Assembly (NCBI GenBank): GCA_019235885.1 | Contig: JAFAKB010000047.1 | Coordinates: forward strand, 1 to 52,822 | DNA: 52,822 nucleotides | From: Candidatus Eremiobacterota bacterium | GTDB taxonomy: Bacteria; Vulcanimicrobiota; Vulcanimicrobiia; Vulcanimicrobiales; Vulcanimicrobiaceae | Reading direction: 5' to 3' | In this document: one piece after another, positions 1 to 52,822 of the stretch | How positions within the stretch are numbered: position 1 is the stretch's first letter | How the letters are laid out: each line of letters opens with the position of its first letter | Notes under the pieces: model-generated | Told to the model about the DNA's origin: nothing | Database searches by the model: none | What the model saw: the letters and a program-made list of their open reading frames with translations, nothing else | Made by a program: the position numbers and the translations under genes

Positions 1-568
1 CGTACCACCCGCCCTTGAAGCGCGGATCGAGCCGAATCGCTTCGCGCGCGACGCCGTTCTGCGCGATCCCTTGCGCGCGCAGGTGATCGAACGTCCCGAC
101 GACGATCGCGTGATTGACCAGCTTGTCGTGCGCGCGCGCCCACTGCAGCGTCTGCTGGCCGCCGAGCGAGCCGCTGATGACGACCGCGAACCGCTCGATC
201 CCGACTGCTTTCAACGCACGCCGCTGCGCCTCGACCATATCCGCGACGGTGACGACGGGAAACCGCGGCCCCCACCGCTGCCCGTCCGACGCGAGCGACG
301 ACGGCCCGGTCGAGCCGTAGCACCCGCCGAGCGCGTTCACCCCGACGACGCACCACTCGGCAACATCGAACAGCGCGCCGGTGCCGGCGATCCCGCCCCA
401 CCACTCGAGGACCCGCGACGACCCGCTGAGCGCATGCGGCACGAACACGACGTTCGACCCGTCGGGCAGCGGCTCGCGCCCGTAGCGCGTCACCTGCTGC
501 ACGACGTTCGGAATCACCTCGCCGGAAACGAGCTCGAGCGCGCCGATCTCGACGTCCTGCTCGATCAC
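1..568 (-). CDS. metX: Homoserine O-acetyltransferase (MetX), 5' part; runs off the window
   Basis: Acetylates homoserine with acetyl-CoA, giving the O-acetylhomoserine that MetY then sulfhydrylates; cytoplasmic. About 189 N-terminal residues are visible. They include the family stretch [15 protein letters not shown] and the alpha/beta-hydrolase nucleophile elbow SGSLGGQQ, whose central Ser is the expected acyl acceptor. The start is the GTG at 568-566, which shares four bases (GTGA) with the metY stop, so translation is probably coupled. The C-terminal catalytic Asp and His lie outside the window. A homoserine O-succinyltransferase of the same fold is possible, but pairing with metY favours acetyl transfer. 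Confidence 0.9.
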
Positions 569-1866
569 GCCGCCTCGAGCGCCTGGCGCAGATCGGCGAT
601 GATGTCGTCCACGCTCTCGATACCAACCGACAACCGGACCGCATCGTCACTGACGCCGCTGGCGATCTGATCGGCCGGCGTGAGCTGCTGGTGCGTCGTC
701 GAGGCCGGATGGATCACCAGCGACTTCGCATCGCCGACGTTCGCCAGTAGCGAGAACAGCCGCAGCTTGTCGATCACCGCGCGCGCCATTTCGGCGCCGC
801 CCTTCACGCCGAAGGTGAGGATCGCGCTCGCGCCCTTGGGCAGATACTTCTGCGCCTTCGCGTACGCCGGATCGCCCGGCAGTCCCGGATACCGCATCCA
901 GAGCACCTTCGGGTGCTCGCGCAGAAACTCCGCGACGCGCAGCGCGTTGCTGCTGTGCCGCTCGACCCGCAGCCCGAGCGTCTCCAGCCCTTGCAGCAGC
1001 AGGAACGCGTTGAACGGCGAGAGCGCCGCGCCGACGTCGCGCAGCAGCTGCACGCGCGCCTTGATGATGTACGCCAGCGGCCCGACCGCCTCGGTGTACA
1101 CGACCCCGTGATACGACGGATCGGGCTCGACGAAGTCCGGAAACCGCCCGGACGCCTTCCAGTCGAACTTCCCGGCGTCGACGATCGCGCCGCCGATCGT
1201 CGTCCCGTGCCCGCCGATGAACTTCGTCGCCGAGTGGACGACGACGTCGGCGCCCCACTCGATCGGCCGCAGCAGATACGGCGTGGGCAGCGTGTTGTCG
1301 ACGATCAGCGGCACCCCGGCCTCGTGCGCCACCGTCGCGAACGCTTCGACGTCGAGCACGTCGAGCTTCGGGTTCCCCAGCGTCTCGGCGAAGACGGCCT
1401 TGGTGTTCGGCCGGATCGCCGCCGCGACCGCCGCCGGATCGGACGGATCGACCAGCGTCACCTCGATTCCGAACCGCGGCAGCGTGTGCACGAACGCGTT
1501 GTACGTCCCGCCGTAGAGCGAGGCCGAGCTGACGACGTGGTCGCCGGCCCGCGCCAGGTTCAGCAGCGAGTACACGGTCGCGGCCTGGCCGCTGGCGAGC
1601 GCGAGCGCCCCGACCCCGCCTTCGAGCGCGGCCAGCCGCTGCTCGAACACGTCGGTGGTCGGGTTCATGATGCGGGTGTAGATGTTGCCGAACTCTTGTA
1701 GCGCGAAGAGCCGCGCCGCGTGCGAGGTGTCGTCGAAGTTGTACGAGGTCGTCTGGTAGATCGGAACGGCGCGCGACTTGGTCGCGGGATCGCCGCCGTG
1801 CCCGCCGTGCAAGGCGACGGTCTCGAAGCCCGGTTGTGCGGCTACAGGGTCCAGGGTGCTGCTCAT
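565..1866 (-). CDS. metY: O-acetylhomoserine sulfhydrylase (MetY)
   Basis: PLP-dependent Cys/Met-metabolism enzyme of 433 residues, the usual MetY length. It converts O-acetylhomoserine plus sulfide to homocysteine in direct sulfhydrylation. Visible hallmarks are the N-terminal ETVALHGG, a PLP-phosphate region around ASGQAA, the [13 protein letters not shown] stretch, and the PLP-lysine motif [11 protein letters not shown]. The C-terminus has the conserved [10 protein letters not shown] substrate-binding segment. Start is the ATG at 1866, with GGAGA a few bases upstream. It is first in the metY-metX operon, and expression is probably set by the leader attenuator at 1943-2079. Confidence 0.95.
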
Positions 1867-1942
1867 CGTGGGTCTCCTTCACGAATGCGTAGAGCGCAGA
1901 GTGGGGTACGGGTCTACGGTAGGTTGGAAGTCTGAAGAAAGT

Positions 1943-1983
1943 CGAAAAACAAAACGGCCCCCGCCGGTGTAGGCGAGGGCCGT
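1943..1983 (-). terminator. Rho-independent terminator/attenuator in the metYX leader
   Basis: Read on the minus strand, a 12-bp GC-rich stem (arms 1983-1972 and 1965-1954, one mismatch) closes a 6-nt loop and is followed by TTTTGTTTTT. It lies between the leader peptide and metY with no complete gene ending just upstream, so it is placed to cut transcription before metY rather than to end another unit. Its 5' arm (1979-1973) is complementary to 2036-2030 inside the leader peptide gene, and its loop region (1972-1966) is complementary to 2027-2021. Either pairing would exclude the terminator. The mechanism is inferred; hairpin, T-run and complementarity are seen. Confidence 0.8.
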
Positions 1984-2004
1984 TGTAGTTTCGTCGAACG
2001 CCGA

Positions 2005-2079
2005 TCAGGGCGACGACGATCTACACCGTCCCTCGCGGGCGGCACACATCGCCATCATCGCCATACAGCAGGCGTCCAT
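2005..2079 (-). CDS. Cys/Met-rich leader peptide of the metYX attenuator
   Basis: A 24-codon ORF that begins Met-Asp-Ala and continues Cys-Cys-Met-Ala-Met-Met-Ala-Met-Cys; in total 4 Cys and 5 Met among 24 residues. Such a run matches the end products of the metY-metX pathway and is the signature of ribosome-mediated attenuation. The ATG at 2079 either uses the AAGGTG 6 nt upstream as a ribosome site or is leaderless, because the predicted transcript start coincides with the ATG. Codons 15-17 contain a GCGAGGG that can pair with the terminator's 5' arm, so a ribosome stalled on the Cys/Met codons would leave it free to form an antiterminator. Function is inferred from this layout. Confidence 0.75.
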   Translation of the reverse strand: MDACCMAMMAMCAAREGRCRSSSP

Positions 2080-2086
2080 GTGGGGC

Positions 2087-2115
2087 ACCTTAGCAGACCC
2101 GGGCCGGGGCGTCAA
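2087..2115 (-). promoter_or_regulatory. Promoter of the metYX leader
   Basis: TTGACG (2115-2110), a 17-bp spacer and TAAGGT (2092-2087) resemble a housekeeping promoter with a TANNNT-type -10. The -10 ends 7 nt before the leader-peptide ATG, so transcription would start at or next to that ATG, giving a leaderless peptide mRNA. The AAGG within the -10 could instead act as a ribosome site if transcription starts further upstream. Confidence 0.5.
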
Positions 2116-2127
2116 GGGGCGAACCGA

Positions 2128-2382
2128 TCACGGGCCACGCCGCGAGCCGCGTCGACGTCCGCTCCACTCCGGATTCGAATCCAAGTAGAAAAGCAGCCGA
2201 TACCGTCCGTAAAGCATAGCGTAGATGTAAAGGCCCAGCCGGCAAACCTTTTTAACATCACGACGAAACGCATGCATCGGCACGCCAAACCGCCGGCGAT
2301 AATCGGCAAAGAGCCCAGCGTCATCCAGAAAGACCAGCGCGGCCAGCCAGACAAGTCGAAGGATCCCAGGAGTCCGCTTCAT
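2128..2382 (-). CDS. Small stand-alone HTH protein, paralogue of the gene at 2804-3103
   Basis: 84 residues. Residues from about RLVWLAALVF through DYRRRFGVP and FRRDVKKV align well with the 99-residue protein at 2804-3103 (RLVWLTARFV, DYCSRFGVS, FHRDVGAL). This is the DeoR/HTH_11 helix-turn-helix pattern that normally precedes a WYL domain, but no WYL domain follows. The ATG at 2382 overlaps the stop of the upstream gene (ATGA), which supports this frame over the alternative ORF at 2112-2354. The tail is Arg-rich. Likely a DNA-binding protein, possibly an interaction partner of its paralogue; target unknown. Confidence 0.55.
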   Translation of the reverse strand: MKRTPGILRLVWLAALVFLDDAGLFADYRRRFGVPMHAFRRDVKKVCRLGLYIYAMLYGRYRLLFYLDSNPEWSGRRRGSRRGP

Positions 2383-2801
2383 ACTAGGTGTCCGGCGTCA
2401 TCGATGCTGAACGTCCAGGCGAGCCGAAGCAGAACCACCGCGCGGTGTATCGCGTCGCGCACCGACGCGCGTGTGACAACTTCCCCGCAAATCTCCGCGA
2501 ACACCGCCCCGCTTCCGAGCCGTTGTTCAACGACGTATCGATACGTGGCGTTCACAAGGGCAAACGGTACAGCAGCCTTCGCGAGCTGGCCGTCTCTGAA
2601 CGCGATTCGCCGGCGGCCTATGAATCTGCTCGGGTCTGTCGCCGCCGCGACGATCGATGCCTGGTCAATCCGAAGCACGTCCTCGAGGTCAAGGTAATCG
2701 CACCAGCGAAGAATGAGGCGATAGCCCGGATATATCATGCGGAGGACATAGGCGTTCCACATGCCGTCGATGCACGGCGTGGCCGTACGAGTGGCTTCCA
2801 T
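2379..2801 (-). CDS. Uncharacterised 140-residue protein between two HTH paralogues
   Basis: I do not recognise the family. The frame stays open upstream to 3224, but the ATG at 2801 sits 2 nt after the stop of the 99-residue HTH gene, and the stop forms an ATGA overlap with the downstream HTH gene, so 140 residues is the likely product. The sequence has hydrophobic/aromatic helix-like stretches (MWNAYVLRMIYPGYRLILRWCDYL) broken into short segments, a mid acidic LDLEDVLRIDQ, and a helical C-terminal half. No signal peptide or clear catalytic motif is visible. By context it may be the effector or partner of the flanking HTH proteins. Confidence 0.5.
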   Translation of the reverse strand: MEATRTATPCIDGMWNAYVLRMIYPGYRLILRWCDYLDLEDVLRIDQASIVAAATDPSRFIGRRRIAFRDGQLAKAAVPFALVNATYRYVVEQRLGSGAVFAEICGEVVTRASVRDAIHRAVVLLRLAWTFSIDDAGHLV

Positions 2802-2803
2802 CG

Positions 2804-3103
2804 CTACGCGCAGTCCGAATCGAAGGTGAAGCAGACCATCCGGTAGGTACGCGCCGCAATCGGTTCGATCTGAAAGCCGGCGTCTCGAAGCGCGCCGACA
2901 TCGCGATGAAACGATCGCAATGAGACGCCGAAGCGGCTGCAGTAATCGTCGATGCGGACCGGCTCGCGGCGAACGAAGCGTGCGGTGAGCCAGACGAGGC
3001 GCACCATGCGGAACGCGATCGCTCCGTGGCGGGCGTAGGCGGGGCGCGCAAAGCGGCGCGCCGGGGTAATCGACGCGGGCGCGTCGAAGTGGGCGACTGT
3101 CAT
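2804..3103 (-). CDS. Small HTH (DeoR/WYL-type N-terminal domain) protein
   Basis: 99 residues. The core from RLVWLTARFV to FHRDVGALRDAGFQIEP matches the winged HTH found at the N-terminus of WYL-domain regulators (a YCSRFGVSLRSFHRD recognition-helix region, then the 'DAGF' wing). The ORF ends soon after the wing, so the ligand-binding WYL half is absent. It is first in a three-gene unit (2128-3103) whose last gene encodes a related HTH. A promoter with good -10/-35 elements lies about 100 nt upstream. Start ATG 3103 with GGAG 11 nt before. Role: probable transcriptional regulator, target unknown. Confidence 0.6.
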   Translation of the reverse strand: MTVAHFDAPASITPARRFARPAYARHGAIAFRMVRLVWLTARFVRREPVRIDDYCSRFGVSLRSFHRDVGALRDAGFQIEPIAARTYRMVCFTFDSDCA

Positions 3104-3195
3104 TCGGTGGCTGACTCCATCGGGTGACGGACTCGGTCGGTGTTAGCGCACCGGCCGAGTCGCTATGTTGTCGTGCGCATGTCGCGCGTGCATCT

Positions 3196-3224
3196 ATTGT
3201 AGCACTCGTACATACGTTCGGCAA
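3196..3224 (-). promoter_or_regulatory. Probable sigma-70 promoter of the HTH gene unit
   Basis: TTGCCG (3224-3219), 17-bp spacer, TACAAT (3201-3196). The -10 matches the consensus at five of six positions and the -35 at four. The surroundings are AT-rich for this window. It would start transcription about 85 nt before the ATG at 3103. Confidence 0.55.
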
Positions 3225-3277
3225 GTAAAAATTCTATTGAACCGTATTGGCCGAGCCTAGATCCATCATGACAAAAG

Positions 3278-3664
3278 TCATTTGGGCAGCGTCATGGAGA
3301 ATGTGTGTGTGATTACGTCCGAACTGGAGCTCGACCATCCAGCGGCCAGCGGATGGCGGTGCTCCGTCGCCACGGTGTTTATGACGAGCGGCGGCAATCT
3401 AGCCGGGTGGATGTAATCGATCGCGTTCCGAATTCGCTGCATCGTGATACGATAGTGCCGCCGCATCGTAAGCAGGATGAACGCCTCTGTCAAATTGACA
3501 AACGAGAGGTAACCGGGCGAAGGAAGAGTCAATACACTCTCGAAGGACGGCTGGCCGTTCACCCACGCGTTTAGGGTCGACCTCGGTATGCCGAGGTGAT
3601 GTGCTGCGCTGGTGATATCATAGCGGGGCTCAAAAAGTGGTTGATCCTCGTTCAAAGCGCTCAC
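3278..3664 (-). CDS. MerR-like HTH protein resembling a C-terminally truncated DUF433-family antitoxin
   Basis: About 128 residues from the GTG at 3664, which follows the upstream stop by one base; the longer ORF start at 3781 would overlap the previous gene by over 100 bp. The segment FEPRYDITSAAHHLGIPRST, then LNAWVNG and FVNLTEAFILLTMRRHYRIT, has the order seen in the N-terminal HTH of DUF433-type antitoxin-like proteins. Those proteins normally continue for about another 100 residues into the DUF433 domain; here the frame ends about 40 residues after the HTH region in a low-complexity Ser-rich tail. It is third in a tandem unit with 3666-4277 and 4282-5208. A regulatory role is inferred. 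Confidence 0.55.
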   Translation of the reverse strand: MSALNEDQPLFEPRYDITSAAHHLGIPRSTLNAWVNGQPSFESVLTLPSPGYLSFVNLTEAFILLTMRRHYRITMQRIRNAIDYIHPARLPPLVINTVATEHRHPLAAGWSSSSSDVITHTFSMTLPK

Positions 3665-3665
3665 G

Positions 3666-4277
3666 CTACGGAATACTCGAAACTGACGTGACGATGACGC
3701 GTTCAAGGTCGAGCCATGTATTGAAAGGCAGCAACAAGAGTACGGAGAGATGAGCGTTCCCAGAAATGGGATTGATTCCAAGATCGTTGAGAACAGCCGC
3801 GGAACGCGCGCCTTGCTGAACGCCCTGCCCTATCAGCCACTCGTCGCGATGTCGAAAATAGTTGCACAAAGCTCGCACGATCTCGAATAGCGATCTATGC
3901 GTCGGACCGAAGGACGGACCTCCGACGATCCAGCGCCGATCGCCATATCTACTTCGAACGTACTGCTTTAACGCCAAGTCGACCGAATTAAAGACGACGA
4001 GGGCGCCCTCCAGCGCGATTGCTGAATGTACCGCAATGTATTGTCGCCATCGCTCGACGTCAAGCTCGGCCGACACGACGTCTGCCGTCGCGGCCCCTTG
4101 ATTCAGCGCATCGCGGGTTGCCGCTGCTTGAACGAGCGCGGTATTGGCAAGGTTCACCTCGCGCGCCGCGGAAACCGCAGAGCCGAAGCCCATTGCTGTC
4201 GCCACTCGGCTTTCCTCGATCGCGGCGATAAAACCGTCGACCGCGATCTGCTTCGTGGCAAGACCAACCAGTTGCAT
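3666..4277 (-). CDS. Uncharacterised 203-residue protein, possible HEPN-like helical fold
   Basis: Family not recognised. The N-terminal half is Ala-rich and helical. The second half contains LFEIVRALCNYFRHRDEW, where an Arg, a polar Asn and a His lie on one predicted helix, as in HEPN RNase-type motifs (R-x4-6-H), but the match is too short to claim activity. The ATG at 4277 lies 4 nt after the stop of the nuclease-like gene, and the next gene begins one base after its own stop, so the three are almost certainly co-transcribed. GC is visibly lower than in the flanking core genes. A structural prediction could tell HEPN from other helical folds. Confidence 0.5.
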   Translation of the reverse strand: MQLVGLATKQIAVDGFIAAIEESRVATAMGFGSAVSAAREVNLANTALVQAAATRDALNQGAATADVVSAELDVERWRQYIAVHSAIALEGALVVFNSVDLALKQYVRSRYGDRRWIVGGPSFGPTHRSLFEIVRALCNYFRHRDEWLIGQGVQQGARSAAVLNDLGINPISGNAHLSVLLLLPFNTWLDLERVIVTSVSSIP

Positions 4278-4281
4278 TAAC

Positions 4282-5208
4282 CTACGAGCCGGCCGAGCCC
4301 TTCGGCATAACGACGAACGACTCGCGTGAACTCGAGATGAAGACGCGTTCGAACGGCTCCAACGAAGGTGCCACTGCGTCGAATTTCGCTACGACAGTCG
4401 ACAATTGTCGAAGCACGTCCGTCATGCCGACGACGAGCCAGATCGGCCGATAGCCCTTATAGCACTTCGCTCGCTTCTGCCGCAGCGCGAACAGTATTTC
4501 GGATACGCTCTCGGGCACCCCGCCGAAAGCAGACACTGGCTGCTGTATCGCAATCATGGGACGCTCCGATTTCCCGGTGTATGCGGTCGTCTTAGCTTGG
4601 GACAAGAGCGGGAATGACGTGGGGACGGGTACGCCGTACCGGCTGCTGTAGCGATCTATGTCTTCCGAGGCGATGAGAGCAGCGATCTCGTCCACCGCGA
4701 CGGGAACGTCCTCTGACCGAAGCGGAAGCCCGGGAATGAACGAGATGAATCGGCTTCCCAGCTTTTTCGACAGTTTCGGTTCGCGCTCCAGCATGTCGTT
4801 AGCGGCGATCTCTAAATCGGCGACGCTGAATCGCCACAGCATCGAAGGCGCGTCGCCGGCGGTAGTACACTCGCAGTAGACCGTCGCGTTGCCGAACGTC
4901 AATTCGAAGTCCGGCGTCCCCGCCTTACGTTGCGGAAGCGGCACTATTCTATCGGGAATGATTCCGGCGGGGCCGAGCGCGTCGATCAGAATATCCAGTT
5001 CGGCAACTTCCTTAGCGTACCGGCTCGTGTACCGTCGATGGGCGCGGGCCAGCTCTTCGCGATAGGCCAGCGGCTCATTGCGAAACAACGTCTTTCCCGT
5101 AAAGACTTCCCTGCGCGGGATCTTCGTCGTGAAGTGCTTGACATCGAGCATCGCGAGATTGCCTAACGCGGACAACGGGCGGTATGAGGGAACGACGTTC
5201 ACGTCCAT
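4282..5208 (-). CDS. PD-(D/E)XK-like protein of unknown function
   Basis: 308 residues, no signal peptide or membrane segment. A beta-rich segment at about residues 98-116 reads TPDFELTFGNATVYCECT: Pro99-Asp100, a hydrophobic strand, then Glu113-x-Thr115 where a PD-(D/E)XK nuclease has Glu-x-Lys. The spacing fits the fold, but the catalytic Lys is replaced by Thr, so the protein may be inactive or use a migrated Lys. The C-terminal third has two further strand-like stretches (IWLVVGMTDVL and FERVFISSSRE). It heads a tandem unit with 3666-4277 and 3278-3664 and has a candidate promoter at 5318-5346. A defence or addiction role is plausible but unproven. Confidence 0.5.
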   Translation of the reverse strand: MDVNVVPSYRPLSALGNLAMLDVKHFTTKIPRREVFTGKTLFRNEPLAYREELARAHRRYTSRYAKEVAELDILIDALGPAGIIPDRIVPLPQRKAGTPDFELTFGNATVYCECTTAGDAPSMLWRFSVADLEIAANDMLEREPKLSKKLGSRFISFIPGLPLRSEDVPVAVDEIAALIASEDIDRYSSRYGVPVPTSFPLLSQAKTTAYTGKSERPMIAIQQPVSAFGGVPESVSEILFALRQKRAKCYKGYRPIWLVVGMTDVLRQLSTVVAKFDAVAPSLEPFERVFISSSRESFVVMPKGSAGS

Positions 5209-5317
5209 CCCTCGCTTTCCCGCATCGGAACCCCGACTTTCGAGGGCTTAGTGATTTTGGTACCCCCGTCGGCCGCGGAATAGGCCTCGTATTGCACTAG
5301 TGGGCTGCATCAAGCCC

Positions 5318-5346
5318 GTGTTACACGAACACCCGCGCCGTGTCAA
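5318..5346 (-). promoter_or_regulatory. Candidate promoter of the nuclease-like gene unit
   Basis: A perfect TTGACA (5346-5341) is followed after 17 bp by TAACAC (5323-5318), a weaker -10. It would give a leader of about 100 nt before the ATG at 5208. The gene-free stretch 5209-5449 holds nothing else I can support. Confidence 0.35.
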
Positions 5347-5449
5347 TCACCTAGTTTCGCGAGCCACAAGGGCCGGCACGGCCGCATCCGGATGACCGGG
5401 TATGACGCCAGTTTGGCGCGAGCGACGGCGGGCGCTGACGGCGCCGTCG

Positions 5450-6457
5450 TCAGAGACGAATTCGGCCTAGGCGGTTTGGGGCAGCAGCATACCAGAGGTA
5501 ATCGCGATTGACGGCGATTGCAGTTATTCTCACATTGCGAAGAACCGGCGGCGCAACTACGCGAGTATGTCCGCTCGGAAGCACATGAAGAAAGCTGCCG
5601 TCCCTGGCTCCGGCAAGCCATGCGCCGCTGGTTTCGGTTTCGCTCGTCGCCAGCAGTCCGACGCCTTTCGGTACGCGAGTGCGGGCGACGTGTACGCTTC
5701 CCTGCGTTTCCCTGACGAACCCGACAACGGCATCGCCTTCGTGCTGAGCAAGGTAAACGATGTCGGGCCCGCTTCGTGCCAGCTCATCCGGAACGTCGGA
5801 CGCCGGCAAAGGATGAATCTCGACCGCCCCGTCGGAGCCGAGGCGAGCCAGCATTCCGGCACGGGCGCTTCGAAGCTGCGAATCGAGTGCTGGCTGGAGT
5901 GCGACCCAGAAGAAGCCGTCGTGCGCCGACGCAATCGCCGCGGGCACAAAACCACGCGGCGCCGTTTGCGCATGTACTTGACCGTGGTGGATCACACCGA
6001 TGGCGCGGGCGCGGGAATCGATCACCGCAAAATCTCCGTTTGCATTCGCAGCGATACCGTCCGCGCCGAGAAACGGTGGCTTCAGCCCCGTGGCGGTGCA
6101 GGGCCCACCCGCGCCGACACAGCCGATGCGCGGCAACGGAGGACCGATCGCATCAGTATCGCCAATCGCGTTTTCCGTGAACCGTACCGATCCGTCCGGG
6201 AAGGTTGCGATCCTATTCGGAACGGCGTTCGCCAAGGTGGCGCCCACGGTCACTTTTCCGTCGCGTCCAATGTGCAGGAGTTGTCCGGACGTTGTCTCGC
6301 TGACCCAGACGCTTCCGTCGGGCGCCACGGCCAACGCTTGCGGCACGGGCAGCGCCTTTCCGACCGCGATCGCCGGGACGGGCGGCAGGGTCCACTCCGT
6401 AACAGTGGACCCCAGCGCCAGAATCGTACCGGCAACCGTGAGAAGCAGCGTCGTCAA
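5450..6457 (-). CDS. Secreted NHL/virginiamycin-B-lyase-like beta-propeller protein
   Basis: 335 residues from a TTG at 6457, beginning with a hydrophobic signal-like segment (LLLTVAGTILALGS). Repeated blades of the form 'xxP(D/N)GSVWVSE' recur: ALAVAPDGSVWVSE, IATFPDGSVRFTEN, IAANANGDFAVID and SAHDGFFWVAL. This is the pattern of the Vgb/NHL six-bladed propeller. Vgb enzymes linearise streptogramin B using a conserved His and Glu; I cannot place these with confidence, so lyase activity is not claimed. The start context is weak. It stands alone between the accessory block and the DoxX gene; a surface or periplasmic binding role is likely. Confidence 0.65.
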   Translation of the reverse strand: MTTLLLTVAGTILALGSTVTEWTLPPVPAIAVGKALPVPQALAVAPDGSVWVSETTSGQLLHIGRDGKVTVGATLANAVPNRIATFPDGSVRFTENAIGDTDAIGPPLPRIGCVGAGGPCTATGLKPPFLGADGIAANANGDFAVIDSRARAIGVIHHGQVHAQTAPRGFVPAAIASAHDGFFWVALQPALDSQLRSARAGMLARLGSDGAVEIHPLPASDVPDELARSGPDIVYLAQHEGDAVVGFVRETQGSVHVARTRVPKGVGLLATSETETSGAWLAGARDGSFLHVLPSGHTRVVAPPVLRNVRITAIAVNRDYLWYAAAPNRLGRIRL

Positions 6458-6491
6458 TGGAGAACGATCCGGGGACCCTTACGAGGAAGTC

Positions 6492-6926
6492 TCATAGGCC
6501 CGCCTGCTCCAGCGGCCGGGCGGTGAAGATCGGGGCGAACACCGCGCGGTATTCCGTTGCGATCAGCAGCCAGAGCGCCAGTACGACGATCGGGGCGAAC
6601 AGAGCGCTTTGCGCCATCGTGATGTGAAACGCGAAGCTGTTGTAGAGGAACGCCGCGAGGATGATCAGTGCGACCGGGACAAAGCGGTTCACCAGCAGCA
6701 GCACGCCGGCGACCACCTGCGCGAAGCCGATGAACTGCGCCCAGTGCGAGGCATAGAAGACCGCGTTGAACGTCCCGGCGAGTCCCGGCAGCGGCGGCGG
6801 GCTGGTGATGATGAACGACATCGCGCCGGTGCCGACGAAAGCCAGCCCCAGCAAAATTCGCGCAACGAGGCGTGCAATGCTTATGGCACGCCGACCGCCC
6901 CCGGGATCCGCGGTGCTGATTTCCAT
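6492..6926 (-). CDS. DoxX-family membrane protein
   Basis: 144 residues with four predicted membrane helices: around ARILLGLAFVGTGAMSFII, FIGFAQVVAGVLLLV, ALIILAAFLYNSFAF and PIVVLALWLLIAT. This is the size and topology of DoxX/DoxD-like proteins. The ATG at 6926 is preceded by GGAG at good spacing; the longer ORF start at 7064 gives an Arg-rich non-membrane tail and is rejected. DoxX-like proteins are often linked to thiol/redox membrane functions, but nothing nearby fixes a substrate. The 97 nt before the start hold no further gene. Confidence 0.75.
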   Translation of the reverse strand: MEISTADPGGGRRAISIARLVARILLGLAFVGTGAMSFIITSPPPLPGLAGTFNAVFYASHWAQFIGFAQVVAGVLLLVNRFVPVALIILAAFLYNSFAFHITMAQSALFAPIVVLALWLLIATEYRAVFAPIFTARPLEQAGL

Positions 6927-7023
6927 GTGAGTTCTCCTTCGACGACGCTGCAGGTTCCATACTGGCGTCGAACGGGGGCCGCCCGTTTCGACACGAGCGC
7001 AAACTTTCCAACGCCCGCTTGGG

Positions 7024-7893
7024 CTACTTTGCAACAGAAGGCCGCCCGCGAAGCCCGAACGCAAGTCGGTGAAAACGGAGCGCTGAAACGGCGCCCGACG
7101 CCGGCGTTCGGCCGTGCAGCCAACGCCGATCGTCCATCAGATAACCCTCGCCGCGGTGGAGGGCGATCGTCTTGACGCGTTCCTGCAGCGCATCATTCAG
7201 ATCATCATGCCATCGGCGCTGCTCGGAATGGAGAAGCCAGTACAGTTTTTCAAACGAGTCGCGTGCAACCGGCGCGGTCATCAAAGCCGTAACGTCACCG
7301 GCGACCTTATTCGGGATCGTATCGATCGATCGGATCGCCTGGAGCAGATCGCGACGAGAAAGAAAGAGCGACGCTCCGGTTCCGTCGTCAGGAACGTCGT
7401 CAAAGATCAACCAAATCCGCGTCGTTATAAAAAGGTCGGCGTGGAGCTTGAATCCTGAGTCCTTTCGCCGTGCGGCAACCGGGGAATACAGTGCAGCTCG
7501 TTCATCTCCCGCCAACGTGATGACGGCCTCTCGAAGCAGGCCGAATACGGCACGCATCTGCCTGTCATCGCAGGGCAGGGACAACATGCCTCGGAAAAAG
7601 CAGAGATTACTTGGGTCGGAGCGGCCGGGTAGGCGAGCCGCGAAGGCCAAGAGCTTCGCGCGCAAGTCATTCGGCACAGCTTCGATGGACGAGGAATACG
7701 AGGCGGCATACGGCTCGCAACCGCGAACTTCAGTCACGAAGACCCTGCGCTTCAATACACCCGCACGGTGCAACTGGGCCACGAAGTCGTGAAACGCTTC
7801 CGACCATGTCAGCCAAGGAGCAGCTCGAGCAAGAGCGTTGCCGCGAAGCCGGCGGGGGATGGAGGCAGCCCGAAAAATGTGGTTTTTCTTCAA
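7024..7893 (-). CDS. Putative Fe(II)/2-oxoglutarate-dependent oxygenase (TauD-like)
   Basis: 289 residues from the TTG at 7893, which overlaps the upstream stop as TTGA. The HxD iron motif is His151-Ala-Asp153 (KLHADLFI) and the distal ligand is His260 in RRWLHGR; Arg262 or Arg273 (ALRFHR) would bind 2-oxoglutarate. Spacing and the 'LHGR' context match TauD/clavaminate-synthase-type oxygenases. Substrate unknown. It is translationally coupled to the membrane-TPR gene 7890-9212, so the two probably act together. The start at 7992 is rejected because it would overlap that gene by about 100 bp. GC is moderate compared with core genes. Confidence 0.65.
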   Translation of the reverse strand: MKKNHIFRAASIPRRLRGNALARAAPWLTWSEAFHDFVAQLHRAGVLKRRVFVTEVRGCEPYAASYSSSIEAVPNDLRAKLLAFAARLPGRSDPSNLCFFRGMLSLPCDDRQMRAVFGLLREAVITLAGDERAALYSPVAARRKDSGFKLHADLFITTRIWLIFDDVPDDGTGASLFLSRRDLLQAIRSIDTIPNKVAGDVTALMTAPVARDSFEKLYWLLHSEQRRWHDDLNDALQERVKTIALHRGEGYLMDDRRWLHGRTPASGAVSALRFHRLAFGLRGRPSVAK

Positions 7894-9212
7894 CGCTGTG
7901 TCGGCTTTTGCGCCGGCGTCGCATTCTTCCAAACTAGAGCCGTGAAATCGGGGTCGTCTATAAGGGCCTCGAGGTCGGTGTCGTCCTTCCACTTGTTGGG
8001 ATAGTTCGGATCGGAGACTCTTCGGAGCGCTTCGACAATGGAAGGATCGAGGTCAAGGGCCTGGCGCGTGTATTCGAGCACTTTGGCACGCGCGCGCTCG
8101 ATGTCTTCCGGATCTGAATTATCGCGCTTTTTCAGGTAGCCGTACTTTTGCCCATACGCACAAGCCGCATTGAAGTAAATCTTTGCCTGCTTGGGAAGCG
8201 GCGACGCGATGAGCCGCTCGGCGGCATGGATGGCTTTCGTGAAACCGTCCGGCTGCGGCAAGTACAGGTACGCCATGACCAGGCTGCCCTGCAGGCGAGA
8301 GACGAGTTCCGGTTCTTTTGTCGGATCGGCCAGCCTGAGGCCTTTGTCAATCTGCTCGATAACGGGTTCCGGCGCCGCACCGTCATTGAACAGCGCGATC
8401 GCGTAGTCGAGACGAAGGCTAGGATCGTCAGGTTCAAGTTTTAGGGCTTTTTCAAAACCCTTGATCGCATCTTTCCATGCGCTTGGGAGCGATGCGCCTC
8501 GGATCGATTGAGCGCGCGCCCAGGCCACGATATCATTGAGATTACTAAGCTTCCGAAGCGGAACTTTCGCGATGTCTGATGCGGTCGACGCTGCCGCCTC
8601 GGTAACCCCCCGGTTCGGATATTGCAACGATGCCTGCGGATTGTAGACCGCAACACGGGCGGCGTAGGTAATGAGCGCTGCGTGCTCCTCTGCCTTCCGA
8701 ATTCCTTGGTTCAGAAAGAGACGGGTCGATAGGTACATTGCCAGAAAGCCGAGGATCGGAAAGAATAGGATCATCGCGTAGGCGAGCCCCTTGACCGCCT
8801 CGCCGTTGCCCAACGACGCTGCGATGATCGTGGACAAGGAGAGAATCTTCGGCGGAATGTTCTGAAGCTCGACGAGCGTCAGGCCGACGATGATCTTGGT
8901 CAACCAGTCCGCGATCTGCGCTAGGCCCGTGTTCGGCAAGTATTTGAGGGACGACGTCGTGCCGCCGGCCGCGGCCGCCTCGCTCTCGACGACCCATGTA
9001 ACGCTGAACAGGAAGCCGATGAATACGCCCACCGCATAGAGCGAGAGCGACCAAAGAAGGCCGACCCATGCTAGCCTTCCGGTTTCGAAACCGACGGCGA
9101 AAAAGCCGACTACGGTAATACCGATTCCGACGAGGAGGACGCGCAACGTATAGTCGCGGTCTTGATCCTGATTCTGCGGATCAAAATCATTGGCTACCAC
9201 TTCCGTATACAT
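7890..9212 (-). CDS. Membrane protein with C-terminal TPR-like region and DWLTK signature
   Basis: 440 residues. The N-terminal half has membrane helices at roughly residues 25-45, 50-70 and 150-172. Between them lies NTGLAQIADWLTKIIVGLTL, resembling the 'NTNLEQISDWLTK' stretch that recurs in membrane proteins of accessory and conflict systems (from memory, including pYEATS-domain proteins). The C-terminal half is helical and TPR-like: KDAIKGFEKALKLEPDDPSL, then AKIYFNAACAYGQKYG and EYTRQALDLDPSIVEAL. ATG 9212 has GAGAGG 8 nt upstream, better placed than GTG 9221. Its stop overlaps the oxygenase start. A membrane sensor or scaffold is the likely role. Confidence 0.6.
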   Translation of the reverse strand: MYTEVVANDFDPQNQDQDRDYTLRVLLVGIGITVVGFFAVGFETGRLAWVGLLWSLSLYAVGVFIGFLFSVTWVVESEAAAAGGTTSSLKYLPNTGLAQIADWLTKIIVGLTLVELQNIPPKILSLSTIIAASLGNGEAVKGLAYAMILFFPILGFLAMYLSTRLFLNQGIRKAEEHAALITYAARVAVYNPQASLQYPNRGVTEAAASTASDIAKVPLRKLSNLNDIVAWARAQSIRGASLPSAWKDAIKGFEKALKLEPDDPSLRLDYAIALFNDGAAPEPVIEQIDKGLRLADPTKEPELVSRLQGSLVMAYLYLPQPDGFTKAIHAAERLIASPLPKQAKIYFNAACAYGQKYGYLKKRDNSDPEDIERARAKVLEYTRQALDLDPSIVEALRRVSDPNYPNKWKDDTDLEALIDDPDFTALVWKNATPAQKPTQR

Positions 9213-9300
9213 CCGAACCACCTCTCCGCGGTTGCCTACGAAGAAGCTTCGATTCGGGCCACTGGTGCTCCTTCGCTAGGATAGCCAGTCTGGGCCAGCG

Positions 9301-10068
9301 CTACGTCCGCAGCTTGTAACCGACCGCCGTCATCCGCAGCGCCACGCCGAACGCCGCCACGGCCAGCACCGCAACGACGGCCAGCGACACCGCCAGCGGC
9401 AGGTCGCCGCGGCCGATGTAGCTGTACCGGAAGGCGTCGATCATGTAGAACATCGGGTTGCCGTACAGCACGTGCTGCACCACCGGCGGCACGAGCTGCG
9501 CCGGCGTGAAGACGCCGCCGACGAATACCAGCGGCGTGATGAAGAACGTCGTGAGCACCGCGATGTGGTCGAACTTCTCGGCCAGCAGCCCGAAGATGAT
9601 CCCCAGCGAAGAGAACAGCACCGCGACCAGCACGATCGTCAGCAGGTAGAGCCACCAAATCGTCGGCGTCGTGTGCACGAACACCATCCCGAGCACGGTG
9701 ATCAGCAGCGCGATGAAGATCGCCCGCACCGCCCCCGAGACGACGTACCCCAGCGTGATCTCGATCGCCGAGAGCGGCGCGATCAGCAGCTCCTGAATCG
9801 AGTTCATGAACCGCCCTTGAAAGACCGACGATGAGCTCTCGCTGTAGGTCTGGTCGATCACCTGCAGCATGATGAGCCCGGGGATCAGGAACTGCGCGTA
9901 CGGCACGCCTTGCACGTCCTTGATCCGGCTGCCCAGCGCGAGCCCGAACACGAACACGTACAGCAGCGTCTGGATCACCGGCGGCCAGATCACCTGGTTG
10001 ATGATCGAGAACGTCCGGACCATCTCGCGCTTGACGAGGGTCTGAAAGCCGACCGCGTTCGCGATCAT
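9301..10068 (-). CDS. ABC-2 type exporter permease
   Basis: 255 residues with six predicted membrane helices and the ABC-2 pattern: N-terminal FQTLVKREMVRTFSIINQVI, then PGLIMLQVI, FQGRFMNSIQELLIAPLS and a conserved FGLLAEKFDHIAVLTTFF with TPLVFVGGVF. It pairs with the ATPase 10065-10784, whose stop it overlaps (ATGA), forming a NodI/NodJ- or DrrAB-like exporter of unknown cargo. ATG 10068 is chosen over the much longer upstream ORF, whose N-terminus is the Arg/Ala-rich shadow of the ATPase gene. No gene lies in 9213-9300. Confidence 0.9.
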   Translation of the reverse strand: MIANAVGFQTLVKREMVRTFSIINQVIWPPVIQTLLYVFVFGLALGSRIKDVQGVPYAQFLIPGLIMLQVIDQTYSESSSSVFQGRFMNSIQELLIAPLSAIEITLGYVVSGAVRAIFIALLITVLGMVFVHTTPTIWWLYLLTIVLVAVLFSSLGIIFGLLAEKFDHIAVLTTFFITPLVFVGGVFTPAQLVPPVVQHVLYGNPMFYMIDAFRYSYIGRGDLPLAVSLAVVAVLAVAAFGVALRMTAVGYKLRT

Positions 10069-10784
10069 CGCCGCGTCAGCTCCAGGAAGACGTCCTGCAG
10101 CGAGCCGTCTCCGACGAGCTGCTGCGTGCGCTCCAGCGCCACCAGCTTCCCGGCCTGAATGATCCCGATCCGGTCGCACAGCTCTTCTGCCTCTTCGAGG
10201 TAGTGCGTCGTCAGGATGATCGTCGTCCCGTTGGTGTTCAGCTCGCGCAGCAGCGACCACAGCTCCAGCCGCAGCTCGACGTCGACGCCGGCGGTCGGCT
10301 CGTCGAGGATGACCAGCCGCGGCTCGTGGATCAGCGCCCGCGCCAGCGTGAGCCGCCGCTTCATCCCGCCGGAGAGCTTGATGTACGGCTGCTTCGCCTT
10401 CGAAGCGAGATCGAAGCGCTCGAGCAGCATGTCGGCGCGCCGCGCGACCGCCTGCCCGCAAATCCCGTAGTAGCCGGCCTGGTAGATCAGCACGTCGCGA
10501 ATGTTGAGATAGCGATCGAAGTTGTATTCCTGCGGCGCGAGGCCGACCTGACGCCGCGCGGTGCGCCAGTCGCGTACCACGTCGTGTCCGAACAGCGAGA
10601 TCGAGCCGCTGGTGATGTTTGCCAAGCCGACGATCGCGTTGATCGTCGTCGTCTTGCCCGCGCCGTTCGGCCCGAGCAGCCCGAAGAACTCGCCCTCCGG
10701 CACCTCGAACGAGATGCCGTCGACGGCGGTGAACTCTCCGTAGCGCTTGACGAGCCGTTCGATCCGCAGCGCCGTCGCGCTCAC
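10065..10784 (-). CDS. ABC exporter ATP-binding protein
   Basis: 239 residues. Walker A GPNGAGKTT, Q-loop in VGLAPQEYNFD, signature LSGGMKRRL, Walker B LVILDEPTAG and switch His in TTHYLEEAEELCD are all intact. It energises the permease encoded next (9301-10068). The GTG start at 10784 overlaps the phosphoesterase stop (GTGA) and its own stop overlaps the permease ATG, so the three genes 9301-11518 form a tightly coupled operon. The DrrA/NodI-like sequence suggests drug, lipid or polysaccharide export; cargo cannot be told. Confidence 0.92.
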   Translation of the reverse strand: MSATALRIERLVKRYGEFTAVDGISFEVPEGEFFGLLGPNGAGKTTTINAIVGLANITSGSISLFGHDVVRDWRTARRQVGLAPQEYNFDRYLNIRDVLIYQAGYYGICGQAVARRADMLLERFDLASKAKQPYIKLSGGMKRRLTLARALIHEPRLVILDEPTAGVDVELRLELWSLLRELNTNGTTIILTTHYLEEAEELCDRIGIIQAGKLVALERTQQLVGDGSLQDVFLELTRR

Positions 10785-11518
10785 GGAATCACCGCGCCCG
10801 GCGGACCGAGCTTGGGATAGCGATGGCGCCGCAGCGTCTGCACGTGCTTCGCGAGGTCGGGGATGCCGCTCTTGCGCAGCTGTTTCACAACCTTCTCGAC
10901 GTCGAACGGCACGCGCCGCGACTGCACTTCCCAGCCGCCGGAGCGCCAGGTGAGGATCGCGTAGTGCGCGTTCGGGTCGCCGTCTTTCGGCAGCCCGGCC
11001 GAAGCGACGTTGATCAGCGTGCGCCCGCGCCAGACCCGCACGTACGAGAGGTGCAGGTGACCGAACGCGACCGTCCGCTGCGTGACGCCGTCGAAGAAGT
11101 GCTCCAGCGTGTCGTCGTACGCGTCGGGCCACACGTGCTCGTCGTCGCTGAGCGGGTTCGCGTGGCACACGAGCAGACCGTCCTCGCCCTCGCCGAACGC
11201 GAGCGTCTTCGGCAGCCCGGCGAGCCGGCGCGTCCAGCCCTCGCCGATCTCTTTGCGCGCCCACGCGACGCCGCGCGCGTCCTCCGGATCGAGCTGCGCG
11301 AGCTCGCCTTCGCCGATCATGCGATCCGTGTTCCCGCGCAGGCAGCGCGCGCCGATCGCGCTCAAGCGCTCGAGCACCTTCTTCGGCTTCGGCCCGTCCA
11401 GACACAGGTCGCCGGCCGCGACGACGATGTCGGCGCCGCCGCGCGAGGCGAGGTCGTCGAGACAGCAATCGAGCGCGTGCGCGTTGCCGTGAATGTCCGA
11501 AAGGATCGCTAGTCGCAT
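10781..11518 (-). CDS. Metallophosphoesterase (YfcE/MJ0936-type)
   Basis: 245 residues with the full calcineurin-like set: DIHGN near the N-terminus, GDLCLDGP, GNTD, CHANP and GHLHLSY. These bind the two metal ions of a phosphodiesterase/phosphatase; family members hydrolyse phosphodiesters such as bis-pNPP in vitro. Start ATG 11518 places DIHGN at the expected position. It is the first gene of the operon with the ABC exporter, overlapping the ATPase start by 4 nt. Why a phosphoesterase is coupled to an exporter is unclear; it could act on the cargo or on a signalling nucleotide. Confidence 0.85.
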   Translation of the reverse strand: MRLAILSDIHGNAHALDCCLDDLASRGGADIVVAAGDLCLDGPKPKKVLERLSAIGARCLRGNTDRMIGEGELAQLDPEDARGVAWARKEIGEGWTRRLAGLPKTLAFGEGEDGLLVCHANPLSDDEHVWPDAYDDTLEHFFDGVTQRTVAFGHLHLSYVRVWRGRTLINVASAGLPKDGDPNAHYAILTWRSGGWEVQSRRVPFDVEKVVKQLRKSGIPDLAKHVQTLRRHRYPKLGPPGAVIP

Positions 11519-11546
11519 CTGCCGTTCGCTGTCAACCCGGCCGGGG

Positions 11547-12389
11547 TCAGCCGCGTTTCAGCGCCAGCACGAGCGCGAACGGCCCGAAGCCGGCTTTTCC
11601 GAACTCCCACAAATCGAGCGCTTCGACCGCGATCTTCGCCTTGCGCATGATCGCGATAGACTCGCGAAAGCGCAGGTTCGCCACCACCCGCCGTTCGCCG
11701 AGCGCCACGACGCCCGCCGCCAGCTCCTCCCCGCGCGGCAGCTCCACGACGCGCAGTCCGCTCGCCGCGACGAGATCGACCTTGTCGGGCGCGGCGATGA
11801 CCGTGTCCTCGCCGGCCAGCGAGAACACCGACCGCAGCCGCGGCACGTCGGCGGCGATCGCCAGCTCGACGACGCGGTAGTTCTGCTGCGTGACGATCGC
11901 TTCGAGCTGCTTGCGGCCCAGCTCGTTCGAGCGGTGCCGAAACGCCACGCCCGGCCGCGGAACGCCGACGAAGACGCGGTCCTGCGCGAGCGCGACGTCG
12001 GTCGCGTCGAGCAGTCCCGGCGCTTCGATCCGCCCGACGATCGGAATCCCGCGCTCGTCGAGGTGCTTTTCAACCGCGAGCACTTCGGCGCGGCGCTCGA
12101 TCTGCGAAGGCCGCGCGATCACCGCACCGTGCGGCAGCATCAGCGCGCAGTCCGCGACCAGCGACTCGGTCGGCGCCTCGCTGACCGGGCGGATCTCGTG
12201 CACCGTGACGCCCAGCGAGCGCAGCCGCGCGACCAGCACGTCGTGCTGCTCCTGCGCGCGGTCGGCGATCGGCGCGGGCTCGCCCTTGATCGGTGGCAAG
12301 CGGTCGACGGCGGCCGATGGCCGCAGCACGACGGCGCCGGCGAGGGCGCCGGCGTCAGTGGTCACGTACGGGGTGGCATAGGACTTCAC
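11547..12389 (-). CDS. Arginine-deiminase/DDAH-fold protein, apparently lacking catalytic residues
   Basis: About 280 residues from the GTG at 12389, which has GAAGG 8 nt upstream; an in-frame GTG at 12395 is the alternative. The order of blocks matches dimethylarginine dimethylaminohydrolase-like proteins: DCALMLPHGAVIARP, RIEAPGLLDATDVALAQDRV, FRHRSNELGRKQL, then the C-terminal FGKAGFGPFALVLAL. In active relatives the EGGD motif, a His in 'LHLK' and a Cys in the final 'GGGxxC' block do the chemistry. Here the corresponding positions read LLDATD, VPRLRS and GFGPFAL, with no Cys or His. It may be a non-enzymatic relative. It diverges from the symporter pair. Confidence 0.65.
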   Translation of the reverse strand: MKSYATPYVTTDAGALAGAVVLRPSAAVDRLPPIKGEPAPIADRAQEQHDVLVARLRSLGVTVHEIRPVSEAPTESLVADCALMLPHGAVIARPSQIERRAEVLAVEKHLDERGIPIVGRIEAPGLLDATDVALAQDRVFVGVPRPGVAFRHRSNELGRKQLEAIVTQQNYRVVELAIAADVPRLRSVFSLAGEDTVIAAPDKVDLVAASGLRVVELPRGEELAAGVVALGERRVVANLRFRESIAIMRKAKIAVEALDLWEFGKAGFGPFALVLALKRG

Positions 12390-12453
12390 GCTCACGACCT
12401 TCGCGGGTTCGCCGGACGATGACCGGCCTCCTGAGGCGGGAACAGAGCAACCG

Positions 12454-12642
12454 ATGCCGACTCGCCCGCTCGCCGTCCTGTGCGCCTTGATCCCCACGCT
12501 TGCCCTCACCGTCGGGGTCGTGCTCGCGAACCGCCTCGAGCCGCGGATTCTCGGGCTCCCGTTCGTGTTGGCCTGGATCGTCGCATGGGTGCTGATCACG
12601 CCGGCGTTCATGTGGATCGCCTACCGGAGCGCGCGCACGTGA
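12454..12642 (+). CDS. DUF3311-type small membrane subunit
   Basis: 62 residues with two membrane helices (LIPTLALTVGVVLA and LPFVLAWIVAWVLITPAFM). DUF3311 proteins of this size typically precede a sodium:solute symporter gene, and here the stop overlaps the symporter start as GTGA, so the two are coupled. Probably an accessory or stability subunit of the transporter. The 64-bp divergent gap from the deiminase-fold gene must hold both promoters. Confidence 0.75.
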   Translation: MPTRPLAVLCALIPTLALTVGVVLANRLEPRILGLPFVLAWIVAWVLITPAFMWIAYRSART

Positions 12643-14072
12643 ACGCCGCCGTGGCGCTCGGCATCGTCGCCGCCGTCGTGCTCGGAACGATCCTGATCGG
12701 CTTGCGCGGCGTGCGCGGCGTGGCGATGGATCCGCAGGAATACATCGTCGGCGGGCGCCGCTTCGGCGCGCTGCTGCTGTGGCTGCTGCTCGCCGGCGAA
12801 ATCTACACGACGTTCACGTTTCTCGGCGCAGCGGGCTGGGCGTACGGCAAAGGCGCGCCGGCGTACTACATCCTCTGCTACGGCACGCTCGCGTACGTCA
12901 TCTCGTTCTTCCTGGCGCCGCCGATCCACCGCATCGCGCGCGAGCGCGGCTATCTCACCGGGCCGGACTTCTTCACCGACCGCTACGGCAGCCGCGCGCT
13001 CGGCGCGCTCGTCGCGCTGCTCGGCTTCGTGATGCTCGTCCCGTACGTGACGCTGCAGCTCACCGGGCTGCAGATCCTGGTGCAGATCGCCGGCTACGGC
13101 TCGATCAACCCGCTCGGCGCCGTCGCGGTCGGCTTCTTCCTCGTCGCCGCGTTCACGTACATCGCCGGTTTGCGCGGCGCGGCGTGGGCGAGCGTGGTGA
13201 AGGACGCGCTCGTGCTGCTCGGCGTGCTGTTCGCCGGGCTCGTGCTCCCGGCGCACTTCTTCGGCTCGCCGGCCGGCGCGCTCGACGCGGTGCTGCGCGA
13301 TCATCCGAACTGGCTCACCATCGCCGGGCCCGCGGCGCCGAACGGCATCACCTGGGTCGTCACGACGACCGTCCTCACCGCTTGCGGCTTCTTCATGTGG
13401 CCGCAGTCGATGGCGGCGATCTACAGCGCGCGCGACGAGGACACGCTGCGCCGCAACGCCGTCTTTCTGCCCTTCTACCAGGTGATGCTGTTGCTGGTGT
13501 TCTTCGCCGGCTTCACCGCGCTCGAAGTCATGCCGGGACTCAAAGGCGGCGATGCGGACAAGTCGTTCATGCTCGTCGTGCAGAAGTTCTATCCGGCCTG
13601 GGTCGTCGGCGCGATCGCGGCTGCCGGCGCGCTGGCCGCGCTCGTCCCCGCCGCGGTGCAGCTGCTGGCCGCCGCCAGCATCGTCGCGAAGAACGTCTTC
13701 GCCGACAACGGCGTCGCGCGCGATCCCGCGGCACAAACGCGCACGACACGCATACTGGTGCTCGTCGTCGCGTTGCTCGCGTTCGGCTTCTGGGCGCTCG
13801 CGAAGACGTCGCTCGTCGGCCTGCTGTTGATCGGCTACAACGGAATCACGCAGCTTTTCCCCGGCGTCGTCCTCGGCGTCACGGCCCACCGCCCGCCCGC
13901 ACTCGCCGTCGCCGCCGGCATCATCGCCGGCATCCTCGTGCTGATCTACTTCGCCCTCACCTCGCAAAGCCAACTCGCCGGCATCAACACCGGCCTGATC
14001 GCCCTCGCCGCCAACGCGCTGGTGCTGGCTGTCTCGGCGCCGCTTCTTCGAGGCACTAGAACCTCGACTTGA
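12639..14072 (+). CDS. Sodium:solute symporter (SSS family)
   Basis: 477 residues from GTG 12639 with about 13 hydrophobic segments. SSS features are the N-terminal EYIVGGRRFG followed by LLLWLLLAGEIYTTFTFLGA, the GYLTGPDFFTDRYGSR loop between helices 2 and 3, and KNVFADNG near the last conserved core helix. Paired with the DUF3311 subunit. The substrate is likely a small carboxylate, amino acid or related solute, but specificity cannot be read from the sequence. The plus-strand Xre/RES module begins 32 bp downstream. Several long antisense ORFs across this gene are GC-driven shadows. Confidence 0.88.
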   Translation: MNAAVALGIVAAVVLGTILIGLRGVRGVAMDPQEYIVGGRRFGALLLWLLLAGEIYTTFTFLGAAGWAYGKGAPAYYILCYGTLAYVISFFLAPPIHRIARERGYLTGPDFFTDRYGSRALGALVALLGFVMLVPYVTLQLTGLQILVQIAGYGSINPLGAVAVGFFLVAAFTYIAGLRGAAWASVVKDALVLLGVLFAGLVLPAHFFGSPAGALDAVLRDHPNWLTIAGPAAPNGITWVVTTTVLTACGFFMWPQSMAAIYSARDEDTLRRNAVFLPFYQVMLLLVFFAGFTALEVMPGLKGGDADKSFMLVVQKFYPAWVVGAIAAAGALAALVPAAVQLLAAASIVAKNVFADNGVARDPAAQTRTTRILVLVVALLAFGFWALAKTSLVGLLLIGYNGITQLFPGVVLGVTAHRPPALAVAAGIIAGILVLIYFALTSQSQLAGINTGLIALAANALVLAVSAPLLRGTRTST

Positions 14073-14104
14073 TCCAAGTCGGCGCTCGTGGTAGGATGGG
14101 ACAA

Positions 14105-14608
14105 ATGACCTCGCGCCAAGAGACAAAAGACCAGCCGCGAAAGAGCGGGGCGAGCGAGCCTGTAGCGCAGGTTTTTCGGGCGTTGGAGCGCATGCGCTCC
14201 GGCGTCTCGATGCTCGACATGACCTATCAGCACGAGAAAGACACGCTCGGGTTGGCAAGCTCAATTCGTGCTGGATTGACGCCGGCGTCCTGGTCTGAGC
14301 TTCGCAAGACCGGGTACACGGCGCCCGAGCTAGCAGCGGTGATCGGAGTGAGCGAGAAGACGATCTCGCGCAAGCAAAGCAGTCGAGAGCTGCTCGGCGT
14401 CGCTGAGGGCGATCGCACGATGCGGCTCGCCCAGGTAACGCTCGAAGCGGCGCGCGCCTTCGGCGCTCTCGACAAAGCGATGCGGTGGCTTCGTAAAGCG
14501 AACCGTGTGCTCGGTGGGGAGAGACCGCTTGACCTCATCGCGACGGAACCCGGGACGGCACTCGTACGACGCGTCCTCGGCACGATCGAGTACGGCGGCG
14601 TCGCGTGA
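14105..14608 (+). CDS. Antitoxin of the Xre/MbcA/ParS family
   Basis: 167 residues from ATG 14105 (AGGATGGG upstream). The middle has the HTH-like segment GYTAPELAAVIGVSEKTISR, and the C-terminal toxin-binding part reads FGALDKAMRWLRKANRVLGG with PLDLIATEPGTALVRRVLG, the Xre-MbcA-ParS signature. It neutralises the RES toxin encoded immediately downstream, whose GTG overlaps its stop. By analogy with known modules it represses its own operon. An N-terminal extension of about 55 residues precedes the HTH. Confidence 0.9.
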   Translation: MTSRQETKDQPRKSGASEPVAQVFRALERMRSGVSMLDMTYQHEKDTLGLASSIRAGLTPASWSELRKTGYTAPELAAVIGVSEKTISRKQSSRELLGVAEGDRTMRLAQVTLEAARAFGALDKAMRWLRKANRVLGGERPLDLIATEPGTALVRRVLGTIEYGGVA

Positions 14609-15069
14609 TCCGTGCTTGGCGGCTCACGCGCCGCCTTCACGCAACGCCGCCCCGCAATGCTTTCGCGGGCGTCGGCGCGGAGCGGGTCGGCGGACGGTGG
14701 AATCGTATCGGAACGCGCGCGGCGTACGCGTCCTCGACGCGCTCGCTCGCGGCACTCGAGTACCTGGCGAACGTCGATCCCGACGAACTGCCGGACGATC
14801 TCGTGTTCGTCGGCACGTCGTTTCCCGAAAACGCCGTCGAGTACGGCGAACCGCCGGCTGGTTGGGACGGCTTGGATTCAGCTGTTGCCCGACGTTACGG
14901 TGACGCGTGGCTGCGCTCGCGCGCCACACTCACGTTAAGCGTCCCTTCGGCAATCATCAAAGCCGAGCGCAACTTCATCGTCAATCCCGCGCACGCCAAT
15001 GCGCAGACCCTTGCCATCGATCCGGGCCTCGAAGAATTCGTCTTCGACGCGCGGCTCCTGAAGCGATAG
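14605..15069 (+). CDS. RES-domain toxin
   Basis: 154 residues. RES-domain landmarks: N-terminal WRLTR, GGRWNRIGTRAAYAS with the active-site Arg and Tyr, then SLAALEYLANVD with Glu, and C-terminal ERNFIVNPAHANA. Characterised RES toxins (for example MbcT and ParT) degrade NAD+ or ADP-ribosylate a target using an Arg/Tyr/Glu set. The GTG start shares GTGA with the antitoxin stop, typical of coupled toxin-antitoxin pairs. The gene ends 10 bp from the convergent DoxX gene. It looks intact. Confidence 0.9.
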   Translation: MIRAWRLTRRLHATPPRNAFAGVGAERVGGRWNRIGTRAAYASSTRSLAALEYLANVDPDELPDDLVFVGTSFPENAVEYGEPPAGWDGLDSAVARRYGDAWLRSRATLTLSVPSAIIKAERNFIVNPAHANAQTLAIDPGLEEFVFDARLLKR

Positions 15070-15079
15070 GGGCGCCGCC

Positions 15080-15496
15080 CTAGATCTTCTTCATGAGGGC
15101 GATGCGGCCGGGGCCGCCGACCACGAGCGCGAGGCCGATGCCGACGAGCAGGACGAAGAACTCGACTCCTTCGCCGGCTTGTTTGCCGGAGAAGTTCATG
15201 AAAAAGCCGTTCGGCAAGTGCACGAGGATTGCGGCGACGGCCATATCGACCGTGAGGCCGAGCGCGACCAGCCGGGTCAGCACGCCGAGCACGAGCAGGA
15301 TCGGGCCCAGGAACTCCAGCGCGATGACCAGATAGACGAGCGGCGCCGGCAGGTCCAAGTGGCCGCTTAATCCCGCGACGACGCCCTGAATCCCAGGTCC
15401 GCCGAACCAGCCGAGCGCCTTCTGAGCCCCGTGCGGGAACATCACGACCGCCATCGTGAGGCGTAGGATCAGGAGGCTGACGTCGCTCGCGCGCAT
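15080..15496 (-). CDS. DoxX-family membrane protein
   Basis: 138 residues from ATG 15496. Four membrane helices with the DoxX motif set: LLILRLTMAVVMFPHGAQKA and LGWFGGPGIQG, then LVYLVIALEFLGPILLVLG. Closer to canonical DoxX (quinone-associated/YphA-like) proteins than the DoxX-like protein at 6492-6926. C-terminal GFFMNFSGKQAGEGVEFF followed by a last helix is typical. Convergent with the RES toxin gene; no partner gene suggests its electron donor. Confidence 0.85.
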   Translation of the reverse strand: MRASDVSLLILRLTMAVVMFPHGAQKALGWFGGPGIQGVVAGLSGHLDLPAPLVYLVIALEFLGPILLVLGVLTRLVALGLTVDMAVAAILVHLPNGFFMNFSGKQAGEGVEFFVLLVGIGLALVVGGPGRIALMKKI

Positions 15497-15532
15497 GCGA
15501 GGATCGTACCTCGTTTTGCCCGCCCGGCTCAA

Positions 15533-18355
15533 TCAGTCGCCGTCCGCGCTCGCTGCCGTGTCCGACACCCCACCGTCCAGCACCGCGACCGCGCGCGCGT
15601 AGAGCACCGCTTGCCGGCGCCGATAGATCTCGGGCCGCATCGCGTACCGCTGCTGCGCGAGCTTGTCGGCTTCGCGCGAAAGGCTCACGATGCGGGCGCC
15701 GCGCGCGGTGTCCGCGTCGGGCGCGCTCTGGTCGGTGCGCTCGAGCAGCGCGGCGATGCGGTTCCCTTCCGCACTCGCCGTTTGGGTGGGAACCGGGATC
15801 GCGTCGTACGGCGCGCCGTCGCCGCCGTACGCGGTGAAGAAATCGCTCATGTCGGTCGCAAGGGTGTCGCCGAGCGAGAGCGTGCCCAAGTGAAGAATCT
15901 GCTCGGTCGTCTTCAGCCCGCTGACCGTCGAGAGATGGTGCATCCCGACGTAGTGCCGCTTCACCCACGGCCCGGCGACGATTGCGTACGTGCGGTACTC
16001 GTCGACGTGATCGCGCGAGGACTGCGCGTCGTCGGGCATCACGAACAGCGCGGTGTGCTTCCACGACGGCAGGTGTGAAAGATACTGCACGATCAGCCCG
16101 AGCGCGCGGTCGCCGTCGGCGACCTCTTCGGGGATCGGCGGGATCCCCGGGCCGGCGCCGGTGTGGTCGGCGGGGAGCCAGATGTAGGTGTAGCGCGGCT
16201 GCCGGCCTTGCGCGACCAGCGCGCCGTAGTCGCGGACGAACTCCTTCGCGCGCCGCTCGTCGCGAATGCGCAAGTTCCAGCCCGGAAAGTTCACGTCGAC
16301 GTGGCCCGCGAGCACCACGGGCGCGGGAACGTCGAGACCGTAGAGCCCGCCGAGCCCTTGCGTCGGCGCGTCCTTGTCATCGGCGCTCACCCACTGCGGG
16401 TCGTCGGCCTTCGGGTCTTTCGCCTGCCCTTCGTCGTAGCCGCTCACGCGAATCAGATCGCCGTAGTCGCGGAAGTTGATGCGGTGCCGCGCGAGCGCGT
16501 TGAAGACGTAGCCGAGGCGCGGGTAGTCTTCCGGATCCTCATTCTTGTTGACGAGCGGCGTGCGGCCGCCTTTGGCGAACAGCGTGCGCTCCGAGTACAG
16601 CGTCGCCGTTCCCCCGGCGAAGAACTGGTGCCCGGCGTCCGACTCTTCGGCGTCGGCGAAGACGTTCGCCGCGACCGCGTAGCGGCGCGCCAGCGCGTGC
16701 AGATTCGGCGTGACGCTCTCGCCGAACGAGACCAGCGCGGGATCGCCGTACGGCGCGCCGAGATCCCCCAGCATCGCGTCGAACGTCTTGTTCTCCTCGA
16801 GGATCACGACGACGTGCGTGATCCCCTTCGGGTAGGTCACCGGCGTGGTCACCACGCGGCGCGTGTTCGCCAGCGTCGTCATGGTGCTGGATTTGAGCTG
16901 CACCGCGGCGAGGTCGATCTTCTGCAGCGTCGACCACACCGCGTTCGAGTCGGCGAAGATCGCCGGATCCCCGGTGAAGCCGGCGTCGTGGCCGAATCCT
17001 TTCGTGTTCACGACGTACAGCGTGCGGTCGTCGTTCGCGAGCGCGAGCGCGGTGGGGTACCAGCCGGTCGGGATCAGGCCGAGCCGGTGCAGGCGCACTG
17101 GATCGCGCGCGTCGATCACCGCGACCGCGTTGAGCCCGGCCAGCGCGACGTACAGCCGCGCGCCGTCTTTCGAGAGCGCGAGCGCGGCCGGCTGCGTCCC
17201 GTACGGGCCTTTGTCGAACAGCCGCAGCTCGGTCCCGCCGACCGCGCGCGGCGTGCCGCGCAGCGAGATCGTCGCCACGCGGTCGACGTTCGTCATCGCG
17301 ACGAACGCGTACGCGCCGTCCGGCGTCGCGACGACCGAGGTGGGATGCGCGCCGCCCACGACGCGCAAACCGTCCGGCGTGGGATCGAGCGGGAGCGCGG
17401 CGTTCGCGAAGGGCGGCGCGTCCTGCGGCTGCGCCGAGAAGTCGCCGTTCGCCGCCAGCGCGACGAACGAAACCGCCGAGGCGCGCCGCAGATCGGCCGC
17501 GACGTTGCGAAACGGCGGCGTCGTCGCCGGCTGCGCGAGCGCAGCGTAGCGCATCAGTCCTTCGTCGGTGACCAAGAGCCGATCGCCGGCGAGCGCCGCG
17601 CCGAACGGAAAGAACCCGACCGGCGCCGCGTTGCCGCTCAGCGTGCGCGTCGTGAGATCGATCGCGCTCACCGTGTCCGCCGCTTCGTTGACGACGTACG
17701 CGCGCCGCCCGTCCTTCGCGACGACGATCGTGCCGGGATAGCTGTGGCCGCGGTCGGCGAACGCCGGATCGCCCGGCACCGGCGGCGTCACGACGTGCGT
17801 CGCGTCGGCGCTCAAGTGACCGTTCTCGTCGAGGTCGAAGACGTACACCGCATTGCTCGGACCACCCGCCGCCAGCACCAGCGTGCGTGCGGGCTGCGCC
17901 GGATCGGCGAGCGCGGCGAGCCCGACCCAGAACTTCTCGCCCGGCGCGCGGTAGCGGTCGACGACGCGCATCGTGGCGAGGTCGACGACGGCGAGCGAGA
18001 ACCCGCCGGTCGCGCCGGAGTCGACCAGCGAGTGCACCATCCCTTCGCGCTCGTCGTCGTTGCTGACGATCGCGAAGCGCCCGTCCGGCGTCAGCGCGAC
18101 GCCGAGCGCGTTCATCCCCGTCACGACGCTCTCGCCGAGCGGCGTGACGATCCGCCCCGACGGCAGCACCGCGTCGTACACGCCGCCGCGGAAATGCCCG
18201 GCCGGAATGTTTCCCGCGGGCGCGGCGTAGCTGACGCGAACGGCGTGCGCGGCCGGCGCAGCGTGCTTGGGTGCGTGCTTCGGCACGGCGGCGCTCGCGG
18301 CGGAGGGCACGAGCGCGAGCAGCACGGCGGCGAGCGCGAAGCGATTCGAATGCAT
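15533..18355 (-). CDS. Secreted bifunctional YncE-like propeller / phosphoesterase protein
   Basis: 940 residues. A signal peptide (LAAVLLALVPSAASA) leads into a YncE-like beta-propeller (about residues 50-500) with blades such as TPDGRFAIVSNDD, KDGRRAYVVNEAADTV and DGARLYVALAGLNAV. A phosphoesterase domain follows (about 520-860): VVILEENKTFDAMLGDLG, ADAEESDAGHQFF, then DDAQSSRDHVDEYRTYAIV, as in PF04185 phospholipase C/acid phosphatases. The Glu-Glu-Asn and Asp-His pairs are expected metal ligands. Likely a periplasmic or extracellular phosphatase. It follows the MocR gene at 24 bp and has AAGGAA before its ATG. Confidence 0.88.
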   Translation of the reverse strand: MHSNRFALAAVLLALVPSAASAAVPKHAPKHAAPAAHAVRVSYAAPAGNIPAGHFRGGVYDAVLPSGRIVTPLGESVVTGMNALGVALTPDGRFAIVSNDDEREGMVHSLVDSGATGGFSLAVVDLATMRVVDRYRAPGEKFWVGLAALADPAQPARTLVLAAGGPSNAVYVFDLDENGHLSADATHVVTPPVPGDPAFADRGHSYPGTIVVAKDGRRAYVVNEAADTVSAIDLTTRTLSGNAAPVGFFPFGAALAGDRLLVTDEGLMRYAALAQPATTPPFRNVAADLRRASAVSFVALAANGDFSAQPQDAPPFANAALPLDPTPDGLRVVGGAHPTSVVATPDGAYAFVAMTNVDRVATISLRGTPRAVGGTELRLFDKGPYGTQPAALALSKDGARLYVALAGLNAVAVIDARDPVRLHRLGLIPTGWYPTALALANDDRTLYVVNTKGFGHDAGFTGDPAIFADSNAVWSTLQKIDLAAVQLKSSTMTTLANTRRVVTTPVTYPKGITHVVVILEENKTFDAMLGDLGAPYGDPALVSFGESVTPNLHALARRYAVAANVFADAEESDAGHQFFAGGTATLYSERTLFAKGGRTPLVNKNEDPEDYPRLGYVFNALARHRINFRDYGDLIRVSGYDEGQAKDPKADDPQWVSADDKDAPTQGLGGLYGLDVPAPVVLAGHVDVNFPGWNLRIRDERRAKEFVRDYGALVAQGRQPRYTYIWLPADHTGAGPGIPPIPEEVADGDRALGLIVQYLSHLPSWKHTALFVMPDDAQSSRDHVDEYRTYAIVAGPWVKRHYVGMHHLSTVSGLKTTEQILHLGTLSLGDTLATDMSDFFTAYGGDGAPYDAIPVPTQTASAEGNRIAALLERTDQSAPDADTARGARIVSLSREADKLAQQRYAMRPEIYRRRQAVLYARAVAVLDGGVSDTAASADGD

Positions 18356-18379
18356 CGGTTCCTTCGTCTTGAGGCGTTC

Positions 18380-19816
18380 TTAAGAAAGGGCGCGAGCGAG
18401 GCGGTCGACCGCGCGCAACAGCGCGTCGTCGTCGAGGTCGCCGAACGAGAGCCGCAGCGCCGGCGGGCCGGTGCGCGTCGGATAGAACGGATCGGCGGGC
18501 ATCACCAAGACCCCTTCGCGGGCGCACCGGTCGAATGCCGCCTGCGTCGAGAGCCGAGGCGGCAGCCGCAGCCAGACGTTCGTCCCGGCCTGCGGCGCGC
18601 GCACGTCGGCCCACGGCAGCGCGCGCGCCAGCGCGTCGACGAACAGGTCGCGCCGCCGGCGGTAGAGCGAGCGCGCCAGCTTGAGATGGCGTGAATATGC
18701 CGGAGCGCGCATGAACCGCCACAGCGCGCGCTGGGTGAGCGTCGAGGTGAACGAGTCGGTGCGCACCTTCGCCGCCTCGATCTGCATCCGCAGCGCGCCC
18801 TTCACCCGCAAGTAGCCGATCCGCAATGCCGGAAAGATCGACTTCGAGAGCGACTCCATCATCACCACGCGGCCGTCGGTGTCGTAAGCGGCGAGCGGCG
18901 GCGGCGGGGATCCCTCGTACGTGAACGTCCAGCCGGTCTGGTCTTCGAGCACCACGACGTCGTAGCGCCGCGCCAGCTCGACGATCGCCTTTCCGCGCCG
19001 CGCCGGAAGCACGGTTCCGGTCGGGTTCTCGGCGATCGGGCAGATCGAGAACAAGCGCGGCCGGTACTCGGCGAAGACGCGCTCGACGTCGTCGATGCGC
19101 ACGCCGTCGGCGTCGCCGCGCACCTCGACGTAGCTCGCGCCGCGCGCGTCGAACACGCCGAGCGTCCCGGGATACGTCGGCGACTCCGACGCCACGACGG
19201 CGCGCTCCGAGAGCAGCACCGAGGCGATCAAGTCGGCAGCCTGCTGCGCGCCCGAGGTGACGATGATCTCCGCCGCGCTCGCATCGCAGCCGCGCGCGTT
19301 CAGCGATTCGGCGAACGTTGCGCAGAGATCCGGATCGCCGGTGTTCGCGCGGTACTGCATCAGCTCGGGCGGGTCGTCGGCGAACGTGCGCTGCATCGCG
19401 CGCCCGAACTCCGCCATCGGAAAGGTTTCCGGCGCCGGAATCGCGCGCGCCAGCGAAATGACGCCGGGCGCGGTCGCCTGCGCGAGCCGGTCCATCACCC
19501 CTTCCATCCGCTCGCCCCGCGAGAGCAGCGAAGGCTCCCACGTGCGCGCGAACGGCGCGTCGTCGACCTGCGCCGCCGGCGCGACGAACGTCCCGCGCCC
19601 GACGCGCGAGACGACGCGCCCGCGCGCCGCCAGCGTCTCGTACGCCTGCGAGACCGTCACCAGCGCGACGTCGAGCTCGCCCGCCAGCGAGCGAATCGGC
19701 GGCAGCCGCTCCTCGGGCGCCAGCTCACCGCGCTCGATCGACGTCGCGAGCGCGTCCGCGATCTGCACGTACAAGGGACGAGGATCGCGCGAGTCGAGCG
19801 CGATCGCCGGCGTCAT
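18380..19816 (-). CDS. MocR-type regulator / PLP aminotransferase fusion
   Basis: 478 residues. Residues 10-85 form a GntR winged HTH (PLYVQIADALATSIERGEL, with LPPIRSLAGELDVALVTVS). The rest is a fold-type I aminotransferase with the PLP-lysine motif SLSKSIFPALRIGY, the Asn-Pro of PIAENPTGTVLP and the C-terminal phosphate-binding LRLSFG. Such proteins can be PLP-sensing activators (PdxR, GabR) or 2-aminoadipate-type aminotransferases (LysN). ATG 19816 overlaps the response-regulator stop (ATGA), so it is the third gene of the malic enzyme operon. Confidence 0.88.
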   Translation of the reverse strand: MTPAIALDSRDPRPLYVQIADALATSIERGELAPEERLPPIRSLAGELDVALVTVSQAYETLAARGRVVSRVGRGTFVAPAAQVDDAPFARTWEPSLLSRGERMEGVMDRLAQATAPGVISLARAIPAPETFPMAEFGRAMQRTFADDPPELMQYRANTGDPDLCATFAESLNARGCDASAAEIIVTSGAQQAADLIASVLLSERAVVASESPTYPGTLGVFDARGASYVEVRGDADGVRIDDVERVFAEYRPRLFSICPIAENPTGTVLPARRGKAIVELARRYDVVVLEDQTGWTFTYEGSPPPPLAAYDTDGRVVMMESLSKSIFPALRIGYLRVKGALRMQIEAAKVRTDSFTSTLTQRALWRFMRAPAYSRHLKLARSLYRRRRDLFVDALARALPWADVRAPQAGTNVWLRLPPRLSTQAAFDRCAREGVLVMPADPFYPTRTGPPALRLSFGDLDDDALLRAVDRLARALS

Positions 19817-20499
19817 CGCTCGTCGAGCCGGTAGCCGATTCCGCGAACGGACGAGATGGCGAGCGTCGCGTTGACCTCGTTGAGCTTCTTGCGCAATGCG
19901 GCGACGTGAACGTCGACGACGCGCGTCGGCACGCCCGAGACGTCGTTCCAGACGCGTTCCAGGATCTGCGCGCGGGTCAGCAGCTTGCCGACGTTCTCGG
20001 CCAGATACCACAGCAGCCGGAACTCGAGCGCCGTGAGCGTCACGCTCTTGCCGTTGTTCTCCAGCGTGTGGAAGTCGCGCACCAGCGTCGCGCCGCCAAC
20101 TTGGAGCCGGCCTTCCTGATCGGTCTTGCGCGAGCGCTCGCGCCGGCGCAGGAACGACTGGACGCGCGCGACCAGCTCGTTCCCGGAGAACGGCTTGCGG
20201 ATGTAGTCGTCGGCCCCGAGCCCCAGCCCCTTGAGCACGTCGTTCTCGCTCGAGTGCGCGCTCACCATCAGGATGAACGCGTCGGAGGAGTTCGCCAGCG
20301 AGGTGCACACGTCGAGCCCCGAGATGTCGGGCAGCTCGACGTCGAGCAGCACGATCGCCGGCTTGAAGACCGGCTCGGTCTCGAGGCCGGCGGAGCCGGT
20401 GCTGGCGATGCGAACTTCGTAGCCGCTCCGTTCCAGGATCATCTTCTCGAACGTCGCGACGTCGGCGTCGTCTTCGATGATGAGAATGCGGTCGGACAC
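19813..20499 (-). CDS. OmpR/PhoB-family response regulator, orphan
   Basis: 228 residues. Receiver domain with acidic pair IIEDDADV, phospho-acceptor Asp53 in LLDVELPD and the conserved Lys in RKPFSGNEL. The C-terminal winged HTH has TALEFRLLWYLAENVGKLLT and RVVDVHVAALRKKL, then GIGYRL. GTG 20499 begins 1 nt after the malic enzyme stop and its own stop overlaps the MocR-type start. No histidine kinase lies in the window, so it is an orphan here. The Arg-Lys-rich inter-domain linker is short. Confidence 0.92.
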   Translation of the reverse strand: MSDRILIIEDDADVATFEKMILERSGYEVRIASTGSAGLETEPVFKPAIVLLDVELPDISGLDVCTSLANSSDAFILMVSAHSSENDVLKGLGLGADDYIRKPFSGNELVARVQSFLRRRERSRKTDQEGRLQVGGATLVRDFHTLENNGKSVTLTALEFRLLWYLAENVGKLLTRAQILERVWNDVSGVPTRVVDVHVAALRKKLNEVNATLAISSVRGIGYRLDER

Positions 20500-20500
20500 C

Positions 20501-21952
20501 TCAACGAGCTCCCGCGTGCTCGGCGGCCGCTTCTTCGTCCGCGACGACCAGCTCGCGCCGCGCGACGCCTTCGTCGACGGCCGCCTGCGCGACCGCCTTG
20601 GCGACCGCGTCGACCACCTTGGCGTCGAAGACGCTCGGGATGATGTACTCGGCACTGCGCTCTTCGCCGACGATGTCGGCGATCGCGCGCGCGGCGGCGA
20701 GCTTCATCCCTTCGGTGATCTTGCGCGCGCGCGAGTCGAGCGCGCCGCGAAAGATCCCCGGGAACGAGAGCAGGTTGTTGATCTGGTTCGGAAAGTCGCT
20801 GCGCCCGGTGCCGAGCACGGCCGCGTACGGCGCCGCCTGGTCCGGCATCACCTCCGGCGTCGGGTTCGCCATCGCGAACACGATCGGGTCGCGCGCCATC
20901 GTGCCGATCCACTCCGGCTGCAAGATCCCCGGCGCGCTCACGCCGATGAACACGTCGGCGCCCTTGATGACGTCCTGCAGCGACCCGCGGCGGTTCTCGC
21001 GGTTGGTGTGCTCCGCAAGCCAGGTCCAGTGCGAGTTGTGGTACTGCTCGTCGCGGGTCAGCGCGCCGTCGCGGTCGACCGCGATCACGTCGCGCACGCC
21101 GGCGGCGAGCAGCATCTTGATCGTCGCCGTCCCCGCCGCGCCGCTCCCGGTCAGCACGATGGTGAGGTCTTCCATCTCCTTGCCGACGACCGCGGCGGCG
21201 TTGAGCAGCGCGGCCAGGATCACGACCGCGGTGCCGTGCTGGTCGTCGTGCATCACCGGGATGTCGAGCTCTTCGACCAACCGGCGCTCGACCTCGAAGC
21301 AGCGCGGCGCGCTGATGTCTTCCAAATTGATCCCGCCGAAGATCGGCGCGATGTGCTTGGCGGTTTCGACGATCTCGTCGACGTCCTTGGTGTCGAGGCA
21401 GATCGGGAACGCGTCGATGTCGGCGAACTGCTTGAAGAGCATGCACTTGCCCTCCATCACCGGCGCCGCGCCGTACGGCCCGATGTCGCCGAGGCCGAGC
21501 ACCGCGGTCCCGTCGCTCAGCACGCAGACGGTGTTGCGCTTGATCGTCAGCGCGTAGGCTTTCTTGGGATCCTTCGCGATCGCGCTCGAGACGCGCGCGA
21601 CGCCGGGCGTGTAGACCGTCGAAAGGTCTTGGCGCGTCTTGACCGGCCGAGTGATCCCGGTGCGGATCTTTCCGCCGAGGTGAGCGAGAAACGTCGAGTC
21701 GGAGACGTTCACGATCCGCACGCCCTCGACGCCGCCGACCGCGCGCATCACCGCCTCGCCGACCGGTTCGCTGGGGACGTTCACCGAGATGTCGCGGACG
21801 ACGGCGTTCTTCGTGACGGAGCGCGTGTCGACCGCGCCGACCGTTCCGCCGGCGTCGCCGATCGCCGAGGCGAGGACGCCGAACGAACCCGGCGTATTCG
21901 GCGTTTCCAGCCGTATGACGAGCTGGGTGCCGATCGAAGGAGCGGAGGCCAT
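20501..21952 (-). CDS. NAD(P)-dependent malic enzyme with N-terminal ACT domain
   Basis: About 483 residues from ATG 21952. Residues 8-85 are an ACT-type regulatory domain (TQLVIRLETPNTPGSFGVLA). The malic enzyme core follows: TVYTPGVA with the catalytic Tyr, metal-site region INLEDISAPRCFEVE, HDDQHGTA, and the nucleotide-binding IVLTGSGAAGTATIK. It decarboxylates malate to pyruvate with NAD(P)+. ACT fusion suggests amino-acid or related allosteric control. An upstream in-frame ATG at 22069 adds a basic 39-residue tail and is less likely. It is followed at 1 nt by the response regulator and diverges from the cyclase gene. Confidence 0.92.
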   Translation of the reverse strand: MASAPSIGTQLVIRLETPNTPGSFGVLASAIGDAGGTVGAVDTRSVTKNAVVRDISVNVPSEPVGEAVMRAVGGVEGVRIVNVSDSTFLAHLGGKIRTGITRPVKTRQDLSTVYTPGVARVSSAIAKDPKKAYALTIKRNTVCVLSDGTAVLGLGDIGPYGAAPVMEGKCMLFKQFADIDAFPICLDTKDVDEIVETAKHIAPIFGGINLEDISAPRCFEVERRLVEELDIPVMHDDQHGTAVVILAALLNAAAVVGKEMEDLTIVLTGSGAAGTATIKMLLAAGVRDVIAVDRDGALTRDEQYHNSHWTWLAEHTNRENRRGSLQDVIKGADVFIGVSAPGILQPEWIGTMARDPIVFAMANPTPEVMPDQAAPYAAVLGTGRSDFPNQINNLLSFPGIFRGALDSRARKITEGMKLAAARAIADIVGEERSAEYIIPSVFDAKVVDAVAKAVAQAAVDEGVARRELVVADEEAAAEHAGAR

Positions 21953-22078
21953 CGCGTTCGGGTACGGTGTCTCGCGCCGGGTGTCCTCGCCCAGCGGGCC
22001 GCTCGTCGCCTTGCCGAAGCGCTCCTTCCCGGCGGGCGGCAGTCGACGAAATCGTTCAATTTTGGGCATCCTGGAACT

Positions 22079-23038
22079 ATGACGTCCGTCACGGCCGCGG
22101 CCGCCGGCGCCCTGGGCGCGCTGGCGCTGGTCGCGGTGGCGACCGGTCCGGCGCTGCGCAGGCGCCGCGAGACGCTGGAGGCCGCGGCCGCCGCGGCGCT
22201 GGCGCTCGTCGCGACGGTCCTGGGCGGCGACGACTTCGTGCTGATCGGGGTCGCGCTCGTGCTGAGCGCGGCGGCGGTCGCCCGCTACACGCAAGCGGTC
22301 CTCTCGGCGACCCGGGACGCGCCGGCCCGGCTGTTCGCCGCGTTCGAGCGCGAGAGCGAGGCGCGCGGCCGGTTCCTTCCGCGCACGCTGGTCGACCGGC
22401 TCGGCCGCACGCTGGACGACGTCGCGATCGGCGACCGGGCGACCGAGCCCATGACCGTCCTCTTTGCCGACATCCGCGACTCGACGGCGCTCACCGAGCA
22501 ACTCTCGTCGGAGGACGCGTTCGTCCTGATCGCCGACTTCTTCGCGCGCTCGGCGCGGGTCGTGCGCGAGCACCGCGGCAGCATCGACAAGTACCTGGGC
22601 GACGGCTACATGGCGCTCTTCCCGCGCTGCGTCGAGGACGCCCTCGACGCCGCGCTCGCGCTGCAGAACGCGGTCCGCGAGCTGAACCGCGAGAAGCTCG
22701 GCCCGCCGATCGAGGTCGGGGTCGGCATCCACACCGGCCCGGTGACGTTCGGCACGGTCGGCGACGCGCGCCACATCGACACCACCGTCGTCTCCGACAC
22801 CGTCAACACTGCCAAGCGCGTCGAAGGCCTCTCGAAGCGCTTGCGCGCGCCCGTTCTCGCCACGGAAGACGTGATGCACTTGGTGCGCGAGCCCGCGCGC
22901 TACATCGTGCGCCCGCTCGGCGCGCAGCCCGTCCGCGGCAAGCGCGAGCCGGTCGACGTGATGGCGATCGAGCCGGCCCCGGAAGTCCGCCGCATCAACC
23001 TCGGCCGCCGCCCACCAGTGGTGAAACGCCGCAACTGA
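22079..23038 (+). CDS. Membrane-anchored class III adenylate/guanylate cyclase
   Basis: 319 residues. The first ~75 residues hold hydrophobic segments (LGALALVAVATGPAL, AAAAALALVATVLGG, VLIGVALVLSAAAVA), so the enzyme is membrane-anchored. The catalytic domain has both metal Asp residues (VLFADIRDSTALTEQL and KYLGDGYMALFP), the GxxxGxV turn GIHTGPVTFGTVGD and the transition-state pair in SDTVNTAKRVEGLS. Makes cAMP or cGMP; the Lys in IDKYLGD favours ATP. It diverges from the malic enzyme operon over 126 bp and converges on the serine hydrolase gene. Confidence 0.92.
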   Translation: MTSVTAAAAGALGALALVAVATGPALRRRRETLEAAAAAALALVATVLGGDDFVLIGVALVLSAAAVARYTQAVLSATRDAPARLFAAFERESEARGRFLPRTLVDRLGRTLDDVAIGDRATEPMTVLFADIRDSTALTEQLSSEDAFVLIADFFARSARVVREHRGSIDKYLGDGYMALFPRCVEDALDAALALQNAVRELNREKLGPPIEVGVGIHTGPVTFGTVGDARHIDTTVVSDTVNTAKRVEGLSKRLRAPVLATEDVMHLVREPARYIVRPLGAQPVRGKREPVDVMAIEPAPEVRRINLGRRPPVVKRRN

Positions 23039-23049
23039 GCCGTGCGCGC

Positions 23050-24480
23050 TCAGTGAAAACCGGCGATCTTCCGGTTCTTGTCGAGCACGAGCGTCAACGG
23101 AACGGTTTGACCGCTCGAGAACGTAGCGTCGTAGCGGTAGGCGACGTAGACTTGCACGGGCTGTTTCGCGCGAAAGGCGAGTGAGCGCAGCGTACCGAGC
23201 GGCGCGAACTGCGCTTTCAACTGGTCCAGCGCGGCGGGCGTGAGCGCGGCGTTCATCGGCTCGTCCAGCGTCGAGCGATCGACCGTCCCAGCCTGGACGC
23301 CGGTCACGAATGCACGCAGCATCGCGGTGACGGCAGGATCTTCGGCTGCAGCCGCCGCTGCGGCTTGCGCCGCACGCGCCTGCGCGAGAACCGACGGCAA
23401 CGTCTGCTGCAGCACCGCGGCGTTCGCCACCGGGGTCGGAAAATCGAACGCGTCGCTGAGCACGACGATCGCGTAGCGCTCGCTGGGAATCAGCTCGTTC
23501 TCCGCTTCGAAGCCCGGGACGCCGCCGTGGTGGCCGACGAACGTCACGCCGCCGCTCGTGGCGAGCGATACGCCGAGCCCGTACCGTACGCTTGCCCCGA
23601 GTTCGGCGGCGTCGACCGCGCTCGACTGCATCTCCGCGAAGGTGGCTGGTTTCAGCAGCCGGCCGTCCATCAAGGCGACGTCGAAGCGCGCGAGGTCTGT
23701 GGCGGTCGAGACGATGTCGCCGTCGGCGTAGACCCATGAGAGCGAGTACGGAGGCGCCGGCGTTCCGCTCGCGTCCATGTAGCCGCGCGCCACCGGCACA
23801 CCGGCCGGCGGCGTACCGACCGTCGTGTCGTGCATTTGCGCCGGACCGAAGATGTGCTCGCGCTCGTACGCGGCGAGCGGCACCTTTGCGACGGCTTCGA
23901 CGACGAGCCCGAGCAGCACGTACCCCGTGTTGCTGTACGAGAACTTCGTTCCGGGCTTGAAATCGAGCGGGTGCGCCGCGACCGCGGCGAGGATCGCGCT
24001 CGGCGTCGTCGGCGTCGCGACGCGCCCGCTGTTGAACGCCTCGTCGCCGTAGTTCCAGAGGCCCGACGTGTGCGTGAGCAGTTGGCGAATCGTCACCTCG
24101 CTTGCGTGCGGCGCGCTCGGCACGTACGTCGCGAGCGGTGCGTCGAGCCGGACGCGCCCCGACTCGACGAGCTGCATCACCGAGACCGCGGTGAACATCT
24201 TCGTGACCGAAGCGATCGGGAAGCGCGTCGCCGGCGTGGCGGCCGTCTTCGTCGCGAGATCGGCGACGCCGAACGCGCGCGCGTACACGATGTCGCCGTG
24301 CTCGACGACGGCGACCGAAAGCGCCGGCGAGAGCCCTTTCTTCTCGCCGGTGGCCGCTTGCAGCGCACGATCGATGCGCGTCGCGACGTCGGTTGTAACC
24401 TCGTCCGGCACGGGCGCGGCGAACGCCGGCGCGGCCAGCGCGGCGAAGAGTGCCAAAGCGGCAACGGTGCGGTGCATCAT
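23050..24480 (-). CDS. Secreted serine hydrolase of the beta-lactamase/esterase (class C-like) family
   Basis: 476 residues. Signal peptide (VAALALFAALAAPAFA), then the SxxK motif in PIASVTKMFTAVS, the Tyr-x-Asn motif YSNTGYVLLG, and HHGGVPGFE taking the KTG-like position, which is the pattern of EstB/AmpH-like D-alanyl-D-alanine carboxypeptidase or esterase proteins. A helical Ala-rich stretch and a C-terminal domain of about 120 residues (TVPLTLVLDKNRKIAGFH at the end) follow. It lies 25 bp downstream of pmbA on the same strand, so it may share that transcript. Substrate not inferable. Confidence 0.85.
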   Translation of the reverse strand: MMHRTVAALALFAALAAPAFAAPVPDEVTTDVATRIDRALQAATGEKKGLSPALSVAVVEHGDIVYARAFGVADLATKTAATPATRFPIASVTKMFTAVSVMQLVESGRVRLDAPLATYVPSAPHASEVTIRQLLTHTSGLWNYGDEAFNSGRVATPTTPSAILAAVAAHPLDFKPGTKFSYSNTGYVLLGLVVEAVAKVPLAAYEREHIFGPAQMHDTTVGTPPAGVPVARGYMDASGTPAPPYSLSWVYADGDIVSTATDLARFDVALMDGRLLKPATFAEMQSSAVDAAELGASVRYGLGVSLATSGGVTFVGHHGGVPGFEAENELIPSERYAIVVLSDAFDFPTPVANAAVLQQTLPSVLAQARAAQAAAAAAAEDPAVTAMLRAFVTGVQAGTVDRSTLDEPMNAALTPAALDQLKAQFAPLGTLRSLAFRAKQPVQVYVAYRYDATFSSGQTVPLTLVLDKNRKIAGFH

Positions 24481-24505
24481 GTTCCCTTTTACTCCGGCGC
24501 GGCGG

Positions 24506-25852
24506 CTAGGTTCCGCTGATCGTCATCTCGGCGATGCGGAACGACGGGGAGACGATCGTTCCGTCGAAGCGCAGATCGCCAGCGATGCCGTCGACGTTCT
24601 GCAGCATGTCTTGAAACGTCGAGGCGACGGTGAACTCATCGATCGCATATTGCGGTGCGCCGTCCTCGATGTAGATGCCGCGCGCGCCGCGGCTGTAGGT
24701 CCCGCTGGCGTACTCGGTCGCGAAGCCGATCGTGTCGAGGACGAGCACGCCGCGCTCGGTCGAGGCGACCCGATCGTCGAGCGTCCCGGTGCCGGGAACC
24801 AGGAAGAAGTTGTTCGCCTCGACGCTGCCGTGCCCGGCGTTTCCGGTCGAGGGGATGCCGAGGCGGCGGCCCCAGTAGACGTCGCTCAGATACGTCTGCA
24901 GCACGCCGTTCGCGACCGCGACCGTCTCGCGCGTCGGCGTCCCTTCGCCGTCGAACGGCGCGCTGCCGAGGCCGCCGCGCAGCCGTCCGTCGTCGATCAG
25001 CGTGACGCGCTCGTTGCCGATCTGCTCGCCCATCCGTTCGGCGAGCCACGAGTTGCCGAGCGCGACGTTCGACGCGCTGAGCGCCGCGAACAGGTCGGCC
25101 AACACCGCCGCGGCGGCGTCGCGCTCGAAGATGACTGGAACGCGCATCGTCGCGGGCTTGCGCGCGCCGATCAGTGCGAGCGCCCGGTGCACGGCGTGCA
25201 GCGCGACGGCCGGCGCGCTCTCCGCGGTCGCCCAGCCGCGCGCGGCGGTTCCGTACTGGCCGATCCGCTTGTCGTCGCCGTCGAGCGCGACCGGCGCCGC
25301 CGCGCGCGAGACCTGCGTCCCGTGCGTCACGCCGCGGAACCCGCGCGTGTTCGCCAGCGCCACTGCGACCTGCGCGTCGCGCACGCGCGAGCCGTCGGAG
25401 TTGCCGATTCGCACGTCGGCCTCGCGCACCGCGCGCTCCATCCCGAGCGCTTCGTCGATCTTCGCATCATCGGAGCGTTCCGCCACGTCGTCGGCGACGG
25501 TCAGCAGGTCGTGATCGCAGACGCCGTCCGATTCGACCGTATCCGGCAAGCCCGCGTACGGGTCTTCGCCGACGAACGCCGCCGCGCCGACCGCGCGCCG
25601 CACCAGCGCCTCGATGCCGTCGCGCGAGAGGTCGGTCGTCGTCAGCTCGGTGTGGCGCTGCCCGACGAAGGCGCGCAGGTGCAGCGAGCGCCCGCGCGAG
25701 CGCTCGAGCTTCGTGACCTCCTCGCCGCGCGCTTCGCACGCGAACCGCTCGGCGACCGAGACGGTCGCGTCGGCGTCGGTCGCGCCCGCCGCTTGGGCGA
25801 ACGCGAGCGCGCTCTGCGCCAGCGCGAGCGCTTCGTCGCGCGGATCAGCCAC
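24506..25852 (-). CDS. pmbA: PmbA/TldE family protein (partner of TldD)
   Basis: 448 residues. TldD/PmbA fold features: N-terminal ATVSVAERFACEARGEEVTK and LRAFVGQRHTE, and C-terminal VEANNFFLVPGTGTLDD with YSRGARGIYIEDG. It lacks the HExxxH zinc motif found in its neighbour, as expected for the non-catalytic subunit. TldD-TldE heterodimers cleave unfolded peptides in a narrow channel and mature RiPPs such as microcin B17. GTG 25852 overlaps the tldD 3' end by 8 bp. No RiPP precursor is visible nearby. Confidence 0.9.
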   Translation of the reverse strand: MADPRDEALALAQSALAFAQAAGATDADATVSVAERFACEARGEEVTKLERSRGRSLHLRAFVGQRHTELTTTDLSRDGIEALVRRAVGAAAFVGEDPYAGLPDTVESDGVCDHDLLTVADDVAERSDDAKIDEALGMERAVREADVRIGNSDGSRVRDAQVAVALANTRGFRGVTHGTQVSRAAAPVALDGDDKRIGQYGTAARGWATAESAPAVALHAVHRALALIGARKPATMRVPVIFERDAAAAVLADLFAALSASNVALGNSWLAERMGEQIGNERVTLIDDGRLRGGLGSAPFDGEGTPTRETVAVANGVLQTYLSDVYWGRRLGIPSTGNAGHGSVEANNFFLVPGTGTLDDRVASTERGVLVLDTIGFATEYASGTYSRGARGIYIEDGAPQYAIDEFTVASTFQDMLQNVDGIAGDLRFDGTIVSPSFRIAEMTISGT

Positions 25853-27260
25853 GGCCGGTTCCGGCGACGGTGCAGGCCGACAGCTTCACCGTCGGGATCC
25901 CGACGCCGACCGGAACGCGCTGCCCGCCTTTGCCGCACGTGTACGAGCGGTTCGCGAGCCGCCCGTCGTGGCCCACCATCGTCACCTTGGTCATCGCGTC
26001 GGGTCCGTTGCCGACCAGCGTCGCGCCGCGCACGGGCGCGGTGATCTTGCCGCGCTCGATCAGATAGCCTTCCGCAACCATGAAGACGAAGTCGCCCTTG
26101 CTGATCTCCACCTGCCCGCCGCTGAACGAGCTGGTGTACAAACCGCGCTCGACCGACGCGACGATCTCCTCGGGATCCGACGCCCCCGCCGGCATGAACG
26201 TGTTGCACATCCGCGGCTGCGGCAGCACGCGGTACGACTCGCGCCGTCCGCTCCCCGTCGAGCCGACGCCCATCAAGCGCGCGTTCAGGCGGTCCTGCAT
26301 GTAGCCGCGCAAGATCCCGTTTTCTACCAGCACTTTGTGCTGTCCCGGCGTGCCTTCGTCGTCGACCGCGACGCTGCCGCGCTCGCCGGGAAGATCGCCG
26401 TCGTCGTAGATCGTCACCAGGTCGCTCGCGACGCGCTCGCCGACGCGCCCGCTGTAGAGCGAGGTCCCTTTGCGGTTGAAGTCCGCTTCGAGCCCATGAC
26501 CGACCGCTTCGTGCAGCAGCACGCCGCCGCCGCCGGCGCCGATCACGACCGGCATCTCGCCGGCCGGCGCTTCGCGCGCGCCGAGCTTGGTCGTCGCGAT
26601 CCGCGCCGACTCGCGCGCGATCGACTCCGGCGTCACCTCGTCGTACACGTCGAGGCTGGTGCGCCCGCCGTCGCCGAGGTAGCCGTTCTCGCGCTGCGCG
26701 CCGGCGCGCGCGACGACCTGCACGCCGAGCGCGACCAGCGGCCGGCGATCGGTCACGATCCGCCCGTCGCTCGAGGCGATCTGCACGTACTGCAATTCGT
26801 CGGAGGCGAACGCGTTGACCGCGACGACGCGCGGGTCGAACGCGCGCGCCGCCACGTCGGCGCGCGAGAGCAGCGCGACGTAGCGCGCGGAGTCGACCGG
26901 CTCGTCCGGATGCGGGCGGTACATCGATGGCGCGTGCGCGGCGGTCAGCTCGACGACGGCCGCGTGCGCGTGCCCGTCGCGCGCGATGAGTGAAGCCGTC
27001 TCAGCCGCGCGCAGCAGCGCGCCTTCGTCGAGATCGTCCGAGTACGCGTATCCCGATTGTGCGCCGACGACGACGCGCACGCCGGCGCCGCGCAGCACCG
27101 TCGAGGACGCCTCGCGCACGTGGCCGTCCTGCAGCCGAAACGACTGCGTGAGGCGGTTCTCGAAGAACACGTCGGCGAAGTCGCCGCCGCGGCGGAGCGC
27201 TCGAGCGAGCACGCGGGCGAGCAGATCGGAGTCGAGCGCGGTGAGCACGGTCGGCGCCAT
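25845..27260 (-). CDS. tldD: TldD metalloprotease subunit
   Basis: 471 residues from ATG 27260. The zinc motif HEAVGHGLEAD (HExxxH) and the downstream Cys/Gly-rich PRMCNTFMPAG and RSYTCGKGGQR segments place it as TldD. The N-terminal half carries VFFENRLTQSFRLQDG, typical of the family. Pairs with PmbA/TldE encoded next. The longer ORF start at 28436 is antisense to the cyclopropane synthase and is rejected. Divergent from cfa across 78 bp. Confidence 0.93.
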   Translation of the reverse strand: MAPTVLTALDSDLLARVLARALRRGGDFADVFFENRLTQSFRLQDGHVREASSTVLRGAGVRVVVGAQSGYAYSDDLDEGALLRAAETASLIARDGHAHAAVVELTAAHAPSMYRPHPDEPVDSARYVALLSRADVAARAFDPRVVAVNAFASDELQYVQIASSDGRIVTDRRPLVALGVQVVARAGAQRENGYLGDGGRTSLDVYDEVTPESIARESARIATTKLGAREAPAGEMPVVIGAGGGGVLLHEAVGHGLEADFNRKGTSLYSGRVGERVASDLVTIYDDGDLPGERGSVAVDDEGTPGQHKVLVENGILRGYMQDRLNARLMGVGSTGSGRRESYRVLPQPRMCNTFMPAGASDPEEIVASVERGLYTSSFSGGQVEISKGDFVFMVAEGYLIERGKITAPVRGATLVGNGPDAMTKVTMVGHDGRLANRSYTCGKGGQRVPVGVGIPTVKLSACTVAGTGRG

Positions 27261-27338
27261 TCGCTGCTCGCCGCCGTGCTCCCGGCCGAGCGTCAGCTCG
27301 CGGCAAGTGCTCGCTCGTCGTGCGCCGAAAGGCGCCGC

Positions 27339-28514
27339 ATGCCGCAGGCCGTCTCGACCCAAACCCGCGCCTCCATCGCGCGCGCCGCCGTCGAAAAACT
27401 GTTCGCGCTCGCGGACGTGCGGGTCGACGGCGAGCGGCCGTTCGACGTGCGGGTCAACGACGAGCGCTTCTACAACCGCATCCTGCGCGACGGGCAGCTC
27501 GGCCTCGGCGAGGCGTACATGGACGGTTGGTGGGACAGCGACGCGCTCGACGAGGTGATCCGCCGGTTCGCCTTGGCCGATCTGGAGCGCAAGTCGCTTC
27601 GCATGCTGCCGTTCGTGCTCGCCGTGCTGCGCGAGCGCCTGAGCAACGTCGGGAAGAAGTCGGCGGCGTTCGAGGTCGGCGAACGGCACTACGACTTGGG
27701 CAACGACCTGTTTCGCTCGTTTCTCGACAAGCGCATGGTCTACAGCTGCGCGTACTGGAAGGACGCGCAAACGCTGGACCAGGCGCAAGAGAACAAGCTC
27801 GATCTCGTCTGCCGCAAGCTGGGGCTGAAACCCGGGATGCGCGTGCTGGAGATCGGCTGCGGCTGGGGCAGCTGGGCGAAGTTCGCCGCGGAGAAGTACG
27901 GCGTGAGCGTCGTCGGCCTGACCGTCTCGAAAGAGCAGGCCGCCTTCGCACGCGAGAGCTGCGCGGGCTTGCCGGTCGAGTTTCGGCTTCAAGACTACCG
28001 CGACGTCGACGAGAAGTTCGACCGCGTGGTCTCGATCGCGATGTTCGAAGCGGTCGGCCAGCGGTATTTCCGCAAATTCATGCAGGTCGTCGACCGCTGC
28101 TTGAAGGACGACGGCTTGTTCGTACTCCACACGATCGTCGGCAACGAGCACGTCGGGCCGGCGCAGGCGCCTTGGCTCGACAAGTACATCTTCCCGAACG
28201 GCGAGCTGCCTTCGCTGGCGCAGATCGCGGCGGCGGCGGAGAACATCTTCGTGGTCGAAGCGGTGCACCGCCTCGGCGGCGAGTACGAGCGCACGCTGCA
28301 GGCGTGGCACGACAACTTCACCGCCAACTGGCACACGATCGCGGACAACTACGGCGAGCGGTTCTACCGCATGTGGCGGTTTTATCTGATGTCCGCGCGC
28401 GGCGCGTTCCGCGCGCGGATCATCCACCTCTGGCACGTCGTGTTCTCGAAGAACGGCATCCCCGGCAAACCGGCCCTCGCCGTCGCCGACCCCGCCTGGT
28501 ACGAATCGCGCTGA
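27339..28514 (+). CDS. cfa: Cyclopropane-fatty-acyl-phospholipid synthase (class I SAM methyltransferase)
   Basis: 391 residues. Motif I VLEIGCGWGSWAKFAAE binds SAM; HYDLGNDLFRSFLDKRMVYSCAYW and RVVSIAMFEAVGQRYF match CFA synthase blocks, as do HRLGGEYERTLQAWHDNF and NYGERFYRMWRFYL near the C-terminus. It adds a methylene bridge across unsaturated acyl chains in membrane phospholipids, usually on entry to stationary phase or under acid stress. ATG 27339 gives the canonical length. Convergent with the small secreted protein gene. Confidence 0.95.
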   Translation: MPQAVSTQTRASIARAAVEKLFALADVRVDGERPFDVRVNDERFYNRILRDGQLGLGEAYMDGWWDSDALDEVIRRFALADLERKSLRMLPFVLAVLRERLSNVGKKSAAFEVGERHYDLGNDLFRSFLDKRMVYSCAYWKDAQTLDQAQENKLDLVCRKLGLKPGMRVLEIGCGWGSWAKFAAEKYGVSVVGLTVSKEQAAFARESCAGLPVEFRLQDYRDVDEKFDRVVSIAMFEAVGQRYFRKFMQVVDRCLKDDGLFVLHTIVGNEHVGPAQAPWLDKYIFPNGELPSLAQIAAAAENIFVVEAVHRLGGEYERTLQAWHDNFTANWHTIADNYGERFYRMWRFYLMSARGAFRARIIHLWHVVFSKNGIPGKPALAVADPAWYESR

Positions 28515-28556
28515 CGCGCGGAACTCGCGCTCAGTTGCGTGCGAAGATCTACCGCG

Positions 28557-28967
28557 CTACCGCTCGTGCGCGTGACGCATCATCGGCAGTGCGCCGCACG
28601 AGATCGTTTGCGTCCCGGCGGTGTTCAGCACCGCGATGACGTACGGGCCGGGCTTCGGCGGGTTCACCTTCACCACCGTGTCTGAACGCCCGCCGACGAC
28701 CGGCTTCAGCTCGTAGGCCGGTTCCGCACTCAGCTTCGCGCAGGTTCCCGTGTAGACGCCGGCGGGATAGCGGTTCTCCGGAATGAACACGCCGTCCAGG
28801 ACGATTGCCACGTCGACGACCGGCGGCTTCACCATGCGATGCGCGAGCGTCGCCGTCCCGGACATCTTCGATCCGTGCTGCGGCAGCAGCGGCACCTTCA
28901 CCGGCGGCGGCGGCGTCGCCGCGATGAACGCGAGAGCCAGCGGAACAACGAACAAAGGCGAACGCAT
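28557..28967 (-). CDS. Small secreted protein of unknown function
   Basis: 136 residues. A signal peptide (LFVVPLALAFIAATPP) precedes a Pro-rich linker and a beta-rich domain: VDVAIVLDGVFIPENRYPAG, YTGTCAKLSAEPAYELKPV and KPGPYVIAVLNTAGTQTISC. The two Cys (TGTC and ISC) could form a disulfide. No family recognised. ATG 28967 has AGGTTG upstream. It is at the 3' side of the PBP4 operon but 66 bp away, so possibly independent. Confidence 0.6.
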   Translation of the reverse strand: MRSPLFVVPLALAFIAATPPPPVKVPLLPQHGSKMSGTATLAHRMVKPPVVDVAIVLDGVFIPENRYPAGVYTGTCAKLSAEPAYELKPVVGGRSDTVVKVNPPKPGPYVIAVLNTAGTQTISCGALPMMRHAHER

Positions 28968-29032
28968 CACGGCAACCTCTTTTCGGCGGCAGCGTCCTCG
29001 TTCGGTTACGCCCGCTCGGGCAGAATCCCTGG

Positions 29033-30502
29033 TCAGCTGCGCGCCAGAAGCTGCAGCGCGCGGTTGATCCCAATCTCGACCGGGCCGTCGTCGGCGCGGC
29101 GGTCGTTGACGACGATCGCGAACGCAACGCGCCCGTGCCGCCGCGTCTGCACGTAGCCGGTGAGCGCGTTGACGTGCTCGATGTGACCGCTCTTCGCGCG
29201 CACGCGCCCGCGCGCGTCGCCGATCTGCCGGCGGCGCACGGTGCCCTCGATCCCGACCCGCGGCAGCGCGCCGACGAACAGCGGCCCGACCTTCTCCTGC
29301 GCGGTGCGCGCGAGCAGCGTCGCAAGCGTGAGCGCCGTGACGCGGTCGCTCGGCGCGAGGCCGCTCCCGTCGACGATGCGCAGCCCGTCCTGCGGGACGC
29401 CGTCGCGGGTGAGGATCGCGCGCTCGACCAGCGCGCCGTTCGCTTCGGTCCCGGCGCCGCGCGTCGCGCCGACCGCGCGCAGCAGCTGCTCGGCGAAATG
29501 GTTGTTCGACTCCAGCATCATCTCGTGCACGACCTCGCGCAGCGGCGGCGAGCGGTGGCGCCACAGCACGTACGGCGCGAGCGGCGCGACGCCGGTGCGG
29601 ATCCCGCCTTCGACCGCGATCCCGCGCTCGCGCAGCATCGCGCGCGCGACGCCGGCGGCGTAGCGCGGCAGATCGATCACCGGGCGCCAGAACGACTGCT
29701 CGGCGCCGGCTTCGATCCGCCCGTCGAGCGTGAAGTCGTTGCGCTCCGGATCGCGCTGGATCGTCAGCAGCGTCGCGTACGAGGTGAGGATCGTGCCGCT
29801 GACGTGCACCATGTCCGACGGCGGCAGCACGCGCACGCGCGCGGGGGCGCCGGGGCTGGTCGGGATCAGGTGAAACTCGACCGTCCCCTGGTCGAGCGAG
29901 AGCGCGCTGGTTCCCGCGGCGTAGCCGTACTGCAGATCGTCGGGATCCCACGCTTTGTTCACCTCCGGGCCGGAGAACAGGCTCGCGTCGGCGATGACCG
30001 CGCCCGCGATGTCGCGCACGCCCGCGCGCGCCAGCAACGCGACGCCGCCGCGCAGGTCGTCGCGCGTAAGCAGCGGATCGCCGGTTCCGACGAGATACAG
30101 ATCGCCTTGAACCTTGCCGTCAGACGGGTCGTCGACCGACTCGAACGTCGTCGAAAAGCGGTAGTCCGGGCCGAGCGTCTCGAGCGCCGCGGCGCCGACC
30201 AGCACCTTGAACGTCGAGGCCGGCGTCAGCGGGACGCGCTCGCGCCGCGTGAAGAGCGGACGCCCGTCGCCGTCGACGACCGCGATCCCGCTCGTCGCGA
30301 GCGCCGATGCGCCGAGCGCGCCGCGCAGCTGCGCTTGCAGCGCGCGCAAGTCGTCCGCGCTCCACGCCGGCGCGCTCGGCGCCGCGACGAGCGCGGTCGC
30401 AACGGGGGTCGGCTGCGGTGACGGCGCCGGCGTGCGGCCGCCGCACGCCGAGACGACCGCGAGCGCGAGCGCCGCGGCGATCAGACGGCTCCGCGCGCTC
30501 AC
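29033..30502 (-). CDS. dacB: D-alanyl-D-alanine carboxypeptidase/endopeptidase, PBP4 (DacB) class, lipoprotein
   Basis: 489 residues from GTG 30502. A lipobox (ALAVVSACGG) predicts a lipid-anchored periplasmic protein. Penicillin-binding motifs: SxxK in PASTFKVLVG, SxN in LESNNHFAEQLL, and KSG in RAKSGHIEHVNALTGY. The large insert between SxxK and SxN identifies the class C (PBP4) type. Trims stem peptides or cross-links of peptidoglycan. The start overlaps the M1 peptidase stop (GTGA) and it is the last gene of the coupled operon 29033-35853. Confidence 0.92.
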   Translation of the reverse strand: MSARSRLIAAALALAVVSACGGRTPAPSPQPTPVATALVAAPSAPAWSADDLRALQAQLRGALGASALATSGIAVVDGDGRPLFTRRERVPLTPASTFKVLVGAAALETLGPDYRFSTTFESVDDPSDGKVQGDLYLVGTGDPLLTRDDLRGGVALLARAGVRDIAGAVIADASLFSGPEVNKAWDPDDLQYGYAAGTSALSLDQGTVEFHLIPTSPGAPARVRVLPPSDMVHVSGTILTSYATLLTIQRDPERNDFTLDGRIEAGAEQSFWRPVIDLPRYAAGVARAMLRERGIAVEGGIRTGVAPLAPYVLWRHRSPPLREVVHEMMLESNNHFAEQLLRAVGATRGAGTEANGALVERAILTRDGVPQDGLRIVDGSGLAPSDRVTALTLATLLARTAQEKVGPLFVGALPRVGIEGTVRRRQIGDARGRVRAKSGHIEHVNALTGYVQTRRHGRVAFAIVVNDRRADDGPVEIGINRALQLLARS

Positions 30503-33015
30503 TTGGGCGTCAGCTCGTCCAGCCGTTCGCGCAGCGCCTGCGACTCGGCGCGCAGCTTCTCCATCTCCTCGCGCAAGCGCGCGAGCTCGGCCGGCTTCGA
30601 CTGCTGCTCGCGGATGCGGATCGCCGCTTCCGCGGCGTCGCGCCGCAAGCGGCCGTCGCTCTCGCTCGTCGCGAGGCGGTCGAGCGTCGGCAGCAAGCGC
30701 GCGTCGCCGAGCCGCTCGGCGGCGGCGAACGCCGACATGCGCACCAAGTACGCGCGGTCGTCGAGCGCGCGCTCGAGCGCCTCGACCGCCGCGGTGCGCA
30801 CCGGTTCCACGAGCGTGCCGAGCTGCGCGACCGCGCCGGTCGCCGCGCGCCGCAGCGCTTCGGGACGATCGGCCCGCAGCGCTTCCTCGATCACCGGGAG
30901 CGCGCGCGCGTCGGCGAGCGCGCCGAGCCCGCGCACCGCGCCGGAGGCGATCGTCTCGTTCCACGACCGGATCGCGATCCCGGCGACGAGCGCGTCGAGC
31001 GCGCGCGGATCGCGCGTCTTGCCGAGCGCGTGCAGCGCCGCCGCGACGACGAAATACGACGGATCGTCGCGCAGGCCGAGCAGCGCCGTCGCGACCGCTT
31101 CGTCGCGCCAGTGTCCGAGCGCGTCGGCGACGGCGCGCCGTACTTTCGGGTGCGCGTTCGCGGTGTTCGCGAGCAGCGTCTCGCGCGCCGAGGGCGCACG
31201 CGAGGCGCCGAGCGCCGCCGCCACCTCGACGCCGACGCCCCAGAACGGATCGTGCGCGAGCGCGTCTGCGAGCGCCTCGCGCGCCGCGCGGCCGGCCTCC
31301 TTCGCGAGCGCCTTCGCGGCGCGAATCCGCGCGATCGGCGAGGGATCGCCGCGCAGGATCGCCGCGTGCATGTCCGCTCCGAGCGACGAGGTCCACGACG
31401 AGAGAATCCACGCCGCCGGATCGACCCGCACCAGCGCCGGCTCGCGCTCGAGCGGCACGGCGAACGTCTGCGGCGCGCGGTCGACGTGCAGTCGCACCCG
31501 CGTCTCGCCGCGGAGCGGGCCGTCGCCGAAATCGGTGTGAACCTTCTGCGGCGGGGACGCGGCGAAGCCGACGTCGAGGTCGAACGCGTAGGCCGGATTC
31601 TCCTCGTCGATCGTCTGCTTCTGCGCGACGGTGATCAGCGCGGTCTTGCGCTCGGCGTCCCACTTGTAGTGCACGTCGATCTGCGGGTGCCCGCCGCGCT
31701 CGACCCACTGCGCGAAGAACCGCCGGGTGTTGCGGCCCGTCTCGACCTCGATCGCGCGGACCAAGTCGATCGTCTCGACGTTCTTCTGCGCGTTCGTGCT
31801 GACGTAGCGCCGCAGCGAGCGCTGCATGCGCTCCCAGCCGAGCTCGCCGCGCAGCATGTGCAGCACCGCCCCGCCCTTCTCGTAGAGGTGGCGGTCGAAC
31901 AGCTCGATCGGGTCGCGGAACATGTTGCAGACGATCGGGCGCCGGTAGCGCTCGCTGTCCTCCTCGAGATAGCGCTGCACCACGCCGTACACGTCGTACA
32001 GGTACTCGTCCCAGCCTTTGTCGGCTTCCAGCCAGACCGCTTCGAAGTAGGTCGCGAAGCCTTCGTTCAGCCACGCGTGCGCCCAGTCGCGGCAGGTCAC
32101 CAAGTCGCCGAACCACTGGTGCGCGAGCTCGTGCGAGGCCAGGTAGTCGGCGCTGTAGTCGAGGTGCGCGCGCTCGTCGTGCAGCACGCGGTCGGTCTGC
32201 GTCGTCGCCGCGGTGTTCTCCATCCCGCCGAAGATGAAGTCGGCGACGGCGATCTGCGAGTAGCGCTCGTACGGATACGGCACGCCGATCGTGCGCTCGA
32301 AGACGTCGACCATGCGCGGCGTGTTCCCGAACGCGCGCTCGCCGTCGGCTTCGCGCCCCGGCAGCGTGTAGTACCAGATCGGAACGCGCGCGTGCGGCTG
32401 CTCGACCTCGCTGAACGGCCCCGCGACCAGCGTCACCAGGTAGGTCGCGTGCGGGACGTGCTGCTCGTAGCGGTAGACCGTCTCGGCATCCGTCTCCGTG
32501 CGCGAGACGAGCGCGCCGTTGGCGAGCGCGAAGTGCCCCTTCGGAACGATCACCGTCGCCGAGGTCGTCTGCTTCTCGGCCGGGTAGTCGAAGCACGGGA
32601 ACCAGTAGCGCGCGTCGGAGTCCTGGCACTGCGTCCAGACGTGCTTCGGCTCACGCTCGATGAAGTAGATCCCGCGCTGCGGGTTCTCCACCACGTACTC
32701 TACCGAGAAGACCAGCTCGTGGCCGGCGCGCAGCGGCGGCTCGAGCTCCAGCTCCAGCTTCTCGCTGCTGGTGTGGAACGGCACCGCGCCGCCGTCGTCG
32801 CGCCGGACCGCGCGCACGTCGAGGTCGACCGCGTCGAGGACGAGCCGCGCGACGCCGTCCTCGATCGCGCGCACGCGCGTCGTGCACACGGCGTCGAGCC
32901 GCTTGCGCCCGATGTCGGGCTGCAGCCGCAGGTCGATGTGCACCACGTCGACGACCTTGTCGGGTCCGTACTGCGGGCGCGCGCCCGGCAGCGCAAAGGG
33001 GCGGTGATCGCTCAA
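30499..33015 (-). CDS. M1 family zinc aminopeptidase with C-terminal HEAT-like repeats
   Basis: 838 residues from TTG 33015 (TTGA overlap with the upstream stop). Zinc site HELAHQWFGD with the third ligand in LNEGFATYFE and the exopeptidase motif GGMEN make it an M1 aminopeptidase. The N-terminal domain starts FALPGARPQYGPDKVVDV. After about residue 460 the sequence turns into repeated Ala-rich helical pairs (ARETLLANTANAHPKVRRAV, AVATALLGLRDDPSYFVVAA), i.e. HEAT-like repeats, and ends in a short coiled coil (LREEMEKLRAESQALRERL). No signal peptide, so probably cytoplasmic. Confidence 0.9.
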   Translation of the reverse strand: MSDHRPFALPGARPQYGPDKVVDVVHIDLRLQPDIGRKRLDAVCTTRVRAIEDGVARLVLDAVDLDVRAVRRDDGGAVPFHTSSEKLELELEPPLRAGHELVFSVEYVVENPQRGIYFIEREPKHVWTQCQDSDARYWFPCFDYPAEKQTTSATVIVPKGHFALANGALVSRTETDAETVYRYEQHVPHATYLVTLVAGPFSEVEQPHARVPIWYYTLPGREADGERAFGNTPRMVDVFERTIGVPYPYERYSQIAVADFIFGGMENTAATTQTDRVLHDERAHLDYSADYLASHELAHQWFGDLVTCRDWAHAWLNEGFATYFEAVWLEADKGWDEYLYDVYGVVQRYLEEDSERYRRPIVCNMFRDPIELFDRHLYEKGGAVLHMLRGELGWERMQRSLRRYVSTNAQKNVETIDLVRAIEVETGRNTRRFFAQWVERGGHPQIDVHYKWDAERKTALITVAQKQTIDEENPAYAFDLDVGFAASPPQKVHTDFGDGPLRGETRVRLHVDRAPQTFAVPLEREPALVRVDPAAWILSSWTSSLGADMHAAILRGDPSPIARIRAAKALAKEAGRAAREALADALAHDPFWGVGVEVAAALGASRAPSARETLLANTANAHPKVRRAVADALGHWRDEAVATALLGLRDDPSYFVVAAALHALGKTRDPRALDALVAGIAIRSWNETIASGAVRGLGALADARALPVIEEALRADRPEALRRAATGAVAQLGTLVEPVRTAAVEALERALDDRAYLVRMSAFAAAERLGDARLLPTLDRLATSESDGRLRRDAAEAAIRIREQQSKPAELARLREEMEKLRAESQALRERLDELTPK

Positions 33016-33557
33016 ATACCGGCTCCGTCGGTGAAGGTGGGATCGTCGTCGCATTGCAACGGCCGCGCGAACGCGATGGTTTCGAGCAGCGCGAGCCATT
33101 CGCCGTCGCCGACCGCCGGACGCAAGCGGCGAGCCGGCCGCGAGGCGCGCAGCGCGTCCTCCGGCCGCAGCGTGAAGCCGAAGCGGCGGTTCGCGAGCAT
33201 CCGCTCGAACGCCGGATGACCGTACTCGATCAAGCCGATCTCGCGCTCGAGCTCCCAGCGCTGAATCGCGCCGGCCGGCGCGACGAACGCGAAGTGCGTG
33301 CAGTAGGGCAGGTACGCGGGCCACTTCCCGTCGGCGAGAAAGTCGGCGCGCGACGACTTCACCTCGTAGATGCGCACCTGGCGCGTGTAGCGCCCCAGCC
33401 CGATCACGTCGAACCGGCAGCCCGACCCGCCCGGCGAGAACTCCGTCGCGACGTACGGATAGCCCAGCCGCCGCATGCGTTCGCACGCCAGCGCGCGCAG
33501 CTCGGCGGTCGTCGTGCGCTTCCCCGCTGTCGCGGTCAGCGGAATGTAGTCGATCAA
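33012..33557 (-). CDS. MmcB-like PD-(D/E)XK-fold DNA-repair family protein
   Basis: 181 residues from TTG 33557. The segment CRFDVIGLGRYTRQVRIYEVK has the Asp...Glu-x-Lys of the PD-(D/E)XK fold and is followed by SSRADFLADGKWPAYLPYCTH, a stretch characteristic of MmcB proteins (from memory, linked to mutagenic repair in alphaproteobacteria). The catalytic Asp, Glu and Lys all look intact. The TTG shares TTGA with the glycosyltransferase stop and its own stop shares TTGA with the aminopeptidase start. Confidence 0.8.
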   Translation of the reverse strand: MIDYIPLTATAGKRTTTAELRALACERMRRLGYPYVATEFSPGGSGCRFDVIGLGRYTRQVRIYEVKSSRADFLADGKWPAYLPYCTHFAFVAPAGAIQRWELEREIGLIEYGHPAFERMLANRRFGFTLRPEDALRASRPARRLRPAVGDGEWLALLETIAFARPLQCDDDPTFTDGAGI

Positions 33558-35077
33558 CGCCGTGCGGTCCCTGAGGGCGGCGTCTCTTCCCAGCGCAGGA
33601 TGCGCAGCGCGTTCGGCCGCGGATCGATGCACCAGGTCAAGAAATACCGCCGCGCCGGAACGGTGTGGCCGCTCGGATCCGTGTACGAGTACTCGAGGCC
33701 TGGCCCCGGCTCGACCGCCCGGCACGCTTCGTGCAGCCGGCGGTTGAAATCGGGCCGGCCCGGGTACGTCTCGGGCCGGCCTTTGACCGCGACCAGCGCC
33801 TCTTTGTCGACGAACAAGATGCGTTTGGGGTGCATGTCGGGATCGTACCAGTGCCTCGCTTCTTGGCCTTGCGCGTTGTACCCGACGAACACCGGCGGAA
33901 TCCCGGCTTCGAAGTCCATCTGCGAGGAGAAGCCGTACCCGTCGGTCACCACGACCGCGTCGTTCGCGTCGGCCATCCGGCGCACGTCCTGCGCGAGCGG
34001 CCAGTAGGTGAAGATCTCGAACGGGCCGCTGTTGCGCAGCGACGAGCCGGTCGCGAGGAACTGGTGATAGAGCTGGCCGGGGAAAGCCGCCGCCACGAAC
34101 AGGAACGGGATCAGCACCGCCGCCGGGACCGCGGCCGCCGTCGCCCACAGCACGCGCGCGCGGTGCGAGAGCGCTTCGAACGCGAGCCCCATCCCGACGC
34201 ACAGCGAGACGAACGGCCCGAAGATCCAGTGCAGCTCGATCCGTTCGTGGAAGTTGAGAAGAACCAGCAGCGCGGCGAGCGGGATCGCGGTCCACGCGAT
34301 CAGCGCGTTGCGCGGCCGCACCAGCACCATCAGTCCCGCGAGCCAAAGCCCCGGCGAGTACGCGCCGGCATTGGCCAACAAGTACGTGAACGGACGGTAC
34401 CAGCGCGGCTCGGCCTGGTGGCGCTGCTGAAACGCGAACGCGAACGTCTCCCAGTGATGCGCCGCGTTCCACGCCAGGAACGGCGCGAACAGGATCGCCG
34501 CGACGACGAACGAGAGCGCCAGCCCTTCGCGCCACAGCGAGCGCCGCGGCGGCGCGGGCGCCCAGGCGACGATCCCGGCGATCAGCGCGAACGCGAACAT
34601 CTTCGAGAGCAGCGCGAACGCGAGCGCGACGCCGAGCAGCAGGTAGTCGCGCCGCGCGTGCGTCTGCGAGGCGCGCACGGTCAGGTACAAGCACAGCGCC
34701 CAGCCCGCCATCAGCGGGCCGTCGGGCGTCGCCAGGACGAAGCCGACCGAGAGCAGCGGCGCGAGCGTCATCGCCAGCGCGGTCACCATCCCCGCGCGCT
34801 CGTCGCCGGTCAAGCGCTTCGCGGTCGCCGCCGCCGCGAGCGTCGCGACGACGCCGCACAGCAGAAACGGAAGCCGCAGCCAGAACGGGTTCGCCGTCAC
34901 CCAATCGAACGGAAAGATCAAGTACGCCACCATCGGCGGATGATCCGCGTAGCCGAGCGCGAGGTGCTTGGCCCACTCCCAGTAGTACGCTTCGACGCCG
35001 GTGAGCGGCAGCTTCCACGCGGCGAAACCGCGCATCAACGTGACGAACGCGACGATGATCCAGGTCGCGTACTTCAC
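33554..35077 (-). CDS. GT39-family (ArnT/PMT-like) membrane glycosyltransferase
   Basis: 507 residues from GTG 35077 (GTGA overlap with the SDR stop), with about 10 membrane helices in the first 350 residues. The first periplasmic loop EAYYWEWAKHLALGYADHPP contains the acidic residues expected of GT-C enzymes, and LLSKMFAFALIAG follows. The C-terminal ~150 residues are soluble (VVVTDGYGFSSQMDF, ILFVDKEALVAVKGRPETY). Transfers a sugar from a polyprenyl-phosphate donor, probably at the periplasmic face; acceptor unknown. Confidence 0.88.
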   Translation of the reverse strand: MKYATWIIVAFVTLMRGFAAWKLPLTGVEAYYWEWAKHLALGYADHPPMVAYLIFPFDWVTANPFWLRLPFLLCGVVATLAAAATAKRLTGDERAGMVTALAMTLAPLLSVGFVLATPDGPLMAGWALCLYLTVRASQTHARRDYLLLGVALAFALLSKMFAFALIAGIVAWAPAPPRRSLWREGLALSFVVAAILFAPFLAWNAAHHWETFAFAFQQRHQAEPRWYRPFTYLLANAGAYSPGLWLAGLMVLVRPRNALIAWTAIPLAALLVLLNFHERIELHWIFGPFVSLCVGMGLAFEALSHRARVLWATAAAVPAAVLIPFLFVAAAFPGQLYHQFLATGSSLRNSGPFEIFTYWPLAQDVRRMADANDAVVVTDGYGFSSQMDFEAGIPPVFVGYNAQGQEARHWYDPDMHPKRILFVDKEALVAVKGRPETYPGRPDFNRRLHEACRAVEPGPGLEYSYTDPSGHTVPARRYFLTWCIDPRPNALRILRWEETPPSGTARR

Positions 35078-35853
35078 TCGTGCGGCCTCGTCAGCCCACC
35101 GTTCACCCCGAGCACCATTCCGTTCAAGAACCCGTTCTCTTCCGCCGTTGCGAACAGCACCGCAGCCGCGACGTCTTCCCACGACCCCGCGTGTCCGGTC
35201 GGGTTCTTCGCCGGAATCGCCCGCGCCGCTCCCCGGTCGGCATCTTTGTCGCGGATGTCGCCCGGCTCGATCACGTTGACCGAGATGCCGTGCTCGGCTT
35301 CTTCGAGCGCGAGCGCCCGCGCGAAGGTGACCACGGCGGCCTTCGCGGCGCCGTAGAGCGCCAGCCCGCGCGCCGGCCGGGTCACCGACGAGCCGTTCAT
35401 ACCGAAGAAGACGAGCCGCCCGAAGCGCCGCGCGCGCATCCCGGGCAGCACGGCGGCGGCCAGCGCGACCGCCGAGCCGAGGTTCCCCTCGACCACGGCG
35501 CGGTAGTCGTCCGGCGCGCAGCGCTCGAAGCGCCGGATCGTCATCGGCCCGACCGCGTGCACGACGACGCCGAGCGGGCCGCGCACGGCCTCGACGTCCC
35601 GGACCAGCGCGGCGGCCGCACCGGGATCGGTGAGGTCGGCAGCGAGCGCCACCGCGCCGGGGTCGTAAGCGCGAACGAGTTCGAGCGTGCGGTCCGGCGG
35701 CGTCCCGCCCGGGCGGCACGTGAACGCGACCGGATGTCCGGCCCGCGCCAGCGCGACCGCGATCCCGCGTCCCAAGCCGGCCGCCGCGCCGGTGATCAGC
35801 GCGGCACGGGCGGTTCGGCCCGCGTCCGGGGCGGGCGTGGTCGGCGAGGACAC
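35074..35853 (-). CDS. SDR-family oxidoreductase
   Basis: 259 residues from GTG 35853. The cofactor motif GAAAGLGRG (TGxxxGxG type), an NADP-phosphate-binding CRPGG after the second strand, and the catalytic Tyr-x-x-x-Lys (LYGAAKAAV), with NGSSV holding the Ser, define a classical short-chain dehydrogenase. C-terminal VNVIEPGDI is also typical. Resembles FabG-like or sugar-modifying reductases; substrate unknown. First gene of the five-gene operon, followed by a glycosyltransferase, which hints at a nucleotide-sugar or lipid-linked substrate. Confidence 0.88.
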   Translation of the reverse strand: MSSPTTPAPDAGRTARAALITGAAAGLGRGIAVALARAGHPVAFTCRPGGTPPDRTLELVRAYDPGAVALAADLTDPGAAAALVRDVEAVRGPLGVVVHAVGPMTIRRFERCAPDDYRAVVEGNLGSAVALAAAVLPGMRARRFGRLVFFGMNGSSVTRPARGLALYGAAKAAVVTFARALALEEAEHGISVNVIEPGDIRDKDADRGAARAIPAKNPTGHAGSWEDVAAAVLFATAEENGFLNGMVLGVNGGLTRPHE

Positions 35854-35905
35854 CCGGACCGGGTGAGACGCGACACCCGCCGCGCCCTGCCCGGCTCGGC
35901 TGCGT

Positions 35906-37030
35906 CTACTGGACTTGGAGCTGCTCTTGGACCGGGGTCCCGGTCGCGCCGGTGTTCGGATCGGTCGCCTGGATCGCCATGATCAGCGACGTGCCGGACG
36001 GCGCCCCCGTGTTGATCTGCGTCTGGAACCGCCCGTTGCCGTCGGCGGTGACGGTCGAGCTGACGATGTTCCCGCCGTTCGCGCCGAGAATCGCGCCGAT
36101 GATCCCGCCGATCGTCGTGCGGTTGGCGTTCGAGCCCACCTGCACGGTGACGCGCGCGCCCGGCGTCGTGCGGCCCGTGACGGTGAACGAGCTCGGGACG
36201 GTCGCACCGTTCCCGGGGTTGACGTTGAGGATCTGGCCGGCCGTCGCGCTCGAGGTGCCGGACGAGAATCGCCAGGCGCGGTTGAACGAGCCGCCGTTGC
36301 TGTCGGTGCCGGTGACGCGAACTTGGTGCTGGCCGGCCTGCAGCGGCGACTGCGGCGAGTACGTGAAGCCGCGCGGCGAGCGCGTCGCTCCGTTCGTCAC
36401 GTCGGCGCCGTCGAGATAGATGTGAAGCGAGTTCGGGTCGACGGTGCCGCCGGCGAACGTCGCTTCGATCGTCGGCCGCCGCGCGCTGACGCTCTGGCCG
36501 CGCTGCGGCAAGGGATTGACGAGCGTGATCGCGCCGCCTTGTGCGTTCGGGTTCGGCACCGGGGTGATCGTCTGGTTCGGCGGGTTCTGCGCGACGTTGC
36601 CGTTCGTGCTGATCGCGACGATGCGGTTGGAGCCGTCGTAGTTCACCGTCGCACCGAGCGCTTGCGAGACGAAGCGCAGCGGAACGTACGTCGACGCACC
36701 GATGATGAACGGCGCGACGTCGATGTTCTGCTGCTGGCCGTCGACGGTCGCGGTCTGCGAGCCGATGCGCAGCGAGACGTTGTGGCCGCGGCCGCTGGCG
36801 TTGATGACGCCGCTTGCGTACACGACCGACGCGCCGAGGTTCTCGAACACGCCGCGCAGCGGCACGAAGACCCGTCCGGCGCGCTCGGTCGGCGCCGGGT
36901 TCAAGTTGAGCGTGTTGCCGTTTACTTGGACGGTGACGGGGCCGGCCGCAAATGCCGGCACCGAGAGCGCCGTCGCAAGAAATCCCGTCCCGGCGAGCAC
37001 GGACAGACGTCGCGGTGAAAGAGCAAGCAT
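35906..37030 (-). CDS. Secreted copper-amine-oxidase-N ('stalk') domain protein with Ig-like modules
   Basis: 374 residues. Signal peptide LAGTGFLATALSVPAFAA. Two tandem stalk repeats follow (PTERAGRVFVPLRGVFENLG and GASTYVPLRFVSQALGATV). After a linker come Ig-like modules with GGTVDPNSLHIYLDGADVTN and TVPSSFTVTGRTTPGARVTVQV. The domain binds cell-surface components in Firmicutes but its role elsewhere is unclear. There is no amine oxidase catalytic domain. It stands alone downstream of the RND gene, 79 bp away, with GGAGGT before the ATG. Confidence 0.85.
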   Translation of the reverse strand: MLALSPRRLSVLAGTGFLATALSVPAFAAGPVTVQVNGNTLNLNPAPTERAGRVFVPLRGVFENLGASVVYASGVINASGRGHNVSLRIGSQTATVDGQQQNIDVAPFIIGASTYVPLRFVSQALGATVNYDGSNRIVAISTNGNVAQNPPNQTITPVPNPNAQGGAITLVNPLPQRGQSVSARRPTIEATFAGGTVDPNSLHIYLDGADVTNGATRSPRGFTYSPQSPLQAGQHQVRVTGTDSNGGSFNRAWRFSSGTSSATAGQILNVNPGNGATVPSSFTVTGRTTPGARVTVQVGSNANRTTIGGIIGAILGANGGNIVSSTVTADGNGRFQTQINTGAPSGTSLIMAIQATDPNTGATGTPVQEQLQVQ

Positions 37031-37108
37031 CGAGTACGAGGACCTCCGTCAAAGCGTATTGCCGAAGGTCCCCTTACCCGTTCCCAGCGTTTTCTAAGAA
37101 CCGCGCCC

Positions 37109-40462
<3,354 letters not shown>

Positions 40463-40578
40463 GCGGCAGCCGTCCTCTCGCCGGATCGCACCGAATTACG
40501 GAGCGGCCGTTCTCGGTGTTTCCGGCGGTTCCCTTAATTTTACAGTTGATGAACGAACCGTGGCCCGGAAGACTGCCC

Positions 40579-40618
40579 AAAAGACCCGAGAGCCCCGGCC
40601 GGCGGCCGAGGCTCTCGG
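40579..40618 (-). terminator. Terminator after the upstream RND gene
   Basis: A 9-bp perfect stem (40618-40610 with 40594-40586, read on the minus strand) with GC-rich interior, followed by a short T-run. It lies 12 bp after the stop of 40631-43963, so the downstream RND gene probably has its own promoter in 40463-40578, which I could not pin down. Confidence 0.6.
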
Positions 40619-40630
40619 TGGACGCCGGGT

Positions 40631-43963
<3,333 letters not shown>

Positions 43964-44050
43964 GATCGAAGGACCGTCCCTCTCTGCGCCGGTCGCCCGA
44001 AACTACGAAACCAGGAGTCCCGATGTTTCGCGCCCGACCGCGGCAGACGG

Positions 44051-44074
44051 AAAAAACCCGGGTCTAAGCCCGGG
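44051..44074 (-). terminator. Terminator after tRNA-Leu
   Basis: On the minus strand CCCGGG-CTTAGA-CCCGGG is followed by TTTTTT, a textbook intrinsic terminator placed 13 bp past the tRNA 3' end and upstream of the RND gene. Confidence 0.85.
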
Positions 44075-44086
44075 CCCGAACGTCGC

Positions 44087-44173
44087 TGGTGCGCGAGACT
44101 GGATTTGAACCAGCACGGGATCGCTCCCGCTAACCCCTCAAGCTAGTGCGTCTACCAATTCCGCCACTCGCGC
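44087..44173 (-). tRNA. tRNA-Leu (anticodon GAG), CCA encoded
   Basis: Read on the minus strand: acceptor 5' arm GCGCGAG (44173 inward) pairs with CTCGCGC at the 3' end, followed by discriminator A and encoded CCA (44089-44087). The anticodon stem CTAGC/GTTAG closes loop TTGAGGG, giving anticodon GAG for CUC/CUU Leu codons. A long variable arm (class II) and the TTCAAAT T-loop fit tRNA-Leu. Confidence 0.97.
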
Positions 44174-44282
44174 ACGGGGCCACGGATCGGCCTGAGCCGG
44201 GTCCGCAACCACAGGAGTGTAGGCCATCGGCGCCCCGCGCGCAATAGGCGCGTTCCGGCGGGATAATCCTCCGTCAAATGGC

Positions 44283-44311
44283 TTGATCCGAACGAGGTTC
44301 TCGGTTATAAC
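44283..44311 (+). promoter_or_regulatory. Promoter of the Fur-family regulator
   Basis: TTGATC (44283-44288), 17-bp spacer, TATAAC (44306-44311): five of six at the -10 and four of six at the -35. Transcription would start near 44318, about 40 nt before the GTG at 44360. Confidence 0.65.
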
Positions 44312-44325
44312 TGAGACTGAGAACC
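44296..44325 (+). promoter_or_regulatory. Probable Fur-family operator overlapping the promoter
   Basis: Inverted arms GGTTCTC (44296-44302) and GAGAACC (44319-44325) flank an AT-rich palindromic GTTATAAC and a repeated CTGAGACTGAGA. This overlaps the -10 and start site, the expected place for autorepression by the Fur/PerR/Zur-type protein encoded downstream. Assignment of the binder is inference. Confidence 0.5.
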
Positions 44326-44359
44326 GGTATCACCCTGGAAGGAACGCGAGCCGAACACC

Positions 44360-44767
44360 GTGTCGACGCCGCCTGTCAGCAACGATCAGCCGCTGCCGCC
44401 GAACTACCGGACGGTCCTCGACGTCGTTGAGGAAGCCGGGCCGGGCAGCCATCTCACGGCTCAGCAGATTTGGGTTCGGGCCCGGGCGCGCCAGCCGCGG
44501 ATCGGCTTCGCCACGGTGCACCGCGGGCTGATCCGGCTGCACGAGCTGGGCGCGGTGATGAAGATCGACGTCCCCGGCGAAGCCTCGGCGGTCTACGAGC
44601 CTGCCGCCAGCCCGCACGCGCACTTCCGCTGCAGCCGCTGCGGGCTGCTGACCGACTTCGACTTCGCCGTCCCTACGGAGACGCTGCGCGCGCTCGCCGA
44701 GCGCCAAGGCGTCACGATTGAGCACGAGACCGTCACCTTCACCGGCCGCTGCAAAAGCTGCCGCTGA
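44360..44767 (+). CDS. Fur-family metalloregulator (PerR/Zur-like)
   Basis: 135 residues from GTG 44360. N-terminal winged HTH ([29 protein letters not shown]) and a C-terminal dimerisation domain with structural zinc Cys pairs CSRC and CKSC. His residues in SPHAHFRC and IEHETV are candidate metal ligands. The unusual TVHRGL instead of the common TVYRTL is a small deviation. Neighbouring msrB suggests peroxide/redox responses (PerR-like), but the metal cannot be told from sequence alone. A self-regulatory operator is likely (44296-44325). Confidence 0.88.
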
Positions 44768-44816
44768 GCCGCGCGTCGTTGCCACCGTGCCCGCTCGCGG
44801 GACGGTCTATCAGAGC

Positions 44817-45218
44817 GTGAACAAGATTGAGAAGACCGCTGCCGAGTGGCGGGCGGAGTTGGCGCCCGAGCGATATGCGGTGCTGCGGGAGGGCGCGACG
44901 GAGCGGCCGTTCAGCGGGGCGCTCTACCATAACCACGACGAAGGGACGTACGCCTGCGCGGCGTGCGGCAACACGCTCTTCTCCTCGGCGACGAAGTACG
45001 AGAGCGGGAGCGGGTGGCCGAGCTTCTGGGCCCCGGAGGACCGCGCGAACGTCGAGCTCATCGAAGACCGCTCGCACGGGATGGTCCGCACGGAGGTCCG
45101 CTGCGCGCACTGCGGCTCGCACCTGGGGCACCTCTTCGACGACGGCCCGGCGCCCACGGGCCAGCGCTACTGCATGAACTCGCTCGCGCTGGAGTTCGCT
45201 CCGAAGCGCGAGGGCTGA
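44817..45218 (+). CDS. msrB: Peptide-methionine (R)-S-oxide reductase MsrB
   Basis: 133 residues from GTG 44817; an in-frame GTG at 44787 would add 10 residues. Zinc-binding CAAC and CAHC pairs, the SGSGWPSF motif, [14 protein letters not shown] and the catalytic Cys in RYCMNS identify MsrB. It reduces the R-epimer of methionine sulfoxide in proteins using thioredoxin. It follows the Fur-family gene by 49 bp and may be co-transcribed. No signal peptide, so cytoplasmic. Confidence 0.93.
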
Positions 45219-45260
45219 ACCTCTGCGGGCCTTTCCTCGACGCATCGGTGTGGAAGGGCA

Positions 45261-45812
45261 ATGAGCGACGCCGACGACCGCCGCCTGCTGGAACGAATCG
45301 CACGCCGTGACCGGGTCGCGTTCGAGACGTTCTTCCGCGCGCACGGGTCGGCGGTCCACCGGTTCGTCCGCGATCTCGTGCGCGACGACGGTCTTGCTGA
45401 GGAATTGACGAGCGACGTGATGGTCGAGGTTTGGCGGAGCGCCGCGAAGTACGGCGGCCGCTCGCGCGCCCGGACCTGGGTGTTCGGGATCGCGCATCAC
45501 AAGGCGATCGACGCGCTGCGCAAGCGGCGCGTGACGCTGCTTCCGCTCGACGCGCTGCTCGGCGCCGCGAGCGACGCCGAGTCGCCCGAAGCCGCTGCGC
45601 TGCGCGCCGACGAACGGCGGCGGCTCGACGGCGCGCTCGCCTCGCTCAGCCCCGAGCACCGCGCCGTCCTCGAGCTGACCTACGTCGAGGGCTTCTCGCA
45701 AAAAGAGATCGCCGAGGTCGTCGACTGCCCGCTCGCGACCGTCAAGACGCGCGCGTTCTACGCGAAGCAGCGGCTGCGCGACGCGCTCGCGACCGCGGAG
45801 CACCCGCGATGA
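45261..45812 (+). CDS. ECF (group 4) RNA polymerase sigma factor
   Basis: 183 residues. Region 2 is FETFFRAHGSAVHRFVRDLV with DVMVEVWRSA and RARTWVFGIAHHKAIDALRK; region 4 is LSPEHRAVLELTYVEGFSQK, EIAEVVDCPLATVKTRAFYA. Such sigmas switch to an extracytoplasmic stress regulon when the anti-sigma is inactivated. The stop overlaps the anti-sigma start (ATGA). RpoE/SigK-like. Confidence 0.94.
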   Translation: MSDADDRRLLERIARRDRVAFETFFRAHGSAVHRFVRDLVRDDGLAEELTSDVMVEVWRSAAKYGGRSRARTWVFGIAHHKAIDALRKRRVTLLPLDALLGAASDAESPEAAALRADERRRLDGALASLSPEHRAVLELTYVEGFSQKEIAEVVDCPLATVKTRAFYAKQRLRDALATAEHPR

Positions 45813-47035
45813 CAAACAAGCACGAGATCGCCGAGCTGCTGCCGTTCTACGCGAACGGCACCCTGGAGCCGGACGAGCGCGCGCGCGTCGAAGCCGAGCT
45901 TGCGAGCTGCACGGACTGCGCGGCCGAACTGCGCGACCTCGAAGCGCTCGGCGCCTCGCTGCAAGCGCGCGCCGCCGCGGCGCCGCCGGTGCCCGAGCGC
46001 GTGCTCGACGAAGCGCTGGCGCGCATCGCGATGCCGCCGGCGACGCGCGCCGCGACGCGGCTGCAAACCGCTTGGTGGGGAACGCCGGCGCGCTATGCGA
46101 CGGCAGCGGCGCTCGTCGTCGGCTTCAGCGCGGCCGCGTTCGCGGCGTACCACGACCACGAAGCGAACGTCGCCAGCGACACGCAGGGGATCACGGTCGC
46201 GCACGACGCGAACACGACGACGATCTTCCGCGTCACGCCGGGTCCGGAAAACGCCTCGCAAGCGCAGCGTGTAGCGCGTCTTCCGGCTGCACCGCCCGCG
46301 GCGGTCGACGCGCACAAAGCCACCGAATCGGCGCGGACCGTGCCGAAGCAGCCGCGGCTCGCCAAGAAGGCGCGCCTCGCGCTGCTGGTGCGCGACGTCG
46401 AAGGCTCGCTCAAAGCGGTGCGCGCAACGGTGGGCGCGGCGGGAGGCGACGTCATCTCCCTGGCCGACGCGACGCCGGCGAGCGCGGACACGGTGCACGA
46501 AGCGCAGCTCTCGGCCGAAGTCCCGGCCGCGCGTCTCGACGAGACGCTCGACCGGCTGGCGGCGCTCGGCGCGGTGCAGAACCGCGCGATCGACGCCGAA
46601 GACGTCAGCGGCGCGATCGTCGACGAAGAGGCGCGGCTGCGCAACCTGCGCCGCGAAGAGACCGACTTGCGCAAGCTGATGGACAAAGGCGGCAAGGTCG
46701 ACGAGATCCTCACCGTCCAGCAGAACCTCAGCGACGTGCGCGGTCAGATCGAGCAGCTCGACGCGCAGCACCAGAACGATCTGCACCGGGTGGCGACCAG
46801 CACGATCGACGTCTCGCTCGCCGAAGACCGCCCAAACTCCGCGCCCGCGAAGCCGGGGCCGACCGCGCGCATCGACGGCGCCTGGCACGGCGGCCTGAAC
46901 GCGCTCGCCGACACCGTGGTGTCGCTGCTCAGCGCGCTCGCGTTCTGCGTCGCCTTCGCGCCGGTTCCGCTCGCGCTCGCCGGCGCGGTCTGGTTCGCTA
47001 CGCGACTCTGGCGCGCGCGCGCCACCGCGACGTAA
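45809..47035 (+). CDS. Anti-sigma factor with zinc-finger domain fused to DUF4349
   Basis: 408 residues. The N-terminal ~60 residues form a zf-HC2-type anti-sigma domain: His5 in KHEIAELLPFYANGTLEP and the CTDC motif. A membrane helix follows (YATAAALVVGFSAAAFAAY). The external part holds a DUF4349-like domain: LLVRDVEGSLKAVRATVGAA and VPAARLDETLDRLAAL, then a coiled coil (LRNLRREETDLRKLMDKG). A final membrane helix pair region ends the protein. The sensor is thus a DUF4349 module in place of the usual short extracytoplasmic tail. Coupled to the sigma gene. Confidence 0.82.
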   Translation: MTNKHEIAELLPFYANGTLEPDERARVEAELASCTDCAAELRDLEALGASLQARAAAAPPVPERVLDEALARIAMPPATRAATRLQTAWWGTPARYATAAALVVGFSAAAFAAYHDHEANVASDTQGITVAHDANTTTIFRVTPGPENASQAQRVARLPAAPPAAVDAHKATESARTVPKQPRLAKKARLALLVRDVEGSLKAVRATVGAAGGDVISLADATPASADTVHEAQLSAEVPAARLDETLDRLAALGAVQNRAIDAEDVSGAIVDEEARLRNLRREETDLRKLMDKGGKVDEILTVQQNLSDVRGQIEQLDAQHQNDLHRVATSTIDVSLAEDRPNSAPAKPGPTARIDGAWHGGLNALADTVVSLLSALAFCVAFAPVPLALAGAVWFATRLWRARATAT

Positions 47036-47336
47036 TCGAGCGCATCCCGCCGAGCCACGCCGGCGGGGTGCGGTCGGGCTGCGCGCTCGCCGCCGCGCGG
47101 ACGAGCGGCGGCAGGACGGTGATCTCCGCCGGGTCGACGATCGCGCGCGTCTGCGCGCGGCGCCGCGCCATCCGGTCGGCCGCGTCGCTACGCACGAACG
47201 GGCGCAGCCGGTCGAACTCTTCGGTCCAATCGGCTTTGGGAGGTGCGTACCGGAGCGGCGCGTCCGTAACGTCGAGGTGCTGCGGCGTCCAGTGCGCAGA
47301 GACTTCGACGGGATTTCCGTGGCTCGGCCGTTCCAT
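46998..47336 (-). CDS. Small uncharacterised protein, strong ribosome site
   Basis: 112 residues, no family recognised; Pro/Arg-rich with HWTPQHLDVTDAPLRYAPP and ADRMARRRAQTRAIVDP. The ATG at 47336 is preceded at 5 nt by AGGAGGT, one of the best Shine-Dalgarno sites in the window, which is the main support. The gene ends 38 bp inside the 3' end of the convergent anti-sigma gene. No domain or signal peptide seen. Confidence 0.5.
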   Translation of the reverse strand: MERPSHGNPVEVSAHWTPQHLDVTDAPLRYAPPKADWTEEFDRLRPFVRSDAADRMARRRAQTRAIVDPAEITVLPPLVRAAASAQPDRTPPAWLGGMRSITSRWRARARVA

Positions 47337-47380
47337 CGCGACCTCCTGGTGCGGCGACCTGCCGCACGTGAATTATTTCC

Positions 47381-47412
47381 ACTTCGGAAACGGCCAAACG
47401 ACCGTCCGAAGT
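47381..47412. repeat. Inverted repeat upstream of the small gene, downstream of the permease
   Basis: ACTTCGGA (47381-47388) and TCCGAAGT (47405-47412) are perfect 8-bp arms; ACGG/CCGT extend the stem inside. No T-run follows, so it may be a regulator site for the gene at 46998-47336 or an mRNA 3'-end structure for the permease operon. Confidence 0.5.
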
Positions 47413-47441
47413 TCCGCTGGTCACACTACCGAGGCGCGCTG

Positions 47442-48377
47442 CTACTGTGCGTTCGGGTCGAGCGCGTCGCGCAGGCCGTCGCCGAGATAGTTGATCGCGA
47501 GCACGGTGACCAAGATGCACAGGCCGGGGAAGACCGCGGCCCACGGCGCTTGCGTCATGTTCGACTGCGCGTTGGCCAGCATGTTGCCCCACGACGCGGT
47601 CGGCGGCTGGATTCCGAAGCCGAGGAACGAGAGCGTCGACTCCAGGATGATGACGTTGGCGACCTCGAGCGTCGCCTGCACGATGATCGGCGCGACGGCG
47701 TTCGGGAGCAGGTGCCGGAAGATGATCCGCCCGTCCTTGTTCCCGAGCGCGCGTGCCGCCTCGGCGAACTCCCGCTCGCGCAACGAAAGGAACGAGGCGC
47801 GGACGAGCCGCGCGACCGAGGGCCACGAGATCAGCCCGATGATGATGACGATCGTCGCGAAGTTCAGCGCCGCCTTGTTCGAGGTGGCGGCGACGATCGC
47901 GGTCAGCACCAGCAGCAGCGGCAGAAGCGGGATCGAGAGCACGACGTCGGTCGCGCGCATGATGATGAAGTCGATCCAGCCGCCGTAGTAGCCGGAGATG
48001 GCGCCGAGCACGGTCCCGATCGAGATCTCCATGATCACCGCGAACAGCGCGACGGTCAGCGAGATGCGCGCCCCGAACATCAGCCGGGCGAGCAGGTCGC
48101 GCCCGTTCTCGTCGGTGCCGAGCAGGTGGCCGGCGGTGCCGGGGGCGAGCGGATAGCCCTGCCAGTGGACTTGGTCGATGAAGTTCGGATCGGCCCAGCC
48201 GACGGCAGCGGCGAGCTGGTTGGCGAAGATCGCGAAGAGCGCCATCAGCGCGATCACGACGGCACCGATCAGCGCGATCTTGTGGCGGCGGAAGCGGCGC
48301 CAGACGGTGTTGCGCGAGATCGCAACCTCGTCGGCGGCGGCGAGATCGGACGGTGTGATCGGAAGCGTTGCTGCCAT
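47442..48377 (-). CDS. Dipeptide/oligopeptide-type ABC permease, DppC-like
   Basis: 311 residues, the DppC/OppC length. After a short cytoplasmic N-terminus and helix KIALIGAVVIALMALFA comes the family's HLLGTDENGRDLLARLMFGARISL block, then the EAA loop around FAEAARALGNKDGRIIFRHL and PNAVAPIIVQATLE, and LGDGLRDALDPNAQ at the end. It partners the DppB-like protein at 48394-49365. Last gene of the minus-strand uptake cluster. No ATPase gene follows in the window. Confidence 0.93.
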   Translation of the reverse strand: MAATLPITPSDLAAADEVAISRNTVWRRFRRHKIALIGAVVIALMALFAIFANQLAAAVGWADPNFIDQVHWQGYPLAPGTAGHLLGTDENGRDLLARLMFGARISLTVALFAVIMEISIGTVLGAISGYYGGWIDFIIMRATDVVLSIPLLPLLLVLTAIVAATSNKAALNFATIVIIIGLISWPSVARLVRASFLSLREREFAEAARALGNKDGRIIFRHLLPNAVAPIIVQATLEVANVIILESTLSFLGFGIQPPTASWGNMLANAQSNMTQAPWAAVFPGLCILVTVLAINYLGDGLRDALDPNAQ

Positions 48378-48393
48378 CGGTGTTCGTCCTTCT

Positions 48394-49365
48394 CTAGGTG
48401 TACTTCACGCGCGGGTCGAGCCACGCGTAACAGACGTCGGCGATGAGGTTGAACAAGACGACCAGGAACGACGAGAGCATCATGTAGCCCATCAGCAGCG
48501 CGAAGTCGAACTGGCCGAGCGCGTTGTAGAACAGCCGCCCCATGCCCGGCCAGGCGAAGATCGTCTCGGTGACGACCGCGCCGCCAACCAGGCCGGGAAG
48601 CGAGAGCGCAACGACGGTGACCAGCGGGATCAGCGCGTTCTTCAGCCCGTGCTTGAGGATGACGGCGGTCCGCGAGACACCTTTGGCCTGGGCCGTGCGC
48701 ATGTAGTCGGTGCGAATCACCTCCAGCATCGAGCTGCGCATGAAACGCGACCACTGCGCGATGAACAGGAGCGACAGAACGACCGTGGGCAAGATCAAAT
48801 GTTGTATTCGGTCGCCGAAGTCGAAGGTGTCGGAGGTCGAGAGCCCGGCCGAGGGCAGCGAGAACTTGTATCCGAACGCGGTGATGCCGACCACCGAAAA
48901 CGCGAGCTGCATCATCAGCCCGAACCAGAACACCGGCATCGACTGCCCGAAGAAGGCGAGCGTGGTGACCGTGTAGTCGAGCCAGGAGTACTGCTTGACG
49001 GCGCTGATGATCCCGGCCGTCACCCCGATCGCGATCGAGAAGACGAACGCGCAGCCCATCAGGGTGACCGTCGCCGGCAGCCGGTCGAGGATCGCCTGGA
49101 TGACGGGTTCCGAGTTCGACATCGACCAGCCGAAGTCGCCCGACAGCACGCGCAACAGCCACCTGAAGTACTGGACGTACGGCGGCTGGTCCAGGCCGAG
49201 ATTGTGCTTGAGCCGGATGATGTCTGCTTGGGTGATGTGGGGGTTCTGGAGGTACGGCGTCAGCGGACCGCCCGGCGCGGCCTGCAGGATCGAGAACAGG
49301 ATCACCGAGACCAGCAAGAGGATCGGGATGTTCTGCAGCGTTCGGCGGACGACGTAAGTGAACAG
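48394..49365 (-). CDS. Dipeptide/oligopeptide-type ABC permease, DppB-like (CTG start)
   Basis: 323 residues if started at the CTG at 49365, which sits 7 nt after GGGGAGG and gives the family's N-terminus FTYVVRRTLQNIPILLLVSV. The next start, TTG at 49317, would cut off that helix. Core features: SGDFGWSMSNSEPV, the helix block PATVTLMGCAFVFSIAIGV, the EAA loop DYMRTAQAKGVSRTAVILKH and ETIFAWPGMGRL, ending in WLDPRVKY. Forms a heterodimer with the DppC-like protein; the periplasmic binding protein may be the one at 52241-52822. Confidence 0.9.
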   Translation of the reverse strand: MFTYVVRRTLQNIPILLLVSVILFSILQAAPGGPLTPYLQNPHITQADIIRLKHNLGLDQPPYVQYFRWLLRVLSGDFGWSMSNSEPVIQAILDRLPATVTLMGCAFVFSIAIGVTAGIISAVKQYSWLDYTVTTLAFFGQSMPVFWFGLMMQLAFSVVGITAFGYKFSLPSAGLSTSDTFDFGDRIQHLILPTVVLSLLFIAQWSRFMRSSMLEVIRTDYMRTAQAKGVSRTAVILKHGLKNALIPLVTVVALSLPGLVGGAVVTETIFAWPGMGRLFYNALGQFDFALLMGYMMLSSFLVVLFNLIADVCYAWLDPRVKYT

Positions 49366-49473
49366 CGGAGGACCTCCCCAGGGCGAGCCGACGCGAGTTC
49401 CGGCCGGGGAACGCGGTTTCCTCGGGAAATCGCTGCCGCGTCTCTGTCTTATCTGTCTTAGACGAGGAAACGC

Positions 49474-50298
49474 TCAGGCGGCGGCCGCGGTTCGCAGCTT
49501 CAGGATGCGGCGCGCTTCGGCGGGGGTCGCGACGGGACGGCCGAGCTCCTCGGCGATCCGGACCACGCGCGCCACCAGCTCCTCGTTCCGCGCGAGCCGG
49601 CCCTTGCTGTAGTAGAGGTTGTCCTCGAGCCCGACCCGCACGTGACCGCCCATCGCCACGGCGACCGTCGCCAGCGGCAGCTGCATGCGCCCGATCCCCG
49701 CCACCGACCAGGTGCAGCCCGCGGGCAGCGCGCGGACGCAGTCGATCAGGTTCTCGACCGAGGCGTCGAGCCCGCCGGGGACGCCCAGGACGAAGTCGGC
49801 GTGGGCGGGGAGGCGGATCGTCCCCTCGGCGGCGAGCCGCTTGGCGTTCGAGAGGTGGCCGAGGTCGAAGATCTCCAGCTCGGGGGTGACCCCGAACTCG
49901 TCGAGCTTCGCCGCGATCCCGCGCATGATCGGGAAGCTGTTCTCGAAGACCTCGTCGCCGAAGTTCACGGTGCCGCAGGTCAAGGTCGCCATCTCCGGCC
50001 GCAGCACGAGCGGCGCCGCGCGCTCCTCCGACGTCATCCCGATCGCCCCGCCGGTCGAGAACTGCACGATCAGATCGCTCGCCGCCCGAATCGCCTCGTA
50101 CGCCGCCCGAAACCGCGCGACGTCGTGCGTGTTCGTCCCATCGTCGTTCCGGCAGTGCACGTGCACGACGCTCGCCCCCGCCTCGCGAATCGCCCGCGCC
50201 GTCTCCCCGAGCTGCTGCGGCGTGACCGGCAAATACGGCGTCTGCTCCGGCATGACTTCCGCCCCGACCGGCGCGACGGTGATGATCAAAGGGTCCAC
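49474..50298 (-). CDS. BKACE (DUF849) beta-keto acid cleavage enzyme
   Basis: 274 residues from GTG 50298. BKACE motifs: N-terminal PLIITVAPVGAE, zinc site HVHCRNDDG, STGG, then GTVNFGDEVFENSF and ELEIFDLGHL, with GGHVRVGLEDNLYYSKG at the C-terminus supplying the His and Glu. These enzymes condense a beta-keto acid with acetyl-CoA and cleave it (for example 3-keto-5-aminohexanoate in Lys fermentation, dehydrocarnitine in carnitine breakdown). The GTG start excludes a longer ORF with unrelated N-terminus. It lies between two permease pairs. Confidence 0.88.
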   Translation of the reverse strand: MDPLIITVAPVGAEVMPEQTPYLPVTPQQLGETARAIREAGASVVHVHCRNDDGTNTHDVARFRAAYEAIRAASDLIVQFSTGGAIGMTSEERAAPLVLRPEMATLTCGTVNFGDEVFENSFPIMRGIAAKLDEFGVTPELEIFDLGHLSNAKRLAAEGTIRLPAHADFVLGVPGGLDASVENLIDCVRALPAGCTWSVAGIGRMQLPLATVAVAMGGHVRVGLEDNLYYSKGRLARNEELVARVVRIAEELGRPVATPAEARRILKLRTAAAA

Positions 50299-50376
50299 GC
50301 AAAATCTCTTCTCTTTCACCCCAATCCCCGCCCTCATACGCCTGCCGTCGGAGAGGCCACTCGCGTAAGCGTGCCT

Positions 50377-50403
50377 GCGTTCGGGGCGGCACGCCCCGAA
50401 CGC
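50377..50403. repeat. Perfect 12-bp inverted repeat (stem-loop) between permease and BKACE genes
   Basis: GCGTTCGGGGCG (50377-50388), GCA loop, CGCCCCGAACGC (50392-50403). No T-run on either strand. It lies 11 bp past the stop of the permease at 50414-51322, so it could be an RNA-stabilising or Rho-dependent element that sets differential expression within the cluster. Confidence 0.6.
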
Positions 50404-50413
50404 CGCCCCAATC

Positions 50414-51322
50414 TCACCAGACGGATGGATCGAGGGCATCGCGCAAGCCGTCGCCGAGCAAGTTTACGCCCATCACGGCGATCATGATGGCGAGGCCGGG
50501 GAAGAGGGCGGTCCACCAGGCGGTGTCGAGATACTGGCGGCCGTCGGCGAGCATGCCGCCCCAGGACGGGGTCGTGGGCGGGACGCCGAGACCGAGGAAC
50601 GAGAGCGACGACTCCAGCACGACCGCGCGCGCGATCTCGAACGTGCCGAGGACGATCGCGGCGGAGGCGACGTTCGGAAGCAGGTGGCGGGCGAGGATGC
50701 GCGGCGGGGCGGCGCCGGCAGCTTCGGCGGCGAGAACGAACTCGCGCTCGCGCAGGCTCATCGCTTCGGCTCGCACGACGCGCACGTACTGCACCCACGA
50801 GGTCAACCCGATCGCGGCGATCACGGTCCACAAACCGGGGCCGACGACCGCGACGATCGCGACCGCGAGCAGCACGAGCGGGAAGGCGAGTTGGACGTCG
50901 GTTATGCGCGCGATGATCGCGTCGACCCAGCCGCGGCGGTAGCCCGCCAGCAATCCGGCCGTCACACCGATCGTTCCGCCGATCGCAACGACCGAAATCC
51001 CGACGATCACCGAGACGCGCGCGCCCCAGATGATGCGCGCCAGCAGATCGCGGCCCAGGTTGTCGGTGCCGAGCGGATGCGCGTGCGTTCCGCCGGCGAT
51101 CCACATCGGCGGCTGCAGCGTCGCGGCGAGGTCTTGCGCGTTCGGGTCGGCGCGCGCGATCCACGGCGCGAAGAGCGCGCACACGACCACGATCGCAACG
51201 ATGACCACACCAATCAGCGCCGCCGGGTTGCGCGCGAGCCGGCGCAGCGACGCGGTGCGTCTCCCAACGAAGGGCGCATCGTCGGCCGGTGCCGCTGGCG
51301 ATGCGAGCGCCGTGGTCACCAT
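50414..51322 (-). CDS. Oligopeptide-type ABC permease, DppC-like (second pair)
   Basis: 302 residues from ATG 51322 (TGATG with the upstream stop; a GTG one codon earlier is possible). DppC pattern: helix PAALIGVVIVAIVVVCALFA, HPLGTDNLGRDLLARIIWGA, EAA loop EFVLAAEAAGAAPPRILARH, SLSFLGLGVPPTTPSWGGML and GDGLRDALDPSVW at the end. Sequence clearly different from the other DppC-like protein, so two distinct permease pairs exist. Confidence 0.92.
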   Translation of the reverse strand: MVTTALASPAAPADDAPFVGRRTASLRRLARNPAALIGVVIVAIVVVCALFAPWIARADPNAQDLAATLQPPMWIAGGTHAHPLGTDNLGRDLLARIIWGARVSVIVGISVVAIGGTIGVTAGLLAGYRRGWVDAIIARITDVQLAFPLVLLAVAIVAVVGPGLWTVIAAIGLTSWVQYVRVVRAEAMSLREREFVLAAEAAGAAPPRILARHLLPNVASAAIVLGTFEIARAVVLESSLSFLGLGVPPTTPSWGGMLADGRQYLDTAWWTALFPGLAIMIAVMGVNLLGDGLRDALDPSVW

Positions 51323-52239
51323 CACGCGTACCGGATGCGCGGGTCGAGGACCGCGTACAGCAGGTCGACGACGAGGTTCAGCAGCACGAACGTCGTCGCG
51401 GCGATCAGCACCACCGCTTCGACGACCGGGAAGTCGCGCTCGAAGACTGCCTGCACCGCCAGCCGCCCGACGCCGGGCCAGGCGAACACCGTCTCGGTGA
51501 TGATCGCGCCTGAAAGCAACGTCCCCAATTCGACGCCGAGCTGCGTCACGATCGGGAGCAGCGCGTTGCGCAGGCCGTGCCAGAGCGTCACGCGCCGAAA
51601 CGTCAGGCCTTTCGCGCGCGCGGTCCGCAAGTAGTCGGCCGCGAGGACTTCGAGCATCGCGGCGCGCGTCAGGCGCATGATCTTCGCCGTCGAGAAGAAA
51701 CCGAGCGTCGCGGCCGGCAGGATCAAGTTGTGCCAGTCGCCGATCCCGCTGGCCGGAAACCAGCCCAGCCGCACGGCGAAGAACAGGATCAGCATCAGGC
51801 CGATCCAGTACGTTGGTGCGCTCTGCCCGATCAGCGCGATCACGCGCGCGACGTAGTCCACCCAGGTGCGCGGCCTCAGTGCCGACAGAATCCCCGCCGG
51901 AACGCCGACGAGCACGACGATCAGAAACGCGCTGCTCGCGAGCAGCGCCGTCGCCGGCAGCCGCTGCAGCGCGAGCGCCATCGCCGGCTCTTGATGCCGC
52001 AGCGACAAGCCCAGGTCGCCGTGCGCGGCCGCCGCCGCAAACGACGCGAACTGCACGATCAGCGGCCGGTCGAAGCCCTGCTCGTGCCGGAACGCCTCGA
52101 TCTCCGCCTTCGTCGCCTCCGGCGGCATCATCACGCTCGCCGGATCGCCGGTCAAGTGCAGGATCAAGAACACCACGCTCGCGACGCCGATCAGCGCCCA
52201 CAGCGCGCCGAGCGCGCGCCGGGCGAGGTACGCGCTCAC
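51322..52239 (-). CDS. Oligopeptide-type ABC permease, DppB-like (second pair)
   Basis: 305 residues from GTG 52239, starting one base after the solute-binding protein stop. Features: N-terminal YLARRALGALWALIGV, HLTGDPASVMMPPEAT, the helix SAFLIVVLVGVPAGILSAL, EAA loop DYLRTARAKGLTFRRVTLWH and ETVFAWPGVGRL, ending VLDPRIRYA. Pairs with 50414-51322 in the same transcript and probably receives substrate from 52241-52822. Confidence 0.92.
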   Translation of the reverse strand: MSAYLARRALGALWALIGVASVVFLILHLTGDPASVMMPPEATKAEIEAFRHEQGFDRPLIVQFASFAAAAAHGDLGLSLRHQEPAMALALQRLPATALLASSAFLIVVLVGVPAGILSALRPRTWVDYVARVIALIGQSAPTYWIGLMLILFFAVRLGWFPASGIGDWHNLILPAATLGFFSTAKIMRLTRAAMLEVLAADYLRTARAKGLTFRRVTLWHGLRNALLPIVTQLGVELGTLLSGAIITETVFAWPGVGRLAVQAVFERDFPVVEAVVLIAATTFVLLNLVVDLLYAVLDPRIRYA

Positions 52240-52240
52240 G

Positions 52241-52822
52241 CTACGTCAACGACATCTCGTAGGCGCGAATCCACTCATCGCCGCGCGGGTGCCAGCGCAG
52301 CCGCTTCGAGGTCGCGTAGAGGTCTTCGTACTGGAACATCACGATCCACGGCGCGTCGTCGTGCAGAATCGTCGCGATCTGCTTGTAGAGGGCCTTGCGT
52401 TTGGCGACGTCGAGCTCGCCGCGGGCCTGATCGGCGAGCTTGTCGATCTCCGGGTTGCCGTAGCACGAGAGCGGCGCGGACGAGGTGAACAGCGCGGTGA
52501 TCACACCGTCCGCGTCGGCCGACGGCTGGTTCCAGCCCAGCTCGTAGAGCGGCGTGAGGGCGCGCTTCCCCACCATGCTGGAGTACGACACCCACTCTTG
52601 CGGCTTCACCGTCGCCGTGATCCCGACCGATTGCAGTTGCCCGGAGACGGCCTCGGCGACTTCACGGTCGCGGTTGTAGCGGCCGATCGGCGCGTTGATC
52701 ACCAGCGAGATCCCTTTGCCGTCGGGATACCCGGCTTTCGCGAGCAGCGCTTTGGCTTTGGCAAGGTCGTGCTTGTAGCCCGGTACGCTCGGATCGTAGC
52801 CGAAGTAGTTGGGCGGGATCGG
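52241..52822 (-). CDS. Periplasmic solute-binding protein (SBP_bac_5 family), C-terminal part
   Basis: About 193 C-terminal residues of an oligopeptide/nickel-type binding protein; the N-terminus and signal peptide lie beyond the window. Visible family features: FGYDPSVPGYKHDLAKAKAL, LLAKAGYPDGKGISL, VAEAVSGQLQSVGITATVK, ARGELDVAKRKALYKQI and DDAPWIVMFQYEDLYA. It presumably delivers substrate to the permeases encoded downstream. The stop at 52241 precedes the permease GTG by one base. Confidence 0.9.
   Translation of the reverse strand, partial: PIPPNYFGYDPSVPGYKHDLAKAKALLAKAGYPDGKGISLVINAPIGRYNRDREVAEAVSGQLQSVGITATVKPQEWVSYSSMVGKRALTPLYELGWNQPSADADGVITALFTSSAPLSCYGNPEIDKLADQARGELDVAKRKALYKQIATILHDDAPWIVMFQYEDLYATSKRLRWHPRGDEWIRAYEMSLT

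Follow-up and report, generated by a model that had tools for sequence, protein, structure and literature searches.

The window, a stretch of 52,822 nucleotides from a Candidatus Eremiobacterota bacterium, carried a metY-metX gene pair preceded by what was very likely (probability of about 0.87) a ribosome-mediated transcription attenuator controlling the synthesis of methionine, in which a short leader ORF would sense Met-tRNA, with Cys-tRNA as a co-input. This reading was built from sequence and comparison among genomes. The gene order on the minus strand was promoter, 24-codon leader ORF, intrinsic terminator, metY and metX. The start of metX overlapped the stop of metY, and metX itself was cut by the edge of the window and contig. 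The features were as follows.

2087-2115, minus strand: promoter with -35 box TTGACG (2115-2110), 17-nt spacer and -10 box TAAGGT (2092-2087); pattern match at G000:C47:2077-2115
2005-2079, minus strand: leader peptide gene of 24 codons plus TGA, MDACCMAMMAMCAAREGRCRSSSP; Met cluster ending in Met-Cys kept in 10 sister genomes and in other genera
2044-2070, minus strand: putative regulatory Met/Cys codons 4-12 (CCMAMMAMC), from the peptide alignment; antiterminator lost with the A site near codon 12
2012-2056, minus strand: candidate protector hairpin (1:2), from minimum free energy structures
1973-2036, minus strand: antiterminator hairpin of 64 nt, -37.7 kcal/mol, z -5.2, with none of 200 shuffles as stable
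Antiterminator pairs, minus strand: 2036-2030/1979-1973, 2028-2027/1982-1981, 2025-2021/1988-1984, 2019-2014/1996-1991 and 2012-2009/2002-1999
1944-1984, minus strand: intrinsic terminator with stem 1984-1972/1965-1953, loop 1971-1966 and U-rich tail 1952-1944; covaries in 11 genomes and occurs at each of the 35 Eremiobacterota loci tabulated
565-1866, minus strand: metY, O-acetylhomoserine sulfhydrylase (homocysteine synthase); NCBIfam NF006096 at 733 bits, above cut-off, and TIGR01326
2-568, minus strand: metX, homoserine O-acetyltransferase, partial; NCBIfam NF001209, E 4e-54

Across the whole window, the sole Rfam match at gathering level was a tRNA gene (44090-44173, minus strand).

The leader ORF and its methionine and cysteine codons

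The earlier note had described a leader of 24 codons with four Cys and five Met, including the run Cys-Cys-Met-Ala-Met-Met-Ala-Met-Cys. The count was right with the start codon included, as were the coordinates given, and the run was located at codons 4-12. Its conserved part ran through the Met codons and closed with Met11-Cys12 (2049-2044), and the Cys-Cys pair at codons 4-5 appeared in the peptide alignment in the window only. The proposed mixed code was therefore retained for the conserved Met cluster ending in Met-Cys but not for Cys-Cys, which was species-specific. The cluster as a whole was Met-rich and centrally placed in the leader. The leaders had a Met plus Cys fraction of 0.26 in frame, and the two other frames gave 0.12 and 0.03. 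A Met/Cys cluster was conserved in the predicted leader ORFs upstream of met genes at 35 or more loci of Eremiobacterota and 15 or more of Acidobacteriaceae. No NCBIfam model matched the leader peptides, and a scan of the whole G000 genome with the promoter pattern did not find a second Met/Cys leader.

The end of the ORF was variable. In some species the leader stop was the TAG inside a conserved GTGTAG, and in others, including the window, a one-base difference took the frame past this TAG. Either way, the terminating ribosome would cover part of the antiterminator.

Conservation among Eremiobacterota

Conservation of the leader ORF and of the terminator pairing, on which the earlier note had made its proposal depend, was found within the genus, across genera and in a second phylum. 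For the genus, we compared the DNA upstream of the metY orthologues of the sister genomes, which were 82-91% identical. Each of the 11 genus genomes searched had the leader design, as did 14 or more further Eremiobacterota genera. Ten genus members, the window among them, had the leader, promoter and terminator ahead of metY, and every member with sequence upstream of metY had the same layout (e.g., MNGRCMAIMAMCATREGRCRSSSP, MERRRMAMIAMCAAREGRCRLSSR, MDRRPAMMMMCCSPRGTV, MNRRSLAMMMCCCSPRGTV and MIAHSREMMSMCAASRGPV). The eleventh genome, G003, carried the leader MSRRLVAMIMAMCAVPRGPV, with promoter and terminator, directly before metX (L210, G003:C425, minus strand).

At the family level, a Met/Cys leader with a terminator preceded metY or hom-metY in 13 genera and hom-metX in a 14th. 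Besides the genus of the window, the genera with the leader before metY or hom-metY were g53, g6, g20, g7, g11, g24, g50, g52, g18, g48, g43 and g46, and cores in other genera included MMCPMCCMQM and MFGFMCC. In genus g44 (L207, L208, L209 and L211), leaders such as MSRFASSIMMFSMCGMRMHVAGSS stood before a hom-metX operon in genomes lacking the close metY subfamily. Among named relatives, the closest one found was a Candidatus Eremiobacterota MAG (L097). The metY genes of genera g4, g8, g23, g45, g51, g10 and others were without such a leader, as were the distant metY paralogues L057-L060 (54-59% identical).

Several matches of the peptide profile were rejected as noise: the weak ones in G010:C83, G005:C16, G116:C132 and G090 had no leader arrangement, and the one in G318 sat in a larger frame.

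Promoter position and predicted leaderless start

In the window, the leader ORF was probably leaderless, as predicted from the position of the promoter, because the -10 box ended only 7 nt before the ATG. The promoter layout was shared by 34 of 35 related loci, with the 7-nt gap in 28 of the 34 and a gap of 6-9 nt in all of them, a statistic that was partly conditioned since the first-pass detection of loci used a promoter pattern permitting gaps of 4-10 nt. A promoter-blind peptide-profile search regained most of the same loci together with new ones. Moreover, the TTGAC-TANNNT-ATG spacing had 16 matches in the G000 genome versus 0 for a reversed control pattern, suggesting that leaderless genes were common in this organism. 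A class-mate, G048 (L091), had the leader MNLTSMSAMMCMCETCMVSHAEARALSK with a Shine-Dalgarno-like AAAGGA and no leaderless start.

Terminator and antiterminator

The intrinsic terminator that the earlier note had placed between the leader ORF and metY was present at 1984-1953, and terminators were located 93-120 nt past the leader ATG in all 35 Eremiobacterota loci tabulated. The loop sequence TACACC was found in this genome only, with TCTC, TCACC, TCCC, ACC and so on elsewhere.

Two antiterminator pairings had been put forward. The first, between GCGAGGG (2036-2030) and CCCTCGC (1979-1973) of the terminator 5' arm, was complementary and conserved. The second, between 2027-2021 and the terminator loop (1972-1966), was rejected: the strings GGTGTAG and CTACACC were indeed complementary, but the loop varied among relatives and the pairing was not conserved. 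It was probably coincidental, since the loop TACACC was particular to this genome. The conserved partner of TGTAG (2025-2021) was CTACA or CTGCA at 1988-1984, at and just upstream of the first base of the terminator. The antiterminator thus consisted of GCGAGGG paired with the terminator 5' arm, CG and TGTAG paired with CTACA.CG, and TCGTCG-type bases paired with CGACGA, with all of this pairing upstream of the terminator loop.

Folding of the region, which the earlier note had suggested, placed the whole leader as more stable than its dinucleotide shuffles (z -3.6, 0 of 200). The outer helix of the antiterminator was 99.4% paired in the 11 genomes of the genus. It was nearly invariant there, and the sole compensatory change was a double one in G008 (CG to UA), which the terminator 3' arm of that genome fitted too. 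Since the antiterminator varied too little within the genus, the arms were swapped between genera instead, and own arms fitted their segments better than swapped ones (permutation p<5e-5). The duplex between segment 2 and the arm reached -39.5 kcal/mol in the window versus -20.2 kcal/mol for shuffles, and over 14 genera it beat dinucleotide shuffles of segment 2 with a Fisher p of 1.5e-14; genus g6 was an exception, having no significant duplex. When the stall was placed right on the core Cys, the shuffle test was not significant in the genus of the window. Repeating the test with one fixed stall for all loci (leading edge at nt 40) and segment 2 alone shuffled gave a significant result.

The hairpin at 2056-2012 was a candidate protector, as modelled in the window, and probably not a general one. 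Its 5' arm overlapped the Met/Cys codons and its 3' arm held the 5' strand of the antiterminator.

Ribosome position and the proposed mechanism

For the folding scans, the RNA 3' of the ribosome leading edge was folded at every position, with an assumed footprint of 13 nt past the start of the A-site codon. In these computations the antiterminator probability was high for stalls within the Met/Cys cluster and dropped right after it. In the window the last cluster codon was 12 and the antiterminator was lost at codon 12.3. The corresponding values of loss and last cluster codon were 18.3 and 18 in L011, 18.7 and 18 in L042 and L077, and 16.3 and 16 in L043 and L048. A few loci (L031, L019 and L012) lost the antiterminator several codons after the end of the cluster. 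Together, the leader ORF, the terminator, the competing antiterminator and the stall geometry made up computationally the classical attenuation layout to which the earlier note had compared this locus.

We propose that transcription would start at or adjoining the AUG of the leaderless ORF, so that the ribosome would trail the RNA polymerase closely. When charged Met-tRNA (and Cys-tRNA) is available, the ribosome would pass the cluster and mask the 5' side of the antiterminator hairpin (2036-2014), leaving the terminator (1984-1953) to form before metY-metX. Cys-tRNA was included as an input because the cluster ended in Cys. Under a shortage of charged Met-tRNA (or Cys-tRNA), the ribosome would stall within the cluster, and the hairpin 2036-1973 would sequester the terminator 5' arm, permitting read-through into metY-metX.

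Some observations counted against this proposal, among them the near-invariance of the antiterminator helix within the genus, with its one compensatory change, and the genera whose metY had no such leader. The behavior of the RNA without a ribosome was another. At many loci the ribosome-free RNA also preferred the antiterminator as long as the 3' arm of the terminator had yet to be made, with a probability of 0.75 in the window and of 0.01 to 0.92 among loci. Untranslated leaders should therefore read through, unlike in E. coli trp. Equilibrium folds of the full-length RNA favored the terminator at most loci, so the antitermination would have to be kinetic.

Similar leaders in other phyla

Scanning of metY loci in other phyla yielded similar leaders in Granulicella, in another Acidobacteriaceae MAG, and in single Lentisphaerae and Anaerolineales MAGs. 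Cores such as TMAMCMCM occurred at 15 or more of 24 Acidobacteriaceae metY loci, mostly together with terminators. The antiterminator test combined over 16 loci outside Eremiobacterota gave a Fisher p of 2e-16, which was optimistic because the loci were related. The Anaerolineales locus (L248, the same locus as in L135) had MKFTSFMMMCMCNGGAKATVWPCTSM at 227-307, followed by a strong terminator-like hairpin, ahead of a cysK-like gene that itself preceded metY. A phylum-wide peptide-profile search of Acidobacteriota gave few matches, in 4 of 247 genomes, and one of these was noise; either the trait was mostly confined to Acidobacteriaceae or the short profile was too weak.

At another locus, L256 (from the order of G124, minus strand), the leader MFFSTCCCMSMCA was very short and was accompanied by a terminator and by promoter boxes close to consensus (TTGACA, TATAAT). 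Its antiterminator was not significant by itself.

Which signal the leader reads

The strongest competitor kept the same attenuator and assigned it methionine sensing only, the cysteines being hitchhikers of RNA pairing or chance. We gave it a substantial minority chance. It was favored by the downstream genes metY, metX and hom, all belonging to methionine synthesis, and by the confinement of the joint Cys4/Cys5 to the window. Stall geometry pointed the same way in the genus of the window: a stall exactly at Cys12 gave a partial antiterminator (probability of about 0.5-0.8), so that the Met codons, those at 6-11 in particular, were better-placed sensors and Cys12 was borderline. Thus, by these models, Cys may be less important than Met in this genus. 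However, the core Met-Cys was near-invariant, with 25 distinct leaders sharing the core Cys in 90% of cases or more and both Cys codons in use (TGT 47, TGC 39), and Met and Cys alternated in other genera and in Acidobacteriaceae (MCPMCCMQM, MAMCMCM), which argued for a role of cysteine. It was also conceivable, at somewhat short of even odds, that the alternating cluster is a dual-input sensor of total sulfur amino acid supply, and that the mixed code represents a widespread, previously undescribed control of direct-sulfhydrylation operons (metY, metX and hom) in at least Eremiobacterota and Acidobacteriota.

Two further explanations dispensed with codon supply. The leader peptide might be a nascent-chain sensor, that is, an arrest peptide to which Met, SAM or some other thiol metabolite binds. 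Programmed arrest would agree with a Met-Cys core that is short, conserved and at a constant distance from the antiterminator. We considered this quite improbable, because the motif was repetitive and degenerate (MAIMAMC, MMMCCC, MFGFMCC, MSTCC, MAMCMCM) with no fixed arrest motif, and a stall anywhere in the cluster yielded the same fold. Still less probable was a functional metal- or redox-binding microprotein. The MxCxxC pattern on which it would rely occurred in some genera (MMCPMC in g50 and MTCSMC in g43) but was absent from the genus of the window, g20, g24 and most Acidobacteriaceae; moreover, conservation outside the core was poor, and the strict coupling to a terminator and antiterminator would be left unexplained. 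Finally, although GC-rich intergenic DNA can hold short ORFs and hairpins, a chance ORF before a terminator that merely ends an upstream unit was practically dismissed, because the ORF, its promoter spacing and both the terminator and the antiterminator were retained from genus to genus and recurred in other phyla.

Relation to known systems and significance

The main known examples of RNA-level methionine control are SAM riboswitches and T-boxes. The proposed attenuator resembled SAM riboswitches and Met T-boxes in controlling met genes by a terminator and an antiterminator. However, the leader in the window matched no SAM riboswitch or T-box at either gathering or relaxed thresholds, and no Rfam family at gathering score. 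In the Eremiobacterota family, SAM-I riboswitches were found in 0 of 61 genomes and T-boxes in 0 of 41, with positive controls included.

The trp, his and leu leaders of Proteobacteria likewise combine an ORF carrying regulatory codons with an antiterminator competing against an intrinsic terminator, the position of the ribosome being decisive. The system in the window differed from them in its mixed Met and Cys codons, its predicted leaderless start, the preference of ribosome-free RNA for the antiterminator at many loci, and a 1:2 protector that was a candidate and probably not general.

The nearest described systems are found in mycobacteria and Streptomyces. Leaderless poly-Cys uORFs of mycobacteria, predicted in PMC1262725 and PMC4633059, have been described as translational attenuation (Canestrari et al. 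2020, as cited in PMC13236596 and PMC9094748). As far as these citing papers portray them, they share with the window a leaderless short ORF, sulfur amino acid codons and sulfur amino acid operons, but they use Cys only, in a run near the stop codon, and no intrinsic terminator was found in their description, whereas the leader in the window was Met-rich and had a terminator and an antiterminator. Streptomyces lividans metL, MSTTSDRTPATEATTTPGARCMCRRMCAF, is leaderless, lies upstream of metNIQ and ends in RCMCRRMCAF; on the basis of one genome it has been read as Met-dependent, and its terminator is unclear (PMC8079986). It shares with the window a leaderless leader peptide of mixed Met and Cys before a methionine gene set, and differs in having Met/Cys at the C-terminus, no clear terminator, and a transporter rather than biosynthesis downstream. 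The statement of the earlier note that no mixed Cys and Met case had been described was therefore slightly too strong, since metL mixes both, although metL was regarded as Met-dependent and without a clear terminator. In the open-access literature we found nothing closer to a methionine/cysteine leader attenuator before metY.

These results provided comparative evidence for a leader-peptide transcription attenuator controlling methionine in phyla with almost no studied regulation. The proposed attenuator had a code joining both sulfur amino acids and a predicted leaderless translation. Moreover, in genomes of Eremiobacterota and Acidobacteriaceae the leader can be used to mark a regulon of metY, metX and hom. 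If the dual-input reading is true, then one leader would report the total supply of sulfur amino acids rather than that of one amino acid.

Follow-up and report, generated by a model that had tools for sequence, protein, structure and literature searches.

The window, the whole 52,822-nucleotide stretch that we analysed, comes from an uncultured member of the genus of Vulcanimicrobium alpinus (Eremiobacterota). On its minus strand, between positions 29033 and 35853, we identified five genes whose names in a sequence-only reading (SDR, GT39, MmcB-like, M1, and PBP4) proved right by their Pfam and NCBIfam matches. The four junctions described in that reading, GTGA, TTGA, TTGA, and GTGA, were confirmed. 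The genes and features of the locus, from upstream to downstream, are:

37109 to 40462, minus strand: RND transporter of the AcrB type (ACR_tran, 1e-223), which neighbours the cluster in most fetched family loci
35906 to 37030, minus strand: stalk-like protein with a Cu_amine_oxidN1 domain (PF07833, 2.1e-28), 52 nt upstream of the SDR gene and conserved in position
35074 to 35853, minus strand: SDR oxidoreductase with a GTG start (PF13561, adh_short_C2, 4.8e-37)
35074 to 35077, minus strand: GTGA overlap of the SDR stop and the GT39 start, read from the sequence; a 4-nt option exists at 17 of 20 SDR-GT39 junctions
33554 to 35077, minus strand: PMT_2-type (GT39-like) glycosyltransferase with a GTG start (PF13231, PMT_2, 9.8e-24)
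33554 to 33557, minus strand: TTGA overlap of the GT39 stop and the MmcB start, read from the sequence; relatives have ATGA or GTGA
33012 to 33557, minus strand: MmcB-like PD-(D/E)XK nuclease-fold protein with a TTG start (PF06319, 6.5e-08; alignment; match to 3dnx)
33023 to 33026, minus strand: candidate GGAG Shine-Dalgarno motif for M1, within the MmcB codons GGA-GCC and 7 nt before the M1 TTG
33012 to 33015, minus strand: TTGA overlap of the MmcB stop and the M1 start, the same in 6 of 6 genomes having both genes
30499 to 33015, minus strand: M1 aminopeptidase-like protein with C-terminal HEAT repeats and a TTG start (PF01433, 1.7e-50; PF13646, HEAT_2, 6.2e-27)
30499 to 30502, minus strand: GTGA overlap of the M1 stop and the PBP4 start; the 4-nt form occurs in 8 of 10 genus loci
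29033 to 30502, minus strand: PBP4-type D-Ala-D-Ala carboxypeptidase with a GTG start (PF02113, Peptidase_S13, 4.3e-88; TIGR00666, 3.8e-75)

Our own gene caller, which was trained on codon usage, chose the same five starts. The PBP4 protein scored 253.1 bits against the TIGR00666 equivalog cut-off of 107.8, and its N-terminus appears lipoprotein-like, as judged by eye. The genes for the stalk-domain protein and the RND pump, encoded upstream in the same orientation with spacers of 52 and 78 nt, accompany the cluster in relatives; the operon is thus probably longer, with the five genes at its distal end. The pump gene belongs to a tandem pair of AcrB-type RND genes (37109-43963, minus strand, 168 nt apart). 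A plus-strand cluster at 44360-47035 encodes Fur-like, SelR, sigma-70-like, and DUF4349/zf-HC2 proteins, with a 4-nt overlap between its last two genes (sigma-70-like and DUF4349/zf-HC2). A small secreted-looking protein is encoded downstream of PBP4 in the same orientation, at 28557-28967; it has no Pfam match, and matches to it also lie below PBP4 in loci L044 (genome G001) and L051 (G008).

The unbroken chain of 4-nt overlaps had been called odd, a view that the counts did not bear out. Using the gene caller on 402,347 bases of the source genome, we found a start available at −4 in 62 of 140 same-strand pairs lying within 60 nt of each other, as ATGA (29), GTGA (29), or TTGA (4, two of them in the studied operon). 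This sequence contains one run of five overlaps in addition to the studied run of four, and label shuffling produced a mean of 0.62 runs of four or more (P = 0.49 for at least one and 0.11 for at least two), so that such a run arises half of the time. The V. alpinus sequence examined (1.2 Mb) showed the overlap option in 211 of 515 close pairs and four runs of four, and TTGA was again the rare form (4/211). Taken together, these counts rejected an unusual overlap density. Unusual conservation was likewise rejected, as seven of nine other testable overlapped pairs are still 4-nt in V. alpinus, in a small sample of 18 adjacent ortholog pairs among 135 tested between the two genomes. The chain is real and conserved, but it does not exceed chance and is mostly ordinary.

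We fetched the loci of 40 relatives (32 from the same family, two from the order, and six from the class), which are not a random sample because they were picked for an M1 or MmcB match; most of the genomes compared are MAGs. Conservation of gene order had been proposed as a check, and within the family the order is kept: RND, stalk protein, SDR, GT39, MmcB, M1, and PBP4. Three of these genes (GT39, MmcB, and M1) are optional, and the order maps are interrupted where contigs end and lack some members. Only M1 was found in the class-level loci, its neighbours being absent in 6/6. The family core comprises the RND, stalk, SDR, M1, and PBP4 genes, with GT39 and MmcB as inserts between SDR and M1. 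Regarding the suggestion that the genes mark a conserved cellular module, the conserved family order supports it, whereas the nuclease gene is an optional insert, intact in 13 of 99 family genomes, and the least stable part.

The 4-nt option was retained to different degrees at the individual junctions, which were scored in all loci except L067: 17/20 for SDR/GT39, 5/12 for GT39/MmcB, 6/6 for MmcB/M1, and 8/26 for M1/PBP4 (8/10 within the genus), together with 8/12 where SDR directly precedes M1 and 3/9 where GT39 does. Coupling is therefore not strictly kept, since genomes beyond the genus have lost the M1/PBP4 overlap and the GT39/MmcB overlap occurs in only 5/12. MmcB adjoins GT39 in all 13 genomes that hold it; an apparent fusion of the two in G038 was rejected, as a TAA ends GT39. 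In L048 (G005), about 2.3 kb of other sequence is inserted between GT39 and M1, and the end of GT39 is changed. In a lineage without M1 in the operon, an M1 relative with 51% identity lies on another contig (L159, G017).

The MmcB-like protein scored 32.9 bits with the PF06319 profile (gathering cut-off 22), which also matched the control, Caulobacter vibrioides. The PD-(D/E)XK core residues D50, E65, and K67 were invariant in 12/12 aligned sequences. A solved relative, 3dnx, was found by profile (E = 9.1e-10) and shares the motif ExKSSRADF-x-AD-x-KW; Foldseek also returned it (1.5e-05), with a weak model of which only the core (pLDDT about 80) was used because the mean pLDDT of the whole was 60. 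The profile score, the invariant core, and the structural relative together indicate an MmcB-like protein. Caulobacter MmcB is described as an SOS-regulated PD-(D/E)XK nuclease that protects from mitomycin C (PMC9578287). The studied protein resembles it in passing the family cut-off and in its D...ExK core, but matches over about 55-65 residues only, is encoded within an envelope operon, and has an extra C-terminal half ending in GAGI. PF06319 matched 14 of 149 genomes of the phylum; the one additional to the 13 above, G118 (L160), has a 28-bit match on a contig of 6.8 kb that bears none of the operon genes. Relatives carrying names were nearly all Eremiobacterota MAGs. A scan for MmcB beyond the phylum used short patterns, which distant relatives escape, and yielded 11 loci, of which nine carry the title Eremiobacterota or UBP12 and two the title Rhodospirillales. 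The latter (L122 and L124) hold the operon on contigs identical to those of the family members G017 and G024, and their names look wrong.

The MmcB/M1 junction is fixed at the codon level. In all six genomes with both genes, the 3' end of MmcB reads GAC GGA GCC/T GGT/A ATT TGA and M1 starts with TTG. The C-terminal G-x-G-I is conserved in 13/13 MmcB proteins, including those from genomes without M1. Among 115 columns with identical residues in the six MmcB proteins, there are just two positions at which all six use a rare codon (<15% usage), Gly178 (GGA, 7.8% of Gly codons) and Ile181 (ATT, 7.2% of Ile codons). The seven genomes that have MmcB and lack M1 use GGC, GGT, or GGG for the first Gly of the tail, never GGA, and ATC for the Ile in 6/7, with ATT occurring once, followed by TAA. 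The GGA codon creates the GGAG motif 7 nt before the M1 start, and ATT creates the TTG itself. When the protein ends in Ile and the stop is TGA, ATA (1.3% of Ile codons) is the only codon that would produce ATG in a 4-nt overlap; hence M1 starts with TTG through ATT. The eight genomes of the same clade without MmcB start M1 with TTG (G002, G008, G054), GTG (G003, G004, G005, G009), or ATG (G001). The best explanation for the conserved TTG of M1 is that the protein encoded upstream has Ile as its C-terminal residue, and we infer that the GGA and ATT codons were selected for M1 translation. The predicted Shine-Dalgarno energies were weak to moderate (GT39 −5.9, M1 −5.8, MmcB −4.6, and PBP4 −3.0 kcal/mol), and 14% of random positions reach −5.

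MmcB appears to have been lost about seven times. A 33-taxon tree built from RND, SDR, and PBP4 grouped the 20 GT39-bearing genomes with 100% support. A 30-taxon FastTree tree, which also used GT39, with five genomes added and eight outgroup genomes dropped, implied about seven losses if the gene was gained once, although it contains weak nodes (e.g., G003 at 0.77; G032 with G025 at 0.07).

At several of these junctions, we observed sequence resembling the last 18 nt of MmcB. GT39 of G008 is extended in frame to end in ...ITDGAGI*, with 17/18 nt matching the MmcB tail. G002 carries a 10-codon ORF one nt after GT39, which ends in TTGA on M1 (16/18). G032 encodes a 61-residue, in-frame mini-MmcB that retains both ends of the protein, lacks the nuclease core, and ends in TTGA on PBP4 (16/18; best blastp 3.5e-11). 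G009 has a 14-codon ORF with GTGA at both ends, whose first 12 nt include 10 that are the same as in G007 and whose tail score of 12/18 alone is within reach of chance. Control starts reached a maximum of 13/18 (n = 1,350), with 16 at 12 or more, and the M1 starts of 12 outgroup genomes scored 8-10/18. The G054 remnant is weak (9/18). No remnant was detected by tail scoring in G001, G003, G004, G005, G015, and G049 (8-10/18), nor by eye in G026. Thus, three or four lineages apparently retain the MmcB tail as a GT39 extension or as 10-, 14-, or 61-codon mini-ORFs. In the firm cases (G002, G008, and G032, and G009 if accepted), the reading frame continues to terminate at the start codon of the gene that follows. 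The tail most likely stayed in some lineages because it serves as the ribosome-binding site of that gene.

These observations are probably best accounted for by a lineage-specific, envelope-centred operon of Eremiobacterota, in which the distal genes are joined by stop/start overlaps of the type most frequent in prokaryotes and the MmcB tail is kept as an embedded ribosome-binding site. A ribosome finishing one gene would most likely begin immediately on the one that follows. At the MmcB/M1 junction, the conserved C-terminal ...GAGI would fix the M1 start by turning ATT into TTG, with the GGA codon contributing the candidate GGAG; as MmcB decays, this tail would persist in some lineages. A more tentative reading, which we hold to be less likely than not, is that MmcB has come to serve partly as a translation relay, in which the protein is dispensable and the delivery of ribosomes to the next gene is not. 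The gene would then erode by internal deletion to mini-cistrons of 61, 14, or 10 codons or to a GT39 tail, while the start-to-stop chain stays unbroken up to the next start codon. The remnants suggest such a relay, although four cases, not all of them independent, cannot prove selection.

Alternatively, the overlaps might be a mere by-product of compaction in a GC-rich genome, in which the 4-nt form is the easiest, coupling is not selected, and membership of one operon is all that the genes have in common. We take this explanation seriously, while holding it to fall short of probable. It agrees with the overlap option in 62 of 140 and 211 of 515 close pairs and with the frequent recovery of such a run by shuffling; selection-free simulations are also described as favouring short overlaps (PMC3887535). 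However, it does not account for two rare codons fixed exactly at the Shine-Dalgarno candidate and start of M1, or for remnants retained at this very spot after gene loss. A quite improbable reading is that the element GACGGAGCCGGTATTTG is M1's own ribosome-binding site and predates MmcB, which was gained rather than lost, the genomes without MmcB representing the older state. The element does stand directly before M1 in G002 and G008, both of which are without MmcB. Nevertheless, in the sister clade that lacks M1, MmcB ends in the same GAGI written with different codons, the outgroup M1 starts score only 8-10/18, and both termini of the MmcB protein persist in G032, all of which argue for loss.

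The five products could also form one functional module, for example for envelope damage repair, combining wall trimming, glycosylation, peptide recycling, and nucleic-acid processing. The PBP4, PMT_2, and RND families are envelope proteins, and the gene order is conserved over the family, both of which favour a shared role. Against this, GT39, MmcB, and M1 each come and go, and M1 of the class-level relatives has no such neighbours in any of six loci. We consider a single module unlikely. The operon as a whole may well serve the envelope.

The chain itself is a frequent arrangement; what merits a test is the apparent erosion of MmcB around a ribosome-binding site that it seems to contain. One junction offers a natural series of an intact gene, an in-frame shrunken gene, a mini-ORF, a fused tail, and clean loss, which would allow one to ask if translational coupling constrains gene loss from operons. 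In addition, the junction supplies a straightforward explanation of why a TTG start is conserved, namely the C-terminal residue of the protein encoded upstream. The genus has one cultured species, whose complete chromosome (V. alpinus WC8-2, 3,508,363 bases; PMC9758169) carries the intact MmcB form.

Among unidirectional overlapping gene pairs, NTGA is reported to outnumber every other spacing by a wide margin (Huber et al. 2019, PMC6728339; review PMC12548453). The termination-reinitiation pairs described in these sources resemble the studied genes in their NTGA overlaps and in a Shine-Dalgarno candidate within the 3' end of the upstream gene, and all four junctions here show the 4-nt stop/start overlap. 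They differ in that here rare codons within a conserved C-terminus fix both the candidate and the start, and in that the tail appears to outlive its gene. A narrow search of the open-licence literature found no case in which the remnant of a gene persists as a coupling ORF. In engineered mini-cistron or bicistronic designs, a short ORF terminates at the start codon of the gene whose expression is wanted. The mini-ORFs observed here likewise end on the start of the next gene, but they are natural and have apparently been left over from a decayed gene.
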